A stretch of 64,000 nt of DNA from the NCBI RefSeq assembly GCF_005576615.1, contig NZ_CP040330.1, positions 372,001-436,000 on the forward strand, given 5' to 3'. The notes beneath the pieces were generated by a model that saw nothing but the letters and a program-made list of their open reading frames with translations, was not told the origin of the DNA and searched no databases. Shown piece after piece: positions 1-64,000 of this stretch. A program made the position numbers and the translations under genes. The first letter of the stretch is position 1; every line of letters begins with the position of its first letter. The DNA comes from Natrinema versiforme. GTDB taxonomy: Archaea > Halobacteriota > Halobacteria > Halobacteriales > Natrialbaceae.

Positions 1-729
1 GCGACGATCCGGGCCGTCGAGGATCGCTTTGGCTGGTACCTGAAACACCTCTACGGGGCGACCGAGACGGGGCCGCTGATCACCATCTCCGACGCGAAGC
101 GGCTCATGACCGACGACAACCGCTTCGAGATCAAGAAACGGCAGGGGATGGGCGTCCTCGGCACCGACGTTCGCGTCGTCGACGAGGACGGCGAGGATGT
201 CCCCCGCGACGATCAGACCCTCGGCGAGATCGTCGTCCGGGGCAACCAGATCATGGACCGCTACTGGAACAAGCCCGAGGAGACCGAGACGGCCTTCAAC
301 GACCGTGCCGAGGGCTACTACCACACGGGCGACCTCGCAACGGTCGACGAAAACGGCATGATCGCGATCCGGGACCGCAAGAAGGACATCATCATCTCCG
401 GCGGCGAGAACATCTCGAGCATCGAACTCGAGGACACCCTCTTCGACCACGATGCGGTCGCGGACGCGGCGGTGATTCCCGCGCCGAGCGACGAGTGGGG
501 CGAGACGCCGAAGGCGTTCGTCGTGCCGTCGAACGGCGATCCCGACGATCCGCCGGTCTCGGCCGACGAACTGACTGAGTTCACTCGCGATCGACTCGCG
601 AGTTACAAGGTCGTCCGCCGCGTCGAGTACGTCGCGGAACTGCCGACGACCGCGACCGGGAAAACGCAGAAGTACGAACTGCGCCAGCGCGAGTGGGCCG
701 ACGAGGACCGGATGATCGGCGAGGGGTGA
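1..729 (+). CDS. Acyl-CoA synthetase (AMP-forming), C-terminal part, cut by window edge
   Basis: The reading frame is open from base 1, so only the last 242 residues are present. They match the C-terminal half of the ANL adenylate-forming superfamily: YGATETGP at the adenylate-binding site, YHTGDLA, the hinge region RDRKKDIIISGGENIS, and the catalytic lysine region TTATGKTQKYELR near the end. Such enzymes activate a carboxylic acid with ATP and CoA to acyl-CoA plus AMP, in the cytoplasm. The sequence is very close, almost residue by residue, to the complete synthetase at 23276-24937, so the two are paralogues. The acyl substrate (medium-chain or aryl-type) cannot be told from the sequence. 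Confidence 0.93.
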   Translation, partial: ATIRAVEDRFGWYLKHLYGATETGPLITISDAKRLMTDDNRFEIKKRQGMGVLGTDVRVVDEDGEDVPRDDQTLGEIVVRGNQIMDRYWNKPEETETAFNDRAEGYYHTGDLATVDENGMIAIRDRKKDIIISGGENISSIELEDTLFDHDAVADAAVIPAPSDEWGETPKAFVVPSNGDPDDPPVSADELTEFTRDRLASYKVVRRVEYVAELPTTATGKTQKYELRQREWADEDRMIGEG

Positions 730-938
730 CCACCGGCAAATCCGTCCGATGTACTGCCAGTCGAACTCGTTGCGAAACCGATCGACCGAATAGCTGCTCG
801 TGGTGAGTATCGTCATTTATGACCGGTTTCGACCGATCGCGGCCGTTCCTCGTATTCGGCTTTTCGTCGCCTCAGCGCTCACTTTGCCGGCAAAACCGTC
901 ACGCAATCTAGTACGATTTCCCGTCCGGTAAGGCTCAA

Positions 939-948
939 CTTTTATACT
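939..948 (+). promoter_or_regulatory. TATA-type archaeal promoter for the winged-helix gene
   Basis: CTTTTATACT lies about 25-33 bases before the ATG at 972, the usual distance for a TATA box feeding a transcript with a very short leader. Confidence 0.65.
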
Positions 949-971
949 GCTGGGGCCTTTCGATTCGTAAT

Positions 972-1265
972 ATGGCAGAGACCGACGGGGAGGCGATCGA
1001 AGACTTGCCACCGAGTGCGAAACTCGTCTTCAAGGTTCTCGAGTACGACGGGCCACTGACCCAGAAACAGATCGTCGAGGAATCGATGCTCTCGGCCCGG
1101 ACGGTACGATACGCGCTCGAGCGCCTCGAAGAGATCGGGATTGTCGACGAGGACATCTACTTCGCCGACGCCCGACAGAGCCTCTACCGGCTCGAGGAAC
1201 CGGTCGCGGCCGACGGGAACGGCGTCGAGGAGTCTCCGAAGAAAGACGCGTGCTGCGCTGAATAA
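972..1265 (+). CDS. Small winged-helix (MarR/ArsR-like) transcription regulator
   Basis: The protein has 97 residues. Residues about 15-75 form a winged helix-turn-helix: SAKLVFKVLEYDGPLTQKQI, then a recognition helix around SARTVRYALERLEE and a short wing before LYRLEEP. It is a single DNA-binding domain with no recognisable ligand domain. The C-terminus ends in a charged tail with adjacent cysteines (KDACCAE), which might form a disulfide or bind metal; that is inference. A TATA box sits at 939-948. No operon partner is obvious: the upstream synthetase ends 242 bases before and the membrane gene downstream has its own AT-rich promoter. The target is unknown. Confidence 0.85.
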   Translation: MAETDGEAIEDLPPSAKLVFKVLEYDGPLTQKQIVEESMLSARTVRYALERLEEIGIVDEDIYFADARQSLYRLEEPVAADGNGVEESPKKDACCAE

Positions 1266-1311
1266 CGGCGAGAACGGCAGGATTATTTTCCAGCGGTGAT
1301 CGGGTTCCGAT

Positions 1312-1725
1312 ATGGATAAAGAGCGGCTGCCGCGATGGGGTTGGCTGTTGGTCGGGTTGTTTCTGGCGGCGTTGATCGCGAACCTGCTCAACTGGCTCGT
1401 CTTGCTCCCGAACGGGCTCCCCGAGGCGTACCGATCGATCACGGTCATCACGACCATGTCGCCGGTACTGATCTACGTCGGCGTCTGGTACGACGCGGAT
1501 AAACAACACTACTGGACGCACTCGCGGGCGCGAATCGTCGGCGATTGTCTGTTCGTCGTGGCGGGGGCGGCGCTGGGTTCGGCCATCGCGCTCGTCGCGA
1601 TCGTCGGGCTCGGTCTTCCCGGCTTTCTGCAGGACGTCCTCGCGATGGCCGGCGGCTTCCTCCTGTCGTGGGGACTGTTCTGGTGGCGCAATCCGGACCT
1701 CTACGGCACCGACGCCGAGCGCTGA
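1312..1725 (+). CDS. Conserved hypothetical membrane protein
   Basis: The protein has 137 residues and about four predicted membrane segments: WGWLLVGLFLAALIANLLNW, the ITTMSPVLIYVGVWY region, LFVVAGAALGSAIALVAIVG and VLAMAGGFLLSWGLFWW. I recognise no catalytic motif and cannot name the family. A TATA-like GATTATTTTC lies at 1281-1290, 22-31 bases before the ATG, so it is probably transcribed on its own. It converges on the NAD synthetase gene with 57 bases between the stop codons. Confidence 0.75.
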   Translation: MDKERLPRWGWLLVGLFLAALIANLLNWLVLLPNGLPEAYRSITVITTMSPVLIYVGVWYDADKQHYWTHSRARIVGDCLFVVAGAALGSAIALVAIVGLGLPGFLQDVLAMAGGFLLSWGLFWWRNPDLYGTDAER

Positions 1726-1782
1726 GCCACCGGGTGCGCGCCGCGAGCGGTTGATCGCGACCGACGCGACTGCGGGCGTCTG

Positions 1783-2697
1783 TTATTCGAGTGAATCCGT
1801 GCCGTCACCGACCCGCTCGTCGTCGCGGCCGGCGATTCCCGGCGTCGGCGGCGTCGTCCGTTTGTGTGCGGTGTCGGCGTAGCGAGCCGCGATGTCTTCG
1901 GCCGTCTCGCGATCGATCCGCAGTTCGCCGATAGCGTCCTCGAGCGGGAGCCCCCTCTCGACGAGTCGATAGAGCAGCGGATCGATGACATCGTACCGCG
2001 CGCCGAGTTCGCCGGCGTCGGTCTGTGTGGCCCAAAAGCCCGCCGTCGGTTCCTTGCTGACGATCCGGCGGGGGAGCCCGACGTGTTTCGCGAGCGCCCG
2101 GACCTCCGTCTTGTAGCAGTCGCCGATCGGATAGGCGTCGGCCGCGCCGTCGCCGTACTTGGTGAAGTAGCCGAGCAGTCGCTCCGAGCGGTTCGCGGTG
2201 CCGATGACGAGTCGGGACTGGCGATTCGCCGCGTAGTAGGCGACGATCATCCGCAACCTCGCGGTGACGTTCCCGATCTCGTGGGTCCGTTCGTTTGGCG
2301 TGCCGCTCTCGGCGTCCGACTCGAGGGCGCTTGCGACCGTTCCGTCGAAGGCCTCGAGGAGCGGTCGCAACTGAATTTCCTCGAACTCGATGCCCATTCC
2401 CTCGGCGATCGTGCGGGCGTCGCTGACGTGGGCCCCATCGGTTTTGGTACAGGGCAGTCCCAGCCCGAGCACGCGGTCGTTTCCGACGGCGTCGACCGCC
2501 AGCGCCGCCGTCAGCGTCGAGTCGATCCCGCCGCTCATGGCCACGACGACGCCGTCGGCTCCGGCGTCGGCGACCCGCGTCTGGATATCGGCTACGATTC
2601 GCTCGCGGAGCGCCTCGAGCGACCGGCGGTCCGTCAGAAACGGCCCGTTCGTGCGTTCGATTCCTGAATAGACGAACGTTTTCCTATCGACACTCAT
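1783..2697 (-). CDS. nadE: NAD+ synthetase
   Basis: This 304-residue protein carries out the last step of NAD+ synthesis, ATP-dependent amidation of nicotinate adenine dinucleotide. It is an N-type ATP pyrophosphatase: the PP-loop SGGIDST is at about residues 55-61, and GTANRSERLLGYFTKYGDG is the NAD synthetase signature contacting substrate and ATP. There is no N-terminal glutaminase domain, so it should use ammonia directly. The C-terminal 25 residues form an acidic, poorly conserved tail. The gene reads away from the long repeat-filled spacer at 2698-3304, and the AT-rich first 80 bases of that spacer should hold its promoter. Confidence 0.95.
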   Translation of the reverse strand: MSVDRKTFVYSGIERTNGPFLTDRRSLEALRERIVADIQTRVADAGADGVVVAMSGGIDSTLTAALAVDAVGNDRVLGLGLPCTKTDGAHVSDARTIAEGMGIEFEEIQLRPLLEAFDGTVASALESDAESGTPNERTHEIGNVTARLRMIVAYYAANRQSRLVIGTANRSERLLGYFTKYGDGAADAYPIGDCYKTEVRALAKHVGLPRRIVSKEPTAGFWATQTDAGELGARYDVIDPLLYRLVERGLPLEDAIGELRIDRETAEDIAARYADTAHKRTTPPTPGIAGRDDERVGDGTDSLE

Positions 2698-3013
2698 GCG
2701 TTGGAATCACTCTATTGTACTCACTTTGTCCAAACGATTGTCTCATATATGAAGCTAATGCTTGGCTACGTTGGAATTATGTGGGTGGTTCGCACGCACC
2801 CGGTCGGGCGTCGCCGCTATTTCCGACAGATCGTCCACTTCACTCGCTCGAGATGCGTCCGTTTCTGTACGGATGCGACAGGCCGTTCAGTTCGTCTACC
2901 GCTTCGCCGGACCGATCGTCGACCAACTTTCCTCGCGCGCGCCGCGGTCCGCTCGAGGTCCGACGCGATCGGGCCCGCGCGAGATTTGCGTCTTACACGT
3001 TTCGCTCGTTGCT

Positions 3014-3037
3014 CCCGAAAATCCGCATCAAAAAACA
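3014..3037. repeat. A-rich core of dispersed intergenic repeat, copy 1
   Basis: A GAAAAT tract, a short GC spacer and then AAAAAACAC. It matches the layout of the cores at 3202-3223, 20088-20107 and 39324-39348 and is followed by the same CCCTCGCCCACTGCGTTCGCTC-like text as elsewhere in the family. Confidence 0.5.
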
Positions 3038-3125
3038 CCCTCGCCCACTGCGTTCGCTCACGGGCTGCCGCCCGTTCGCATTCTCGCGGTTCTCACTCAC
3101 TTCGTTCGCTCCGAACCGCGCACCG

Positions 3126-3157
3126 CTTACGACGGCACGATCGTCACCGGGTCCTTC
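3126..3157. repeat. 32-base direct repeat, copy of the 3' end of the PIN-ATPase gene
   Basis: These 32 bases are identical to 3304-3335, which contain the stop codon and last codons of the PIN-ATPase-KH gene. The two copies are 178 bases apart and their flanks differ. This is a stranded duplicate of a gene end. Confidence 0.9.
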
Positions 3158-3201
3158 GCGATCCACCTTTTTCCGCTCGGGTTCACTTCGTTCACCCTCA
3201 C

Positions 3202-3223
3202 GCAAAAATCTGGACCAAAAAGC
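3202..3223 (-). terminator. Paired T-tract terminator core of dispersed repeat, copy 2
   Basis: On the minus strand this reads GCTTTTTGGTCCAGATTTTTGC: two T5 tracts, about 80-100 bases after the PIN-ATPase stop codon. Archaeal RNA polymerase stops at such T tracts, so it is a likely terminator as well as a member of the repeat family. Confidence 0.55.
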
Positions 3224-3304
3224 CGCGCACTTACGCGACTCACGGCTTCGCCGCTCGTCTTTTCGCGGCGCGTAGCGCCGCGCCTTCGTTCACGGTTCGA
3301 CTAC

Positions 3305-5182
3305 TTACGACGGCACGATCGTCACCGGGTCCTTCCGGTCGATCGCTTGCTCGAGTTCCTCGGCGATCGCGCTCCCGCGTGACACCTGAATTTCGCCGCC
3401 GCGGCTCACCGTCGCGGTGAAGAGGTAGTCGCCGGCGGCCTGCACTTCGACCGTCTCGCCCTGGTTGCCGTCGACGGGGATGACGATGTGTCGCGAGGTG
3501 ATCTCGGGCTGGACCATCTGGCCGGCCTGCGACCCGCCGCCCCCGCCGCCGTTGGCGCTGGCACCGCCGGAACCGCCGCCCGCGCCGTAGTTGGGGTTCT
3601 CGTCGTGGGTCCGGACGTCGATGTCGATCCCCAGTCGGTTCTCGACGTCGGTGATTCGACCGCCGCCCTTGCCGATGACGCTCGAGATGTCGTCCTCCTC
3701 GACGTAGACGACGGCCTTGTCCTGGCTCTTGAGTTCGACATCGACGTAGCCCCGCGCGATCGAGCGGATCTCCCGTTCGATCTCCTGTTTCGCGATGCGG
3801 TCGACGCCGGACTCGTTGCCCGGGCCGCCGTCCTCGTCGTTCAGCGGGACGGTGACGACCTGTCGGTTGAAGGTGTAAATCTCGTACTCGGGCTCGCCAG
3901 TCTGGAAGTTCGTGACCTGAATCACGGGGCGAGCGAGGTCCTCCTCGGTGAGCCCTGCGGGGACCTTGACCTCCGTCTTCACGTCGTAGACGGTGTTGAC
4001 CTCCCCGGCCTCGATGTAGACGACAGTGTCGACGACTTGGGGAATCATCCCGAGTTCGACCCGCCCGACGAGCCGCTGGAGCGCGTCGATCGGCCGCGTC
4101 GCGTGGACGACGCCGATCATGCCGACGCCGGCCAGTCGCATGTCAGCGAAGACCTCGAAGTCGTCGGTCTTGCGGACCTCGTCGTAGATGGTGTAGTCCG
4201 GCCGAACCATCAACAGGGCGTCGGCGGTTTTGGCCATCTCGCCGCCCAGTTCCGTGTACTGGGTGATGTCGGGGCCGACCTGCAGGTCCCGCGGTTTCTC
4301 CATCGTCTTGACCGAGTAGTCGTGGTCGGCGATGTAGCGGGCGACCGCTTGCGCGAACGTCGACTTCCCGGCTCCGGGCGCACCCGAGATGAGGACGCCG
4401 CGCTGGCGCTCGAGCAGCCGCTCTTTGAGTTCGGCGGCGTGCTCGTAGTCCTCGATGTCGGTCTGGGCGATCGGGCGGACGGCCGTGATCTCGATGCCAT
4501 CGGAGAAGGGCGGCCGGCCGATCGCGATGCGGTAGTCACGGAACTGGACGATCTTCATCCCCGGCTCGGAGAGCTCGAGGAAGCCCTCGGGGGACTCCTT
4601 GGCGGCGTCGACGACCTCGCGGGCGTACTCGTCCATCGTCGCCTCGTCGAGCGGTTCGTCGGCGATCTGCTGGTAGCGCATCTCGCCGAGTTCGCCCCGC
4701 TTTGCCATCGGGACCGCGTCGGTCTTGAGGTGGACGCTCATCGTCTCGTCGTCGAAGAACTCCTCGACGGCCAACGTCCCGATCTCGCGGACCTCCGGGG
4801 AGACGTGCTCGACGTCGAGCCCCTTGGCCTGTGCGACCTCGGCCTGGACGATATCGCTGGTGACGAAGGTCGCGTCGAGGTCCTCCGCGAGGTCCCGAAT
4901 GAGGGCGTCGATCTCGCCTTCGGAGGCGTGTCCGCGCTCGATGGCGTTGGGCCGCTCGCCGACGTACCGGAGTTCGATGACTCCGTCATCAGCGAGGTCG
5001 GCCAGCCGCTGGAGTTCCTCCAGGCCGTCCCAGCCGCTGTCGATCCCGTCGTTGGCCTGCGCCTCGAGTTCCGCGACGACCGCTTCGGGCACGCAGATCG
5101 TCGCTCCCTCGAACTGCCCGTCTTCGATAGTCGCCGAGACGCGGCCGTCGATGACCACGCTCGTATCCGGCACGACGTTCAT
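3305..5182 (-). CDS. PIN domain-ATPase-KH domain protein (PINA-like)
   Basis: The protein has 625 residues in three parts. An N-terminal PIN nuclease-like domain has acidic residues in PDTSVVIDG and FVTSDIVQAE. A central PilT/VirB11-type ATPase has Walker A GAPGAGKS at about 265-272. A C-terminal region has a KH-type motif (VIGKGGGRI), a glycine-rich linker and a final beta-rich segment. This order is that of the archaeal PINA family. A Sulfolobus member is a hexameric ATPase that acts with Holliday-junction enzymes, so a role in branch migration or RNA handling is the best guess. A TATA box (CCTTATAGG on the minus strand, 5203-5213) lies 21-31 bases before the start. The gene is divergent from HemAT. 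Confidence 0.9.
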   Translation of the reverse strand: MNVVPDTSVVIDGRVSATIEDGQFEGATICVPEAVVAELEAQANDGIDSGWDGLEELQRLADLADDGVIELRYVGERPNAIERGHASEGEIDALIRDLAEDLDATFVTSDIVQAEVAQAKGLDVEHVSPEVREIGTLAVEEFFDDETMSVHLKTDAVPMAKRGELGEMRYQQIADEPLDEATMDEYAREVVDAAKESPEGFLELSEPGMKIVQFRDYRIAIGRPPFSDGIEITAVRPIAQTDIEDYEHAAELKERLLERQRGVLISGAPGAGKSTFAQAVARYIADHDYSVKTMEKPRDLQVGPDITQYTELGGEMAKTADALLMVRPDYTIYDEVRKTDDFEVFADMRLAGVGMIGVVHATRPIDALQRLVGRVELGMIPQVVDTVVYIEAGEVNTVYDVKTEVKVPAGLTEEDLARPVIQVTNFQTGEPEYEIYTFNRQVVTVPLNDEDGGPGNESGVDRIAKQEIEREIRSIARGYVDVELKSQDKAVVYVEEDDISSVIGKGGGRITDVENRLGIDIDVRTHDENPNYGAGGGSGGASANGGGGGGSQAGQMVQPEITSRHIVIPVDGNQGETVEVQAAGDYLFTATVSRGGEIQVSRGSAIAEELEQAIDRKDPVTIVPS

Positions 5183-5202
5183 ACGTAAACTGGTTCACGT
5201 AC

Positions 5203-5213
5203 GCCTATAAGGG
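5203..5213 (-). promoter_or_regulatory. TATA-type promoter of the PIN-ATPase gene
   Basis: CCCTTATAGGC on the minus strand, 21-31 bases before the ATG at 5182. It implies a nearly leaderless mRNA. Confidence 0.6.
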
Positions 5214-5305
5214 TGTTCACAGCAAATCCACGGGGATCGGTTGCAGTCCGCATGCGTCGTGTCGTGTTCGCTCTCCCGTGTTCCTATTCAGCGGGAACAC
5301 TCACG

Positions 5306-5315
5306 GAAACTTAAC
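5306..5315 (+). promoter_or_regulatory. TATA-like promoter of the HemAT gene
   Basis: GAAACTTAAC lies 25-34 bases before the ATG at 5340. It supports that start over the upstream in-frame ATG at 5241. Confidence 0.5.
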
Positions 5316-5339
5316 GGACCGACCGAACACGTTTCGCGC

Positions 5340-6983
5340 ATGCAACCGCAGGAGACGTTCGGACGCGGAGGACTCAACGGCTTTCTCGACGTCGAGGAAC
5401 TCGTCGATCGCATCGGGCTCGACGAGGACGAAATCGCGTGGCGAAAGGAGTTCATCGGCTTCGGCGAGGACGACGAACAGCGGCTGTCGGCCCTCGAGCC
5501 GTTGGTGCAAGCGAATGCCGAGGCGATCGCCGACGACTTCTACGAGAACGTGTTGCACTACGAGCAGACGCGAGCGATCGTCGACCGGTCGCCGAAAGAT
5601 GTCGACGCCCTCAAGCGAACCCAGCAGGCGTATCTCGTCTCGTTGGCATCCGGCGAGTACGACCGGGAGTTCTTCGAGAACCGGGCGCGGATCGGCAAGC
5701 TCCACGAGATACTGGACATGCCCCTGAAACAGTACGTGGGCCAGTACGGCGTCTACTACGACCTGATCCTCTCGCGGCTGAACGAGCGGGTCCAGAAACA
5801 GGTCATCGACGCCGTCGAGGAGTGGGCCGCCGAACGCGAGGCCGAGGACGACGGCGGCCTCGGGCGTGTCGTCGGTGCGCTGGGACTGGGCGGCGGCACC
5901 GACGCGGCCGACGACGGCCTCGAGGACTCGTTCGAGACGGCGGTCAGGGACGCTATCGACGACGGCATGATGGACGTCCTCTCGCTGTTGCGGATCATCA
6001 ATCTCGACATGCAGGTCGCGACCGACACGTACGTCGACTCCTACGCGCAGCGACTCGAGGAGTCGATCGAACGCCGCAAACGACTCGCTCAAGAGGTCGA
6101 AAACGACGTACAGGAGCCGATCGCCGAACTCCACGAGTCGAGCGAGGCCGTCGCGCGGCGCGCGGAGTCGATCAGCGAGCACACCGAGTCGCAGGCGGCC
6201 GGTATCACGCGGGCCGCGGGCGAACTCAACGACGTGAGCGCAGCCGTCGAGGAGGTCGCGAGCGTCGCGGACGAGGTCAGCGAGGAGAGCGACCGGACCG
6301 AACGACTCGCCGCCGAGGGCGTCGACGCGGCCGACGGCGCGTTGGACGAACTCGAGGCGATCGAGGACGCGACGGATCGCGTCGCCGACGCCGCCGACGC
6401 GCTCGCGGAGCGGACGGACGAGATCGACGAGATCGTCGACCGCCTCGACGACCTCGCGGAACGGACGACGGTGCTCGCGACCAATGCGAAAATCGAGTCC
6501 ACCAGATCGGACGCCGACGGCGGCGAGACCATGGGCGTCATCGCGAGCGAGGTCCGCTCGTTCGCCGAGCAGACGAAATCGGATCTGGCCGAGATCGAGG
6601 CCGCGGTCGAAGCCGTCCGCGAGGACGCCGCGGCCACTGTCGAAACGACCGAGGAGACGGTCGCCCGCGTCGACGCCGGAACCAACCGGGTTCGGGAGAC
6701 GGTCGACTCGCTCGAGGCGATCCACGAGTCGGCCCGAGAGACCGCTTCGGGGATGGAGGACGTGGCGGCGGCGGCCGACCAGCAGGCCCGCGGCGTCGAG
6801 GTGACCGCACGGACACTCGACGACCTCTCGGAGTCGGCCGACACGGTCGCGAGCGCGGCGGAGTCGGTCGCAGCCGCCAGCCAACAGCAGACGGCCAGCC
6901 TCCGCGAGGTCCGGGAGTCGGTCGCGCGACTGACCGACGACGACGCCGAGGACACCGTCCCGGTCTACGAACGGCTCGGCTGA
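5340..6983 (+). CDS. hemAT: HemAT-type globin-coupled aerotaxis transducer
   Basis: This is a 547-residue soluble transducer with no membrane segments. Residues about 35-190 are a protoglobin/globin-coupled sensor; the proximal haem histidine is H122 in RIGKLHEILDMP, and tyrosines near 68-74 could act on the distal side. The C-terminal part is a long coiled-coil methyl-accepting signalling domain, with a divergent hairpin tip around LATNAKIES. Archaeal HemAT binds O2 at haem and signals through CheA to give an aerophobic response. I chose the ATG at 5340 because a TATA-like box lies just before it and the extra 33 upstream residues look non-coding. The tip lacks the usual EASRAGE-type text, so coupling to CheW/CheA should be checked. 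Confidence 0.92.
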   Translation: MQPQETFGRGGLNGFLDVEELVDRIGLDEDEIAWRKEFIGFGEDDEQRLSALEPLVQANAEAIADDFYENVLHYEQTRAIVDRSPKDVDALKRTQQAYLVSLASGEYDREFFENRARIGKLHEILDMPLKQYVGQYGVYYDLILSRLNERVQKQVIDAVEEWAAEREAEDDGGLGRVVGALGLGGGTDAADDGLEDSFETAVRDAIDDGMMDVLSLLRIINLDMQVATDTYVDSYAQRLEESIERRKRLAQEVENDVQEPIAELHESSEAVARRAESISEHTESQAAGITRAAGELNDVSAAVEEVASVADEVSEESDRTERLAAEGVDAADGALDELEAIEDATDRVADAADALAERTDEIDEIVDRLDDLAERTTVLATNAKIESTRSDADGGETMGVIASEVRSFAEQTKSDLAEIEAAVEAVREDAAATVETTEETVARVDAGTNRVRETVDSLEAIHESARETASGMEDVAAAADQQARGVEVTARTLDDLSESADTVASAAESVAAASQQQTASLREVRESVARLTDDDAEDTVPVYERLG

Positions 6984-7048
6984 TCGCGAGGGCCGGACCG
7001 ATCGCGGACTTCGCTGCACTGAACACCACAGCGGTCGATACCACGCCT

Positions 7049-8155
7049 ATGACTTCGACGCTCGTCGAGCTGACGCGCGATCTCGTCTCGATCCCGAGCC
7101 ACGACGACGCGACCGCTGCCGGCGATTTCCTCGAGTCGTGGCTGCGCCGCGAGACCGACGCGGACGTGACCCGAGACGACGCCGGCAACGTGATCGCCCG
7201 GAAGGGGACGGGAGCCGAGACGCTTGCGCTCGTGGGACATCACGATGTCGTCGAACCGGCAGCGTCGCAGGTGGCCGACGGACACGACGACACCGAGGCG
7301 ACCGAGTACGTCGTCGAGGAACGGGACGGCCGTCTCTACGGCCGCGGGACGGCGGACATGAAAGGGGCGCTCGCGGCCGCCGTACTCGCCTTCCGCGAGG
7401 CCGATCCCGCGGGAGAACTCATTTTTGCGAGTTTCGTCGGCGAAGAGGTCGGCGGCGTCGGCGCGCAGTACGCGATCGAGCAGGGGTTCGCCCCCGACTA
7501 CGCCGTCGTCGGCGAGGGATCGACGACCTACTCGGGACCGGACGTTACCGACGTCGCCGTCGCCCACAAAGGTCGCCGGGGAAGTACGATCGTCGCCCGC
7601 GGCACCGCCGCCCATGCCAGCGAGGCCGACGCCGGCGAGAACGCCATCTACTGCGCCACCGCGGCCGTCGACCGCGTTCGCGACCTCGAGCCCCCGTCAG
7701 TCGACGCCGCCGGCGAAACGCTCGCGGGCCGGCTCACTGTCACGGAGATCGAGGGCGGGTCGGCGATGAACGTCGTGCCCGCCCGCTGCGAGTTCACGGT
7801 CGACGAACGGACGGTACCGGGTGAGCGCGCCGATCTCGAGTCGGTCGCTGCCCTCGAGGGGATCGAGTGGACGGTCGATCAAAACTTGCCGCCGATGCGC
7901 TGTGACGACGACGCGTTCGTCGACGCGGTGCTCGCGGCCGCAACCGACGCTCAGACCGCCGATCCCGAACTCGTGACGAAACCCCACGCGACCGACGCGG
8001 GCTGGCTCTCACGGGCCGGTACCGAGTGCGTGATCTACGGGCCGTCGGAACCCGGTGAGGCCCACACCGACGACGAGAGCGTCTCGATCGCCGTCCTCGA
8101 GCGCTGTCTCGAGACCTACCGGCGGGTCGCACAGGAGTGGCCGACGGCGCGGTAG
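7049..8155 (+). CDS. M20 family metallopeptidase (ArgE/DapE/LysK-like)
   Basis: This 368-residue di-zinc hydrolase of the M20 family removes acyl groups from, or cleaves, amino-acid derivatives. The co-catalytic metal site is complete: H in GHHDVVE, the bridging Asp in GRGTADMKG, the catalytic Glu pair in GEEVGG, and the late His in GEAHTDDE. A dimerisation insert with AHKGRRG and AAHASEAD sits in the middle, as in ArgE and DapE. The neighbours give no arginine or lysine pathway genes, so the substrate stays open (acetylornithine, succinyl-DAP, acetyl-lysine or a dipeptide). The start 65 bases after HemAT removes a long artefactual N-terminal extension. Confidence 0.92.
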   Translation: MTSTLVELTRDLVSIPSHDDATAAGDFLESWLRRETDADVTRDDAGNVIARKGTGAETLALVGHHDVVEPAASQVADGHDDTEATEYVVEERDGRLYGRGTADMKGALAAAVLAFREADPAGELIFASFVGEEVGGVGAQYAIEQGFAPDYAVVGEGSTTYSGPDVTDVAVAHKGRRGSTIVARGTAAHASEADAGENAIYCATAAVDRVRDLEPPSVDAAGETLAGRLTVTEIEGGSAMNVVPARCEFTVDERTVPGERADLESVAALEGIEWTVDQNLPPMRCDDDAFVDAVLAAATDAQTADPELVTKPHATDAGWLSRAGTECVIYGPSEPGEAHTDDESVSIAVLERCLETYRRVAQEWPTAR

Positions 8156-8193
8156 TGCCGCCGCGCCCGTCTCGGCCCGTGGTCGGCGGCCGA

Positions 8194-8577
8194 TCAGACG
8201 CCCGGGACGCCGACCGCCTCGAAGCCGGTGACCCCGAGCGCGGCGAGGACATAGAGCGCGATCAGGACGGTGACCCAGGCGACGAGGCCGATCATCGCCG
8301 CGGCGGTCCAGTCGCCGGGATACCGCCAGTTGATCACCGCGACGTACGCAATCAGGGCGAGCAACGGCCCGACGAGCGGGATCCAGCCGACCACGAAGCC
8401 GACAATCGCCCAGACGATCGCCCCGATCAACGCGGTGACGATGGCGTGATCGTAGTCACCTCTCCCCACGATAACTCGAGCCCCGGCGTAGATGCCGAGC
8501 GCGCCGATCAGCAGGCTCACGACGAAGACGACGGCCGATGCGATTGGTCCAGTGAGTGCCATAGCGTGGATCGACAT
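8194..8577 (-). CDS. Small conserved membrane protein, Yip1-like
   Basis: The 127 residues are nearly all hydrophobic, with about four membrane segments (IASAVVFVVSLLIGALGIYAGA, AIVTALIGAIVWAIVGFVVGW, LVGPLLALIAYVAVI, MIGLVAWVTVLIALYVLAALG). The pattern resembles archaeal Yip1-domain proteins, but no diagnostic residue supports more than a loose assignment. A second ATG six codons in (8562) could be the true start. It diverges from the carboxypeptidase gene across a 221-base region that holds two inverted repeats. Confidence 0.75.
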   Translation of the reverse strand: MSIHAMALTGPIASAVVFVVSLLIGALGIYAGARVIVGRGDYDHAIVTALIGAIVWAIVGFVVGWIPLVGPLLALIAYVAVINWRYPGDWTAAAMIGLVAWVTVLIALYVLAALGVTGFEAVGVPGV

Positions 8578-8663
8578 ACGTCAGATCGGCGGAACAGTCC
8601 GGTGCTTGCAAGTTCTGTCTGTCTCTCATCGACTCGCGAACACCGCGGGAGGGTCGCGTTCGC

Positions 8664-8705
8664 CGCCGTCACAACGGCGTATTGACTATCACGTCAGTCG
8701 ATAGT
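8664..8705. promoter_or_regulatory. Two short inverted repeats between divergent genes
   Basis: CGCCGT/ACGGCG (8664-8669, 8674-8679) and ACTATC/GATAGT (8685-8690, 8700-8705; followed by four more T) lie in the shared upstream region of the membrane protein and the M32 carboxypeptidase. They could be operator sites; the second could also end a transcript. Confidence 0.35.
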
Positions 8706-8798
8706 TTTTGCGACTCGAGTGGCTGCTGTCGGTGACCGTCCGCGCTCGAGTCGCCGGAACCACGACGTTGATACCGCTTCCGGGCCAACGGTACGTCT

Positions 8799-10355
8799 AT
8801 GGCGACCGATCAGGCCCAGAGCGATGCGAGCGAGGCCGACACCTACGAGCAGTTCGAAGACCGAGTCCGACGTATCTCGAATATCGGGAACGCCGCCGGC
8901 ATCCTGCAGTGGGATCAGGAGGTCGTGATGCCCGACGACGGCACCCCGGCCCGCGCACAGCAGCTCTCGGCGCTGTCCTCGATCAGCCACGAACTCCTGA
9001 CCGCCGACGAGACCGGCGACCTGCTCGAGGAACTGGAGGGGGACGAGAGCGGCGAAACCCAAAGCAGTGATCTCGAGGGCGAGCAGGCCGCGGTCGTCCG
9101 CGAGATCCGCCGGAAATACGACCGCGAGACGAGCGTCCCGCAGGACCTCGTCGAGGAAATTTCGGCGACGGCGTCGAACGCCCATCCGAAGTGGAAGCAG
9201 GCCCGAGAGGAGGACGACTTCGATCACTTCGCACCGACCCTCGAGAAACTGGTCGAATTGAAGCGCGAGTACGCCGAGCACATCGATCCCGACGCCGACC
9301 CCTACGCCGTTCTCTTCGCGGACTACGAACCCTACATCGACCTCGAGACGGCCGAACGGGTCTTAGAGCGATTGCGGGAGAACCTGGTGCCGCTGATCGA
9401 TGCCGTTCAGGATAGTGACGCGGACCTCACTACGGGCGCCTTCGCGGGCGAGTTCGACGACGACGATCAGGAGGCCCTCGCGCGGGACGTGCTCGATTCG
9501 CTGGGCTACGACTGGGACCGCGGTCGGCTCGACACTGCACCGCATCCGTTCTCCTCGGGCACGCAGTTCGATGCTCGCGTGACCACCCGCTTCGAGGAGG
9601 ACGATCTCTTGGGCTCGATCACGTCGACCATCCACGAGTTCGGCCACGCGAACTACACGCAGGGGCTGCCCGACGAGGGCTACGGCACGCCGCTCGGCGA
9701 AGCGCGGGACCTCTCGGTCCACGAGTCCCAGTCCCGCCTCTGGGAGAACCACGTCGGGCGCTCCCGGCCCTTCTGGGAGCACTTCCTGCCGATCGCCCGC
9801 GAGCGCTTCCCCGAACTCGAGGACGTCACCCCCGAGGAGGCCTACGAGGCCGCGAATCAGGTCCACGACGACAACCTCATCCGGGTCGAGGCGGACGAGC
9901 TCACCTACCACCTCCACATCGTGATCCGGTTCGAGATCGAACGCGATCTGATCCGGGGCGACCTCGAGGTCTCGGCGGTCCCCGAGGTCTGGAACGACAA
10001 GTACGAGGAGTACCTCGGCGTGCGCCCGGAGACCGACGCGGAGGGCTGCCTGCAGGACATCCACTGGTCCCACGGCGACTTCGGCTACTTCTCGACGTAC
10101 TCGCTGGGCTCGGTGCTCGCGGCGCAGTTGTACGCCGCTGCCGAGGACGACCGCGGCCCCTTCGACGACCAGATCCGCGAGGGCGAGTTCGACGAACTCA
10201 ACGGCTGGCTCCGCGAGAATATCCACCAGCACGGCAAACGGTACGTCACGCCCGACCTGATCGAGAACGCAACCGGCGACGGGCTGACCGCCGACTACTT
10301 CCTCGAGTACGTCGAGTCGAAGTACGGCGAGTTGTACGACCTCGAAGACTACTGA
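8799..10355 (+). CDS. Thermostable-type carboxypeptidase, M32 family (Taq-like)
   Basis: This 518-residue zinc carboxypeptidase removes C-terminal residues from peptides in the cytoplasm. The HEXXH motif is in STIHEFGHANY and the conserved HESQSR block follows (VHESQSRLWENHVGR). DDNLIRVEADE and YHLHIVIRFE, also typical of M32, come later. Length is normal (about 500) and the C-terminus ends properly at YGELYDLEDY. With the M20, M3 and M48 peptidases nearby it fits a peptide-scavenging lifestyle, although the genes are not in one operon. The start follows a weak TATA-like TTGATACC. Confidence 0.95.
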   Translation: MATDQAQSDASEADTYEQFEDRVRRISNIGNAAGILQWDQEVVMPDDGTPARAQQLSALSSISHELLTADETGDLLEELEGDESGETQSSDLEGEQAAVVREIRRKYDRETSVPQDLVEEISATASNAHPKWKQAREEDDFDHFAPTLEKLVELKREYAEHIDPDADPYAVLFADYEPYIDLETAERVLERLRENLVPLIDAVQDSDADLTTGAFAGEFDDDDQEALARDVLDSLGYDWDRGRLDTAPHPFSSGTQFDARVTTRFEEDDLLGSITSTIHEFGHANYTQGLPDEGYGTPLGEARDLSVHESQSRLWENHVGRSRPFWEHFLPIARERFPELEDVTPEEAYEAANQVHDDNLIRVEADELTYHLHIVIRFEIERDLIRGDLEVSAVPEVWNDKYEEYLGVRPETDAEGCLQDIHWSHGDFGYFSTYSLGSVLAAQLYAAAEDDRGPFDDQIREGEFDELNGWLRENIHQHGKRYVTPDLIENATGDGLTADYFLEYVESKYGELYDLEDY

Positions 10356-10449
10356 GCGCCGCTCGCTCGGTCGCCGTTTCTCCGCGATCGTCAGCGAGAC
10401 CGTTCCGCGACCCTCGTTTTTAGGGTTGATGCCGACCTATTGGCCGACG

Positions 10450-11193
10450 ATGTCCGACTCACTCGAGCAGGGAACGGCGATCGTCACGGGCGCGAGTTCC
10501 GGCATCGGCGCGGCGACCTGTCGCGAACTCGCGGGCGCGGGCGCCAACCTCGTTCTCGCGGCACGCAGCGAAGACCGACTGCGGGAACTCGCCGACGACC
10601 TCGAGGCGACCCACGACGTCGAGACGCTGGTCGTCCCGACGAACGTCCGGGAGGAAGACGACGTCGACGCGCTCATCGAAGAGACCGTCGATGAGTTCGG
10701 CGGGATCGACGTGCTGGTGAACAACGCGGGACTGGGCCGGGGCAGCGAGGTCGAATCGCTGTCGACCGACGACTACGAGACGATGCAGGAGACGAACGTC
10801 GACGGCGTCTTCTACGCCACGCGGGCGGCGATCCCCCACGTCCGCGAACGCGACGGCCACTTGATCTTCGTCGGCAGTTTCGCCGGCCGCCACCCGCGAC
10901 CGGCTAACCCCGTCTACGCGGCCACGAAGTGGTGGGTTCGGGGCTTCGCCAAGAGCCTCGCGGCCCAGATCGGCGACGCCGACGTCGGGGTCACGATCGT
11001 CAACCCGGCCGAGGTGCGCTCCGAGTTCGAGACCCCCGACGGCGAGACGTTCGCCGAACGGTACGACGAGGACGAGGCGAGCGACCCCGCGGAGATCGCC
11101 GCCGCGATCCGCTTCGCCGCGAGTCAGGACCACTCGAGCGTGAGCGAACTCGATATCAACCCGCGAGAGAAATTCGCCGAGACGTTCCACTGA
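10450..11193 (+). CDS. Short-chain dehydrogenase/reductase
   Basis: This 247-residue classical SDR, an NAD(P)-dependent alcohol/ketone oxidoreductase of unknown substrate, shows TGASSGIG for the cofactor Rossmann loop, the NNAG motif and the catalytic Tyr/Lys in VYAATKWWVRG. It resembles the YdfG/serine-dehydrogenase-like branch. I chose the ATG at 10450 rather than the in-frame ATG at 10426 because the SDR fold begins within a few residues and a T-rich TATA-like stretch (CGTTTTTAGG) lies 25-40 bases before it. Confidence 0.92.
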   Translation: MSDSLEQGTAIVTGASSGIGAATCRELAGAGANLVLAARSEDRLRELADDLEATHDVETLVVPTNVREEDDVDALIEETVDEFGGIDVLVNNAGLGRGSEVESLSTDDYETMQETNVDGVFYATRAAIPHVRERDGHLIFVGSFAGRHPRPANPVYAATKWWVRGFAKSLAAQIGDADVGVTIVNPAEVRSEFETPDGETFAERYDEDEASDPAEIAAAIRFAASQDHSSVSELDINPREKFAETFH

Positions 11194-11288
11194 GCGGTAC
11201 GGATCGGCCGACGGACCCCCGAGACACGTAAAAGGAGGTTGGAATTGCCGGGTCTGGACTCACCCGTCCCGGGCACCCTCCCTCGAGT

Positions 11289-11786
11289 ATGCGAGTATCC
11301 ATTCCCGGCGCTCCGGGCGTGTACTTCGACACTGACGCAGAATCGCCGGCGATCAACGTCGCCCTGACCGCCGCCGGGCGGCGGGCGCCGAAACCGCAGG
11401 GGTACGCCATTCAGGCCCTGCCCTACCTCTGGTCGTTCGACGTCGACCTGCAGGAGGTCCCGACCGACCACCCGATCCAGTACCTCCATCCGGAGGGCGC
11501 ACGGAGCCTGGGCGAGATTTCGCCCCAGCGCGGCGTCCGCGAGGCCGGCACCGAACTCGAGTCGGTGCTGCGCTTCGTCTGGTCGGTCAACGAGGAAGTC
11601 GAGTCGGCGACGACCCGCCTCCTCGGGGCCGGGCCCGCGTCCGAAAAGGAGGGCGTGACCATCGAGATTCAGGAGGGCCAGGTCGGCGTCGGCGGGTCGG
11701 AACTCGAGACCGACGAGTTCGACATCGACCAGACCGCTGTCGACGACGCCGAGGGGGACGAGTTCGATACCGGCGACGAACTGTGA
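11289..11786 (+). CDS. Conserved haloarchaeal protein of unknown function
   Basis: The protein has 165 residues and no membrane segments. The front half is ordered and begins MRVSIPGAPGVYFD; the last 40 residues are very acidic (DETDEFDIDQT-type text). The sequence looks like a conserved haloarchaeal soluble protein, but I cannot name the family or see an active-site motif. ACGTAAAAGG about 60 bases before the start could be its promoter. It follows the SDR by 95 bases. Confidence 0.7.
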   Translation: MRVSIPGAPGVYFDTDAESPAINVALTAAGRRAPKPQGYAIQALPYLWSFDVDLQEVPTDHPIQYLHPEGARSLGEISPQRGVREAGTELESVLRFVWSVNEEVESATTRLLGAGPASEKEGVTIEIQEGQVGVGGSELETDEFDIDQTAVDDAEGDEFDTGDEL

Positions 11787-11906
11787 GTCGCCACCGATAG
11801 CGCCGCCGAACGGCTCCCGGTGACTGTTTCGTTTGCGAGCTGTGATTCCGGCTGCCAACCCGAATCGAAGTCGCGTTCGTAGAAAATACCGAACCGGTAC
11901 CGCAAG

Positions 11907-11915
11907 AAATTTATC
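11907..11915 (+). promoter_or_regulatory. TATA box before a small membrane protein gene
   Basis: AAATTTATC lies 23-31 bases before the ATG at 11938, supporting expression of that very short gene. Confidence 0.6.
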
Positions 11916-11937
11916 CGGCTAATCACACCGATCGATA

Positions 11938-12102
11938 ATGGTCGGTGCTGCCCTCCAGCGGTTCGCGATACTTGTGGTGCTACTGGGTGGGTTTCTCGAA
12001 CTGAGTTCGAAGAGGACCGGCATCGGATTCATGCTGTTTGCCGCCCTCATCGGCGTCATCGGCCTCGCTATCGAACTCTTGTCGGAGGAACTCGAGCAGT
12101 AG
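11938..12102 (+). CDS. 54-residue membrane microprotein
   Basis: A short frame from ATG to TAG encodes 54 residues with two predicted membrane helices (FAILVVLLGGFLEL and GFMLFAALIGVIGLAIELL) and an acidic tail (SEELEQ). A clear TATA box at 11907-11915 and codon use like its neighbours support a real gene. The function is unknown. It sits just upstream of the HtpX-like protease, which has its own TATA box, so the two are probably separate transcripts. Confidence 0.7.
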   Translation: MVGAALQRFAILVVLLGGFLELSSKRTGIGFMLFAALIGVIGLAIELLSEELEQ

Positions 12103-12127
12103 CTCCCGGAAACGTATCTCCGACAAC

Positions 12128-12136
12128 ATTTTAATT
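12128..12136 (+). promoter_or_regulatory. TATA box of the HtpX-like gene
   Basis: ATTTTAATT lies 22-30 bases before the ATG at 12158. It fixes that start over an ATG 40 codons upstream. Confidence 0.6.
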
Positions 12137-12157
12137 CGTCACTCGGAGTCAACGACT

Positions 12158-13135
12158 ATGGGCGCAATCCCGATCGGTCTCCGCGTGCGAATGGTCGCCG
12201 CCGTCCTCGGACTCGCGGTCGTCACGCTCGGACTGCTCGCGGGGGTCTGGGCCGTGTTCTACGGCGTGCTCTCGTTTCTCGGGTTCGCGCTCGCATCCCA
12301 CGTCGCGTCCGTCACCACCGCCGGGACGCTGGTGACGATCGGGTATCTCGAGTACAGACACCTCGAGACGATTGAGCGGCTTGCGGACGCCCACCCGGTG
12401 GATCGGGAGACGGCACCGGAGCTGTACGAGACGACGACCCGGGTCGCGGCCCAGCTCGGGGTCCCCGTGCCGACGATCGCCGTCTCGGAGCGGGACGCCC
12501 CCGAAGCGCTGGCCGTCGGCTTCCGACCGGAGTCGGTGCATCTGGTGCTCTCGCTGGGGACGATCAACGCGCTCGAGGGGCAAGCGGAACTGGAGGCGGT
12601 GATCGCACATGAACTCGCCCACGTCAGAAACCGCGATGCGATGATCATGACGGCCGTTTCGCTGCCCGTCGTGCTCGCCGACGGGCTGGGGTCGCGGATT
12701 AACCGGATCGAGAACCCCGGCTGGGCCGCGATCGTCACCGTCCCGCTGGGGTTTCTGTCGGCAGGCGTTCAGATCGTCGGGCGCACGATAACGGCCCGTC
12801 TCTCCCGGGTCAGGGAGCGAGCGGCGGATCGAGCCGCCGCGGAGGTGACCGGCTCGCCCGCCGCGCTCGCCAGTGCGCTCCGGCGGTTAGATCGGGAGAT
12901 TGCGGACACGCCGACTCGAGACCTCCGCGACGCGTCGGGCGTCTCCTCGTTGTCGATCATCTCGCTCGAGCCGTCCGAGCCCGAAAAGATCATGCTCGGC
13001 CCCGAGGGCGACACCGAGCCGTCGTACTGGGCGCTTCGAAAACGGCTCCACCGGCTCGAGCGCTACCTCTTCGAAACGCACCCGCCGACGGACGAACGGC
13101 TCGACGCGTTGGCGGCGCTCGAGCGCGAGCGGTAG
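12158..13135 (+). CDS. htpX: M48 family membrane metalloprotease (HtpX-like)
   Basis: This 325-residue zinc protease acts in the cell membrane and is thought to clear damaged membrane proteins. Two N-terminal helices (MVAAVLGLAVVTLGLLAGVW and the following hydrophobic stretch) precede the catalytic domain with HEXXH in VIAHELAHVRN. Further helices follow around MTAVSLPVVLADGLG and the third zinc ligand region ERAADRAAAEV. In bacteria HtpX backs up FtsH; here no stress-gene neighbour is present. The TATA box at 12128-12136 and the lack of family similarity before residue 1 set the start. Confidence 0.92.
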   Translation: MGAIPIGLRVRMVAAVLGLAVVTLGLLAGVWAVFYGVLSFLGFALASHVASVTTAGTLVTIGYLEYRHLETIERLADAHPVDRETAPELYETTTRVAAQLGVPVPTIAVSERDAPEALAVGFRPESVHLVLSLGTINALEGQAELEAVIAHELAHVRNRDAMIMTAVSLPVVLADGLGSRINRIENPGWAAIVTVPLGFLSAGVQIVGRTITARLSRVRERAADRAAAEVTGSPAALASALRRLDREIADTPTRDLRDASGVSSLSIISLEPSEPEKIMLGPEGDTEPSYWALRKRLHRLERYLFETHPPTDERLDALAALERER

Positions 13136-13253
13136 CCTGTCGATCCGACGACCGGGTCGCCGCAACCCAACGCCTCGAACGGAGCGCCGCGAACCGCCGC
13201 CGGGACACAGCGAACCGTATAACACGCTGGCCCCGCTGGATCGACTCGAGACC

Positions 13254-14090
13254 ATGCCACTGCGCGCGTTCCGGATCGCCTACGACGGGACGGACTACCG
13301 CGGCTTCCAGCGCCAGCCCGACGTTGCGACCGTCGAGGACGCGATCTTCGATTCGCTCCGCGCGCTCGACATCCTCGAGCCCGATGCCGACAAGCCCGCG
13401 GGCTACGCCGCCGCCGGCCGCACCGACGCGGGCGTTTCCGCGCTCGCCCAGACGATCGCGCTCGAGGCCCCTGACTGGCTCGCGCCGCGAGCGCTGAACG
13501 CCGAACTCCCTGCCGATGTCCGTGCGTGGGCGGCCGCCGAGGCGCCGGACGGGTTCCACGCGACCCACCACGCGAGCCGCCGAGAGTACACGTATCACCT
13601 GTACGCGCCGGTCGCCGACGGAGCGCCCGCTCCGCCGGCCGTCGACGACGACCGCTTCCGCGCGGCCTGCGAGGCGCTGTCCGGGACTCACGATATCCAC
13701 AACCTGACGCCGGACGATCGCAATACCGAGCGCTCGCTGTCCCTCGCGGCTCGCCGCGACGGCGACTACCTCGTCGTCACCGCCAGTGCCGGCGGCTTCG
13801 CTCGAGAACTCGTCCGGCGGCTCGTTTCGTTGGCTCGCGCGGTCGGCACCGGCGAATCGCCGCTCGAAAAAGTCGATCGCGTCCTCGAGCCCGAACCGTT
13901 GCCCGGCCACGAGGGAGTCGCGCCCGCGCCACCGGAGCCGCTCGTGCTGACCGAGGTGGACTACCCCGATCTCGCCTTCGAGATCGACGACGACGCGGCC
14001 GCGAGCGCTCGAGCGGTGTTCAACCGCCGTCGCGTCGATCGCCGAACGGGGGCCCGCGTCGCCGGACAGGTGGCCGACGGGATGCGCTGA
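13254..14090 (+). CDS. truA: tRNA pseudouridine(38-40) synthase
   Basis: The 278-residue enzyme converts uridine to pseudouridine in the anticodon stem-loop of tRNAs. The catalytic aspartate lies in GRTDAGVSALAQ. The N-terminal RIAYDGTDYRGFQRQP and SRREYTYHLY are typical TruA blocks. The ATG at 13254 gives the canonical N-terminus MPLRAFRIAYDG; longer frames are artefacts. The C-terminal 70 residues are a less conserved haloarchaeal extension. The gene follows htpX by 118 bases. Confidence 0.95.
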   Translation: MPLRAFRIAYDGTDYRGFQRQPDVATVEDAIFDSLRALDILEPDADKPAGYAAAGRTDAGVSALAQTIALEAPDWLAPRALNAELPADVRAWAAAEAPDGFHATHHASRREYTYHLYAPVADGAPAPPAVDDDRFRAACEALSGTHDIHNLTPDDRNTERSLSLAARRDGDYLVVTASAGGFARELVRRLVSLARAVGTGESPLEKVDRVLEPEPLPGHEGVAPAPPEPLVLTEVDYPDLAFEIDDDAAASARAVFNRRRVDRRTGARVAGQVADGMR

Positions 14091-14172
14091 TCGGTACGGC
14101 TCTCGACTCGAGCGATCCCGTCGTCCGAACCGCAGAGGAGCGTTTTTCACGGCCGCGGACACACGTCGGCGC

Positions 14173-14409
14173 ATGGAACTCTCACCGGAGGAGTACGGTG
14201 CCTACTGGCGCGCCTCGAGCCGCGTTTCCGCCGGACTCCTCGTGATCTTCTTCGGCCTTCGTCTCACGTCGCCGCTGCGGAGCCACCCCGAGATCGGCGC
14301 GTCCGCCCTCGGCGTCGTGTTGCTCGTCATGCTCGTCCTCGCCGGGACGTTTGTCGCGATGCTCGGCGTCGCCCGCGTCGTCCGGACCGCGGTCGACGCG
14401 GAGACCTAG
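14173..14409 (+). CDS. Small conserved membrane protein
   Basis: The protein has 78 residues: a short charged N-terminus (MELSPEEYGAYWRASSRVS) and two membrane helices (AGLLVIFFGLRL and ALGVVLLVMLVLAGTFVAMLG). No motif or family is recognised. It converges on the permease gene. Confidence 0.65.
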   Translation: MELSPEEYGAYWRASSRVSAGLLVIFFGLRLTSPLRSHPEIGASALGVVLLVMLVLAGTFVAMLGVARVVRTAVDAET

Positions 14410-14504
14410 GCCTGGCTTCGCGAGTTCGCGGCCGGGCGACAAAAGAGCGGGCCGGCAAGCCGACGGCCGGCGGGTGTGGTCGAGCGAGCGGCGGTGAGTG
14501 CGTC

Positions 14505-15914
14505 TCAGTCGTCGGTGGGGCCGACGGCCGCGGCGTCGGCGTCTGCATCCGCGTCCGAGTCGGCGGGTCGGGCGTCGAACAGCGGACTCTGTTCGCCGGG
14601 AACGAACGTGTTGAGCGCCAGCGCGGACAGCGCGGTGACGATGACCGGCTGACCGAAGAACGTTTCGGCGGCGTTCGGAAGCCCCGAGAGCGCCTCGGGC
14701 GTGGTCGCGATGCCGAGTCCGAGACCGAGCGAGACGGCGACGACGACCGTGTTCCGGCGGTCGAGGTCGGCGTTCGTGATGACCAGCCGGAAGCCGCTGG
14801 CTGCGACCATGCCGGCCATGAGCAAGACCGCACCGCCGAAGACCGCACTGGGGATCGTCGTGACGGCCGCGCCAACCTTCGGGCTCAGCCCGAGGACGGC
14901 GAGGAAGACGCCGCCGATGCCGACGACGTGCCGGCTCATCACGCCGGTGAAGTTGACGATGCCGACGTTCTGGGAGAAGGAGGTGATCGGGAACGCGCCG
15001 AAGACGGCGCCGATCGAACTCAGCAGACCGTCGTTGAACAGCCCGCCGCGGAACTCCTCGTTCGTCGGATTGCGCCCCTCGGCGGCCGTGACGCCGGACA
15101 TGTCGCCGACGGTCTCCATCGAGGAGACGAGAAAGAGGACGGCGAACGTGGCGATCGCGATCGGCTCGAACTCGAAGCCGAACCGGGTGGGCGACGGCAG
15201 CGCGATCCAGGCGGCGTCGCCGACGGCCGAGAAGTCGACGAGCTCGAGGCCGGTGGTGAACGTGAGGGCGAGGGCGGCCGCGTAACCGACGCCGATCGCG
15301 ACGAGTACGGACAGCAGTCGCGTGACGCCGCGCGTGAACATGTTGAGACCGACGGCAATCGCGAGGACGAGCCCGGCGAGGCCGATGTGGTGGAGCGCGC
15401 CGAAGTCGGCGGCGTCGGCCCCACCGGCGGCGTAGTCCATCGCGACGGGCACGAGGTAGAGGCCGATGATGACGACGACGAGGCCGGTCACCAGCGGCGG
15501 GAAGAAGGGTTTGATTCGCTTGAATTGCCAGCCGATGAGGCCTTCGACGGCAAAGCCCGTGACGAGGATCGCGCCGAACACTGCGGCCATCCCGAAGTCC
15601 GCGCCGATCGAGATCGACGCGCCCACGAAGGTGAAACTCGAGCCCATGACGATCGGCAGGCGCGCGCCGACCGGGCCGACGGTGTAGGCCTGGACGATCG
15701 TCGCCAGCCCGGAGAACAGGAGGACCATCTGAACGATGTAGGCCGTGTCCGTCGGATCGAGTCCGACTCCGCCCGCGACGACGTACGCCACCGCCGTCGC
15801 CGGCACGATCATCACCGCGACGTGTTGCAAGCCGAGCAGAATCGATTTCGGCAACGGCGGTTTGTCGTCGACGCCGTACTCGAGTTGGATGCCCCCGTCA
15901 GTCTCGTTCGACAT
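14505..15914 (-). CDS. NCS2-family xanthine/uracil permease
   Basis: This 469-residue transporter imports a purine or pyrimidine base, probably with a proton or sodium ion. It has the QH motif in LLGLQHVAVM, about 12-14 hydrophobic segments, SSMETVGDMSG (substrate-binding segment 8 area) and SFSQNVGIVNFTG (segment 10 signature). The C-terminus is a haloarchaeal acidic tail with alternating D and A. It lies directly downstream of hpt on the same strand, so uptake and salvage of a base are plausibly linked. The 184-base gap contains a TATA-like TTTTTGTATTT (minus strand, 15940-15950), suggesting its own promoter. The start at 15914 fits that. Confidence 0.92.
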   Translation of the reverse strand: MSNETDGGIQLEYGVDDKPPLPKSILLGLQHVAVMIVPATAVAYVVAGGVGLDPTDTAYIVQMVLLFSGLATIVQAYTVGPVGARLPIVMGSSFTFVGASISIGADFGMAAVFGAILVTGFAVEGLIGWQFKRIKPFFPPLVTGLVVVIIGLYLVPVAMDYAAGGADAADFGALHHIGLAGLVLAIAVGLNMFTRGVTRLLSVLVAIGVGYAAALALTFTTGLELVDFSAVGDAAWIALPSPTRFGFEFEPIAIATFAVLFLVSSMETVGDMSGVTAAEGRNPTNEEFRGGLFNDGLLSSIGAVFGAFPITSFSQNVGIVNFTGVMSRHVVGIGGVFLAVLGLSPKVGAAVTTIPSAVFGGAVLLMAGMVAASGFRLVITNADLDRRNTVVVAVSLGLGLGIATTPEALSGLPNAAETFFGQPVIVTALSALALNTFVPGEQSPLFDARPADSDADADADAAAVGPTDD

Positions 15915-15939
15915 ACTATACCCACCCCGTAGCGAATCG

Positions 15940-15950
15940 AAATACAAAAA
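15940..15950 (-). promoter_or_regulatory. TATA-like promoter of the base permease
   Basis: TTTTTGTATTT on the minus strand, 26-36 bases before the start at 15914. A second AT-rich run (GATTATAGTT on the minus strand) lies further upstream. Confidence 0.5.
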
Positions 15951-16098
15951 GTCTCGTATATGCGCTCATCGAGCGGCGTTCCGGGGGCAACTATAATCAC
16001 AATCGTGCATACTTTTCGAGGAACGCGATTCGACACCGTGGCTGTCCGGCGATTCCGTCGAGACGAAAACGGGAGACGAACGAGCGTCGTTCAGTCGG

Positions 16099-16644
16099 TC
16101 AGTGAATCGTTACCTCGCCGTTCTCGACCGTGATGTCGACGAGGCTCGTGGCGTCGTACTCCGTGTCGTCGAGCGCCGAGTCGCCGACCTTCCGTAACAC
16201 GACGACGATGTCGACAATTTCGGCCCCGATACCGTCGAGCGCGTCGCAGATCGCCGCCAGCGTTCCGCCGGTCGAGAGCATGTCGTCGACGATCACTACG
16301 CGGTCGCCGTCCTCGACGTCGTTGATGTACATTTCCGACTCCGAGTAGCCCGTCTCCTGGTGTAACGAGACCTCGCCCTCGAGCCCGTAGGGCCGCTTGC
16401 GAATAACGACGAGCGGGATGTCGGTCTGGAGCGAGAGCGCGGTCGCGAGGTGGATCCCCATCGCCTCGGGTGCGATGATCTTGTCGACGTCCAGATCCGC
16501 GGTTTGCATCACCTCGGTCACGACTTCCCGCAACAGGGCGGGATCGAGCCGCGGCACGCCGTTGCTGATCGGGTGGACGAGGTACTCGTATCCGTCCTTA
16601 TCGATGATCGGTGCGTCGTCCAACGACTCGAGGAGTTTCTCCAT
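16099..16644 (-). CDS. hpt: Hypoxanthine/guanine phosphoribosyltransferase
   Basis: This 181-residue type I phosphoribosyltransferase makes IMP/GMP from free purine base and PRPP. The PRPP-binding loop [13 protein letters not shown] is intact and [13 protein letters not shown] precedes it. The size and N-terminus ([18 protein letters not shown]) match archaeal Hpt. Bacterial-type HPRTs and adenine or orotate PRTases are close relatives, so base preference is inferred. It lies upstream of an NCS2 permease on the same strand, consistent with salvage. The much longer frame starting near 18195 is only the antisense of pepF. Confidence 0.9.
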
Positions 16645-16784
16645 GCTGCGGCTTCGGAAATCGGAGTGAAAAGCGGTTCGCTCTTTCGGTTCCGACCGCC
16701 CGCCGTATTCGATAGCCGATCCGACCGCTGTCGCGGTCGCTCGGAGCCGAACTCCTCGGTAACGCGGATGACATCGTCCGATAC

Positions 16785-16793
16785 CCTTTACCA
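16785..16793 (+). promoter_or_regulatory. TATA box of pepF
   Basis: CCTTTACCA, 23-31 bases before the ATG at 16816, in the divergent hpt/pepF region. Confidence 0.5.
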
Positions 16794-16815
16794 TCTTCGT
16801 TCCGAAATTCGGGCC

Positions 16816-18660
16816 ATGAGTTCCGTTCCCGACCGCTCCGAGGTCGACGAGGAATACACCTGGGATCTCGAGAGCATCTACGCGACCGACGACGACTGGG
16901 AGGCCGCCGCCGAGGCGGTCGCCGAACGCGTCGCTGATCTCGAGGCCTACGAGGGACAGGTTACCGACGACGCCGAGACCCTCCTCGAGGTGCTCGAACT
17001 CCGCGACGAGGTCATGCGAGAGGTCTCGATGGTCGCGGCCTACGCCCGGATGCGTCGCGACGAGGACACGACGAACCAGGAGTATCAGGCGCTGACGGCC
17101 CGGTCGCAGTCGCTCGCGGCCGACGCCCAGTCCGCGGCTTCGTTTATCGACCCCGAACTCCAAGAACTGACCCGCGAGGAGTTCGACGCCATGGTCGACG
17201 ACGAACCGGCCCTCGAGACCTACGACCACTACGTCGACGACGTGCTCCGGATGAAACCGCACACGCGCTCGGCGGAAGTCGAGGCGCTGCTCGCCGATCT
17301 GAGCGAAGTGACCGGCGCGACCGGCGAGGTCTACAACATGCTCTCGAACGCGGACATGGAGTTCCCGACCGTCGAGGAGCCCGGTAGCGAGGCGCGAAGC
17401 GCCTCGGACAAGTCGAGCGGCGATAAGCCGCGAGACGGAGACGCGGTCGAGATCACCCAGAGCAACTTCACGAACCTGCTCAAGCGCCCCGATCGCGACT
17501 TCCGGCGGCGGGTCTACGAGGGCTACTTCGACGAGTGGGAATCGATGCGGAACACGGTCGCGGCCTCCTACAAGAACAGCGTCAAGGCCGACGTCAAGAC
17601 CGCTCGAGCCCGCAACTACGACACCGCGCGCGAGGCCGCGCTCGACGGCCCGAACGTCCCCGTCGAGGTCTACGACACGCTCGTCGATACCGTCCACGAC
17701 AACATCGACAAGCTCCACCACCACGCCGAACTCAAGGAGCGAGCATTGGGCGTCGACGACCTGCAGATGTGGGACATCTACATGCCGCTGACCGGCGACG
17801 AGGGCCCCGACCTCGAGTACGACCAAGCGACCGAGTACGTCGTCGACGCGCTCGCGCCGCTGGGCGAGGAGTACCAGTCCCGAGTCGCGGAGGGACTCGA
17901 GTCCCGGTGGGTCGACGTGTACGAGAACGAGGGTAAACAGTCCGGGGCCTACTCCGGTGGCACCTACGACACCCAGCCGTTCATCCTGCTGAACTACCAG
18001 CAGGACATCTCCTCGATGTACACGCTGGCCCACGAACTCGGCCACTCGATGCACTCCGAACTCACCAAGGACGAACAGCCCTTCATCTACTCGAACTACG
18101 AGATCTTCGTCGCCGAGGTCGCAAGCACGGTCAACGAGGCCCTGCTGACCAACCACCTGCTCGAGACCGTCGAGGACCCCGAGTTCCGGCGACACGTCCT
18201 CAATGAGTTCCTAGAGCGGGTGCGCTCGACCCTCTATCGGCAGACCCTGTTCGCGGAGTTCGAACACGAGACCCACCGGCTCGAGGAGGCGGGCGAACCC
18301 CTCACCGCCGACCGGCTGGACGACCTCTACCGCGGACTCAAGGACGACTACTACGAGCCGGCGGTCATCGACGACCGCATCGCCCGCGAGTGGATGCGCA
18401 TCCCTCACTTCTACCGGGCGTTCTACGTCTACCAGTACGCGACCGGCATCTCCGCCGCGCTCGCCATCGTCGACGACGTGCTCGAGAACGGCCAGTCCGC
18501 CGCCGATGACTACCTCGAGTTCCTCCGCCGAGGCTCCCGCGAGTACCCGCTCGAACTCCTCCGGATCGCCGGCGTCGATATGAGTTCCTCGGAGCCGATC
18601 GACCGCGCGCTCGAGACCTACGGACAGCGCCTCGACGAGTTCGAGTCGCTGCTCGACTGA
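16816..18660 (+). CDS. pepF: Oligoendopeptidase F (M3 family)
   Basis: This 614-residue cytoplasmic zinc endopeptidase cuts short peptides. HEXXH is in [13 protein letters not shown]; upstream [15 protein letters not shown] and downstream [20 protein letters not shown] are M3B signatures, and the C-terminal [10 protein letters not shown] block is complete. One oddity: near residue 195 there is a hydrophilic insert ([18 protein letters not shown]) coded by DNA with two perfect hairpins (17389-17405, 17417-17431) that resemble the intergenic repeats. The enzyme is otherwise full length. A TATA box at 16785-16793 supports the start. Confidence 0.95.
17389..17431. repeat. In-frame double hairpin inserted in pepF
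   Basis: GAGGCGC-GAA-GCGCCTC (17389-17405) and GCGGC-GATAA-GCCGC (17417-17431) lie back to back and encode a low-complexity polar peptide. The style matches the palindromes of the intergenic repeats at 3.2 and 20.1 kb. Confidence 0.6.
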
Positions 18661-18780
18661 TCGGGCGGCCGCCCGCTCCGATATCCGGGTGTGCGGAACC
18701 GGCTTCGCGCCGACCGACCCGGTATATGCAAGGGTCCAGCTGATATGTACCTGAGAAATCCCTCCGGGACCCAAAGGCAC

Positions 18781-18789
18781 ATTTACTAT
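18781..18789 (+). promoter_or_regulatory. TATA box of the PAN gene
   Basis: ATTTACTAT lies 26-34 bases before the ATG at 18815. Confidence 0.6.
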
Positions 18790-18814
18790 CGGAATCCTAT
18801 CGGCGTACATCAGG

Positions 18815-20047
18815 ATGTCTCGAAGCCCGTCTATTCCCGACCGACCTCACCGCGATATCGACTCAGACCTCCCCGACGACGAGCGGCTCGAGGCGCTCCG
18901 CGGACACTACGAGGATCTGGTCGACATCAACGACCAGCTCTCCGATCAGCTCGACGAGGCCGAGGACCGTCGCGAGCGCCTCCGGGAGAAAGTCGACCGC
19001 GTCGAACGCGAAAACGAGACGCTGAAGAGTTCGTCGCTGTACATCGCCACCGTCGAGGACGTCCTCGACGACGAGCAGGTCATCGTCAAACAGCACGGGA
19101 ACAATCAGGAAGTGCTGACCGATGTCTCCTCGCGCATCGTCGACAGCGTCGCGCCTGGCGACCGCGTCGCGGTCAACGACTCCTTTGCGATCCAGTCGGT
19201 CCTCGACACCGAGACCGACGCGCGCGCGCAGTCGATGGAGATCACCGAGAAGCCCGAGGTCACCTACGCCGACATCGGCGGCATCGACGAGCAGGTCCGC
19301 GAGGTCCGCGAGGCCGTCGAACAGCCGCTGACCGAGCCCGAAATCTTCAACGAAGTCGGCATCGACCCGCCCAGCGGCGTCCTGCTCTACGGGCCGCCGG
19401 GCACGGGGAAGACGATGCTCGCCAAGGCCGTCGCCAACGAGACTGACGCCACCTTCATCAAGATGGCCGGCTCCGAACTCGTCCGCAAGTTCATCGGCGA
19501 GGGCTCGCGGCTCGTCCGCGACCTCTTCGAGATGGCCCGCGAGCGCCAGCCCGCCATCATCTTCATCGACGAGATCGACGCCATCGCGACCCGCCGAACC
19601 GAGTCCAAGACCTCCGGCGACGCCGAGGTCCAGCGGACCATGATGCAACTGCTCTCGGAGATGGACGGCTTCGAGGCCCGCGGCGAGATCCGCATCATCG
19701 CCGCCACCAACCGCTTCGACATGCTCGACCGCGCCATCCTGCGCCCCGGCCGGTTCGACCGCCTCATCGAAGTCCCCGAACCCGACCGCGACGGCCGCGA
19801 ACAGATCCTCTCGATCCATACCCGGACCATGAACGTCGCCGACGGCGTCGACTTCGGCGCACTCGCCGACGACACCGAGGGCTACTCCGGTGCCGAAATC
19901 GAGAGCCTCGCCACCGAAGCCGGCATGTTCGCCATCCGCAACGAGCGCAACGAAGTCGCCCATCAGGACTTCGCCGACGCTCTCGAGAAGATCGAAGAGG
20001 ACGACTCGAGCGATGTCGTTTCCTCGGCCGGTTACTTCTACCAATAA
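18815..20047 (+). CDS. pan: Proteasome-activating nucleotidase
   Basis: This 410-residue AAA ATPase forms the hexamer that unfolds substrates for the 20S proteasome. Order: an N-terminal coiled coil (about 25-70), an OB domain (about 70-130) and an AAA module with Walker A GPPGTGKT, Walker B FIDEIDA and the SRH text RFDMLDRAILRPGRFDR. The last residues GYFYQ give a hydrophobic-Tyr-X (HbYX) tail that docks on the alpha ring. Haloarchaea often carry two paralogues (PanA/PanB); which one this is cannot be said. It is transcribed alone from the TATA box at 18781 and followed by a hairpin. Confidence 0.97.
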   Translation: MSRSPSIPDRPHRDIDSDLPDDERLEALRGHYEDLVDINDQLSDQLDEAEDRRERLREKVDRVERENETLKSSSLYIATVEDVLDDEQVIVKQHGNNQEVLTDVSSRIVDSVAPGDRVAVNDSFAIQSVLDTETDARAQSMEITEKPEVTYADIGGIDEQVREVREAVEQPLTEPEIFNEVGIDPPSGVLLYGPPGTGKTMLAKAVANETDATFIKMAGSELVRKFIGEGSRLVRDLFEMARERQPAIIFIDEIDAIATRRTESKTSGDAEVQRTMMQLLSEMDGFEARGEIRIIAATNRFDMLDRAILRPGRFDRLIEVPEPDRDGREQILSIHTRTMNVADGVDFGALADDTEGYSGAEIESLATEAGMFAIRNERNEVAHQDFADALEKIEEDDSSDVVSSAGYFYQ

Positions 20048-20055
20048 CGAAGTTT

Positions 20056-20078
20056 TGCGCTGCGGGCGCGGCTCCGCC
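20056..20078. repeat. Strong hairpin after the PAN gene
   Basis: GGGCGCGGC-TCC-GCCGCGCCC is a perfect 9-base stem that starts about 10 bases after the PAN stop codon. It belongs with the dispersed repeat (next feature) and may mark the 3' end of the transcript. Confidence 0.55.
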
Positions 20079-20087
20079 GCGCCCTCG

Positions 20088-20107
20088 GCAAAAATTCGAT
20101 TAAAAGC
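20088..20107. repeat. A-rich core of dispersed intergenic repeat, copy 3
   Basis: GCAAAAATTCGATTAAAAGC has the same layout as 3202-3223. A small hairpin GAACGC-AAA-GCGTTC and GCTCGCTTCGCTCGC runs follow it, as in the 3 kb spacer. The minus strand shows the T tracts, opposite to PAN transcription. Confidence 0.5.
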
Positions 20108-20323
20108 ACTCCTCCCTCCGTTCCGAACGCAAAGCGTTCTCCACATCGGTCGTCGGCCCGCTCGCTTCGCTCGCGGTGAATGTCGGTGAGTCGCCTGCCT
20201 TTCCCCGGTTCGCGCGGCTCTCGCCTCTGCTCGAGCCGCGCTCCCGGCCGCTGTACTCGCTATCGGGACGGTGTGTTCGACCCGGATCGCAACGCCTTAC
20301 GCCGCTCGTCCCCGAGGACGGAT

Positions 20324-20809
20324 ATGAGCACGATTCGAGTCGTCTGGGGCTCTGCATCGGCACCCACCGCGATGGCCTCCTACGACGCCGCGCTCGCGGA
20401 CGCCGGCGTCGAGAACTACAACCTCGTCTCGGTTTCCTCCGTGATTCCGGCGGCGACGCACGTCGAGGCAGTCGGCACCGCACCCGATCTCGGCCCCGCC
20501 GGCGAGCGCCTGACCGTCGTCGAGGCTCGAGCCACCGCCGCCGAGCCGGGTCGCGTGAGCGCGGCACTCGCGTGGGCCCAGTCCGTCGACGACGGGCCGG
20601 GACTGTTCTACGAGACCGCGGGTGAGATGGATCGCGAGGACGTCGAACGGCGGGTTCGCGAGGGACTGGCCGCGGGACAGGACCTCCGCGACTGGGAGTT
20701 TGCCGACCCGCGGGTCGCCGTCGAGAGCCGGCAAGCCGAGTCGGGAGCGCATACCACGGCCGTCGTTCTCGCGGTCTACGGCGACAGCGAGCCGATTCTC
20801 TCGGATTGA
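20324..20809 (+). CDS. pdaD: Pyruvoyl-dependent arginine decarboxylase
   Basis: This 161-residue proenzyme splits itself into beta and alpha chains and creates a pyruvoyl group from serine; it then decarboxylates arginine to agmatine. The cleavage site is in SVSSVIPAATH, matching the VSSILP site of the methanogen enzyme. WGSASAPTAMASYDAALADAG and GLFYETAGEM are other family blocks. Agmatine feeds archaeal polyamine synthesis and tRNA-Ile2 agmatidine. The ATG at 20324 gives the normal length. No biosynthetic neighbour is present. Confidence 0.93.
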   Translation: MSTIRVVWGSASAPTAMASYDAALADAGVENYNLVSVSSVIPAATHVEAVGTAPDLGPAGERLTVVEARATAAEPGRVSAALAWAQSVDDGPGLFYETAGEMDREDVERRVREGLAAGQDLRDWEFADPRVAVESRQAESGAHTTAVVLAVYGDSEPILSD

Positions 20810-20863
20810 CCCAAAGCGAACCCTTTTGAACCGGCGGCCCATTGATACGAGCACACACTTCTC

Positions 20864-21262
20864 ATGAACGGAAATACGCCGTACGCAGGGCTACCGGGCG
20901 AGACTGGGGCTGGGCAGCGTGCAGCGGCGGACGTTCCTGACCTCTCGAGCGCGCAGAAACGACTGCTCCATCGCGATGTCTCGCGGATCGCCGCCCGAAC
21001 CCGCGAATTCCTCCCGAACGAGTACGTGGTCGACGCCGACGTCTCGAGCGGCATGACCGGCCCGGAGGTCACCGTCGCCGTCCGACCGCCGGTGGGCCAC
21101 GCCGTCAGCGCCGGTTTCACGCCCGACCTCGAGGAGGCGGCCGCCGCCGAAGAGGTTATCACCGCCGACGAACGCGACGAAGTCGCCCGCGGACTGGCCG
21201 CGAGCGCCGCCCTGCAGGTGAAACAGGCCATCAGCAACAACGTGCGGCCGACCGGAAAGTAA
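20864..21262 (+). CDS. Conserved haloarchaeal protein, DUF5811-like
   Basis: The protein has 132 residues, is soluble and has a conserved N-terminus (MNGNTPYAGLPGE). From memory it fits the haloarchaeal DUF5811 group, of unknown function. It has an alpha/beta-looking middle (EVTVAVRPPVGHAVSAGF) and a helical C-terminal end (EVARGLAASAALQVKQAI). It starts 54 bases after pdaD on the same strand and could be cotranscribed, though CCTTTTGAAC upstream may be its own promoter. Confidence 0.7.
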   Translation: MNGNTPYAGLPGETGAGQRAAADVPDLSSAQKRLLHRDVSRIAARTREFLPNEYVVDADVSSGMTGPEVTVAVRPPVGHAVSAGFTPDLEEAAAAEEVITADERDEVARGLAASAALQVKQAISNNVRPTGK

Positions 21263-21348
21263 GCCGATACCGTCGCGTCGACATCCGTTCTCGACTGCCG
21301 TCCCATCGGGTGTCGCTCCCGACCCACGCTTTTGCCGCGTCTCGAAAT

Positions 21349-21753
21349 TCAGTCGCGCAGTTGCTCGAGTTGGTGTCGCCGGCGCTCGAGGTCGATCGCC
21401 GGCTCGATCGACGGATCGGCACTGAGTCGATCGAATACCAGTAACGGATCGGCACCGGCTCGTTCGACCGCCTCGAGCAGCGATTCGATCGCTGCCCGGT
21501 TCGTCGCCAGCGACGAGCACAGGCCGATCGCGAGCGCGAGCGGAATCGCACGTTCCGGTTGTGTCGGGAATCGATCGCTGACGCGTGTAAAATCCGGCTT
21601 ATCGGTCGTGACTTCGTCTTCCGTTGGAGCCGACTCGAGGGTCAGACAGTGCGGGCAGAACGACGCAATGGCGGCTCCCGACGGTGCGTCCGAGCGGTGT
21701 TTCGCCGGGACGGCAAACGAAATCGTGGCTGAACCGCACGCAGAACAGGTCAT
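21349..21753 (-). CDS. Small zinc-finger protein of unknown function (DUF6276-like)
   Basis: The protein has 134 residues. Four cysteines in two CxxC pairs (C3/C6 and C33/C36) should bind one zinc at the N-terminus; the rest is helical (LALAIGLCSSLATNRAAIESLLEAVE) and ends in a charged, arginine-rich helix. I think it belongs to haloarchaeal DUF6276 but cannot confirm it. It lies just downstream of atpD on the same strand (53-base gap). Confidence 0.72.
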   Translation of the reverse strand: MTCSACGSATISFAVPAKHRSDAPSGAAIASFCPHCLTLESAPTEDEVTTDKPDFTRVSDRFPTQPERAIPLALAIGLCSSLATNRAAIESLLEAVERAGADPLLVFDRLSADPSIEPAIDLERRRHQLEQLRD

Positions 21754-21806
21754 CGGAGTCGGTGGGTGAAATGCAGGTGGGGACGACGCGAGACAGTCGG
21801 CGCGAC

Positions 21807-22553
21807 TTACTGATTGGCCGCGGGGGACTGTGCGGCGGTGTCCGGCTGTATATCTTCGAGTTCGTCTTGTGTCGCTTCGGCGTCCTCGGCCTCGGCGGCC
21901 GCTTCGGCTTCGCGTTCGGCCTTCTCTTCGGCTTCTTTCTTCTCCTTGATCTTCTTCAGGCGGAACGTCTCCTCGCGCTCCTGTTCTTCGAGTTTCTGCT
22001 CGATGTACTCCTGATTGTCGTACAGGTCCGGGAGGAGCTTGAACTCGAGGGCGTTGACACGGCGTTTGGTGGTCTCGATCTCGCGGAGCATCTTCTTCAT
22101 CGCCGTCTCGACCTCGGCAGCGAGGATGATGCTCTCGAGCAGGTCCTCGTAGGCCTCGGCGGCCTCGTCGATGCGGGCGGTGGTACCCATGATCCCGTAG
22201 CCGCGCTGGTCGAGGCTCTTGGTGACCTTGGAGGATTCGATCTGCGGGACGACGACGCCCATGATGTTCTTCGACTCAGTGGTGATCTCGGGGTGTTCCT
22301 GCAGTGCCGATGCGGCACCGCGGACCGCAACGTCGCCTTCCATCGCCCGGGCCATGTTGATCTTCTTCTGGGCGTCCTCGTAGTCGTCGGCGAGCTCGCC
22401 GCGGACGTCCTGGGCCTTGTCCAGAATGTCCATGAACTCCATGATCAGCCCGTCGCGTTTCTTCTCGAGCGTGCCGTGTCCCCGCTCGGAAAGCTCGATG
22501 CGATCCTCGATCGCCATCAAGTTCTTGCGGGTGGGCTTGACGTCGTTGGCCAT
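21807..22553 (-). CDS. atpD: A-type ATP synthase subunit D
   Basis: The 248-residue central-shaft subunit couples rotation of the c ring to the A3B3 head. It is a long helical hairpin: the N-terminal [30 protein letters not shown] and C-terminal [15 protein letters not shown] helices are the signature; the last 60 residues are a charged E/K/A-rich coiled tail that is longer than usual. In many archaea atpD directly follows atpB. Here about 3.4 kb and four genes separate it from atpB, so it needs its own promoter. A GC hairpin (22560-22575) lies 6 bases before the ATG. Confidence 0.95.
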
Positions 22554-22559
22554 CTTGTG

Positions 22560-22575
22560 GGGGGCTAGCGCCCCC
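22560..22575 (-). promoter_or_regulatory. Leader hairpin just before atpD
   Basis: On the minus strand GGGGGC-GCTA-GCCCCC forms a perfect 6-base stem ending 6 bases before the atpD ATG. It would cover the ribosome-binding area if present in the mRNA. Confidence 0.45.
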
Positions 22576-22639
22576 AGTCGGATAACTGTTTACAGTTTCC
22601 GCGCTCCCCACGCGCCCGATTCGTGCGATTCCGTGCCGT

Positions 22640-22670
22640 CGGTTTCCGTGCCGTCGGTTTCGGTCCTACC
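22640..22670. repeat. Tandem 15-base repeat in the atpD upstream region
   Basis: TTCCGTGCCGTCGGT occurs twice in direct succession between the zinc ribbon gene and atpD. It encodes nothing that I can see. Confidence 0.5.
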
Positions 22671-22675
22671 GAGAC

Positions 22676-22879
22676 CTATCCGAGGAACAGATCGACCATG
22701 TTGCCCGACGACTGGCCCTTGTAGAGTTCCGAGTAGCCGCAGTTCGTACAGCTGACGACCATGAAACTCCGGTTCTGGATGTCGAACATTTTCGACAGAC
22801 CGCCTCCGGTGGTCGAAATTTCGTCGATCTCCGTCTCCGTGTGGTCGCACTTCGGACAGCCGCGATCGTCGTCTTTCAT
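22676..22879 (-). CDS. Zinc-ribbon nucleic-acid-binding-type protein
   Basis: The protein has 67 residues with CPKC (C8/C11) and CTNC (C44/C47), giving a single zinc ribbon. The pattern TTGGGLSKMFDIQNRSF-(M/V)-CTNCGYSELYK matches the small Zn-ribbon family (PF09855-like) related in look to TFIIS or RNA polymerase subunit ribbons. The role is unknown. The ATG at 22879 lies beside a palindrome shared with the divergent gene at 22943. Longer frames are antisense artefacts. Confidence 0.82.
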   Translation of the reverse strand: MKDDDRGCPKCDHTETEIDEISTTGGGLSKMFDIQNRSFMVVSCTNCGYSELYKGQSSGNMVDLFLG

Positions 22880-22901
22880 ACTCGAACGATTCCTGTCAAT
22901 G

Positions 22902-22916
22902 CACAAATTCTTTGTG
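22902..22916. promoter_or_regulatory. Perfect dyad in divergent promoter region
   Basis: CACAAA-TTC-TTTGTG lies 22 bases before the zinc ribbon gene and 27 before the membrane gene at 22943. It overlaps the only AT-rich text there, where both TATA boxes should be. It is a candidate operator acting on both genes. Confidence 0.45.
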
Positions 22917-22942
22917 TTTGGGCCCTCGAGTATGCGTCGACC

Positions 22943-23245
22943 ATGTCCGTCGTCTTCGCTATCCTCTTGGTCGTCTCTCTCGTGATCCCACTGGTCCTCT
23001 GGCTGGCGATCAATCAGGAAACCTCGAACCCGACCGTTGTCGACCGCGAGGAGGCGGAACGAATTGCCAAAGCGCAGGGTGGCCGCGATCCGTCGCGGTC
23101 GGGCCCAGACTCGCCATCGCGGGGTACCGACGGCGATCCCACGGCCGCTGACCCGGACGATGGCCATCGACCCGACGAGCGCGAGGACCGGACGACGGGA
23201 TTCGACTGGGACGAGCGCGACGAGTGGGGCACTCGACGCTCGTAA
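22943..23245 (+). CDS. Single-span membrane protein with acidic tail
   Basis: The protein has 100 residues. One N-terminal helix (VVFAILLVVSLVIPLVLWLAI) is followed by a polar, D/R-rich, probably disordered cytoplasmic tail ending in TGFDWDERDEWGT. No family or function is recognised. The ATG at 22943 puts the helix at the N-terminus and follows the dyad at 22902-22916. Confidence 0.7.
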   Translation: MSVVFAILLVVSLVIPLVLWLAINQETSNPTVVDREEAERIAKAQGGRDPSRSGPDSPSRGTDGDPTAADPDDGHRPDEREDRTTGFDWDERDEWGTRRS

Positions 23246-23275
23246 CGCTCGCTCCGAACCGACCTCTGTTTTTGC

Positions 23276-24937
23276 TCACCCCTGTCCGACCATCCGCTCT
23301 TCGTCCTCCCATTCCTCCTGTCTCAGTTCGTACTTCTGGACCTTGCCCGTCGCGGTCGTCGGCAGTTCCTCGACGAACTCGACCCGGCGAACGGTCTTGT
23401 AGCCCGCGAGGTTCTCGCGCGTGAAGGCCTCGAGGTCGCTCTCGGTCACGCCGGGATCGTCGGGGTCGCCGCTCGCGGGGACGACGTACGCCTTGGGTGT
23501 CTCACCCCACTCGTCGCTCGGCGCGGGAATCACCGCCACGTCCGCGATCTCGGGATGGTCGAAGAGGGCGTCCTCGAGTTCGATGCTCGAGATGTTCTCG
23601 CCGCCGGAGATGATGATGTCTTTCTTGCGGTCCTGAATGGCGATCATGCCGTTCTCGTCGATCGTCGCGAGATCGCCCGTGTGGTAGTAGCCCTCGACGC
23701 GGTCGTTGAAGGCCGTCTCAGTCGCCTCGTGTTTCTCCCAGTACTTCTCCATGATCTGGTTGCCGCGGACGACGACCTCGCCGAGCGTTTCGTCGTCCCG
23801 CGGCACGTCGGTGCCGTCCTCGTCGACGACGCGGATTTCGGTTCCGAGGTAGGCCAGCCCCTGTCGCTTCTTGATCCGGAACCGGTCGTCACTGTCGTTC
23901 TCGAAATGCCGCCGCGCGTCGGAGGTCGTGATCAGCGGCCCCGTCTCGGTCGCCCCGTAGACGTGTTTCAGGTACCAGCCGAACTCGTCCTCGACGGTTC
24001 GGATCGTCGCCTCGGGCGGCGCGCTGCCGGCGGTCGCGAGCCGAACGTCCCGCTCGCCGGTCGTCTCGGGGTCGTGTTCGTCGTAGTAGCTGACCAGCAT
24101 GTTCAGCACCGTCGGCGCACCGCACATGTAGGAGACGTCTTCGGATCGCACGGCCTCGAAGATATCCGCGGCGTCGACCCCGCGCGTACAGACGTGGGTC
24201 GCCCCGATTCCGGTCACCGCGAAGATGTGGCCCCAGCCGTTGGCGTGGAACATCGGCAGCGTCCACAGGTAGGTATCGTCGTCGGTGATCTCTTGATGGC
24301 CGACCAGCAGGTAGGCGTGGATCGTCTCGCAGCGATGAGTACGACAGACACCCTTCGGATCCCCTGTCGTCCCCGAGGTGTAGTTGATTGTGATGATCTC
24401 GTCCTCGCTCATCTCCGGCCGCTCGAACGCGGTGCCCGCCTCCTCGAGCACAGCGTCGAAGTCTTCCCACTCTACGTCGGACGAGTCCGACGAGGATCGC
24501 CCGGCTTCGCCGGCCTCACCACCCTCGACGGCGTCGGCGTCGTTCGTGATGAACGTCTCCGTCGGCACCTCGTCGCGGATTTCCTCGATCTTCTCGGCGA
24601 AGTCGTAATCCGCGAAGATCGCATCCACGCCCGCATCCGAGAGGATGTACTCGAAGTCGTCGGACGTGAGCCGGTAGTTCAGCGGCGTGTGAACCGCCCC
24701 GATCTGCATGATCCCGTAGGCCGCCTCGAGGTGGTAGTGGGTGTTCGGGTCCAGCACCGCAACGCGGTCGCCCTTCTCGATGCCCCGGTCCTGCAGCGCC
24801 GCCGAGAACCGATCGGCCCGCTCGCCGAGTTCGTCGTAGGTAAACCGTTCCCCCGTGGTGGCGACGACCGCCTCGTCGTCGCCGTAGTGCGTCCGCGCCC
24901 GGTCGAGGAACTCAGGGACGAGCAATGGTTTGTGCAT
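23276..24937 (-). CDS. Acyl-CoA synthetase (AMP-forming), full length
   Basis: This 553-residue adenylate-forming enzyme activates a fatty or aromatic acid as acyl-CoA for beta-oxidation or related breakdown. Motifs: the P-loop-like INYTSGTTGDPKG, YGATETGPL, YHTGDLA, the hinge DRKKDIIISGGEN and the catalytic lysine in TTATGKVQKYE. It is very similar to the partial gene at 1-729. A loop near residue 155 (EGGEAGEAGRSSSDSSD) is coded over a small CCGGC-TTC-GCCGG hairpin (24501-24513), perhaps an insertion. ATG 24937 is preferred over an in-frame GTG at 24946. The gene sits between atpD and atpB on their strand. Confidence 0.93.
   Translation of the reverse strand: MHKPLLVPEFLDRARTHYGDDEAVVATTGERFTYDELGERADRFSAALQDRGIEKGDRVAVLDPNTHYHLEAAYGIMQIGAVHTPLNYRLTSDDFEYILSDAGVDAIFADYDFAEKIEEIRDEVPTETFITNDADAVEGGEAGEAGRSSSDSSDVEWEDFDAVLEEAGTAFERPEMSEDEIITINYTSGTTGDPKGVCRTHRCETIHAYLLVGHQEITDDDTYLWTLPMFHANGWGHIFAVTGIGATHVCTRGVDAADIFEAVRSEDVSYMCGAPTVLNMLVSYYDEHDPETTGERDVRLATAGSAPPEATIRTVEDEFGWYLKHVYGATETGPLITTSDARRHFENDSDDRFRIKKRQGLAYLGTEIRVVDEDGTDVPRDDETLGEVVVRGNQIMEKYWEKHEATETAFNDRVEGYYHTGDLATIDENGMIAIQDRKKDIIISGGENISSIELEDALFDHPEIADVAVIPAPSDEWGETPKAYVVPASGDPDDPGVTESDLEAFTRENLAGYKTVRRVEFVEELPTTATGKVQKYELRQEEWEDEERMVGQG
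24501..24513. repeat. Hairpin within a low-complexity loop of the acyl-CoA synthetase
   Basis: CCGGC-TTC-GCCGG encodes part of a Gly/Glu/Ser loop absent from the usual family core. It resembles the hairpins of the dispersed repeats. Confidence 0.4.
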
Positions 24938-24995
24938 ACATACCACGGTTCACTGCCGGAGCATACGGTTGTTTCGATTCATCGCATATAGTGAC

Positions 24996-25003
24996 AATTT
25001 ATT
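24996..25003 (+). promoter_or_regulatory. TATA-like box for the membrane gene at 25028
   Basis: AATTTATT lies 25-32 bases before the GTG at 25028. The nearby ACTATATGCG on the minus strand (24984-24993) could serve the divergent synthetase. Confidence 0.5.
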
Positions 25004-25027
25004 GCCCTTCGTTCCGTACCCTGGCCC

Positions 25028-25912
25028 GTGTTTCTGACGGCCGCCCGCGATATCTCGCTCCCCGACGATCTCGACTCTCCCGACACCGGCTTCCGGATAG
25101 GGATCGGCGTCTACCTCGCCGCGGTCCTGACCGGTGCGGCGCTCGTCGCCGGCGTCGCCCTGAATGCCTCGAGCGGCATCCTCGTTGCCACCGTCCCGAC
25201 GACCGTCTCGGTCGGACTCGTGGTCGGCAGCGCCCTCGCGTCGGAGGCCGACGGACTGCCCGAGCGTACGGGTCGCAGCCGCCGGATGACGGCCGCGTGG
25301 TTCGTTCCCGCGGTCGCGTTCGCCGGGTCCGCGCTCGCGGCGGTCTCTCTGCCGTCGATACCGACCGTGCTCGCGCTCGCGTGCGGTCTGGCGACGGCTG
25401 CCGCGCTGTTCGGCGCGGCCGTCGTCACCACGATGGCGCGGACGCGGTACGTGGCGGCGATCACCCCCGACGACCCGGTCGCGACCTGGCAGTGGCGCTC
25501 GCCAAACCGGGAGCTATGTCTGTACGCGATCGCCGTCGGCTACGTCGTGCTCGGTTTCGCCACTCGGGAACGCGGGATTCTCACTGCGCAGTGGTTCCTG
25601 TTCGGTCTGCTCTTTCTCGTCCAGGGACTCGAGGCGAGCGGACGGCTCGACCGGCTGGACGTAGAACTGGGCGGGACGCGGGCGGGCCGCGAACTCCGCG
25701 TCCACGAGGCGGGGCTGGTCGCCGCGGGGCCGATCGGAACGCGGTTGGTTCCCTGGACCGACATCGGGAGCGTGGCGCTAACCGACGAGGAACTTGTCCT
25801 CGAGCGACCGTGGTTCGACCTCCGGTGTGACTGCTCGGCGATCGACGACCCCGAGGGAGTACGCGCGGCGATCGAGCAGCGCCGGAACCGGGCACGCCTC
25901 GACTGCGCGTAA
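25028..25912 (+). CDS. Membrane protein with C-terminal PH-like domain
   Basis: The protein has 294 residues from a GTG start. About six hydrophobic segments occupy residues 25-205. The cytoplasmic C-terminus (from about 215) has the strand pattern of bacterial PH-like domains, with LRVHEAGLVAAGPIGTRLVPWTDIGSVALTDEELVLERPWFDLRC. The function is unknown. It is convergent with the ATP synthase operon (65 bases between stops), so it is not part of it. Confidence 0.72.
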   Translation: MFLTAARDISLPDDLDSPDTGFRIGIGVYLAAVLTGAALVAGVALNASSGILVATVPTTVSVGLVVGSALASEADGLPERTGRSRRMTAAWFVPAVAFAGSALAAVSLPSIPTVLALACGLATAAALFGAAVVTTMARTRYVAAITPDDPVATWQWRSPNRELCLYAIAVGYVVLGFATRERGILTAQWFLFGLLFLVQGLEASGRLDRLDVELGGTRAGRELRVHEAGLVAAGPIGTRLVPWTDIGSVALTDEELVLERPWFDLRCDCSAIDDPEGVRAAIEQRRNRARLDCA

Positions 25913-25977
25913 ACGACGGACGGGTCTCGAAAGAGCGCGCGACCCACGGCGAAAAAAGCGGCGTAGTCTCGAGGATT

Positions 25978-27393
25978 TTAGTCGGCCGTCACTTCTGCCG
26001 CTTCGGACTCGTCTTCGCGGTAGTGCTCCGCGATGAGTTCTTCGTCGATCCGGTTGAGTTCCGTCTTCGGCAGCGCCGACAGCAGGTCCCAGCCGAGCTC
26101 GAGCGTCTCGTCGATCGAGCGGTTGGTGTCGTACCCCTGCTGGACGAACTCTTCCTCGAAGCGGTCGGCGAAGTCGAGGAACTTGTTGTCCCGCTCGGAG
26201 AGCGCCTCGCGACCGACGATGTTCACGAGGTCGCGCAGGTCCTCACCCTCCGCGTAGGCGGCGTACATCTGGTCGGAGACGTCGCCGTGGTCCTCGCGGG
26301 TCAGGCCCTCGCCGATCCCGTCGTCCATCAGCCGGGAGAGGCTTGGCAGGACGTTGACCGGCGGCTCGATCCCCTGACTGTTGAGGTCCCGATCCATCAT
26401 GATCTGGCCCTCGGTGATGTAGCCGGTCAGGTCCGGAATCGGGTGCGTGTCGTCGTCGCCGGGCATCGTCAGGATCGGGATCTGCGTGACCGACCCTTCC
26501 TTGCCCTCGATACGACCGGCACGCTCGTAGAGCTGTGCCAGGTCCGTGTACATGTACCCGGGGTAGCCACGGCGGCCCGGAACCTCCTCACGTGCGGCAC
26601 CGATCTCTCGCAGCGCCTCACAGTAGTTGGTCATGTCGGTGAGGATGACCAGGACGTGGTAATCCTTCTCGAAGGCCAGATACTCGGCCGTGGTCAGCGC
26701 GAGTCGCGGCGTGACCTGCCGCTCGACTGCGGGGTCGTCCGCGAGGTTCATGAAGACGACCGACCGCTCGAGCGCGCCGGTGCGCTCGAAGTCGTCCATG
26801 AACTCGTTTGCCTCTTCGGCGGTGATCCCCATCGCACCGAAGATGACTGCGAACTCCGAGCCTTCCTCGTCGCCCGCTTCCTCTTCGGGCACCGTCGCCT
26901 GTCGAGCGATCTGCAGTGCGAGTTCGTTATGGGGCAGCCCCGAGCCGGAGAAGATCGGGAGCTTCTGGCCCCGGACCAGCGTGTTCATGCCGTCGATGGC
27001 GGAGACGCCGGTCTGGATGAACTCCTCTGGGTACTCCCGGGAGTAGGGGTTGATCGCTTCGCCGACGATGTCGTGTCGTTCGTCGGGGACGATCTCCGGG
27101 CCGCCGTCGATCGGGTTTCCGGAGCCGTCGAGCACCCGCCCGAGCAGATCCTCGGTGACGGGCATCTTCATCGTCTCGCCCAGGAAGCGAACGGAGGCGT
27201 TGCGGTCGATTCCGCCCGTTCCCTCGAACACCTGGATCGAGACGATTCCTTCGCTCGATTCCAGCACCTGGCCGCGCAGCGTCCGCCCGTCCTCGGTCTC
27301 GATCTCGACGATCTCGTCGTAACCGACCGGCTCGTCGACCTCGGCGAACACCAGCGGACCGCTGATTTCCGTGATAGTCTGGTACTCTTTCAT
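25978..27393 (-). CDS. atpB: A-type ATP synthase subunit B
   Basis: The 471-residue regulatory subunit alternates with A in the A3B3 head. It has the beta-barrel N-terminus ([16 protein letters not shown]), a degenerate P-loop region ([21 protein letters not shown]) in place of Walker A, and [24 protein letters not shown]. The start is 2 bases after the atpA stop codon (27396-27398), showing translational coupling. The ATG at 27393 gives the usual MKEYQTI N-terminus. It is the last gene of the operon here; atpD has moved away. Confidence 0.97.
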
Positions 27394-27395
27394 TG

Positions 27396-29159
27396 TTAGT
27401 ACAGTGCGCGCAGTTGGTCTTCGAGGTCGCTTTCGATCTCGTCGATGAACTCGCCCCACTCTTCTGCCGTGCCCATCCGGTTGAGCCGCGGTGCGGCGTC
27501 GACGTCCTGAATCTCCTCGACCGGAACACCGGCCTCGAGCGCCTCGAAGGCCTCGTCGTTGAACGTCTTGATCGCACCGAGCATCCGGTAGGTCTTCTCG
27601 GGTTCGCAGTACGTGTCCACGTCGTGGAGCGCGTTCTGCTGGAGCCAGGCCTCACGGATGTAGCGTGCGACTTCCATGGTGAGCTGCTGGTCCTCCGGCA
27701 GCGCGTCCTTCCCGACGAGCTGAACGATCTCTTGGAGTTCGTCCTCCTCGTCGAGCACGTCGACCGCCCACTGGCGGACCGCCGACCAGTCGTCGGCGAC
27801 GTTGCTCTCCCACCACGGGTCGAGCTGGTCCTTGTACAGCGAGTAGGACTCGTTCCAGTTGATCGAGGGGAAGTGCCGACGTTCCGCGAGGTCGGCGTCC
27901 AGCGCCCAGAACGTCTTGACGATACGCAGCGTGTTCTGGGTAACTGGCTCGGAGAAGTCGCCGCCCGGCGGCGACACCGCGCCGACGACCGAAATCGACC
28001 CTTCGCCGCCGTTGATCAGCTGGAACTTGCCGGCGCGCTCGTAGAACTCCGAGAGCGCGGCGGCCAGATACGCGGGGTAGCCCTCTTCGCCGGGCATCTC
28101 CTCGAGCCGGCTCGAGATTTCCCGCATGGCCTCGGCCCACCGGGAGGTGGAGTCGGCCATCAGCGCGACGTCGTAGCCCATATCGCGGTAGTACTCCGCG
28201 ATCGTGATTCCCGTGTAGATACAGGACTCGCGGGCCGCGACGGGCATGTTCGATGTGTTGGCGATGAGGCAGGTCCGGGCCATCAGCGGGTTCCCGGTCT
28301 GGGGGTCCGGCAGTTCCGGGAAGTCCTCGATAACCTCGGTCATCTCGTTGCCGCGCTCGCCGCAGCCGATGTAGACGACGATGTCCGCGTCGGACCACTT
28401 GGCGAGTTGCTGCTGGGTGACGGTCTTCCCGGAGCCAAAGGGCCCGGGAATCGCCGCCGTCCCGCCCTTCGCGAGCGGGAAGAGGCCGTCCTGGACTCGC
28501 TGGCCCGTCACCAGCGGCTCGGTCGGCGTCTCCTTGTCACCGGCGGGACGGGCCTCTCGGACCGGCCACTCCTGGTGCATCTGGATCTCCTCGCCGCTGT
28601 CCAGTTCGGCGACCGTCTCCTCGACGGTGAACTCGCCGTGCTCGATCGACGTGACTTCGCCGCCCTCGTAGTCCGGGGGCACCATGACCTTGTGGTCGAT
28701 GGTGACGGTCTCTTCGACGACGCCGACGGCGTCGCCGGGTTCGACCGTGTCGCCCTCCTCGACGGTGGGTTCGAACTCCCACTTCTTCTCGAGGTCGATC
28801 CCGGGGGCGTCGACCCCGCGGTCGAGGAACGCCGTCCCCATCTTGTCCTCGAGGACGTCGAGCGGGCGCTGGACGCCGTCGTAGATGGAGTCCATCATGC
28901 CCGGTCCGAGGTCGACGCTCAGGGGCTCGCCCGTGTTCTGGACGGGCTCACCCGGGCTGACGCCGGAGGTTTCCTCGTAGACCTGAATCGTGGTCAGGTT
29001 CCCTTCGATCTCGATGACCTCGCCCATCAGTCCTTCGTCGCCGACGTAGACGACGTCGTTCATCCGGGCGTCGAGGTCCGTGGCGGTCACGACGGGACCA
29101 CTCACGCTGTCGATTACACCGTCTTCGTCGACGGATTCGATGTCTTCTGCCTGGCTCAT
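27396..29159 (-). CDS. atpA: A-type ATP synthase catalytic subunit A
   Basis: This 587-residue catalytic subunit makes ATP from ADP and phosphate. Walker A is GPFGSGKT, followed by [11 protein letters not shown]. The arginine-bearing [18 protein letters not shown] and the [18 protein letters not shown] block are conserved, and the non-homologous insert expected of A/V-type subunits is present at about 115-190. There is no intein, although archaeal atpA genes often carry one. It begins 3 bases after the atpF stop. Confidence 0.98.
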
Positions 29160-29162
29160 AGT

Positions 29163-29495
29163 TTAGCTGTCTTCGTCCTCTTCCATCAGGTCGATTCCGA
29201 TCGCGCGTTTGATCTGGTCGCGCAGTCCGCCACCACCGGTGCCGCTTCCGATCGTGACGACGACCGGCTCGACGCTCGTCTCGACCTCTTGGCGAACCGA
29301 CCGCGACAGGTACTCGAGGTCATCGTCGTGCATGACGACGATCCCGACGCCCTCGTCTTCGAGGGCCGCCGTCGCTGCGTCATCGAGGCGTTCGTCTTTC
29401 TCGTCGTCCGGGACGTTCTCGAACCGTCGCACTCCCGCGAGACGGAAGCCGGTCGTAAACTCCGGACTGCCGACGACTGCGATTTCCTGGCTCAT
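29163..29495 (-). CDS. atpF: A-type ATP synthase subunit F
   Basis: This 110-residue central-stalk subunit is a Rossmann-like domain (EIAVVGSPEFTTGFRLAGVRRF, GIVVMHDDDL) with a C-terminal helix (LRDQIKRAIGIDLM) that reaches the head. Its ATG overlaps the atpC stop by 4 bases, typical of a tightly coupled operon. Confidence 0.95.
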   Translation of the reverse strand: MSQEIAVVGSPEFTTGFRLAGVRRFENVPDDEKDERLDDAATAALEDEGVGIVVMHDDDLEYLSRSVRQEVETSVEPVVVTIGSGTGGGGLRDQIKRAIGIDLMEEDEDS

Positions 29496-30544
29496 AGGAT
29501 CACCAGCTCCTCTTCGATCTCGTTTTCGTCGAGTCCGACCTCGCGACCCCGCGCGATCGCGCGGATGTTCTCGACCTCGCGCTCTTTGGCGAGGATGAAC
29601 GACAGAACGGGCGATATCGAGGTCGGGTAGACACTCGAGAGTGTGTCCGCGTACTCGAGCAACGCAGCGTCTAGTGCGTGCTCGAACTGGATAAGGCTGT
29701 CAGCATCGCGCAGCCGATCCAGCGCTCCCGAGAGGCGGTCGCCGTAGCGTTTGTTGTCGGCGATGTGGTCGACGAGCGCGTCGTAATCGCCAACCAAGCG
29801 GTTCAGGTCCGACTCGTCGAACAACACGCCGCCGTCGATGTAGTAGGCGGCGGGGTCGAGATCGGCCCCGCTCCGCGCGAGGCGCAACGCGTTCCGCGCG
29901 TTCAGGAAGTCGATCTCGGCCTCGAGGAACTCGACGTACTTCGCTTCCGGCCCCTCTCGGGGTCGGCCGAGATCCTCGAGCAGGTTCTCGTAGAACGCGC
30001 GATCGAGCGCGTTCTCGAGGGGAACGAGCGCGCCGCTCTCTTCGAACTCCTCGTAGGCGTCTTCGAGCTGCTCGGCGAAGATCGTCCCCTCGAGGATCTC
30101 GATGACGTCCTCGATCGAGTCGACCTCGACCAGTCGGTCGATCGTGCCGTCGTCGAGTTCGCCCGCCCGAATGAGATCGGTGCTGATCTCCTCGGGATCG
30201 GAATCCGTATAGATTCCGCGGACGATCGTCTTCAGGTTCCAGACGTCGAACTTCCGGAGGTACCGAACGATGCGGTCGTAGAGCTGCCCTTCGGACCACT
30301 CGAGGAGGTCGTCGAAGTGCTTTGCGAGGTTGCGGTTCAGCGCGTACTCGATCAGATCGACGCCGGAAAACCGCGTTCCGAGCGCGTTGATCTCCCGTTC
30401 GTACTCCGTTTCCTCCATGAACCGCGCGATCTCGCTCGGCCCCATCCGGATCAGCTTGCGGTAGTCCTCGTCGGACAACATCGCCGCTCGACGCGAGCGG
30501 ACGCGAGCGTTCACGTACTCCGGATTCGAGGCTCCCGTACTCAT
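29492..30544 (-). CDS. atpC: A-type ATP synthase subunit C
   Basis: The 350-residue socket subunit (homologue of V-ATPase d) connects the central shaft to the c ring. It is all helical, with NPEYVNARVRSRRAAML at the start and VLSFILAKEREVENIRAIARG near the end, both hallmarks. It overlaps atpE and atpF by 4 bases each. Confidence 0.95.
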   Translation of the reverse strand: MSTGASNPEYVNARVRSRRAAMLSDEDYRKLIRMGPSEIARFMEETEYEREINALGTRFSGVDLIEYALNRNLAKHFDDLLEWSEGQLYDRIVRYLRKFDVWNLKTIVRGIYTDSDPEEISTDLIRAGELDDGTIDRLVEVDSIEDVIEILEGTIFAEQLEDAYEEFEESGALVPLENALDRAFYENLLEDLGRPREGPEAKYVEFLEAEIDFLNARNALRLARSGADLDPAAYYIDGGVLFDESDLNRLVGDYDALVDHIADNKRYGDRLSGALDRLRDADSLIQFEHALDAALLEYADTLSSVYPTSISPVLSFILAKEREVENIRAIARGREVGLDENEIEEELVIL

Positions 30545-31122
30545 TGCTCGAAGAGTCGATTACTGATCTCCTGAAGGTTGTCTTCCCAGACGTCCTCGAG
30601 CACCGAATCGAAGGTGTTGTTGACGCGGACGCGGGACGCCTCACTCTCGACGACGACGCCGCCGAGACAGTCGTAGTCACCGGCGTATTCGTAGCCGTCG
30701 TAGTCGGCGAGGATCGACTCGATCAGCTCCGCGTCGTCGGACCGACCGTAGACCACGACGTCGTCGCCCTCGTCGAACTCGACCGTCGCCGCCTCGAGCA
30801 GGTCGCGGGTGAGCTCCTCGCGGGTGTCTCCCTCGAGGGCGGCGAGCTCGTCCTCGACTGCCTCGCGGACTTCGGTGAGGACGTCACGTCGTGCCTCCAG
30901 GCGCTGCTGTTTCGCCTCCAGTTTCGCACTGGAGAGTCGCTGTTCGCGCAACTGCTCGATCTCGCGGTCGACGTCGGCTTCGGCGTCGGCGACGATCTCG
31001 TCTGCGTCCTCCTGGGCGGCCGATTCGATCTCTTCGGCGCGCGTTTCGCCCTCAGCGCGGATGTCCTCCGCACGCGCGTGAGCCTCTTCTCGAATGTCCT
31101 CAACGACTGTATCCAAACTCAT
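30541..31122 (-). CDS. atpE: A-type ATP synthase subunit E
   Basis: This 193-residue peripheral-stalk subunit has a long N-terminal charged coiled coil (about residues 1-95) with an ordered C-terminal domain (VVVESEASRVRVNNTFDSVLEDVWE). It pairs with AtpH to hold the head against rotation. The gap to atpK upstream is 26 bases. Confidence 0.95.
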   Translation of the reverse strand: MSLDTVVEDIREEAHARAEDIRAEGETRAEEIESAAQEDADEIVADAEADVDREIEQLREQRLSSAKLEAKQQRLEARRDVLTEVREAVEDELAALEGDTREELTRDLLEAATVEFDEGDDVVVYGRSDDAELIESILADYDGYEYAGDYDCLGGVVVESEASRVRVNNTFDSVLEDVWEDNLQEISNRLFEQ

Positions 31123-31148
31123 TGTAAGAAAGTTCGAAGGGAGACGCT

Positions 31149-31454
31149 TTAAGGTCCGACGAAGAGCGCGACCAGTGCGAAGATCACGAGCGTCTCGGGC
31201 AGGACCGTCAGTAGAATTCCGATACCCGGCGAGATGGAGTCCTCGGCGAGTGCGCCGACGACCGACGCGCCGATCGCTCGCTCTGCATACCCCGCACCGA
31301 TCGCCGCGAGACCGATACCCAGCGCCGCCGCCGCACCTCGCTCGATCATGGGACCGCCGTTACCGGCAGCAGCACCGCCCTCCTGTAGCGCGACCGCGTT
31401 CTCTGCGAAACTGTTCAGCGCGAATGCCATTTCGGGTAGAGCTTCGATTGTCAT
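31149..31454 (-). CDS. atpK: A-type ATP synthase proteolipid subunit K (c ring)
   Basis: This 101-residue ion-carrying subunit has two helices: GAAAALGIGLAAIGAGYAERAIGASVVGAL and ISPGIGILLTVLPETLVIFALVALFV. The ion-binding glutamate is in LPETLVIF. The N-terminal ~30 residues (MTIEALPEMAFALNSFAENAVALQ) look like a leader or extra segment; ATG 31431 is an alternative start. A 221-base gap with an internal TATA-like box (31511-31520) precedes it, so extra transcripts for this multi-copy subunit are likely. Confidence 0.95.
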   Translation of the reverse strand: MTIEALPEMAFALNSFAENAVALQEGGAAAGNGGPMIERGAAAALGIGLAAIGAGYAERAIGASVVGALAEDSISPGIGILLTVLPETLVIFALVALFVGP

Positions 31455-31510
31455 TTTGAGTTTTCCTCGTGGTTTTGCAACCGGACAGGTGGTACTACTC
31501 CCCAGCGTGT

Positions 31511-31520
31511 TCTTAAAACT
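31511..31520 (-). promoter_or_regulatory. Possible internal promoter before atpK
   Basis: AGTTTTAAGA on the minus strand, 57-66 bases before the atpK ATG at 31454. It would give a leader of about 35 bases and boost the c subunit over the rest of the operon. Confidence 0.45.
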
Positions 31521-31675
31521 TCCCAAACCAAACTGCCGATTTTGGCGGCCTAACCGTTAATGCGGGCAGTCCCAAGGTATTATCCTTTCGATACAATCGA
31601 CGAAATATGAGTCACACTATCGTGGTTGACGACCCTAGAACGACGCTCAACGAGACCGGAAGGTGACCGACGGCG

Positions 31676-33922
31676 TTAGTCCTCGTCGTCGGATCGAATC
31701 CCGCCGAAGGGTTCGAACTTCCGGCCACCGCCCTCGTAGAACCGATTAAAGAATTCGACGTACTCGAGGCGGATCCCCTGCAACCCGGCACTCGTAATGC
31801 CCAGCAGCAGGACGACGACGTGACCGACTACGAGGACGATCACGCCGATAATCGCCATCAGGATGCCGCCGTGGAGCAGACCGCCGAACATGACCTCGCT
31901 CACTTCGTGACCGTGGTAGGTCCCCTGCTCGAGCATGTGTTGGGGCGCGTGGCTGGTACCGAAGTGCCACTCCGCGCCGTGGTCGGTCTCGACGACGTAG
32001 ACCCCGAAGAACAGCATGTTGACGACGAACGCCATGCCTGCCTTCGCGAGGATGACCGCTGCGATCCGGAGATACGAGAGCACGTCTCCGAAGACGTTGA
32101 AACTCTCGAGGCACCCGATGATGATGCCGAGAGCACCGTAGTGTTTGACCTCGCCGTAGACCATCGTCACGAAGCCGATCACCATGAGCGGAAGTGCGAC
32201 GAATTGTCCGATCTCCGGAGTGAAGCCGGTGAAGCCGAGTTCGATCGCCGCGTCAGACCCGGTCCCGAACACTTCGAACAGGAAGTTCGGCTTCGCATCT
32301 CCAAAGTGGCGACTGAAGATCCAGGTCCAGAGACCGATCATGAGCAGTGCCCACGAGCCGTTCTCGAAGTAGGCATCTCCGACGCCGTGGTCGAGATCGT
32401 TAACGAAGCCGAAGATGTACCCGAGGGTGAGATGGGCCAGTCCGATGAAGACGCTCACCAGCAGCCACGTCTGGCTGAACTGCGAAAACGCGGGCTGGAT
32501 GCCCTTCCGCAGGGGAGGCCCATCGCTAAACAGGAGTTCGCCGAGAACGTGTAGTCCGAAGATCTCTCCATAAAGGATCCCGAACAGCATCGTGAACCCG
32601 CCGGCCCACATGCCGATCGCTCCCAGACTCCGGACGATGTCTTCGTCGAACCGACTGTACAACAGATAGCCGACACCGGTGTACAACATCCCGTACCCGA
32701 GGTCACCCAGCATGAAGCCGTAGAACGCCGGGAACGTCAACAGCAAGACGACAGTCGGGTCGAGTTCGCTGTACTTCGGGCGGTCGATCAGCCGGAGCAG
32801 GAACTCGAACGGTTTCGCGGGGCCGGTGTTGTCCTGGATAACCGGTGGTTCGTCGACCATCGTCACGATGTCGCCGCCGGCCGCGGTCGTGCCGCCGTCG
32901 GCGATCGCTTCTTGGGTCGCGACTTCGCGTTCTTCCTCTTCGGTCGTCTCCTCGGCACCGCCGGAGCCGCCGTGGTCGACGTCTTCCGTCCGCGTCGGAT
33001 ACCCCTCGTCGTTGTAGTCGGCGCGGACGAGTTCTTCGACTTCGACGCTGTCGCCGACCGCATCGTTCAGTGTCGCGACGAGCCGATCGTACTCCTCGGT
33101 CGGGAGCCAGCCCTCCGCGACGAACGCGTGGTCGGTCGTCGCAAACTGCAGCGGCGCTTCCGCCTGCTGAACCTCGATCGTCAGCTCCTCTTCGACGCGC
33201 AGGAGGAAGCCGGCTTCCGCCCGTTTGATCTCCTCGAGTTCCGCGTCGATCTCGTCGAGTTGGGACTCGAGGTCGCGCTTTCGACTCTCGAGGTCCGCGA
33301 CGTAGTCGTCGGGACTCTGGTCGGTGTCGGGCACCTCGTACCGGGTGAATTCGACGCCGACCAGCGCGTCGTCGATCGGGTTCTCGTCGGCGCTCTCGGC
33401 GGGCGCGGCGACGACCGCCACGACGTTGCCGCCGGTAAACGTCTCGAAGGCCCGAATGTCGTCCGAGGCGCTGACGGCTGCCTCGACCTCCTCGAGCGAG
33501 CCCTCACCGACGAGGACGGCGACCGTCTCGTAGCCCGACAGCAGATCGAGATCGATGCCCAGCTCCGCGAACGGAGCCACGCGATCGATCTTTTCGTTGA
33601 CCTGCCGCAGTTCGTCGTTGATCTCCGCGCGTCGGTCGTCGAGTTCGTTGATCCGCGTGCGGATCTCCTCGAGTCGCTGTTCCCAGCCGTCCTCGAGGGT
33701 CCCCGGATCCGCCTCGTCGGCCGAGAGATCAAGGGTGCTTTCGAGGGCGCGGACGGTCACCAGCTTCTCGGAGGCGTTCTCGGCCCCCTCGATGGGGTCG
33801 CCGTTGTCGAACCCCTCCCAGGAGCCGTCGTAGTCCGAGAGGTGGACCAAGCTCAGGTCGTGAACCGTCTCGATGACCGTGGGCATGACGCCCCGCGAGC
33901 CGGTCACCGAGACCTTGCTCAT
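31676..33922 (-). CDS. atpI: A-type ATP synthase subunit I (a subunit)
   Basis: This 748-residue membrane stator subunit forms the ion half-channels beside the c ring. The N-terminal half is cytoplasmic and dumbbell-shaped with coiled coils (LEEIRTRINELDDRRAEINDEL and KRDLESQLDEIDAELEE). From about 390 there are about eight membrane helices (VVLLLTFPAFYGFMLGDLGYG, DVLSYLRIAAVILAKAGMAFVVN and others); the RIAA arginine helix carries the essential Arg. An acidic insert with E/T repeats separates the halves. The start at 33922 is 4 bases after the atpH stop (33927-33929); an ATG at 33940 would overlap it. Confidence 0.95.
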   Translation of the reverse strand: MSKVSVTGSRGVMPTVIETVHDLSLVHLSDYDGSWEGFDNGDPIEGAENASEKLVTVRALESTLDLSADEADPGTLEDGWEQRLEEIRTRINELDDRRAEINDELRQVNEKIDRVAPFAELGIDLDLLSGYETVAVLVGEGSLEEVEAAVSASDDIRAFETFTGGNVVAVVAAPAESADENPIDDALVGVEFTRYEVPDTDQSPDDYVADLESRKRDLESQLDEIDAELEEIKRAEAGFLLRVEEELTIEVQQAEAPLQFATTDHAFVAEGWLPTEEYDRLVATLNDAVGDSVEVEELVRADYNDEGYPTRTEDVDHGGSGGAEETTEEEEREVATQEAIADGGTTAAGGDIVTMVDEPPVIQDNTGPAKPFEFLLRLIDRPKYSELDPTVVLLLTFPAFYGFMLGDLGYGMLYTGVGYLLYSRFDEDIVRSLGAIGMWAGGFTMLFGILYGEIFGLHVLGELLFSDGPPLRKGIQPAFSQFSQTWLLVSVFIGLAHLTLGYIFGFVNDLDHGVGDAYFENGSWALLMIGLWTWIFSRHFGDAKPNFLFEVFGTGSDAAIELGFTGFTPEIGQFVALPLMVIGFVTMVYGEVKHYGALGIIIGCLESFNVFGDVLSYLRIAAVILAKAGMAFVVNMLFFGVYVVETDHGAEWHFGTSHAPQHMLEQGTYHGHEVSEVMFGGLLHGGILMAIIGVIVLVVGHVVVLLLGITSAGLQGIRLEYVEFFNRFYEGGGRKFEPFGGIRSDDED

Positions 33923-33926
33923 CCGT

Positions 33927-34259
33927 TCAGGTCTGAGCATGGACGTCCTCCTGGAACAGTTCGACGACGTGAGCGGTCACTTCGTCGACCCGGTCTCGGG
34001 CGCGCTCGGCGAGTTCCTCGCGCTCCTGTTCACCTGCTTCGAGGACGCGCTCGCACTCCGCATCGATCTCTTCGCGAGCTTCCTCCAGACGGCGCTCCCT
34101 GATCTCTTGGGCCTCCTGTTCCGCTTCCGTGCGAATCTCCTCGGCGCGTTCCCGGGCCTCGGCTATTCGCTCGTCGCGGTCGTTTTCTGCCAATGCGACG
34201 ATCTCGTCGGCCTCCTCTTCCGCCGACTTAATTCGTTCGAGAACCTCTGGCCTCGGCAT
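33927..34259 (-). CDS. atpH: A-type ATP synthase subunit H
   Basis: This 110-residue peripheral-stalk subunit is almost entirely a charged coiled coil (RIKSAEEEADEIVALAENDRDERIAEAR-type heptads), partner of AtpE. It is the first gene of the operon atpHIKECFAB; a TATA-type TACCATATAC on the minus strand (34291-34300) drives it. Confidence 0.93.
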   Translation of the reverse strand: MPRPEVLERIKSAEEEADEIVALAENDRDERIAEARERAEEIRTEAEQEAQEIRERRLEEAREEIDAECERVLEAGEQEREELAERARDRVDEVTAHVVELFQEDVHAQT

Positions 34260-34290
34260 ATTCTAAGCAAGCGAACGTTTGCCAGAGCGC

Positions 34291-34300
34291 GTATATGGTA
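34291..34300 (-). promoter_or_regulatory. Promoter of the ATP synthase operon
   Basis: TACCATATAC on the minus strand, 32-41 bases before the atpH ATG. It is the main promoter for atpHIKECFAB. Confidence 0.55.
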
Positions 34301-34416
34301 GTTGCGAAAGTCCCTCAGCGCGTCGCGATCCGAACGACCGGTAATCCGTAATTACGTACGCCGGTATTCCGACCGGAACAGTAGACATATGCCGATTCGA
34401 CCGAAACGCGTCACTA

Positions 34417-35040
34417 ATGGGTATTCTCGAGAACAAGGACCGTGCTCGACTGTTCTATAAGTACCTCTCACGGGTCTACGATCAGGTGAACCCCTTCATC
34501 TGGACCGAGGAGATGCGAACCGAGGCCCTCTCCCTGCTCGACATCGAGGACGACATGACCGTCCTCGACGTCGGCTGTGGCACCGGATTCGCGACCGAAG
34601 GACTGCTCGAGCGCGTCGACGAGGTGTACGCCCTCGATCAGAGCGAACACCAACTCGAACAGGCCTACGACAAGTTCGGGAAGCGAGCCCCACCGGTCCA
34701 CTTCCACCGCGGCGACGCCGAGCGACTCCCGTTCGCGACGGACACGTTCGACGTCGTCTGGTCGTCGGGCTCGATCGAGTACTGGCCCAATCCCGTCCTC
34801 GCCCTTCGGGAGTTTCGCCGCGTCCTCAAACCCGGCGGACAGGTGCTCGTCGTCGGTCCGAACTACCCCGACAACGTCGTCAGCCAACTGCTCGCCGACT
34901 CGATCATGCTCTTCTACGACGAGTACGAGGCCGACCGGATGTTCAAAACCGCCGGCTTCGAAGACGTCAAGCACGCCTTCATGGGGCCGTCGTACGACCC
35001 CGAAGTCGCGATCACGACTATCGGTCGCGCGCCCGAATAG
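34417..35040 (+). CDS. SAM-dependent methyltransferase, quinone-methylase-like
   Basis: This 207-residue class I methyltransferase has SAM motif I as VLDVGCGTGFATEG, then GDAERLPFATDTFDVVWSSGSIEYW and the post-motif RVLKPGGQVLVVGP. The overall text, with NPFIWTEEMR near the start, is closest to plant/cyanobacterial MPBQ/MSBQ methyltransferases and UbiE/MenG enzymes, so methylation of a menaquinone-type ring is likely. The substrate is inferred only. GACATATGCC (34384-34393) may be its promoter; it is divergent from the ATP synthase operon. Confidence 0.85.
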   Translation: MGILENKDRARLFYKYLSRVYDQVNPFIWTEEMRTEALSLLDIEDDMTVLDVGCGTGFATEGLLERVDEVYALDQSEHQLEQAYDKFGKRAPPVHFHRGDAERLPFATDTFDVVWSSGSIEYWPNPVLALREFRRVLKPGGQVLVVGPNYPDNVVSQLLADSIMLFYDEYEADRMFKTAGFEDVKHAFMGPSYDPEVAITTIGRAPE

Positions 35041-35064
35041 TCGGACAGTCGGATTCGCCGGCTC

Positions 35065-35574
35065 TCAGGTCGCCGTCGCCTCCAGCGTCGCCACTCGCCG
35101 ACCGTCGACCGCGAGCATAACGGTAACGGAATCACCCGTTGCGAGCGGCGGGGAATTCGTGTCGGCGACCGACAGACTCGCTCGCTCCCCGACCGTCCAC
35201 TCCGAATCCGATCTCGAATTGAACGGTCCCTCCGGCGTCCCGTTGAAGCCGCTCGCACCGGCATAGGGGACCGGCGGCTGCTCGGCTAGCTCCGTCCCGT
35301 TTACCGCCACCGTTACCGACAGCACCTCGACATCGACGGCGTCGCCGGCGACGTGTTCGATCGCTATCGACGACTGGTCGCCGTCGGCCGAGAGTTCGAA
35401 CGTCGCGGTCGGGGTCGGGGACTCGAGCGTCCACGCGCCAACGCCGACAGCGATAACGGCTGCCAGACAGACGGTGAGAGCGACGAGAAGGAGTACGCCG
35501 ATAACCGGACTCACGGCGCGCGCATCGCCGGCTCCCGAACTCTGTCGATCTTTGCTGTTCTGCGTTACGCGCAC
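35065..35574 (-). CDS. Type IV pilin-like protein
   Basis: The 169-residue protein has the haloarchaeal PilA/archaellin N-terminal pattern: a short charged leader, ARAVSPVIGVLLLVALTV, and one hydrophobic helix. Class III signal peptidase (PibD) should cut before this helix. The mature part is a beta-rich, acidic surface domain with N-glycosylation-type sites (NGTEL, NGTPE). Such pilins build adhesion pili or minor tips. It lies next to a secreted protein on the same strand (109-base gap). Confidence 0.88.
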   Translation of the reverse strand: MRVTQNSKDRQSSGAGDARAVSPVIGVLLLVALTVCLAAVIAVGVGAWTLESPTPTATFELSADGDQSSIAIEHVAGDAVDVEVLSVTVAVNGTELAEQPPVPYAGASGFNGTPEGPFNSRSDSEWTVGERASLSVADTNSPPLATGDSVTVMLAVDGRRVATLEATAT

Positions 35575-35682
35575 GGCGCTCTCTGGCCGCTCTTTCCCGT
35601 ATAAATTTCAGTCCGCAGTCACCGGGTAACCGCGGTCGAACTGAATCCCGACTCCGCGAACTCGATTGCCCCCGGCTCCCGG

Positions 35683-36915
35683 TCAGAAGTTGTCCGTTAT
35701 CGTCGCGTTGACGCTTCCGCTCTCGGTTTCTGCGGTGATGTCGTATCGGCCGATCGGCTGCACGATCCACAGGCTTCCGTCCTCGCCGGTCTCGCCGAGT
35801 TCGACCCCATCAGCCGTGATGGTCGCTTGTGCGGGATCGCCAGTTTCCGGATCGGTCATCGTGATCTTCACCGGCCCGTTGGCTGGCGTCTCGGTAATCG
35901 TCATGTTGATGCCGTCCCGGGACCACGTCTTGACGTCCGTCCGGGGCAGAGACGACGCGGACAGCTCTTGTACTTCGCGATAGACGTCACCCGTTCGGCC
36001 GTCGAAATAGAAGTCGAGGCGACCGTGGTCGTGTCCCATTTCGACCCAGTAGTAGCCGGGACTGTTGTCCTGGAAGTGTGGACCGGAGCCGAACTCGCTT
36101 GCCCACGGGTAGAGTTCGGCGATGTGATCATACGCTCCTCCGTTTTTGAACCGCTCTGATCCCGTTTCGTCGCGGTTGTCGAATCGACTCGTTTCGACGA
36201 TATACTGATCGCCCGTCATTATCGCGACACTGTACCCGGTCTGTGATGTCGAGACGACGATGTCGTGTCTGACGTCGCCGGTCGGCCGTTCGGATAGTTG
36301 CGCGAGAGTCGATCGGAGCGAGGTTCGGTGATAGTTGAGGGTCTTCTGGTCGGCACGCGTCTGGCTGGCCGACAGCGAGTATCCCGGGACCCGATCTGCG
36401 CGATCGTCCAGTTCCTCGAGACTCTCGGAGAGCATCGCCGCCTGGTTGTGATTTCGTAACAGCGTTTGGAGGAACTCTGTTGACGAGCGCTCGCCAGCGG
36501 CGTACGCTTTCGCCGCCTCGCGTTCGCGTTGCTCGAGTTCATCCATCCGTTGCGTGAGTCGTTCGTATCCCGCCTGAATCATCGCTTCTCGTTCCTCGGC
36601 CGTCGCATCGTCGAACTCGCTATCGACGATGGTGTACTGGTCGTGGTCGACTCGGAGCTGATCGTCCGCGCTCGCAAGCGCCATTCCGAGGTTCGGTCCG
36701 TACTCGGTGTACTCGCTTCTGACCTCGCCGCTGAGCCCGAGTCTGTTGGTCGTGTTATCGACTGCTATCGGCGTCGATTGGGAGGACGATACTTGCAACT
36801 GAACCGCCTCGGAACCGCCGTTAATTTCGCCCTCCGGTTGTGCCGCCACGATCGTCATCGCGGGGAGGGAGAGGACGAGAAGTAACGCGAGGAAAGCGGG
36901 GGTCGCGTTGTTCAT
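35683..36915 (-). CDS. Secreted protein of unknown function, Sec signal peptide
   Basis: The 410-residue protein begins with a signal peptide (MNNATPAFLALLLVLSLPAMTIVAAQ). The mature N-terminal half is helical with a coiled coil (ERLTQRMDELEQREREAAKAYAAGE); the C-terminal part (from about 330) is an Ig-like or carboxypeptidase-regulatory-like beta domain (VKITMTDPETGDPAQATITADGVEL). No enzyme motif is seen. The ATG at 36915 is chosen over a GTG at 36921. It diverges from the membrane-bound winged-helix gene, which suggests a joint function or control. It resembles haloarchaeal DUF7094/DUF7096-type proteins, but this is from memory. Confidence 0.78.
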   Translation of the reverse strand: MNNATPAFLALLLVLSLPAMTIVAAQPEGEINGGSEAVQLQVSSSQSTPIAVDNTTNRLGLSGEVRSEYTEYGPNLGMALASADDQLRVDHDQYTIVDSEFDDATAEEREAMIQAGYERLTQRMDELEQREREAAKAYAAGERSSTEFLQTLLRNHNQAAMLSESLEELDDRADRVPGYSLSASQTRADQKTLNYHRTSLRSTLAQLSERPTGDVRHDIVVSTSQTGYSVAIMTGDQYIVETSRFDNRDETGSERFKNGGAYDHIAELYPWASEFGSGPHFQDNSPGYYWVEMGHDHGRLDFYFDGRTGDVYREVQELSASSLPRTDVKTWSRDGINMTITETPANGPVKITMTDPETGDPAQATITADGVELGETGEDGSLWIVQPIGRYDITAETESGSVNATITDNF

Positions 36916-37084
36916 CGCCACACCGTACGGGCTCTTGATACAAAAACTGGTCGTCTCCCAATGAAGACTCGAGACCGCGTTTCACGAAGCTCTCACGGGC
37001 TGCGAGAGCGTTTACGACCCTCGGTAACGTTTTATTTTCCGATGGAAAGTGTTTTTTCCCCCGGGAAACCACCCGTTGGTACGC

Positions 37085-38371
37085 ATGCGGATGTCCACCG
37101 CCGTCACACTCGCCCTCACGGTCCTCCTCGCGACAACCACGCTGGGGGCAGTAGCCGCCACACCGTCGGCACAGTCTTCGGCGGCCGTCGACTCGTCGTC
37201 GGCGACCTCCCCAGCGCTCCAATCTCATGCCCTCTCGTCCGCATCGACTGCTCCGCCGCCGCCCGACCAGCCAGACACGTGGCAGGTCATCAGAATTCGG
37301 GTGACAGATACCGGTGACGCGGAGTGGACGATCGAGAGCCGATTTCGCGTGACGAACGAAACCGAAGCCGAAACGTTCAACGACTTCGCCGACGCGGTCG
37401 TCTCGGATCAGAACCAGTACGACTACGGTTTCGACCCCGCGAACTACGTGAGTCGCTCAGCCGAGTCGACCGGTCGAGAGATGTCCGTCGAGAATGCAGG
37501 GTGGGACGACCCTCGAATCGAGGATGTCGAGACCGACGACGCACAAGCGCCGGACGGAGAGCCCGGGCGGGTCGGAGTGCTTTCGTACTCGTTTACATGG
37601 ACGAACTTCGGTACCGTCGACGGGGATCGAATTCATGTCGACGACACCTTCCAAACGTCTGACGGGCTCCTATTACCGACGCTGAGCGCCGGTCAGCGCC
37701 TCGTCATCGAACCACCGTCTAACTACGGGTTCGTCAATGCACCGACGGGAACCCAAAACGGTGCACTCGTCTGGAACGGCCCCTACGAGTTCGAGACGAA
37801 CAACCTCCAGATCACGATTCTCCGGGGTGCCGGTTCGAACTCCTCGATCTTTTCCGGACAGGGATGGCTGATCGCTGCCGTTCTCGCCCTCATGATCGTC
37901 GTCAGCGGAACCGTGTATCTCCTCACGCAACGCGACCTCGACGTTCCGATCTTGGCCGATCAGCTTTCGTCGCTCGAGTTCGCGACGGTACTCGAGCGCG
38001 GACCTGCCGAGGACGACCGGGGGTCCACTCGAGTCGACGCAAACGGCGGCACCGAATCGGTTACTTCTCCGGCACCTGAGCCATCCACGTCCGACAGTGC
38101 TGGCTCGGGCACTCGCCTCGAGTTCGAGGAACCCGGCGACGACGATATCGATCCCGAACTGCTGAGCGACGAGGAACGCGTCCTGCGACTGCTCAAGCAA
38201 AACGGCGGGCGGATGAAACAGGCGTCGATCGTCTCGGAGACCGGCTGGTCGAACGCCAAGGTGTCGCAGTTGCTCTCGAAGATGGACGACGACGACGAGA
38301 TCGAAAAGCTCCGGATCGGACGGGAGAACCTCATCACGTTGCCGGGCGTCGATCCGACCGAACTGGACTGA
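37085..38371 (+). CDS. Membrane-anchored winged-helix regulator with external sensor domain
   Basis: The 428-residue protein has a signal-type N-terminus (STAVTLALTVLLATTTLGAVAA), then an extracellular beta domain (about 60-265), one membrane helix (GWLIAAVLALMIVVSGTVYLL, about 275-295), a disordered linker and a C-terminal winged helix (LLSDEERVLRLLKQNGGRMKQASIVSETGWSNAKVSQLLSKM). This layout joins outside sensing to DNA binding in one chain, like haloarchaeal DUF7345/DUF7343 proteins. The ATG at 37085 places the signal at the start. TTTTATTTTCC about 45 bases upstream is the likely promoter. The target genes may be the neighbouring secreted protein and pilin. Confidence 0.85.
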   Translation: MRMSTAVTLALTVLLATTTLGAVAATPSAQSSAAVDSSSATSPALQSHALSSASTAPPPPDQPDTWQVIRIRVTDTGDAEWTIESRFRVTNETEAETFNDFADAVVSDQNQYDYGFDPANYVSRSAESTGREMSVENAGWDDPRIEDVETDDAQAPDGEPGRVGVLSYSFTWTNFGTVDGDRIHVDDTFQTSDGLLLPTLSAGQRLVIEPPSNYGFVNAPTGTQNGALVWNGPYEFETNNLQITILRGAGSNSSIFSGQGWLIAAVLALMIVVSGTVYLLTQRDLDVPILADQLSSLEFATVLERGPAEDDRGSTRVDANGGTESVTSPAPEPSTSDSAGSGTRLEFEEPGDDDIDPELLSDEERVLRLLKQNGGRMKQASIVSETGWSNAKVSQLLSKMDDDDEIEKLRIGRENLITLPGVDPTELD

Positions 38372-38401
38372 TCGATCGCCTCGACAGCGCCGCGGTGACG
38401 C

Positions 38402-39130
38402 TCAGTTCTCGCTCGAGTCGGTAGCGGTCGTGTTCGAGTCGTCAGCGCTCGCGTCCGGGTTGTACTGGATATCTTGCCCGACGGAGTCGTAGATATCGTC
38501 CCAGTCTTTGTCCTCGTCCAGCAGGAAGACTTCGACGGTCAGCGATCCCTCGCCGAACTCCTCGATTCCGTCGGGTCGGACGTCGATGTGATAGGTCCCG
38601 TTCTCGTCCATGCGAACCTCTCCCGTGCGCTCGATCAGTTTCTGTTCGTCCTCGTTGATCTTGACGAAGAAGTACGGTTCGCCGATCACGTCTCCGTGCT
38701 CCGGCGGATCGACGTTCTCCATACTGGTGTTGGCGGTGACCTCGAGGTTGAAGTTCGAGTAGCCGTCACCGCTCTCTGCGGGTTCTGTATCGACGAACTC
38801 GACGGATTCGATCCGGTCCTCGCGCTTGTCCTCGAGCGGGCGGTTCGGTTCCTCTGGCGGGTACCACTCCGCAGTTGCGGTCTCGTCCGTCTCTGCGGTG
38901 TCGGTTCCGCCGCCCGTGTCCGTGCTCCCATCGGTGGCGTTCGGATCGGCGGCGTCACCGGAGTCGGTTGTCGCGTTGTCGGTCCCGTTCGCGCCCGTCT
39001 CGCTATCGGTCAACGGCTCCGTCTTGTTCTCGTCCGACGGTCCGTCAGTTTGTGACCCTCCCAGAGCGCTACACCCGGAGAGGGCGACGAGCAGTGCGAC
39101 CGCGACGACAGCGATGGTTCGGGATTGCAT
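38402..39130 (-). CDS. Secreted lipoprotein of unknown function
   Basis: The 242-residue protein has a lipobox: LVALSGC with lipidation at C20. A long low-complexity linker of T, D, G, N and E (residues about 25-95) leads to a compact beta domain (SVEFVDTEPAESGDGYSNFNLEVTAN, EVRMDENGTYHIDVRPDG). It should sit on the outer face of the membrane. The gene converges on the winged-helix gene (30 bases between stops). The longer frame to 39481 has no support. Confidence 0.82.
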   Translation of the reverse strand: MQSRTIAVVAVALLVALSGCSALGGSQTDGPSDENKTEPLTDSETGANGTDNATTDSGDAADPNATDGSTDTGGGTDTAETDETATAEWYPPEEPNRPLEDKREDRIESVEFVDTEPAESGDGYSNFNLEVTANTSMENVDPPEHGDVIGEPYFFVKINEDEQKLIERTGEVRMDENGTYHIDVRPDGIEEFGEGSLTVEVFLLDEDKDWDDIYDSVGQDIQYNPDASADDSNTTATDSSEN

Positions 39131-39323
39131 CGTACTCCCTCGTTCCGGGACGATCGCCATTATTACAGTCCGGATAAACGGCTCCGACTCGTTCGACGAG
39201 AGACGGCAGAGAAATCGCTCGAGACGGTCGATTTTCGAATTTGCACGCTGTAGAACGATCCGTCTCGTGTCCGAACCCGATGCCAACGACCGTTTTCGCT
39301 CGAGTTCACTCCGTTTTACCCTC

Positions 39324-39348
39324 GCACAAAAACACCGACAGAAAAGTC
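39324..39348 (-). repeat. A-rich core of dispersed intergenic repeat, copy 4
   Basis: GCACAAAAACACCGACAGAAAAGTC, preceded by GTTCACTCCGTTTTACCCTCG as in the 3.2 kb copy (GTTCACTTCGTTCACCCTCA). It lies 25-49 bases after the radical SAM gene stop; the minus strand shows T tracts suited to termination. Confidence 0.55.
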
Positions 39349-39372
39349 GCTCGCTCCGCTCACTCGCGGTAC

Positions 39373-40380
39373 TTACGCTAGTGGCGTCCGCTCGACCACT
39401 TGCCCGTCGTAGGTGGGATACTGCTCGACGATTTCGCCGTCCTCGAGGTCGCCCTCCTCGATCATCTCCTCTAAGAGCCACCAGGCGACCTCGACGTGGT
39501 CGGTTTTGACGGTGTAGAACTCCTCGGGGACGCCCAGCGCCTCGAGGCGGTCGGGATCGGTATAGGTCTTCCCGTAGACGAGGGTACCGTCGTCGGTGAC
39601 GTCGTCGAACTCGCGGCGGACGTTGCGGGCCATCCGCTTGAGACGGCGGCGGTGCTGGGCCGCGTCCTTGAAGACGGAGGTACAGAAGTAGACCTTCTCG
39701 TGGTCGCCCATCACCTCGAGGATGTCCTCGCGGGAGCCGTCGACGGCGCTCATGTGGTCCTCTTTGAGTTCGAAGCCCTGTTCTTGCATCCGGCGGTAGT
39801 TCCCGTCGGACATCTCGAACTCATTGACGTTACAGAACTCGGCCGCGCCCTCGTCCAAGAAGTCGAGGAACTCCGTTTCGGCGCGGATACCGGGAATTTC
39901 GAACGCGGGGGTGAGTCCCTCTTCGCGGGCGATGTGGAGGATTTCCTCCCACTCGGTGCCGTGGAGGTCGCCCCACTGCTCGTACGGCGGGTGGAAGCGA
40001 ATTTCGTCGAGGCCGGCTTCCGAGAGGCGGCGCATGTTCTCGCGGCCGCCCGTGATACCCGTGTAGAGGTGGGTGTGGTGGTCCTCGCCGAACTTGTCTT
40101 TGAGGAGCTCGAGGTAGTGGCAGGTCCGGTCGAGGGCTTCCTGCGGTTCGCCGCCGGTGATCGACGTGCCCAGCGCGTCCATCCGGTTGGCCTCGATCAG
40201 GACGTCCTCGTCGCTCTCGACGAGTCGCTCGTTGGCGTAGACGTCGGTGACGTTCTTGCGGTTCTCACCGAGCGGGCAGTAAAAGCAGTCGCGCTGGTCG
40301 CAGTAGCCGTAGACGAACAGCACCATCTTGCCGCCCTTCGCGCACTGCTCACAGCCCTTCGAGATCATTCGAGGGTACAT
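39373..40380 (-). CDS. Radical SAM protein with CX4CX2C cluster motif
   Basis: The 335-residue protein has C27-x4-C32-x2-C35 in YGYCDQRDCFYCPLG, which should hold the [4Fe-4S] cluster; the usual spacing is CX3CX2C. A second cysteine pair (C10/C13 in GCEQCAKGG) may bind metal. SITGGEPQEALD and the GITGGRENMRRLSEAGLDEIRFHPP strand fit the SAM barrel. The substrate is unknown; related archaeal proteins are annotated only as radical SAM. ATG 40380 is preferred over GTG 40386. It diverges from the kinase. Confidence 0.9.
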   Translation of the reverse strand: MYPRMISKGCEQCAKGGKMVLFVYGYCDQRDCFYCPLGENRKNVTDVYANERLVESDEDVLIEANRMDALGTSITGGEPQEALDRTCHYLELLKDKFGEDHHTHLYTGITGGRENMRRLSEAGLDEIRFHPPYEQWGDLHGTEWEEILHIAREEGLTPAFEIPGIRAETEFLDFLDEGAAEFCNVNEFEMSDGNYRRMQEQGFELKEDHMSAVDGSREDILEVMGDHEKVYFCTSVFKDAAQHRRRLKRMARNVRREFDDVTDDGTLVYGKTYTDPDRLEALGVPEEFYTVKTDHVEVAWWLLEEMIEEGDLEDGEIVEQYPTYDGQVVERTPLA

Positions 40381-40511
40381 ACCCACCCGAGCCTCAAAAG
40401 CCGTGCGAATCTACAGCGCCGCTGTGCCCCGTTGGTCGGGTACATGGCTCCGCTCGATTCGCGTGGCGGCCACATACTATTAGACGGTCCGCGCGTACTG
40501 TGACCTAACCG

Positions 40512-42176
40512 ATGCCCGGTGGGATCCACGTCCTCTGTGTCGACGCCGACCCCGATAGCCGTGCGTCAACGGCCGCCGCGCTCGAGCGACGGAGCGCCGA
40601 TATCGACGTGACGACTGCGAAGAGCGGCCGCGAGGGTCTGGCAGTCTTCGACGCCGAGAGCGATGTCGAACCCGCACGAGCCGTCGATTGCGTCGTCAGC
40701 GGCTACGAACTGCCCGACGAGGACGGCCTCGAGTTGCTCGCGGCAGTGCGAGAACGCGATCCGACCGTCCCGTTCATCCTCTTTCCGAGCAACGGGTCCG
40801 AGGCGATCGCGAGCGAGGCGATCTCGACCGGCGTCACCGACTACCTCAGGAAGGGGTCCGAAACGGACCAGTACGCCGGACTGGCGAATCACATCGAAGA
40901 CGCCGTCGAGAAACGCCGCGCCGAGCGGGCGCGACGCGAGGGCGAACGCGAACTCGCCCGGCACGAGCGGCTGATCGAACTCGTCCCGACCGCGCTCTTC
41001 GTGCTCGATGCGGACGCGACGATCTGCTGGTCGAACGAGGAGTTCGCCGACGCGTTCGCGGAGGACAGGGCGGACCTGATCGGGACGCCGTTTCCGAAAC
41101 TCGTCGAACGGGGGTACTACGACGAGCGCGTGACGACCAAGTACACCGAGGAAGTCCGCGGACTGCTCTCCTCGTCGGTCGACCGCGAGCGGGCGAAGTA
41201 TCAGGTGCGATTTCACGCGCCGGTCGGCGAGGAGCGAATCCACGACGTCCACACCAGGCTCCTCCCGCTCGAGGACGGGGAGTTCACCGGGACGATACAC
41301 GCGATCCGCGATATCACCCGCCGGCGTCGCTACCGGCGCGAACTCGAGCGCCAGAACGAGCGGTTAGCGGAGTTCACCAGCCTCGTCAGCCACGACCTGC
41401 GGAACCCGTTGAACGTCGCACAGGGGAACCTCGACATGCTCGCGGAGCAACTCGACAGCCCGCGCGTCGACGAACTGCAGTGGTCGCTTGCGCGGATGGA
41501 GGAACTCATCGACGGACTCCTCCAGTTGGCCCGGCAGGGGAAGACGATCGGCGACGAAACGTGGCTCTCGCTGGCCTCGGCGGCTCGCGAAGCGTGGTCG
41601 ACCGTCGACACCGGCGACGCCCGCCTCGAGATCGCTACCGATATCGAGATCTACGGCGACGAGACCCGCGTTCGGGAACTGCTCGAGAACCTCTTCCGAA
41701 ACGCCGCCGAGCACGGCTCGACGAGCCCTGACTCGCAAACTCATCAGGACGCCGTCGAGCACGGCTCGGCGAGCCCTCTGTCGCGGGCACAGCAGGACGC
41801 CGCCGAGCGCGACCCGACAGCCGCCGAGAGGTGCCACGGCGAGGAGACCGATCGCCTGCTCGTCACCGTCGGAGCCCTCGAGTCGGACTCCCGATCGACC
41901 GACGAGGGGACGCGTCCCCACGGGTTCTACGTCGAGGACACGGGGTCGGGGCTGCCGGCAGATCGCGAGTCGCTGTTCGAGTTCGGCTACACGACTGAGA
42001 CGGACGGAACCGGGCTCGGGTTGGCGATCGTCGAGGGGATCGTGACGGCCCACGGCTGGTCGATCGCGGCTCGAAACGGGTCCTCCGGCGGTGCCCGCTT
42101 CGAAATCGACGGGGTCAGAGTCGCTGCTAACGCCACTGACACTCCCGTGGCCGACGAGACCGACGATTCCGACTGA
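40512..42176 (+). CDS. Sensor histidine kinase: receiver, PAS, HisKA and HATPase domains
   Basis: The 554-residue soluble kinase has an N-terminal receiver (1-130), a PAS domain (about 150-270), HisKA with FTSLVSHDLRNPLN, and HATPase with N box ENLFRNAAEHG, VEDTGSGLP and GTGLGLAIVEG. The receiver keeps the acid pair D11/D13 and the late lysine (DYLRKG) but has Gly64 where the phosphorylated Asp should be (VVSGYELP). Right after the N box there are about three 16-residue repeats (41700-41843). There are no membrane helices and no adjacent regulator gene. Confidence 0.93.
   Translation: MPGGIHVLCVDADPDSRASTAAALERRSADIDVTTAKSGREGLAVFDAESDVEPARAVDCVVSGYELPDEDGLELLAAVRERDPTVPFILFPSNGSEAIASEAISTGVTDYLRKGSETDQYAGLANHIEDAVEKRRAERARREGERELARHERLIELVPTALFVLDADATICWSNEEFADAFAEDRADLIGTPFPKLVERGYYDERVTTKYTEEVRGLLSSSVDRERAKYQVRFHAPVGEERIHDVHTRLLPLEDGEFTGTIHAIRDITRRRRYRRELERQNERLAEFTSLVSHDLRNPLNVAQGNLDMLAEQLDSPRVDELQWSLARMEELIDGLLQLARQGKTIGDETWLSLASAAREAWSTVDTGDARLEIATDIEIYGDETRVRELLENLFRNAAEHGSTSPDSQTHQDAVEHGSASPLSRAQQDAAERDPTAAERCHGEETDRLLVTVGALESDSRSTDEGTRPHGFYVEDTGSGLPADRESLFEFGYTTETDGTGLGLAIVEGIVTAHGWSIAARNGSSGGARFEIDGVRVAANATDTPVADETDDSD
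41700..41843 (+). repeat. Tandem 48-base repeat inside the kinase ATP-binding domain
   Basis: Units start at 41700, 41748 and 41796. The first two share about three quarters of their bases and encode NAAEHGSTSPDSQTHQ and DAVEHGSASPLSRAQQ; the third is more diverged. The array copies the N-box end (NA-EHG) and stays in frame. Confidence 0.85.
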
Positions 42177-42304
42177 GCGAATCCGGACAGCTCGACCCTG
42201 CGTGGTGTGGCTTCGATTATCACGTGAGCAGGAGACCGGTCAGTACGGAATACGGTCTCGTCGTCCCAGAAGAGGGAAATAGCGCGGCGTGCAACCACGA
42301 GACG

Positions 42305-43420
42305 ATGCTGTTGGTCCTCTGTGTCGATCTCGACGACGATCTCGGCCGCAAGACCGGCTTCTCGACGCCGGTCATCGGTCGCGACCCGGTCGAGGAGGCA
42401 GCCGTGGCGCTGGCCACCGCGGACCCGGAGGACTCGGACGTCAACGTCATCTTCCAGGGGTTGCACGTCTACGACGACCTCACGGAACGCGACGAGAGCG
42501 TTGAGGTCGCCGTCGTCACCGGCAACGACGAGGGCGACGTCAGCGCCAACCGCGAAGTCGGAGACGAGGTCGACACCGTCCTCGCGAGCCTCTCGACCGC
42601 CGAGGACGTCACCGCGCTCGTCGTCACCGACGGCGCACAGGACGAATCCGTCATCCCGATCATCCGGTCGCGGGTCCCGATCGACGGCGTCCGGCGGGTC
42701 GTCGTCCGGCAGGCACAGAACCTCGAGTCGATGTACTACACGATCAAGCAGGTTCTCGACGACCCCGAGACGCGGGGGACGGTACTCATTCCGCTGGGGA
42801 TCCTCCTGTTGATCTACCCCCTCGCGCTCATCGGGTCCGCGCTGGATATGCCGGGCTTCGTCCTGGGAATGACATCGGCGCTGCTCGGCTTCTATCTCAT
42901 CTCGCGCGGACTGGGGTTGGGCGATCGGTTAGACGCGACCGTCGAACGCGCCCGCCACTCGCTGTACGCCGGTCGAACGACGCTGCTCGCGTACGTGGTC
43001 GCGGCCGCGCTGTTCGTCCTCGGCGGCGTCAGCGGGATGGACACCCTCGAGACGGTCCGCCAGTCGACCGACGGGACCGTTGAGGTGCCAGTCATGCTCG
43101 CCGCGCTCGTCAACGGCTCGATCCACTGGTTCGCCGCCGCGGGGGTCACGACCAGTCTCGGACAGATCACCGACGAGTACATCGCCGGCTCGCTGGAATG
43201 GCGCTACCTCAACGCGCCCTTTTACGTGCTCTCGATCGCGGTCGTCCTCCACGCGGTGAGCGCCTTCTTCCTCGATCGGGTCGAGATCACCTACCTCGCG
43301 ACGGCGCTGACGGCCGGCACGCTGCTCGGGATCGCGAGCACGCTGGCCTTTGCCGTCGCTGAGTCGCGGTTTTCCGATTCGGATCGAGAAGAGGGGCAAC
43401 GAGGGGCCGAGCGAGTCTGA
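42305..43420 (+). CDS. DUF373 family membrane protein
   Basis: The 371-residue protein matches archaeal DUF373: a cytoplasmic N-terminal domain of about 150 residues (LLVLCVDLDDDLGRKTGFSTPVIGR, ALVVTDGAQDESVIPIIRSR) that looks like a nucleotide- or metal-binding alpha/beta fold, then about seven membrane helices. Its function is unknown in all archaea. The ATG at 42305 begins the conserved MLLVLCVDLDDD; upstream in-frame codons are not conserved-looking. It follows the kinase by 128 bases on the same strand. Confidence 0.9.
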   Translation: MLLVLCVDLDDDLGRKTGFSTPVIGRDPVEEAAVALATADPEDSDVNVIFQGLHVYDDLTERDESVEVAVVTGNDEGDVSANREVGDEVDTVLASLSTAEDVTALVVTDGAQDESVIPIIRSRVPIDGVRRVVVRQAQNLESMYYTIKQVLDDPETRGTVLIPLGILLLIYPLALIGSALDMPGFVLGMTSALLGFYLISRGLGLGDRLDATVERARHSLYAGRTTLLAYVVAAALFVLGGVSGMDTLETVRQSTDGTVEVPVMLAALVNGSIHWFAAAGVTTSLGQITDEYIAGSLEWRYLNAPFYVLSIAVVLHAVSAFFLDRVEITYLATALTAGTLLGIASTLAFAVAESRFSDSDREEGQRGAERV

Positions 43421-43428
43421 AAACGCGA

Positions 43429-44271
43429 TTACCGCTCCCGTTCGACCACGAACTCCGCTAACTCGAGCAGATACTGCCGAGCCTCGGGGTCGGCGACCTC
43501 GACCCGATCCAGCGCGTCGAGGGCCCGGTCGGCCTCCGCCTGTGCGTGTGCGTTCGCCTCCTCGGGCGTGAGATCGGTCACTTGGACGACCGACGGCCGC
43601 TCTAAGGCGGCGTCGTGACCGGTCGGTTTACCGAGTTCCTCGGGGTCGGCGACGGCGTCTAACACGTCGTCCCTGATCTGGAAGGCGACGCCGACCCGCT
43701 CGGCGTACTCGCCCAGCGCCTCGACGGTGACGGGATCGGAGTCGGCGGCGATCGCCCCGAGTTCGGCCGCGGCGCGGAACAGCGCGCCGGTCTTGCGCCG
43801 GGCCAGGGTCATGTACTCCTCTTCGTTCGTCGGCTCGGCAGAGAGCTCGGTCGCCTCGCCGATACCGAGTTCGACCATGGCCTCGGCGACGACGCGGGTG
43901 GCGTCCGGATCGGCGGAAAAGAGGGCGAAGGCCTCGCCCAGCAGCCCGTCGCTGGTGATGATTGCCGGCCCGTGGCCGAACTCGGCCCACGCGCTGGTCG
44001 TCCCGCGGCGCAGTTCCGAGCGATCGATGATGTCGTCGACGACCAGCGACGCCGCGTGGACGAGTTCGATTCCGACACCGAAGTCGACGGCGTCCTCGGC
44101 CGTTCCGCCCACCGTTTCGCAGGCCAGCACCGTCACCATCGGGCGGACGCGCTTGCCGCCGGCGAGGGCCGTGTGTTCTACTTCCGCTCTGAGCGCGTCC
44201 GGCTCGAGGTCGTCGACTACCTCGACGAGCCGATCCTCGATCAGCGCCCGACGGCGCTCCAGCAATTCCAT
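43429..44271 (-). CDS. idsA: Short-type polyprenyl diphosphate synthase
   Basis: The 280-residue prenyltransferase condenses IPP with an allylic diphosphate, giving geranylgeranyl (or farnesyl) diphosphate for archaeal ether lipids. The first aspartate-rich motif is in VVDDIIDRSELRRG and the second in QIRDDVLDAVAD. GGKRVRPMV binds IPP. The first motif is the DDxxD form with small residues before it, compatible with C20 product, but length cannot be fixed. A GTG-ATG pair gives two starts; ATG 44271 is used. Confidence 0.93.
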   Translation of the reverse strand: MELLERRRALIEDRLVEVVDDLEPDALRAEVEHTALAGGKRVRPMVTVLACETVGGTAEDAVDFGVGIELVHAASLVVDDIIDRSELRRGTTSAWAEFGHGPAIITSDGLLGEAFALFSADPDATRVVAEAMVELGIGEATELSAEPTNEEEYMTLARRKTGALFRAAAELGAIAADSDPVTVEALGEYAERVGVAFQIRDDVLDAVADPEELGKPTGHDAALERPSVVQVTDLTPEEANAHAQAEADRALDALDRVEVADPEARQYLLELAEFVVERER

Positions 44272-44378
44272 CACACCCGCTTAGGACGGGGGTGAAAAGT
44301 ACGTGACGGTTCAGTAGTGTAGTGGTTGGACCGTTTACACGGAACCGAGAGAAAATCTGCGACGTCAGTCGGTGACGG

Positions 44379-47066
44379 TTACTCGTCGTCGAACTGGCTG
44401 AACGTGAACCCGCTCTCGCGGTCCGACGGGACGGCACCGCCGTCACCGCGGTCGTCATCAGTGCCGTCTCCAGCGTCGCTGTCTCTCGGTTCCGAGTTCG
44501 CCGCCGCGTCGTCTTCGGCGGTTTCAGTCTCGGTCTCCGCCTCGTCGAGTTCGGCGGCGTCGGCCCCGTCGACCGAATCGGGCGTCTCATCGTCGGGGAC
44601 CGAGTCGGTTACGGCGTCGGTATCGGGTTCCGGTTCAGCGTCTCGATCGATACTACCCGCGTCCGTGATCCCGCCGTTCGATTCGGCTTCGACCTCGCTG
44701 GCATCCTCGTCGGGCTCCGTGCTCGAGTCGCTATCGACGCTCTCGGTAGCACCGTCGGCGCCGTCGATCTCCGTCTCGTCGAACGCGATCGTCTCGCCGT
44801 CGGTGTCGTAGTCGTCGGCGGAGACATCTACATCTGCCACCTCGTCGGTCTCGAAGTGATCGAGCGTCTCGCTCAGGTACGACGCCTGATCGGTGAGCGA
44901 GCTCGCGCTCTCGGTGACTTCCGAGAGGGCGGAGGTCTGTTCCTCCGCGGCCGCGGCGACGCGCTGGGCCTCGGCGGCCGTCGATTCGGAGATGTCGGTC
45001 GCCGACGAGACCATGGCGACGACCTCCTGGGTCGAGGCCGCCTGCTCTTCGGTCGCCGCGGAGATCTCTTGGACGCCCTCGTTCGTCCGGTCGGCGTAGT
45101 CGGCGATTTCGTCGAGCGCTTCGACGGCGTTCTCGACGGAGTCGACGTGTTCGGCGACCCGGTCGGCGGTCTGTTGGACCTCCGTCGCGGTCTCGGCCGT
45201 CTGTTCGTCGATCCGCTCGAGTCGCTGCTCGATGTCTTCGGCGGTCGATTTCGTGTCGGCGGCGAGTTCCTTGACCTGCGTCGCGACGGCACCGAAACCG
45301 GAGCCCTCGCCCTCGCCGCCGCCCCGCGAGGCCTCGATGTTCGCGTTCAACGCGAGCATGTTCGTCTCGCGGGCGACCTCGGTGATGAACTCGACCAGTT
45401 CGTCGACCTGTGCCATCTCCGCCTCGAGGTCTCGGATGGCCTCGACGGCCTCGGTCGACTCCGCTTCGATCTCGTGCATCCCGTCGATCGCCTCCTGGGC
45501 CGCCTCGCGACCGAGGCGGCCGGTTTCGGCCGTCCGCTCGGCGAGGTCGGCGACGTTGTTCGAGGAGGCAGCGATCTCTTCGGTCGTCGTGGAGAGATCG
45601 CTCATCTCCTGGTTGACCGAGTGGAGGTTCTCGTGTTGCCGGTCGGCGCCCTCGGAGATCTCTTGGACCGACACGGAGACCTGCTGGGAGGCCGAGCGAA
45701 CCTCTTCGCTGGATGCGGTTACCTGTTCGCTGGCCGCCGCCACCTCGTTGGCGAAGGTTTTGACGTCGGCTGTCGTCTCCTCGAGGTCGGCGATCATCTC
45801 GTTGAACGCCTCGGCGATGTCCGTCATTGCCTGACTCTCGCTTTCGGGATCGAGCCGGCGGGTCAGGTCGCCGTCCGCACAGTCGTCCATCACGGCGCTG
45901 AACTCCTCGGCTTTCGCCTCGAGATGGCGGTTTATCGACTCGGTCTCGGCCCGGGCCGCTTCGGCCTCTTCGCGTGCGGTCTCGGCGGCTTCGATCTGGT
46001 CGCGCAGCGAGTTCCGCATGCTGTCGAAGCCGTCGTACAGCCGCCCGATCTCGTCGACGCGATCCGTCTCGAGATCGACGTCGAGGTTGCCCTGCTCCAT
46101 CTCGGTCGTCCGGTCGCGCAATCTGGCCAGCGGGCCGACGGTCTGCCGGCCGAGAACGATGCCGACGACGCCGAGCGCGATCAGGCTCGTCAGCACCATC
46201 GCGACGACGTTCGTTTCGACGTCGGAGACGACGCCGTACGCCTGCTCGTTCGGAACGGTCGTGACGGCGACCCACTGCGTGTTCCCGACGGGAACGTACG
46301 CTCGCACCGCGTCGTCGCCCTGAATGCGGGTCAGCCGGCCGCCCAGGGCGGCAGCCATCGCGTCGTCGTCGACCGAGCCATCGACGGCAGACGCGGATTC
46401 GGCCTGAAAGACCGCCGACCCGTCGCTATCGAGAATGGCCGTCGACGCGGACGTGTTCTCCTGATGGAGCTGTTGGACCTGATACTCGAGCGTGCCGATG
46501 ATGACGACGGCTCGATCTTCGCGTTCCGTCACCGGACTGGCGAAGGCCATGACCTGGTCGTCGAGAGTCGGCGATTGGTACGCTTCCTGGGAGTTCCAGA
46601 CGGACTCCTCAAGCCCGAGGTTCTCCTCGAAGCCGTCGGTCGCCCACGGTTCCGAAAGGTCCGCGAACGACTCGCCGCGGTAGTCGGCGTTCGTACTCGT
46701 CACGATCTCGTTGTTCTCGGTGTCGACGTAGTGGATCGCCCGCACGTCGACGTCCATCCGGGCTTGCTCCTCGACGAGTTGGCCCTGGACTTCCTGCGGA
46801 TCGCCGTCCTGGAGGACCTGCGAATCGGAGGCGGTCCGCGTCTGGACCCGCATCGTCTCGACCCAGTTGCTGATCGTGTCGGCCTGCATCTCGGCGGTCG
46901 ATTCGAGTTGCTCGTTCGAGTCCGCCCGAACCGTGTTGTTGATATCGACGTAGCTGACCGCGCCGACGGCCCCGATAACGAGCACGACCGCCAGAATCGA
47001 TACCACGAACTTCACGAGATACCGCTGCCTGACGAACGACGGCACCAGAGCGGAAAGCGACGCCAT
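44379..47066 (-). CDS. Transmembrane chemotaxis transducer, BasT-like
   Basis: This 895-residue methyl-accepting protein has TM1 at about 18-38 (FVVSILAVVLVIGAVGAVSYV), an extracellular Cache-like domain to about 285, TM2 (VVAMVLTSLIALGVVGIVLG), HAMP, and a signalling hairpin with tip NANIEASRGGGEGEGSGFGAVA. After the coiled coil comes a tail of about 150 very acidic, low-complexity residues. Its ATG overlaps the stop of the binding-protein gene by one base (TAATG). That pairing and order match BasB-BasT of Halobacterium, where BasB senses branched-chain amino acids. The ligand here is inferred. Confidence 0.92.
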   Translation of the reverse strand: MASLSALVPSFVRQRYLVKFVVSILAVVLVIGAVGAVSYVDINNTVRADSNEQLESTAEMQADTISNWVETMRVQTRTASDSQVLQDGDPQEVQGQLVEEQARMDVDVRAIHYVDTENNEIVTSTNADYRGESFADLSEPWATDGFEENLGLEESVWNSQEAYQSPTLDDQVMAFASPVTEREDRAVVIIGTLEYQVQQLHQENTSASTAILDSDGSAVFQAESASAVDGSVDDDAMAAALGGRLTRIQGDDAVRAYVPVGNTQWVAVTTVPNEQAYGVVSDVETNVVAMVLTSLIALGVVGIVLGRQTVGPLARLRDRTTEMEQGNLDVDLETDRVDEIGRLYDGFDSMRNSLRDQIEAAETAREEAEAARAETESINRHLEAKAEEFSAVMDDCADGDLTRRLDPESESQAMTDIAEAFNEMIADLEETTADVKTFANEVAAASEQVTASSEEVRSASQQVSVSVQEISEGADRQHENLHSVNQEMSDLSTTTEEIAASSNNVADLAERTAETGRLGREAAQEAIDGMHEIEAESTEAVEAIRDLEAEMAQVDELVEFITEVARETNMLALNANIEASRGGGEGEGSGFGAVATQVKELAADTKSTAEDIEQRLERIDEQTAETATEVQQTADRVAEHVDSVENAVEALDEIADYADRTNEGVQEISAATEEQAASTQEVVAMVSSATDISESTAAEAQRVAAAAEEQTSALSEVTESASSLTDQASYLSETLDHFETDEVADVDVSADDYDTDGETIAFDETEIDGADGATESVDSDSSTEPDEDASEVEAESNGGITDAGSIDRDAEPEPDTDAVTDSVPDDETPDSVDGADAAELDEAETETETAEDDAAANSEPRDSDAGDGTDDDRGDGGAVPSDRESGFTFSQFDDE

Positions 47067-48334
47067 TACGAACTCACCCTGTCCAGTTCGGCGATACCGC
47101 CGTCCGCGCTTTCGTCGAACTCCCAGTACTCGAAGATCGCGTCGGTCACGTCGCCGTTGTCGTCGAAGTCGACCGAACTCGAGGCTCCCTGGTACGTGAC
47201 GGAGTCTCCTCGGGCCGCGAGTTCGATCCCGTCGGCGAGGGACTCCGGTGTGATCTCCTCGCCGTCGCCGGTCGTAACCGCCTGCATGGCGTTTCTAATG
47301 GCGGTCCCGTCGTTTTGCCCGGCGTAGGCGTTCGCGAGTAACAGGACGGCACTCGCGTCGTAGGAGTGAGGCGTGAAGACGCCCGGTTCGGCCTCGTAGG
47401 TGTCCTCGAACAGCTCCGTGAACGTCTCGGTCCCCGGTGCGTCGACCAGCGGCGCGGTGCCGCGGATGCCGTCGAGCGAGTAATCGACCTGCTCGTGGAG
47501 GTCGCTGTCCTGCAGGCCGTCGGTGACGAGGATGTCTTCCTCGGCGTCGGCACCCAGGTCGGCGAACACCTGTCCGCCGGTCTCCGGATACCCGATCACG
47601 ACGAGCAGTTCGGGATCGTCCGCTCTGGCTCGTTCGATCGCACCTTCGTAGGTGTCCTGCCCTTCCGTTAGCGGGACCTGCGCCGAAACCGTTCCGCCGT
47701 GATCGCTCCGGAACGAGCGCGAGAACGCCTGGCTCAACTGCCAGCCGTAGTCGTTGTTCGCATAGAGGGTCGCGGCGCTATCGTGGCCGAGATCGTTCGC
47801 CGCCCGGTCGGCGAGCACGACCGCCTGCAGCGAGTCGGAGACCGCGGTCCGGAAGACCAGCCCGGCGTCGTTGAGCGACGTGATCGTCGGCGTGGTCGCG
47901 CCGGGGGAACAGCAGACGGAACGGTACGGAATGAGAACCTGCTGAGTCGCCTGCAGCGTCACGTCCGAGGCCGCCGGGCCGTTGACCATCGGATACCCCT
48001 CGTCGACCAGCGTGGCTGCACCCTGGACGCCCGTGGACGGCGAGGTTTCGGTATCGACGACTTCGTACTCAATGTCGAGCGAAATCTCGTCTTCGACCTG
48101 TCGAATCGGGAGTTCCGCGGCGTTTCGCATCGGTTTCCCGACGGTCTCGAGATTCCCACTCAACGGTTGCATGATGCCGAGTCTGAGCGTTCGGTCGGTT
48201 CCCCCGACGTCGCTCCCGTCCTCGATGTCGTTGGAGTCGAGTCCGGGAACCGAACTGAGACAGCCGGCGAGGCCACCGAGGCCGACGCCACAGAAACCGG
48301 ATAGTAGTTTTCGACGATGCAGTCGATCAGACAT
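47066..48334 (-). CDS. ABC-type binding lipoprotein (LivJ-like), BasB-like taxis receptor
   Basis: The 422-residue protein has an N-terminal HRRKLLSGF motif (Tat-like) with lipobox GLAGC (C25), so it is lipid-anchored outside the cell. The body is a periplasmic-binding-protein type I fold of the leucine/isoleucine/valine family (LRLGIMQPLSGNLETVG, NDYGWQLSQAF, VVIGYPETGGQVFADL). No permease or ATPase gene is adjacent; the only partner is the transducer, so the role is taxis rather than uptake. TATA AAATTATATG (minus strand, 48356-48365) lies 22-31 bases before the start. Confidence 0.9.
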   Translation of the reverse strand: MSDRLHRRKLLSGFCGVGLGGLAGCLSSVPGLDSNDIEDGSDVGGTDRTLRLGIMQPLSGNLETVGKPMRNAAELPIRQVEDEISLDIEYEVVDTETSPSTGVQGAATLVDEGYPMVNGPAASDVTLQATQQVLIPYRSVCCSPGATTPTITSLNDAGLVFRTAVSDSLQAVVLADRAANDLGHDSAATLYANNDYGWQLSQAFSRSFRSDHGGTVSAQVPLTEGQDTYEGAIERARADDPELLVVIGYPETGGQVFADLGADAEEDILVTDGLQDSDLHEQVDYSLDGIRGTAPLVDAPGTETFTELFEDTYEAEPGVFTPHSYDASAVLLLANAYAGQNDGTAIRNAMQAVTTGDGEEITPESLADGIELAARGDSVTYQGASSSVDFDDNGDVTDAIFEYWEFDESADGGIAELDRVSS

Positions 48335-48355
48335 ATCTGCTCATTTGACTCACCC

Positions 48356-48365
48356 CATATAATTT
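48356..48365 (-). promoter_or_regulatory. TATA box of the basB-basT-like pair
   Basis: AAATTATATG on the minus strand, 22-31 bases before the ATG at 48334. Confidence 0.6.
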
Positions 48366-48616
48366 CACTGTCTGGATATCGACAATAGTTGGGAATAAAT
48401 CATGACTCGGCTCGAGATACAGATTTATTGTTGTGGTATTGACTGGTTATATCGCGACTGTTCGGGACTAGCAACCGATATTTCTGGGAATCAGTACCAA
48501 GGGCCAGTGAGAGTGCGCTATGAAATCCTCATCACTAGTAGTACGAGATCAATATCAGATGTATTATTAATTCTGTAGAACACCCCATTTGTGTATATTG
48601 TGGTATATATTAGATG

Positions 48617-48656
48617 CGAGTGGAATACGTACCCACTCGTTCGGTGACAACGAGTG
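48617..48656. promoter_or_regulatory. Two mutually exclusive hairpins
   Basis: CGAGTGG/CCACTCG (48617-48623, 48633-48639) and CACTCGTT/AACGAGTG (48634-48641, 48649-48656) share the same CACTCG arm, so only one can form at a time. Position: about 165 bases past the etfA stop, beside AT-rich DNA. It may be a terminator or a protein site. Confidence 0.5.
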
Positions 48657-48820
48657 CCCCAGAACGACGCTACACCATCGACACGAGAAACGGACCACTG
48701 AATCCGCGAGTAGCCGCACTGGCCGGTTCACAGGAGAGTACGCAAAGCGAACGAGACTCGAAAGAATTGAGCGTCGAGGAAACAGTGAACGCAGAGCCGT
48801 TTCTGTTCGAACCGTGTGGG

Positions 48821-49774
48821 TTACTGGAACTCGTCGATGAGTTCCGGCACGACGTCGAAGAGGTCGTCGACGATGGCATAGTCGGCGATGTCCATGATCG
48901 GCGCGTTGGGGTCCGTGTTGATCGCGACGATCGTATCGGAGCCCTTCATGCCGGCGACGTGCTGGACCGCGCCGGAGATCCCGATTGCGATGTAGACGTC
49001 GGGGGTGACGACCTTCCCGGACTGGCCGACCTGTCGGTTCTTGGGCAGCCAGCCGTTGTCGACGATCGGGCGCGAGGACGACAGCGTCGCGCCGAGTGCG
49101 TCCGCCAGATCGCGGATCAGATCGAGGTTCTCCTCTTCCTCGATCCCGCGGCCGATCGAGACCAGCAGGTCGGCCTCGCTGATGTCGACGTCGCCGCCGC
49201 CGACTTCCTCGAAGCCGTTGACGGTCGAGCCGACGGCGTCCTCGTCGATGTCGGCCTCGAAGGCCTCGATCGCGGCGTCGCCGGTGCCCTCCGCAGCGGG
49301 CCACTCGGCACCGCGGATCGTGACGACCGCGCCGCCCGTGAGCTCGTTGGTCGTCTCGACCTTGCCGCCGTACATCTCGCGGGTCGCGACGAGCGTCTCG
49401 CCGTCGTTGTCGAGGTCGATCGTGTCGGTGACGACCGGGAGATCGAGCTGGTTGGCGACGGCGGGGGCGTAGTCGAGCCCGTTGACGCTGTTCGGCGTCA
49501 GCACGTACTGCGGGGCGAGTTCGTCGTAGAGCTGCGTGATCGTCTGCGTGTAGACGTCGTGGTTGAACTCCTCGCCGTGGGAGACGGTGTGGATCGCGTC
49601 GACGCCGTCGCGGTTGAGCTTGTCGGCGAAGTCGTCGACGGTGCCGCTGATGACCGCGAGGTGGAGGTCGCCACCGGTCTCGTCCGCCAGTTGGCGGCCG
49701 GCGGTGATGATCTCGTAGCTGACATCGCGCAGTTCGCCGCGGCGGTGGTCCGCGACCGCGAGGATGTCCGTCAT
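48821..49774 (-). CDS. etfA: Electron transfer flavoprotein alpha subunit
   Basis: The 317-residue partner of EtfB carries electrons from acyl-CoA and other dehydrogenases to the quinone pool. The C-terminal FAD domain is clear: [52 protein letters not shown] and [10 protein letters not shown]. The ATG overlaps the etfB stop by 4 bases. With the acyl-CoA synthetases in the window it fits fatty- or amino-acid oxidation. No ETF-quinone oxidoreductase (FixC) gene is next to it. Confidence 0.97.
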
Positions 49775-50565
49775 TGTGCCACCCCCTTGTCGCGGAGCAG
49801 TTCACCCAGCTCCGAGGCGGTCTCCTCGGGGCTGCCCTCCCAGAACGTCGCGTCGCTCTCGCTTTCGGGCTCGTACATGGCCGTCAGATCGAGTTCGGAC
49901 TCGACGGTGCTCTCGTCGACGCCGATGTCGGCCAGCGCCTTGACATCGAGTTCCTTGCGCTGTGCCTGTCGGATGCCCCGCAGACTGGCGTAGCGGGGCT
50001 CGTTGATACCCGTCTGGATCGTCAGCACCGCAGGCAGGTCGATCTCGGTGAGCTCCTCGACGCCGCCCTCGAGTTCGCGTCGCACGGAGGCCACGTCGTC
50101 GTCGTCGAACTCGTGCTCGAGGTGGTTGACGACGGCGCCCCACTGGTAGCCGAGGTTTTCGGCGACCGAGACGCCGGTCGCGGCGAAGCTGTCGTCGCCG
50201 GCTTGAACACCCGAGAGCACGAGGTCGGGGTCCTCCTCCTCGATGACGGCGCTCAGGATCTCCGTCTTGGCGTTGACGTCGAGCAGGTCGACGCCCTCGA
50301 GGGAGTCGTCCCAGACGCGGACGGCGCGGTCGGCACCCTTCGCGAGCGCCTGCCGAATGGTCTGTTCGCACTCTTCCGGCCCGATCGTGACCGTCACGAC
50401 TTCGTCGGCGATGCCGTCTTCCTGAAGCTGGACGGCCTCTTCGATCGCGTAATCGTCCCACTCGTTGAGGTCGGCACCGAGGTACTGCTCCGCGATTTCG
50501 GTTCCCTCGATCTCGAACTCGTCTTCGACGGTCGCCACCTCTTTGACCGTAACGAGAATTTTCAT
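49771..50565 (-). CDS. etfB: Electron transfer flavoprotein beta subunit
   Basis: The 264-residue first gene of the etfBA operon has the ETF-beta pattern: ILVTVKEVATVEDEFEIEG at the start, DEVVTVTIGPEECEQTIRQALAKGADRAVRV, LVLSGVQAGDDSFAATGVSVAENLGY (nucleotide-binding) and LPAVLTIQTGINEPRYASLRGIRQA, the signature block. AGATTTACGG on the minus strand about 20-30 bases upstream is the likely promoter. Confidence 0.96.
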   Translation of the reverse strand: MKILVTVKEVATVEDEFEIEGTEIAEQYLGADLNEWDDYAIEEAVQLQEDGIADEVVTVTIGPEECEQTIRQALAKGADRAVRVWDDSLEGVDLLDVNAKTEILSAVIEEEDPDLVLSGVQAGDDSFAATGVSVAENLGYQWGAVVNHLEHEFDDDDVASVRRELEGGVEELTEIDLPAVLTIQTGINEPRYASLRGIRQAQRKELDVKALADIGVDESTVESELDLTAMYEPESESDATFWEGSPEETASELGELLRDKGVAQ

Positions 50566-50741
50566 CGTTTGTCACTGCTACGCCCATACCGTAAATCTTT
50601 TCGAAACCGCACCTCACGCGGAAGCCGTTCAGTTACCATGTTTTCCGAATCATCTCATACGAGCTACGTTTGCTGGCGGTTTTCCCGGTGTGAGCTACCA
50701 GCGTTTCGTTCGCGCGCCCGTTCGATCTCCAAGACGGAAAC

Positions 50742-50750
50742 GGTTTAACG
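50742..50750 (+). promoter_or_regulatory. TATA-like box of the TRAM gene
   Basis: GGTTTAACG lies 22-30 bases before the ATG at 50772. Confidence 0.5.
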
Positions 50751-50771
50751 CCACCGCTGGTAGTGTTGAGT

Positions 50772-51260
50772 ATGGCAGACTGTCCACTCGCCGACGACTG
50801 CCCCGAGTTCTCCGAGCGAATCTCGGGAATGGGATGTCAACATTACGGTGATCGGGGTGGCAAGGAGTGGTGTAACCACTACGGCCAACCGATCGAAGAC
50901 CTCAAGACACAGCCGGTCAAGTCGGGCGAGGAAGTCGTCATCGACGTCGTCGACATGCACGAGAGCGGTGCCGGCGTCGGTCGAACCGAAGACGGATTCA
51001 TCGTGATGGTCGACGGCGTCCTGCCGGAAGCCCGTGCGCGAGTCGAGATCACGCGAGTTCACAGCAATCACGCGCGCGCCGAGGAGTTGGAACTCCTTCC
51101 GATGGACCCCGACGGCGAGGACGAAGACGACGGCGAGGACGCGGCGGTCGGAGACGACGACGACGATGACACCGTCGACGACGAGTCCGATGCAGACGAG
51201 AGCGACGACGGTCCCCAGCGCGAGCGACTCGGCAGTCGCGACAACTTCTGGGGTTCGTAA
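50772..51260 (+). CDS. TRAM-domain protein with cysteine-rich N-terminus
   Basis: The 162-residue protein has four cysteines (C4, C10, C22, C34) in the first 36 residues, perhaps a zinc site. They are followed by a TRAM domain at about 45-115 (EEVVIDVVDMHESGAGVGRTEDGFIVMVDGVLPEARARVEITRV), a small RNA-binding beta-barrel. The last 50 residues are a run of D and E, likely disordered, ending in RDNFWGS. Archaeal TRAM proteins act as RNA chaperones or cold-response factors; the role here is inferred. Confidence 0.88.
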   Translation: MADCPLADDCPEFSERISGMGCQHYGDRGGKEWCNHYGQPIEDLKTQPVKSGEEVVIDVVDMHESGAGVGRTEDGFIVMVDGVLPEARARVEITRVHSNHARAEELELLPMDPDGEDEDDGEDAAVGDDDDDDTVDDESDADESDDGPQRERLGSRDNFWGS

Positions 51261-51397
51261 CGCCCTCGAGTGGACAGATCGCGCTGCGTCGGTCGGTTTT
51301 TATCCGAAGTTTCGCTTTCGCCGGTTCAGTCGGCGCTCTCATCGACGCGCCGTTCCGCGTCGCACAACGTTTTCTCGGTTCCGTGCGATGGAGACGC

Positions 51398-52390
51398 ATG
51401 GAACGGATTTCCCTGTCGAACTCGGCCTTCGAGGGAGACAACAACGCCTACCTCTTCATCGACGGATCGACGGCGGCACTGATCGATACCGGCGACTGGA
51501 CGCGAGCGACCCGCCAGGGACTCGCGGCGGCACTCGCCGACCGCGGGCTCGAGTTCGCGGATATCGACCGCATCTTCCTCACGCACTGGCACCACGACCA
51601 CTGCGGGCTGGCCGGCGACATTCAGGCCGAGAGCGGGGCCGACGTGTACGCACACGCCGCCGACGCGGCGCTCATCGAAGGCGACGAAGACGCGTGGGAG
51701 GCGATGTACGACCGCCAAGAGCGCTACTTCGAGGAGTGGGGCATGCCCGAGGCCAAGCGGGAGATCCTGCGCGAGCGGATGCGCCTCGACGTGGCGACGA
51801 CCGAGACGCCGACCGTGACCCCGTTCGCGGACGGCGACACGTTCTCGGTTTCCGGCACCGAACTCGAGGTCGTCCACACCCCCGGTCACGCGGCCGGGCT
51901 GTGCATGTTCGAAGCCGACCTCGAGCGCGGTCGGGCGGTCTTCTCCGGCGATACGCTGTTGCCGGTCTATACCCCGAACGTCGGCGGTGCGGACGTACGC
52001 GTCGACCGCCCGCTCGAGAAGTACCTCCGCGCGCTGCGAGGGATCACCGAGGCCGACTACGCCCGCGCGTGGCCGGGCCACCGCGACCCGATCGACGATC
52101 CCGCCGGGCGGGCGCAGTACATCATCGACCACCACGCGGAGCGCTCGTGGCGGGTCCTCGACGCGCTGGATCGGCTCGGCCCCTGCGATACGTGGACGGT
52201 CAGCGCCGACCTGTTCGGCGAACTCGACAGCATCCACATCCTCCACGGCCCCGGCGAGTCCTCTGCGCATCTGGAACACCTCGAGCGGGCGGGCACCGTC
52301 GTTCGCGACGGCACCGAGTACCGACTCGCTGACGGCGTCGCCGACGAACTCGCCGGACTCGAGGAAGAACGTTGGCCACTCGAGTACTGA
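51398..52390 (+). CDS. Metallo-beta-lactamase-fold hydrolase
   Basis: The 330-residue protein has the metal motif THWHHDHCGLAG (HxHxDH), then HTPGHAAGLC, FSGDTLLP and AWPGHRDPI, giving a full di-metal site like glyoxalase II or SoxH/RNase Z relatives. The C-terminal 80 residues form a helical, winged-helix-like region (HLEHLERAGTVVRDGTEYRL) as in LACTB2-type proteins. The substrate is unknown. ATG 51398 is chosen over a GTG at 51383. Confidence 0.92.
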   Translation: MERISLSNSAFEGDNNAYLFIDGSTAALIDTGDWTRATRQGLAAALADRGLEFADIDRIFLTHWHHDHCGLAGDIQAESGADVYAHAADAALIEGDEDAWEAMYDRQERYFEEWGMPEAKREILRERMRLDVATTETPTVTPFADGDTFSVSGTELEVVHTPGHAAGLCMFEADLERGRAVFSGDTLLPVYTPNVGGADVRVDRPLEKYLRALRGITEADYARAWPGHRDPIDDPAGRAQYIIDHHAERSWRVLDALDRLGPCDTWTVSADLFGELDSIHILHGPGESSAHLEHLERAGTVVRDGTEYRLADGVADELAGLEEERWPLEY

Positions 52391-52563
52391 CGCCGCGACC
52401 GGGTTCGACTGTTACTCGGAGCGACGGTCTTCCCATCTCTGCCGCCGAGAATTGTAGTCGGCGTCCGGCCTCGCGGACGTTCCGAGACCTCTCGTCGGCA
52501 GAATCGGTCCACTTCTCGAGGCCCGCGAAACTCCGGTCGCGGGAATAGTCTGCCGTATATTAC

Positions 52564-52594
52564 AGACCGGATCGTAGATATTTCGACCCGGTCT
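52564..52594. promoter_or_regulatory. Inverted repeat directly upstream of a TATA box
   Basis: AGACCGG (52564-52570) and CCGGTCT (52588-52594) flank 17 bases and end 11 bases before the TATA-like AGTATTTACT (52605-52614) of the gene at 52631. The position suits an activator or repressor site. Confidence 0.45.
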
Positions 52595-52604
52595 AATACC
52601 GAGA

Positions 52605-52614
52605 AGTATTTACT
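52605..52614 (+). promoter_or_regulatory. TATA box of the small membrane gene
   Basis: AGTATTTACT lies 17-26 bases before the ATG at 52631, so the transcript should be leaderless. Confidence 0.5.
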
Positions 52615-52630
52615 CGTAGCCGAGTTATGA

Positions 52631-52993
52631 ATGAGTATGATGTGGCAAGACCTGATATTCCTCGCCGGAAGCGCCCTCTCGATCGTGTTCCTCGCGCCGA
52701 CGGTGCGCGACGCGACGGCGAACATCCCGCTCGGCTCGAGCGTCCCATCGATGACCATCGGCGCGATCTACGCCGCGACGTACGCGACGATGGGAATGAC
52801 CTTCTCAGCCGCGGGCTCGCTCGGCGTCGCGACGATGTGGTCGCTGATCGTCTCCTTCCGCTCGCCCGGTCCGCACGACGGCCCCGCGAACGTCGCCCGG
52901 TTCGCCCGATCGCTGGCCCGGCAGGCCCGACAGGCCGTGACCGAGTTCCTGACCGAAGAGGAGTACGCCGCACCCGGCCAGTCTGCCGACTAA
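52631..52993 (+). CDS. Small membrane protein of unknown function
   Basis: The 120-residue protein has two or three hydrophobic segments (LIFLAGSALSIVFLAPTV, MTIGAIYAATYATMGMTFSAA, LGVATMWSLIVSF) and a cytoplasmic tail with an amphipathic helix (FARSLARQARQAVTEFLTEEE). No family is recognised. Promoter and inverted repeat upstream suggest regulated expression. The Tfx-type regulator gene follows 200 bases later on the same strand. Confidence 0.72.
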   Translation: MSMMWQDLIFLAGSALSIVFLAPTVRDATANIPLGSSVPSMTIGAIYAATYATMGMTFSAAGSLGVATMWSLIVSFRSPGPHDGPANVARFARSLARQARQAVTEFLTEEEYAAPGQSAD

Positions 52994-53193
52994 CTCGAGC
53001 GCGCGGCCCCGATTCCGCCCGTTTTCTGCTGGCGCTTTTTGACGATAGCGACTGGTCCCGCCAGCCGCCCGGCCTCGAGTCCGCCGGCTAAGTGGGGGAT
53101 CGTCGGTGCCGAGACCGTGGAAGCTTTGATCCCGCCGAAATAGGCTGTACACATGCACACGCGAGTCCGCGGATTCGGGGGAGGGAGGTCGCC

Positions 53194-53652
53194 GTGATCG
53201 ACGACGTCGAGGGTCTCCTCGAGGAGATCGGGTTCGATCCCGAGACGAGCGTGTTGACCTACCGGCAGGCGCAGGTGCTCGCACTGCGCGAACGCGACGT
53301 CTCGCAGGCCGACATCGCCGACGCGCTCGGGACCTCGCGGGCGAACGTCTCGTCGATCGAGTCGAGCGCCCGCGAGAACGTCGCGAAAGCCCGCGAGACG
53401 GTCGCGTTCGCCGAGGCGCTTCGCGCACCGGTCCGGGTTCGGGTACCCGAGGGAACCGACCTCTACGACGTGCCCCAGTTGGTCTACGACGCCTGCGACG
53501 AGGCCGGCGTCAAGGTCGATCACACCGCGCCGGACCTGATGAAGGTCGTCAGCGACGCCGCAGGGTCGGCCGTCACCGGGCGACAGGTATCGACGCCGCT
53601 GATCGTCGGGGTGACCTCGGAGGGGATGGTCCGCGTTCGCCATCAGGACTGA
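53194..53652 (+). CDS. Tfx-family DNA-binding protein
   Basis: The 152-residue regulator has an N-terminal helix-turn-helix (LTYRQAQVLALRERDVSQADIADALGTSRANVSSIE) like sigma-70 region 4, then the archaeal Tfx C-terminal domain (VRVRVPEGTDLYDVPQLVYDACDEAGVKVDH). Tfx of Methanothermobacter binds a molybdenum formylmethanofuran dehydrogenase promoter. The start is a GTG; GGAGG lies 7-8 bases upstream, an unusually clear ribosome-binding site for this window. The target is unknown. Confidence 0.9.
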   Translation: MIDDVEGLLEEIGFDPETSVLTYRQAQVLALRERDVSQADIADALGTSRANVSSIESSARENVAKARETVAFAEALRAPVRVRVPEGTDLYDVPQLVYDACDEAGVKVDHTAPDLMKVVSDAAGSAVTGRQVSTPLIVGVTSEGMVRVRHQD

Positions 53653-53694
53653 ATCGATCGATTGGAGTCGATTCGCGGTTTCGTCCCGCCGGAA

Positions 53695-54015
53695 TTAGCC
53701 GGTCGAGACGAAATGCAGACCGACGATTCCGACGACGATGAGGGACAGAAAGCCGAGGCGAGCGAGCGTCACCGGTTCGTCGAGCAATGCGATGCCGAGC
53801 GTCGCCGTCCCGACCGCACCGATCCCCGTCCAGACCGCGTACGCGGTTCCGATCGGCAACGTCTGGACCGCCCGCGAGAGCAGTACCATACTCAGGAGGA
53901 GCGCGACCGCCGTCCCGACCGTCGGGATCGGTCTCGAGAGTCCATCGGAGTAGTGGAGCCCGATCGCCCACGCGATTTCGAACAGTCCCGCGACGAACAG
54001 CAGCGGCCACGACAT
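53695..54015 (-). CDS. SMR-family exporter, Gdx (SugE)-type
   Basis: The 106-residue protein has four membrane helices. The essential membrane glutamate lies in LFEIAWAIGLHYSDG, which is the guanidinium-exporter (Gdx/SugE) rather than the EmrE form of the motif. YAVWTGIGAVGT is the second family block. It would work as a dual-topology dimer exchanging protons for guanidinium or small cations. The length is standard. ATG 54015 is chosen over a GTG at 54024. Confidence 0.9.
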   Translation of the reverse strand: MSWPLLFVAGLFEIAWAIGLHYSDGLSRPIPTVGTAVALLLSMVLLSRAVQTLPIGTAYAVWTGIGAVGTATLGIALLDEPVTLARLGFLSLIVVGIVGLHFVSTG

Positions 54016-54131
54016 CGGTGTCACACCTCCGGGCTCACCCGACTATAGTACGGCGATGTTCGCCCGACCGGCGCGCTGCAATCGCGTCTGATTCCCGGAG
54101 AGATTTGTAGGCCGCCCCCGTCGATCCCGGT

Positions 54132-54917
54132 ATGGACTTCGACCTCGACGGCAACAGCGCACTGGTGACCGCCGCCTCGAGCGGCCTCGGCTTTGCGAGT
54201 GCACGGGCGTTGGCAGCGGACGGCGCGAACGTCGCGATCTGTGGCCGCGACGCGGAGCGGCTCGCGGATGCGCGCGAAGAACTCTCGGAGACGGGCGACG
54301 GCGAGGTGCTCGCCGTGCAGGCCGACCTCACCGACCCGGACGACGTCTCCCACCTCGTGAGCGAGACGGTCGACGCCTTCGGCGGGCTCGACCACCTCGT
54401 CACCTCCTCGGGCGGCCCGCCGAGTACGACCTTCCTCGAGACCGACGAACAGGACTGGTATCAGGCCTACGACCTGCTGGTGATGAGCGTCGTCTGGACG
54501 ATCGAGGAGAGCTACGACCACCTCCTCGAGTCCGATCACGGGACGATCACCTGCATCACCTCGCGTACCGTCCGGGAGGTGGCGGACGGCTTGCTGCTCT
54601 CGAACTCGGTGCGCCGGGGCGTGATCGGCCTCGTCAAGACTGTCTCGCGGGAGTTCGCCCCCGAAATCCGGGCCAACGCGGTCCTCCCGGGGACGATCGA
54701 AACGGCCCGGATCGAGGAACTCCTCGAGGCCCGCGTCGAGCGCGGCACCTACGACGACTATGAGGCGGGGCTGGCGGCGATGGCCGACGACATCCCGATG
54801 GACCGCATCGGCGAGCCGCGCGAACTGGGCGACGTTGTCGCGTTCCTCTCGAGTCCGCGAGCGAGCTTCGTCAACGGAGCCGAGATCCCGATCGACGGCG
54901 GGCTGTTGCGGAGCTAA
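54132..54917 (+). CDS. Atypical short-chain dehydrogenase lacking the Tyr/Lys pair
   Basis: The 261-residue SDR fold has the cofactor loop TAASSGLG and C-terminal SFVNGAEIPIDGG typical of FabG-like enzymes. At the YxxxK active site it reads N158-SVR-R162, so both Tyr and Lys are absent, and NNAG is replaced by SSGGP. A known side branch of bacterial SDRs has the same SN-xxR text and keeps GLVKT. Activity may use other residues or be lost. The gene diverges from the SMR gene. Confidence 0.9.
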   Translation: MDFDLDGNSALVTAASSGLGFASARALAADGANVAICGRDAERLADAREELSETGDGEVLAVQADLTDPDDVSHLVSETVDAFGGLDHLVTSSGGPPSTTFLETDEQDWYQAYDLLVMSVVWTIEESYDHLLESDHGTITCITSRTVREVADGLLLSNSVRRGVIGLVKTVSREFAPEIRANAVLPGTIETARIEELLEARVERGTYDDYEAGLAAMADDIPMDRIGEPRELGDVVAFLSSPRASFVNGAEIPIDGGLLRS

Positions 54918-55030
54918 CGCGGGTCGCGTGGTCGGACTCCGCGGGACCGTCGCGCCGTCACCCCCGACCCGCAGCGGGCTCCCGGGCCCCGAACCGTAAC
55001 CCTCTCGGATCCCCTCCGGAGAGTGGGAGT

Positions 55031-55993
55031 GTGTACGGTCCGATTCGAGTCGCCGGCTACCTCGCGTTGCTGGTGACGCCGGCCGCATTGCTTCTCGGCG
55101 CCGCCCGTGCGCCGCCGGAGCTCCACACCGGGACAGTGGGCATTCCGCTCGGGGTCGCCCTCGCCGGCACCGTCGTCGCCGCGACGGAGCCCCGGCGACT
55201 CCTCCGGCTCGAGGGGCCCGGACTCGCTCGAGCGGACGCCGTCGACGCGGTCGCGGTCGCGGCCGCGGCGGTCGTCACGTACGGACTGAGCGTTCACGCC
55301 GGCGTCGGCCCAGTCGTGGCCGCCGCAGTCGTCGGCCTGCTCGTCGGCGTCGGGCTCCCCCGGATCGACGGCGCGGCCTACTGCGGGACGTTCGTGGGGA
55401 TGGCCTCGCCGGCGCTGTTTCCCTCCCTCGAGTCGGTCGCGATCGCTGGGGCGATCGCCGGCCTCGCGTTCGTCGCGACGACGGGCGCGTTCGACGGCTT
55501 CGGCGGCAAGTACGGGACCATCGCGCTCTTCGGCTGCATCGCGACGGCGGCGCTGTTCGACGTCGATTACGCCGCCGCCGGCGGCCTCGAGCCCCGACTC
55601 GTCCCGCCGGTCGTCCTCGTCGCCGTCGTCGCGGCGGTCGCGACCGTCGCGCTGCGGACCCGCGGTGGGGCCAGTTCCGTCGTCGCTTCCGCCGCAGTCG
55701 GGGTGGTCGCCGGGGTCGCGTTTCCGTCGGTGCTGCCGGAATTGGGGCCGACGCTGGCCGCAGTCGCCTTCTGTGCCTCGTTCGTCGGGATGTCGAGCGA
55801 CGAGCGGCTGTCGGCCGCGCAGATCGCGGCCGCCGGCCTCCTCTCCGGCCTCGTCTACCTCGCGGTCGCGCCGGCCCTCGCCGGTTCGGGCGGCAAACTC
55901 GGAACCACCGCGTTCGTCTCCTGTCTCGCCGTCGCCGGCGCGGTTCGCCTCTCGGCCGTCGGCCGCTCGCACGTCCGTCGGTCGACCCAGTAG
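55031..55993 (+). CDS. Membrane protein with internal duplication (putative novel transporter)
   Basis: The 320-residue protein starts at a GTG and is hydrophobic throughout (about ten helices). Two halves are related: residues about 98-175 contain YCGTFVGMAS (118-126) and GGKYGTIAL (158-166); residues about 218-305 contain FCASFVGMSS (248-256) and GGKLGTTAF (287-295). The motif spacing is the same in both (about 42 residues) and the offset is 130. Such repeats are usual for transporters and channels with pseudo-twofold symmetry. I do not recognise the family. Gene 56138 follows on the same strand. Confidence 0.8.
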   Translation: MYGPIRVAGYLALLVTPAALLLGAARAPPELHTGTVGIPLGVALAGTVVAATEPRRLLRLEGPGLARADAVDAVAVAAAAVVTYGLSVHAGVGPVVAAAVVGLLVGVGLPRIDGAAYCGTFVGMASPALFPSLESVAIAGAIAGLAFVATTGAFDGFGGKYGTIALFGCIATAALFDVDYAAAGGLEPRLVPPVVLVAVVAAVATVALRTRGGASSVVASAAVGVVAGVAFPSVLPELGPTLAAVAFCASFVGMSSDERLSAAQIAAAGLLSGLVYLAVAPALAGSGGKLGTTAFVSCLAVAGAVRLSAVGRSHVRRSTQ

Positions 55994-56137
55994 GTCCGTT
56001 TTCGGTCGCTGTCCCATCTCGGATAATCGCCACGGGCAGTCGTCGCACACCCGATCGCACGACGGCGGTACGTCATTCCGTGCGACCGCGGAGGAATAGT
56101 TTCAATAGCGGCCGGACATGATAGTCGACTAACTACT

Positions 56138-57040
56138 GTGTCCCGACTTCGCGACACCCTCGCGGACCTGATCGACGAGCGGTTCCGAACGGCGGTCCTC
56201 CTCGGACTCGCGTCGATCCCGTTTACCGTTGCCCTCTCGTGGGAGTCCGCGCCGACGTCGTTTTCGGCCGAAGCCGTCGTCGCAGCCGGTCTGCTCGCCG
56301 GCCTCCACTACGCCGGCCGCTCGAGCGAGAACGCCGACGTCGGCCTCCTCGAGGGGCTTCGGTACGGCAAGCGACCGGCCGTGAACCGCCGGGCCGGTGT
56401 GGTCGTCGGCGCCGTCGGCTCCGCGCCGGCAGTCGGCTGGGCGATCGGTTACATGCTCGAGCGCGCGTGGTCCCTGTCGGGGTGGCTGGGAGCGGCCGCC
56501 GCTGCCCTGCTCCCGGCCGTCGTTCCGCTTCTCGTCGCGCTCTTCGCGCTGGCCGGCGGCGTCGGCGCGGCGGTCGGTGACTGGCTGGTCACGCGGGTCG
56601 ATCGGGCTCGAGACAGGGCCCGGTCACGGGCGGAGCCGGACGCGGACGGCGACGTCTCCGGCTGGTGGCGCTGGGTCATCGCGTATATCGTCTTCGCGCC
56701 GGCGGTGTTGCTCTACACGTTCGGCGTCGGACCGGAGAGCGGTGCCGCGTTCGCCCTCTCGGTGCTGGCGCTGCTCGTGTTAGTTCCGTTCTCCCTCTTC
56801 GTCGCCGTCGCGCTCTTCGAGGACGCGGTGACCCTTCGGGAGGTGGGACGCGACCGAGGCCCCAACTACTGGGCGTACGTCGGCGCGCCGCTGGCCGCCT
56901 ATGCCGTCGTGTATCTGGTCGCGACGGCGCTGGCGTCGCCGAACCCGTCGGGAGACGGTGTGTACGGGTTCGTCGTCGCGCTCTGGATTTCCTCGGCCGT
57001 CTACCTCAGCTACAGGCGTCGATACGTTGGAACGGCCTGA
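56138..57040 (+). CDS. Conserved haloarchaeal membrane protein
   Basis: The 300-residue protein has a GTG start and about seven to eight hydrophobic segments, an Arg-rich loop in the middle (RVDRARDRARSRAEPDADGD) and AVNRRAGVVVGAVGSAPAVGWAIGYML. No motif is known to me. It follows the duplicated membrane protein after 144 bases and may be cotranscribed, though CAATAGCGG-type text upstream might be a promoter. It converges on ubaA. Confidence 0.7.
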   Translation: MSRLRDTLADLIDERFRTAVLLGLASIPFTVALSWESAPTSFSAEAVVAAGLLAGLHYAGRSSENADVGLLEGLRYGKRPAVNRRAGVVVGAVGSAPAVGWAIGYMLERAWSLSGWLGAAAAALLPAVVPLLVALFALAGGVGAAVGDWLVTRVDRARDRARSRAEPDADGDVSGWWRWVIAYIVFAPAVLLYTFGVGPESGAAFALSVLALLVLVPFSLFVAVALFEDAVTLREVGRDRGPNYWAYVGAPLAAYAVVYLVATALASPNPSGDGVYGFVVALWISSAVYLSYRRRYVGTA

Positions 57041-57058
57041 TCGATCCGTGGCCCGCGC

Positions 57059-57901
57059 TCAATCGGCGGAAATCTCGCAGGTTCCCTCGTAGGCCACGTC
57101 CCCGACGGACTCGATTTCGGGGTCCTCCCCGCAGACCGGACACGCCGGGTTCGACTGGATCGGCACCTCCTCGAAACTCATGCCCATCGCGTCGTACATC
57201 AGCAGGCGTCCCTCGAGCAGATCGCCCTTCTCGAGCAGGTACTTGACGACCTCGGTGGCCTGAATGCAGCCGACGGTGCCGGGGAGGACGCCGAGCACGC
57301 CGGTGGTCGCGCAGTCGGGGACAGTGCCGGGCTCGGGTGCCTCGGGGAAGAGACAGCGGTAACACGGCGGTGACTCGTCGCGGTCGCCGCCGCGCTCGTT
57401 GGTGAACGACGTGATCTGGCCCTCGAAGCGGTAGATCGCGCCGTGGAACAGCGGCGTCTCGGTGAGCACGCAGTGGTCGTTGAGCAGGTACCGGGTGGCG
57501 AAGTTGTCGCTGGCATCGAGGACGATGTCGTAGTCGTCGCCGAGGGCCGCGACGGTGTCGGCCGTGACGCGGGTCTCGTGGGTTTCGACCTCGATGTCGG
57601 GGTTCAGCGCCGCGACGTAGTCGGCGGCGCTCTCGACTTTCGGCCGGCCCACGTCGTCGTCACGGTGGATGATCTGGCGCTGCAGGTTCGACCGCTCGAC
57701 GACGTCGTCATCGACGATACCCAACCGGCCGACGCCGGCCGCCGCGAGGTACTGGATCGCCGGCGAACCGAGCCCGCCCGCACCGACGACCAGCACGGAG
57801 CCCTCGAGCAGGCGTTGCTGGCCCTCGGGGCCGATCTCGTCCATGATGACGTGTCTCGAGTAGCGATCGAGTTGGGTCGCGTCGAGGCGCAGGTCGCTCA
57901 T
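57059..57901 (-). CDS. ubaA: E1-like ubiquitin-like protein activator (UbaA/MoeB/ThiF family)
   Basis: The 280-residue enzyme adenylates the C-terminus of SAMP and MoaD-type proteins. The ATP site is GAGGLGSPAIQYLAAAGVG with D-N-L-Q-RQ ligands (ERSNLQRQIIH); LDASDNFATRYLLND follows. The candidate catalytic cysteine is in PDCATTGVLG, and the zinc is held by CYRC and CPVC. In Haloferax the single UbaA serves sampylation, tRNA thiolation and molybdopterin synthesis; the same broad role is inferred. Confidence 0.94.
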   Translation of the reverse strand: MSDLRLDATQLDRYSRHVIMDEIGPEGQQRLLEGSVLVVGAGGLGSPAIQYLAAAGVGRLGIVDDDVVERSNLQRQIIHRDDDVGRPKVESAADYVAALNPDIEVETHETRVTADTVAALGDDYDIVLDASDNFATRYLLNDHCVLTETPLFHGAIYRFEGQITSFTNERGGDRDESPPCYRCLFPEAPEPGTVPDCATTGVLGVLPGTVGCIQATEVVKYLLEKGDLLEGRLLMYDAMGMSFEEVPIQSNPACPVCGEDPEIESVGDVAYEGTCEISAD

Positions 57902-58084
57902 GGGGGAGTGTTCGCACGAGAGCGAGAAAAGTTCGCGGGTCGGTTCGCTCGCGGCGGCACGGCGGTGGGATGTGACGGCGACGGCGTTCGTTTCGTGGTC
58001 GCCGGGACGACGCGTCTCTTCGCGGAGGTGGCAGGATCTTCACCGACCCAACGATTTAATAGTGTGGTGGTCATTCACACACCT

Positions 58085-58270
58085 ATGGCAACCTCACCCA
58101 ACGATGCCGGTGACGACGTCATCGATCAATTCCTGTCCGATCGCGGTCACTCGGTCGAACGAGTAGGGTGGGAGCAGGAGTATAACAAGAAGCAGTGTCC
58201 CGAATGCGGCGGGCTCCACGACACCTCCGCCAGCTCCTGTACCGTCTGTGGGTGGGAACCAGCGTCGTAA
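58085..58270 (+). CDS. 61-residue zinc-finger microprotein (HVO_0416-like)
   Basis: Two CxxC pairs, C38/C41 (KQCPECGG) and C52/C55 (SCTVCGW), should bind one zinc. The N-terminal 30 residues are acidic and helical (DDVIDQFLSDRGHSVERVGWEQEY). It matches my memory of the haloarchaeal HVO_0416-type zinc-finger family, of unknown function. AACGATTTAATAG lies 24-36 bases upstream as a TATA box. Confidence 0.85.
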   Translation: MATSPNDAGDDVIDQFLSDRGHSVERVGWEQEYNKKQCPECGGLHDTSASSCTVCGWEPAS

Positions 58271-58454
58271 CGCACGGGCGTTACAGGCGACTTCGGCACA
58301 CCGCACGTGCCCCGGCTGTACCGCGCGTGAATCCGCACCACTCGCCGTTTTCCGTTTCGTTCCGACACCCCCGCCCGCTGCCGTCGAGTCCGTTTCTCAC
58401 AGTGTTCCAACACAATTATGGTGGATTACTTACCATATGACGGTGAGAATAACG

Positions 58455-58613
58455 ATGCCGGAATGCCAGAACTGCGGCGGGTTCGTGACGGACGCGTACG
58501 CCCGGGTCTTCACCCCGCGCGAGGTCGACGATCCGCGCGTCTGCCCGGACTGTCAGGACAAGATTCGCGACGGTGCCAACGTCCGAGAGGCGCGCTCTCC
58601 TCGCGATCCCTAA
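58455..58613 (+). CDS. 52-residue zinc-finger microprotein (DUF7563-like)
   Basis: MPECQNCGGFVTDAYARVF holds C4/C7, and VCPDCQDKI holds C30/C33, giving a treble-clef or ribbon type zinc site. It resembles a widespread haloarchaeal small protein group (DUF7563). An in-frame ATG at 58437 would add six residues; the conserved text starts at 58455. TTACCATATG just upstream may be promoter. The function is unknown. Confidence 0.8.
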   Translation: MPECQNCGGFVTDAYARVFTPREVDDPRVCPDCQDKIRDGANVREARSPRDP

Positions 58614-58676
58614 CCGCTAGTTTCTGTCGAAGAAAACCCACGTCACTTATGGGTGTCGCGCCCTTGTATCGCTACA

Positions 58677-60554
58677 ATGACTACGACGGATACGACGGTT
58701 ACCCGCCTGTTCGGTGGTCCGGGGAGCGGGAAGACGACCGCTCTTCTCGACCACGTCGAGGAAATTCTCGAGCAGGACGGTGTCACCTTCCGCGACATTC
58801 TCGTCGTCTCGTATACGCGAGCGGCGGCCCAAGAGGTTCGCGAGCGGCTCGCCGAGCGGCTCGACGAGAGCCCGCGTGCGCTGCAGGGAAACGTCTGTAC
58901 GATGCACGCCAAGGCCTACGAACTGCTCGATCTCTCTCGCAGCGACGTGATCGGCGAATCCGATAAGGAGGAGTTCTGCGACGAGTACGGCATCGAGTAC
59001 GAGGACGAGTACTCGGGTGCCGGCCGCCGGACCGCCCGGTCGACGACGATCGGCAACAAGGTTATCGCGACGAGCCAGTGGCTCCAGCGGACCAGCCGCG
59101 ACGTCACCGACTGGTACGATGTCCCCTTCCAGTGGGACGAGGAGGAAGTCAGACTGCCGCCCGAAATCGACCCCAACGCACAGGAGGGCAACAAGTACAC
59201 GCCGACCTGGCCCAGCGACGACGACCGGATCGACGTCCCCGAGGCGATCCGTGCGTGGCGCTCCTACAAGGGTGACAACGGGAAGATCGGCTTCGCGGAC
59301 ATGCTCGAGCGGGTCCAGCAGCGCTCGCTGCTGCCCAGCGTCGACTATCTGGTGATCGACGAGTTCCAGGACATCACGACGCTACAGTACGACGTTTACG
59401 AGGAGTGGAAACCACACATGAAACAGGTCCTGATCGCCGGCGACGACGACCAGGTCGTCTACTCGTGGCAGGGTGCCGACCCCGCGCTCCTCCTCGAGGA
59501 AGAGGTCGACGAGGACGTCATCCTTCCGAACTCCTACCGACTGCCGTCGAACGTGCTCAACGCGGTCAACAAGGAGATCCGCCACATCGACCAGCGCCAA
59601 GACAAGGACCTCAAGCCGCGGACCGAAGGCGGGGCCGTCGAGGCGCGCACGAACGGCTCGATGCTCGACGTGGTCCGGATGGTTCGACGCACACTCGTCG
59701 AAGGCGACGGCACCATCATGGTGTTGTTCCGGGCTCGCTATCAGATGTTCCAGTTTATCGACGAGTTCATCACCGAAGGGGTTCCGTTCACCTCGCTGAC
59801 CGACCAGCGGATGTGGACTGACCGGCTCACCCAGTACGTCCGCGCCGTCGAGGCCATCGACGCCGGCGAGGACGTCACCGGCCTGCAGGCCCGCCGGCTC
59901 GCCGACATGCTACAGGAGTCCGCCTTCGGCACCAACGATCGCGACGCCCTCTTCGACGAGATCGACGATCGACAGGAGGAAGCCGGGATCGACGACCTCG
60001 AGCAGCTCATGATCCCCGCGGAGGTCATCGAGGACCACGCGCCGTTCATGCCCGGCCCGGGGTCGGCGGCCGACATGCTCCGCAAAGTCACGAACTTCCA
60101 GAAGAAGAGCATCCGCTCGTACTTTGCCATCGGCGAGTACAAGGGGATGGCAACCGACCGCGTCCGCGTCGGCACGATCCACTCCGCGAAGGGTCGCGAG
60201 GCCGACCACGTCTTCGTCGGCACCGACCTCACCGAGAAGGTCGTCGAGCAGATGGTCGCCACCGTCGACGACCCCACCGACGTCCCCAACTGCGAGGAGT
60301 TCACCAAGACCACCTCGCCGGTTCCCGTGCTGACCGACAACGAGCGCCGCGTCTTCTACGTCGGGATGTCCCGGGCCCGCGAACGGCTCGTCCTGCTCGA
60401 GAACCTCGTCGACGGCGCGCCGACGCTGCCGATCGACGTGCTGCTCCGGAATCAGCTGACCGATTCGACCCTCGAGGAACTGATCGAGGAGGCCCAGGAA
60501 CCGGTCGCCGACGCTGATGCGGACGAGGTCGAGGCCGAAGCCGAAGCGCCGTGA
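58677..60554 (+). CDS. Superfamily 1 (UvrD/Rep-like) DNA helicase
   Basis: The 625-residue protein has motif I GGPGSGKTT (13-21), motif Ia VVSYTRAAAQE, II VIDEFQD, III AGDDDQVVYSWQGA, IV SYRLPSNV, V VGTIHSAKGREADHVFV and VI RRVFYVGMSRARERL, so it should be an active 3'-5' helicase. It is shorter than bacterial UvrD and has no nuclease domain. The end is an acidic D/E/A tail. The next gene starts inside its stop codon (GTGA). ATG 58677 is used, with the conserved core beginning at once. Confidence 0.93.
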   Translation: MTTTDTTVTRLFGGPGSGKTTALLDHVEEILEQDGVTFRDILVVSYTRAAAQEVRERLAERLDESPRALQGNVCTMHAKAYELLDLSRSDVIGESDKEEFCDEYGIEYEDEYSGAGRRTARSTTIGNKVIATSQWLQRTSRDVTDWYDVPFQWDEEEVRLPPEIDPNAQEGNKYTPTWPSDDDRIDVPEAIRAWRSYKGDNGKIGFADMLERVQQRSLLPSVDYLVIDEFQDITTLQYDVYEEWKPHMKQVLIAGDDDQVVYSWQGADPALLLEEEVDEDVILPNSYRLPSNVLNAVNKEIRHIDQRQDKDLKPRTEGGAVEARTNGSMLDVVRMVRRTLVEGDGTIMVLFRARYQMFQFIDEFITEGVPFTSLTDQRMWTDRLTQYVRAVEAIDAGEDVTGLQARRLADMLQESAFGTNDRDALFDEIDDRQEEAGIDDLEQLMIPAEVIEDHAPFMPGPGSAADMLRKVTNFQKKSIRSYFAIGEYKGMATDRVRVGTIHSAKGREADHVFVGTDLTEKVVEQMVATVDDPTDVPNCEEFTKTTSPVPVLTDNERRVFYVGMSRARERLVLLENLVDGAPTLPIDVLLRNQLTDSTLEELIEEAQEPVADADADEVEAEAEAP

Positions 60555-61714
60555 CCGGTGGGAACGAACGCGGCGTCGCGGGCGGGGCTCGGCTTCCGGA
60601 GAGCGACAGTACGGTTGACGGTCGCGAGCGGCGCGACCGCGCGACGACAGTCGTCTCGAGGGCGCTCGCGGACCGCGATTCCGCCGCGTTCGTCCACGCC
60701 GGTACCGATCGCGATCCGGGAATCCGATACAGCTGCCCGCATCCGGTGACCGAACTGACCGCCGTCGCCTACGACGGGACCGCAGGCGAGTGGCTCGTCC
60801 GCTCGGCGGCCGACGCGGAGCGCGGCCATCCCGCCGAGCGACTCGCGTCGGCGCTCGCCGACCGCGGCCTCGAGGGAACGATTCTGACGCCCCCGCGAGT
60901 GCCACACGACGCCGCGCTCTATCTCGAGCAGGCGGGTTTCGAACTGGCGTCGACGGACGCCCTCGAACGCGCTCGAGGGACGAAGACGGCCGGCGAACGG
61001 GAGGCGGTTGCGACCGCCCAGCGGGCGGCGGGCGCCGGAATCCGGCGGGCGGCGGCGGTACTCGCCGACGCGACAGTCGTCGACGGGGGACTCGCAATAG
61101 ATGCGAGCGACGGCGGCCCCGACCCGCTGACACCCGCCCGGCTCCGGACTGCGATCGACGAGGCCGTCGTCGGTGCGGGTGCCTTTCCGGCCGGCAACAC
61201 CGTCGTCACTCCCGGCTCGAGCGCCGATGCCGACGCGCCGCTCCGGCCCGGCGACCCGATCGTCCTCGAGACCGCGCCTCGCGGGCCGGCCGGCTACTAC
61301 GGCGGCCTGGCTCGGACGCTCGTCGTCGACGGTGACGGCGGCCGGGAGCGTCGGGTTCACGTCGGCGTCACGCAGTCGTTTCGCTCCGCGCGGTCGATGC
61401 TGACCGCCGGGACGGAGTCCGTGACCGCCGTCGAAGCCGACCTCGAGGCGGAGGTTCGCTCGTTCGGGTTCAGCGACGGCGACGCGATCGAAACGCGTGT
61501 CGCGGGCGTCGGCCTCGAGCCGCGCGAACGACCCGTTGCCGGGGGCGACGAGATCGGTCCCGGGACCGTCGTGCGACTCGACGTGGCCGCTCGAGTGAAC
61601 GCGGACAGTTGGATCCGGATCGCCGACGTCATGGCGGTCACCGACGAGGGCGAGCGGCCGGACTGGCTGGCGGCGCCGTCGCAGTCGCTCTCGCCGACGG
61701 CACTGCTCGACTGA
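60551..61714 (+). CDS. Degenerate M24 (Xaa-Pro peptidase fold) protein, probably inactive
   Basis: The 387-residue protein has the creatinase-like N-terminal domain (to about 135) and the pita-bread fold (RGTKTAGEREAVATAQRAA onward). By alignment to family text all five metal ligands are changed: Asp to E240, Asp to G252 (YYGGLART), His to A318 (VAGVGLE), Glu to D344 and Glu to A358 (IRIADV). So it should not bind the two metals. Its GTG overlaps the helicase stop by 4 bases, indicating coupled translation. It may act as a binding or scaffold protein. Confidence 0.85.
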   Translation: MTGGNERGVAGGARLPESDSTVDGRERRDRATTVVSRALADRDSAAFVHAGTDRDPGIRYSCPHPVTELTAVAYDGTAGEWLVRSAADAERGHPAERLASALADRGLEGTILTPPRVPHDAALYLEQAGFELASTDALERARGTKTAGEREAVATAQRAAGAGIRRAAAVLADATVVDGGLAIDASDGGPDPLTPARLRTAIDEAVVGAGAFPAGNTVVTPGSSADADAPLRPGDPIVLETAPRGPAGYYGGLARTLVVDGDGGRERRVHVGVTQSFRSARSMLTAGTESVTAVEADLEAEVRSFGFSDGDAIETRVAGVGLEPRERPVAGGDEIGPGTVVRLDVAARVNADSWIRIADVMAVTDEGERPDWLAAPSQSLSPTALLD

Positions 61715-61990
61715 TTTTCGCGTCGGTGGGACTCGAGTCCCGATAGCAGAGATCCCGGGCGATTTCCCGGTGAACACGTACGCTCGTCTTCCGAGCCATT
61801 CGCTCGTGTTACTCGCGAAGACCTCGCACAGAGTCGTGTCGCGGTTCGTCAGTGGCTCACGGTTCCCTGCGGTCGCCGTTCGCTTTCCGAGGCGCTCGGT
61901 ACACTCGCGCCTCGCACTCCTCACCGCGCCACAGCGCGCGCCATCGAACTGAATCGATTGGCGGATCGAATCGCTCGCGCTCCCGCGGCG
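61715..61990. other. 276-base spacer between convergent genes
   Basis: This stretch has no gene I can support. It carries CTCGC/GCGAG-type low-complexity text around 61900 similar to the dispersed repeats but without the A-rich core. It should contain both 3' ends. Confidence 0.4.
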
Positions 61991-62248
61991 CTACCGCTCG
62001 TCGTCGGGTTCCGGCTCCGCGTCCGGCTCTTTCGTGACCGTTCCGACGACCCGTTGTGCCAGAACCTCGGGGATATCGGTGGGCATCGTCAGCCAGTGTT
62101 GGATCACCACGAGCCCGATCGCGAGTCCGATGAGCGCCCCGCCGAACAGCGGCCGATCGCCGTTGAGAAGCCCGATCCCGGCCATCGCCGCGGGGAGCGC
62201 GAAGACGAGCGTGCCCGCGAGTTTGATCGTATCGATAATGCCGGCCAT
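61991..62248 (-). CDS. Small membrane protein (DUF7533-like)
   Basis: The 85-residue protein has two membrane helices (TIKLAGTLVFALPAAMAGIGLL and LFGGALIGLAIGLVVIQHWL) and a polar tail (DAEPEPDDER). From memory it resembles a haloarchaeal DUF7533-type protein. The function is unknown. ATG 62248 is preferred over an upstream codon; it diverges from ribE. Confidence 0.72.
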   Translation of the reverse strand: MAGIIDTIKLAGTLVFALPAAMAGIGLLNGDRPLFGGALIGLAIGLVVIQHWLTMPTDIPEVLAQRVVGTVTKEPDAEPEPDDER

Positions 62249-62370
62249 TAGTGGATGATCGCGGGGGACGACCAAAAACGCGACGACGACTCACGCTCGG
62301 ATCGACGCGGGCCGGAGCGAGCACGGACGGACCCGGAACGGCTTTCCCCCGTCGTCCGCCACCTGTACGT

Positions 62371-62976
62371 ATGTTCACGGGAATCGTCGAGGAGACCGGC
62401 GAGATCGTCGCTCGAGAGCGCACCGAGGACGGCCTCCGGCTGCGAATCGGGGCTGACGAGGTCGCGACGGGGCTCGACTACGGCCAGAGCATCAGCGTCA
62501 GCGGCGCGTGTCTCACGGTCGAGGAGCACGCCGACGGCGAGTGGTTCGAGGTCTTTCTGGCGACCGAAACCGTCGAGCGGACGTATCTCGGCGACCTCGC
62601 CGAGGGCGAGACGGTCAACCTCGAGCGAGCGATGCCGGCCGACGGCCGGTTCGACGGTCACGTCGTGCAGGGCCACGTCGACGCGGTCGCGACCGTCAGG
62701 AACGTCGAGTCGATAGATGAAGACTGGTTCTTCGAGTTCGACCTCCCGGAGGGGTACGGCCGCTACGTCGTCGAGAAGGGGTCGATCACGCTCGACGGGA
62801 TCAGCCTCACCGTCGCCGATCTCGACACCGAAACCGGGCGGGTGACCGTCGCCATTATCCCGACGACCTACGACCTGACGACGCTCTCGGAGAAAGAACC
62901 CGGCGATCCGGTCCACCTCGAGGTCGACGTGCTCTCGAAGTACGTCGAACGGCTGCTCGAGGCGCGGTTCGACTGA
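62371..62976 (+). CDS. ribE: Riboflavin synthase (bacterial-type alpha chain)
   Basis: The 201-residue enzyme dismutates two 6,7-dimethyl-8-ribityllumazines into riboflavin. It starts with the canonical MFTGIVEETGEI and has two related barrels: GQSISVSGACLTV in the first and GSITLDGISLTV in the second, plus GHVVQGHVDAVATV. Many archaea use an unrelated RibC-type enzyme, but haloarchaea have this bacterial form, probably by old transfer. The flavin is needed for the Etf and many dehydrogenases. Confidence 0.96.
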   Translation: MFTGIVEETGEIVARERTEDGLRLRIGADEVATGLDYGQSISVSGACLTVEEHADGEWFEVFLATETVERTYLGDLAEGETVNLERAMPADGRFDGHVVQGHVDAVATVRNVESIDEDWFFEFDLPEGYGRYVVEKGSITLDGISLTVADLDTETGRVTVAIIPTTYDLTTLSEKEPGDPVHLEVDVLSKYVERLLEARFD

Positions 62977-63037
62977 CGGCTTAATTCGCCTTCTCTCACT
63001 CTCGGTCCTGTTCCTCGGCCGTCGCCACCGTCCTCGA

Positions 63038-64000
63038 TCAGCGCTGTGGCGGCTCGAACTCGGTCAACTCCGGTCGCGAGTCGCCGTCGACGCCGTTCGT
63101 GACCGACTGGTAGGTCCGGCGGTAGCGAGCGATCTTCCGGTAGAGGTAGTAGCCGATTGCGAGGTCGTAGACGATCACGTAGCCGACGAACGCGAGCCCG
63201 GTGCCGATCGGGAGGAAACTGGTGATGATCTCGGGGGCGATCCCGACCGTGACGTTGTACGTCCCGTGGACGAAGGCGGCGACGAGCAGCCCCTTGAGGA
63301 CGATCGGGCCGGCGTACTCCCGGTTGAACTTCGCCAGCCCGAGGTAGTAGCCCGCGATCGCGGAGTAGATGACGTGGCCGGGACCCGCCAGCGCCCGAAC
63401 CGTCGCGATCCCGCCCGCAGTGGTGAGGAGGCCCGCTTCGGGGTCTGCCTCGCCGACGACGCGGCCGATGTAGATCGCGTTCTCGATGGCCGCGAAGCCG
63501 AGTCCGGCGACGGCCCCGTAGACCGCGCCGTCGATGACCGCGTCGAAGCTATCGCTCCGATAGGCGAACACCTGCACGGCGAGTAGCTTCACGCTCTCCT
63601 CGATGGGGCCGACGATCAGGTAGAAAAAGAGGAGGCTACCGAGGAACCCGACGCCGAACAACGGCTGCGTGACGGAGTTGACGACCGCGGCAAACGTCGC
63701 GAACAGGATCGCCAGCAGGAAGGTCACGACCACCAATCGAAGCGGTTCGCTCGTCGTGATATCGGCGTACCAGATATAGGCCGCGAGCAGCCCTGCCGGG
63801 ACGACCGACAGCGCGAAGAAACCGGCGAGGTACGGATCCTCGAGGACGAGCGCGGCCGGCGAGACGAGCAGGGAGAGCGTGATCGCGAGCGCGATCAACA
63901 ACACGATCGCCCGGAACCCGTAGCTGACCGCGTTGTAGAGCGTGTACGCGAACAGATCCGGGATCGATCGCGGTTCCCACGTCGAGACGTCGTAGAGATC
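63038..64000 (-). CDS. PrsW-family intramembrane protease, 5' end outside the window
   Basis: The frame is open from the stop at 63038 to base 64000 (320 codons seen), so the true start lies beyond the edge. Family motifs are present: PIEESVKL (EExxK catalytic segment), FAAIENAIYIG, GPGHVIYSAIAGYYLG and VHGTYN, spread over about nine membrane helices. PrsW cleaves anti-sigma factors in bacteria; archaeal substrates are unknown. The N-terminal visible part (YDVSTWEPRSIPDLFAY) is cytoplasmic. Confidence 0.92.
   Translation of the reverse strand, partial: DLYDVSTWEPRSIPDLFAYTLYNAVSYGFRAIVLLIALAITLSLLVSPAALVLEDPYLAGFFALSVVPAGLLAAYIWYADITTSEPLRLVVVTFLLAILFATFAAVVNSVTQPLFGVGFLGSLLFFYLIVGPIEESVKLLAVQVFAYRSDSFDAVIDGAVYGAVAGLGFAAIENAIYIGRVVGEADPEAGLLTTAGGIATVRALAGPGHVIYSAIAGYYLGLAKFNREYAGPIVLKGLLVAAFVHGTYNVTVGIAPEIITSFLPIGTGLAFVGYVIVYDLAIGYYLYRKIARYRRTYQSVTNGVDGDSRPELTEFEPPQR

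Follow-up and report, generated by a model that had tools for sequence, protein, structure and literature searches.

The gene at positions 55031..55993 (+) of the window, the whole stretch of 64,000 nucleotides analysed here, encodes a protein of 320 aa with a GTG start that belongs to a new, unnamed family of a known general kind. Reading its role from the genes that accompany the family in other lineages, we consider it close to an even chance (a probability of about 0.48) that this repeat protein carries formate or a small anion like it, as a channel or transporter that stands in for FocA. A more specific proposal, which we put forward tentatively, is that formate channels evolved independently a second time in these proteins, on an inverted-repeat fold that has not been described before and that derives from an antiparallel heterodimer; they would replace FocA/FdhC in many formate-using clostridia and work alongside formate dehydrogenase (FDH) in Halorubrum. 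The gene is labelled 'hypothetical protein' on a Natrinema plasmid, is single-copy in the genome of the window, and its product has the start MYGPxxxxGY common to its close relatives.

The protein consists of an N-terminal part, residues 1-66 (55031..55228, +), with two extra helices (3-26 and 37-52), followed by repeat 1, residues 67-178 (55229..55564, +), with helices 67-89, 94-108, 113-122, 133-149 and 160-175, and repeat 2, residues 188-319 (55592..55987, +), with helices 188-210, 216-234, 239-252, 262-279 and 289-319 in the opposite predicted orientation. The initial annotation had claimed a two-fold internal repeat, and this proved real in every comparison made. Residues 68-190 and 191-320 are 37% identical across 108 columns; the Smith-Waterman score of half against half was 171, compared with 47.7 +/- 7.6 for shuffles (maximum 84, n=2000), 16 SD above; BLAST gave an E of 2e-21; and hhalign of the alignments of one half and the other returned a probability of 99.9% (E 2e-31). 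Sequence comparison confirmed in this way that the halves are homologous, with a repeat far above chance, and the homology spans the whole of residues ~67-178 and ~188-319, beyond the two motif blocks from which the repeat had been recognised.

Those blocks were correctly placed. The first, CGTFVGM (residues 118-124; 55382..55402, +), lies where repeat 1 breaks after its short third helix, and G119, F121, G123 and M124 are invariant in an alignment of 37 fused sequences. In the same alignment, K160 of the GGKYGT block (residues 158-163; 55502..55519, +) is also invariant, as are G253 and M254 of CASFVGM (residues 248-254; 55772..55792, +), and K289 of GGKLGT (residues 287-292; 55889..55906, +) is kept in 35 of 37. 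The spacings from Cys to Lys are 42 and 41 as claimed, the offset being 130 from Cys to Cys and 129 from Lys to Lys. The idea that the paired cysteines form a motif failed, and with it a candidate role in metal binding, because Cys248 is not conserved and the position of Cys118 is a Thr in the minimal clostridial N-halves. What lasts across the family is GxFxGM, relaxed to GxxxGM in some of the split halves, together with GG(K/R)xGT, and the invariant residues of the family are Gly, Phe, Met, Lys, Ser, Arg and Ala. In split C-halves the K289 position is often R, A or G. The copies from an actinobacterial MAG (L035) and Cyanobium (L037) form a divergent pair in which the motif of the second repeat reads GGIAGA or GGDLGA, with the first Lys kept and the second lost.

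The AlphaFold2 model of the whole protein is confident (pLDDT 92.5, pTM 0.91) and has 12 helices, and the five-helix pattern is alike in both halves: in each repeat a short third helix runs up to GxFxGM, and the fifth starts with GGKxGT. The lone C-half of a clostridial pair was modelled with the same five helices (pLDDT 94.6). When K+R were counted per loop in the 37 sequences, the 13 segments alternated between 1.70, 2.30, 0.81, 0.62, 1.19, 1.35 and 2.73 for the inside-type segments and 0.16, 0.11, 0.05, 0.14, 0.08 and 0.05 for those of the other side, a positive-inside pattern which places both ends inside and the halves antiparallel. The protein would therefore be a 12-helix membrane protein with a 2+5+5 inverted repeat, the topology being taken from the charges; two homologous halves, an odd helix count and an opposite loop-charge pattern are all found in it. 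This bears out the initial view that the protein is rich in helices, sits in the membrane and has two-fold pseudo-symmetry, and refines it, since by their loop charges the halves are antiparallel.

A scan of one genome per species recovered 48 relatives, about 30-80% identical, from haloarchaea, Clostridia, Chloroflexota, Spirochaetes, an actinobacterium, Cyanobium, Izimaplasma and Flavobacteria. In the whole-genome sample the family was present in 68 of 242 Halobacteria genomes (26 of 73 genera), which is about a quarter of haloarchaeal genomes, in 21/299 genomes of a clostridial phylum, in 10/198 spirochaete genomes and in 3/247 of those from Bacteroidota. Bacteroidota and many Clostridia encode the two halves in separate, neighbouring genes, N-type first, and as a rule these overlap or sit within a few dozen bases of each other. 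The smallest clostridial pairs (about 117 + 136 aa) are without the two N-terminal helices, which puts the core of the family at five plus five helices. The terminus that opens the split N-halves is basic and of the inside type, and split C-halves show the same charge alternation but starting outside, so that the pair is predicted to assemble as an antiparallel heterodimer, to which an inverted repeat corresponds in the fused form. Two clostridial MAGs carry a split copy besides a fused one. When single halves were placed in a tree, the N and C types mostly separated, and one clade without N-type domains took in 78 of the 87 C-type domains (9 were misplaced); support was weak, and the duplication looks ancestral. 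Treponema-type spirochaetes (L090-L103) have versions of 507-529 aa in which the repeat core is followed by an extra C-terminal part of ~200 aa without a Pfam match; by eye this part is soluble-looking and possibly a sensory (GAF-like) domain. Two fused copies occur in tandem, ~0.3 kb apart, on contig 94 of genome G539 (L062/L079).

In agreement with the initial annotation, which knew no named family with this pattern, searches of Pfam, NCBIfam and PDB profiles gave no convincing match. No Pfam or NCBIfam model matches the window protein, no family was found in two or more of the 37 fused relatives at a threshold as loose as E 0.1, and the split halves had no match above cut-off in either collection. 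TM7S3_TM198 (E 0.003), DUF1453 (E 0.006) and 7TM-7TMR_HD (E 0.004), each seen in a single member, were rejected as chance. Neither PHROGs nor the PDB, the latter searched by sequence and by profile, gave anything convincing, and literature searches by motif and by topic found nothing on the family. Foldseek, run with the whole model against PDB and BFVD and with a single half against PDB, gave nothing at E<=0.001, which is compatible with, and not proof of, a new fold; matches to CLC and ZIP were dismissed (TM about 0.2 or less).

A second-look aligner gave TRIC as the best hit of the half (Z 6.9, under the level meaning kinship). Urea transporters (SLC14) and Amt-Rh proteins also consist of two five-helix halves in an inverted repeat, and here the structural resemblance was weak, the scores being likewise under the kinship level, with dvUT at Z 5.9 (rmsd 4.6, 160 aligned), AmtB at 5.5 and Rh at 5.4; in contrast to these families, the repeat protein has no UT/Amt signature and no corresponding Pfam, NCBIfam or PDB sequence match. 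In Fluc/CrcB and SMR, antiparallel related subunits are encoded by adjacent genes in some lineages and by a fused inverted-repeat protein in others. The repeat protein follows the same antiparallel-pair-to-fused plan, although with five helices per half rather than their four and without a sequence match.

The neighbours that tell most about the protein are formate dehydrogenase genes, found beside its relatives in other lineages. In clostridial genomes with a split pair the order is often LysR, SelD, FdhD, N-half, C-half, MoeA, MoeA and GroES, with variants, and NCBIfam confirmed SelD, FdhD, MoeA, MobA, FDH alpha (TIGR01591) and formate-tetrahydrofolate (THF) ligase as neighbours. FDH alpha or FdhD is near the family gene in 14 of 25 clostridial-phylum loci, and one further locus has the ligase alone; the ligase of L126 and L130 lies 3.7-3.9 kb off and shares the strand of the family gene. 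A spirochaete copy (L025) adjoins FDH alpha. Among Halorubrum and its relatives, the family gene overlaps FDH alpha or stands directly in front of it in L020, L021, L026, L027, L029 and L036, the distance in L148 is 0.8 kb, and each of the 12 FDH alpha genes of Halorubrum type (>=85% identity to the query) found in 242 genomes adjoins a family gene. The L021 enzyme scores over the TIGR01591 cut-off. The Halorubrum frame has 733 codons and no in-frame stop, so it is probably not a selenoprotein. FDH alpha frames are seen in L112 (8023-9603, -) and L113 (8022-9602, -); that of L112 covers only profile positions 146-672 of TIGR01591, and both probably continue upstream through an in-frame TGA read as selenocysteine.

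FocA, FdhC and NirC belong to the FNT family (PF01226), whose members are pentamers of six-helix protomers with a central pore in each. The repeat protein resembles them in being a small polytopic membrane protein linked to FDH genes, and its conserved Lys would be compatible with an anion path; it differs in its predicted two five-helix halves plus two N-terminal helices, compared with six helices per protomer, and in having split and fused forms. PF01226 matched none of 37 fused members at E<=0.1 and none of 21 split halves, so that on sequence the protein is not an FNT member, although it may work like the FNT channels. Among genomes of the clostridial phylum, FdhD is present in 16/21 with the family and in 60/120 without it (p=0.033, kinship uncorrected). 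Of the FdhD-positive ones, FNT is found in only 1/16 with the family and in 29/60 without it (p=0.003, also uncorrected for kinship and optimistic because the genomes are related). A general exclusion between FNT and the family was not seen in haloarchaea, where FNT is common (204/242) and co-occurs with the family gene; in the window's taxonomic family outside its genus the FNT trend had p=0.056, from genomes that are not independent.

Formate genes are absent from the flanks (mostly 5-7 kb on each side) of the copies in Natrialbaceae, Treponema, Flavobacteria and Cyanobium. A short-chain dehydrogenase and a ThiF-type gene flank the gene in Natrialbaceae, while outside this group the flanks of loci not linked to FDH vary, and at least five haloarchaeal genomes with the family gene have no FDH-alpha-like match. 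Assigning formate to the Natrinema-type organism of the window is an extrapolation from homologues, and since the window's group, Treponema and Flavobacteria are without an FDH link, the cargo may vary between lineages. Upstream of the repeat-protein locus lies a gene for a Tfx-type DNA-binding protein (53092-53652, +; TFX_C E 1.8e-29), which is conserved in syntenic Natrialbaceae loci; in methanogens, Tfx is a regulator of formylmethanofuran dehydrogenase genes. The gene at 56138-57040 (+), which had been suggested for a neighbourhood survey, encodes a membrane protein of 300 aa with a DUF5518 match at residues 17-74 just above cut-off (29.1 vs 27 bits). Among the loci of relatives just a 72-residue match in L004 was found, and we rejected this gene as a conserved partner.

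If the repeat protein is a formate channel, its two homologous five-helix halves would insert antiparallel, and the broken helices at GxFxGM and the GGKxGT turns would, by analogy with other inverted-repeat channels, meet mid-protein and form the pathway. In the first GGK turn the Lys is invariant, and it could help to hold the anion together with the residue that answers to it in repeat 2, usually Lys or Arg. In the FDH-linked clades the protein would move formate or formic acid, the job done elsewhere by FocA/FdhC. Members of the FNT family have themselves been assigned functions on gene linkage of this sort (PMC5525234).

The same neighbourhoods bear on other explanations. The main rival keeps the inverted-repeat channel or transporter but gives it as cargo molybdate/tungstate or a selenium oxyanion, which FDH maturation requires, and operons with SelD, FdhD and MoeA would fit such a supply; many clostridial loci indeed have SelD, FdhD, MoeA and MobA, and some SelB, rather than FDH itself. 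We think this improbable, however, since fused forms stand directly beside FDH alpha, including the Halorubrum enzyme that is probably not a selenoprotein, and other copies are flanked by formate-THF ligase or FDH (L126, L129, L130). No ATPase or binding protein was seen alongside, and a molybdenum or selenium cargo offers no ready reason why the family and FNT, a formate/nitrite channel, should be inversely related. A wider version of the formate reading, a general channel or transporter for small solutes (a short monocarboxylate, bicarbonate/CO2 or another small anion) of which formate is one cargo in some lineages and which carries something else in Natrialbaceae, Treponema and Flavobacteria, seems to us unlikely, though nothing specific counts against it. 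In its favour are the uneven context, with an FDH link in clostridia, in Halorubrum and in a single spirochaete and not elsewhere, and the Treponema-type versions with their C-terminal extension.

Equally improbable to us as the supply of molybdenum or selenium is that the protein transports nothing and is a membrane partner of FDH or hydrogenase, as an anchor or a quinone/electron-transfer module, so that the linkage would reflect a redox complex. Genes for [FeFe]-hydrogenase/HydB lie upstream in L016/L111/L141 and RnfC-RnfD downstream in L015/L110. RnfA/E, NqrD/E and RnfD/NqrB are also inverted repeats with short broken helices, and fold resemblance is weak, of the half to RnfA (Z 5.9) and NqrD/E (NqrE Z 5.1) and of the whole protein to RnfD (Z 4.2). 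But the actual RnfD encoded beside the family gene in L015 is recognised by PF03116, whereas the repeat protein has no Pfam match to these families and no conserved Cys pair for a mid-membrane cluster. Against a redox role also stand the lack of a conserved His pair or CxxC cofactor pattern, the frequent position of the family gene beside maturation genes and not the enzyme, and the Natrialbaceae and Flavobacteria loci without such enzymes nearby.

A role in formate transport would matter for the clostridia, where FNT is absent from 46 of the 76 FdhD-positive genomes tested; the conserved, FDH-linked family gives a directly testable candidate for the route by which formate crosses their membrane. 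Its coexisting split and fused forms provide a clean case for inverted-repeat membrane proteins evolving from antiparallel pairs, in a family to which no relative is known. If the formate reading is true, this family would give microbes a second route for formate across the membrane, and one not described before.
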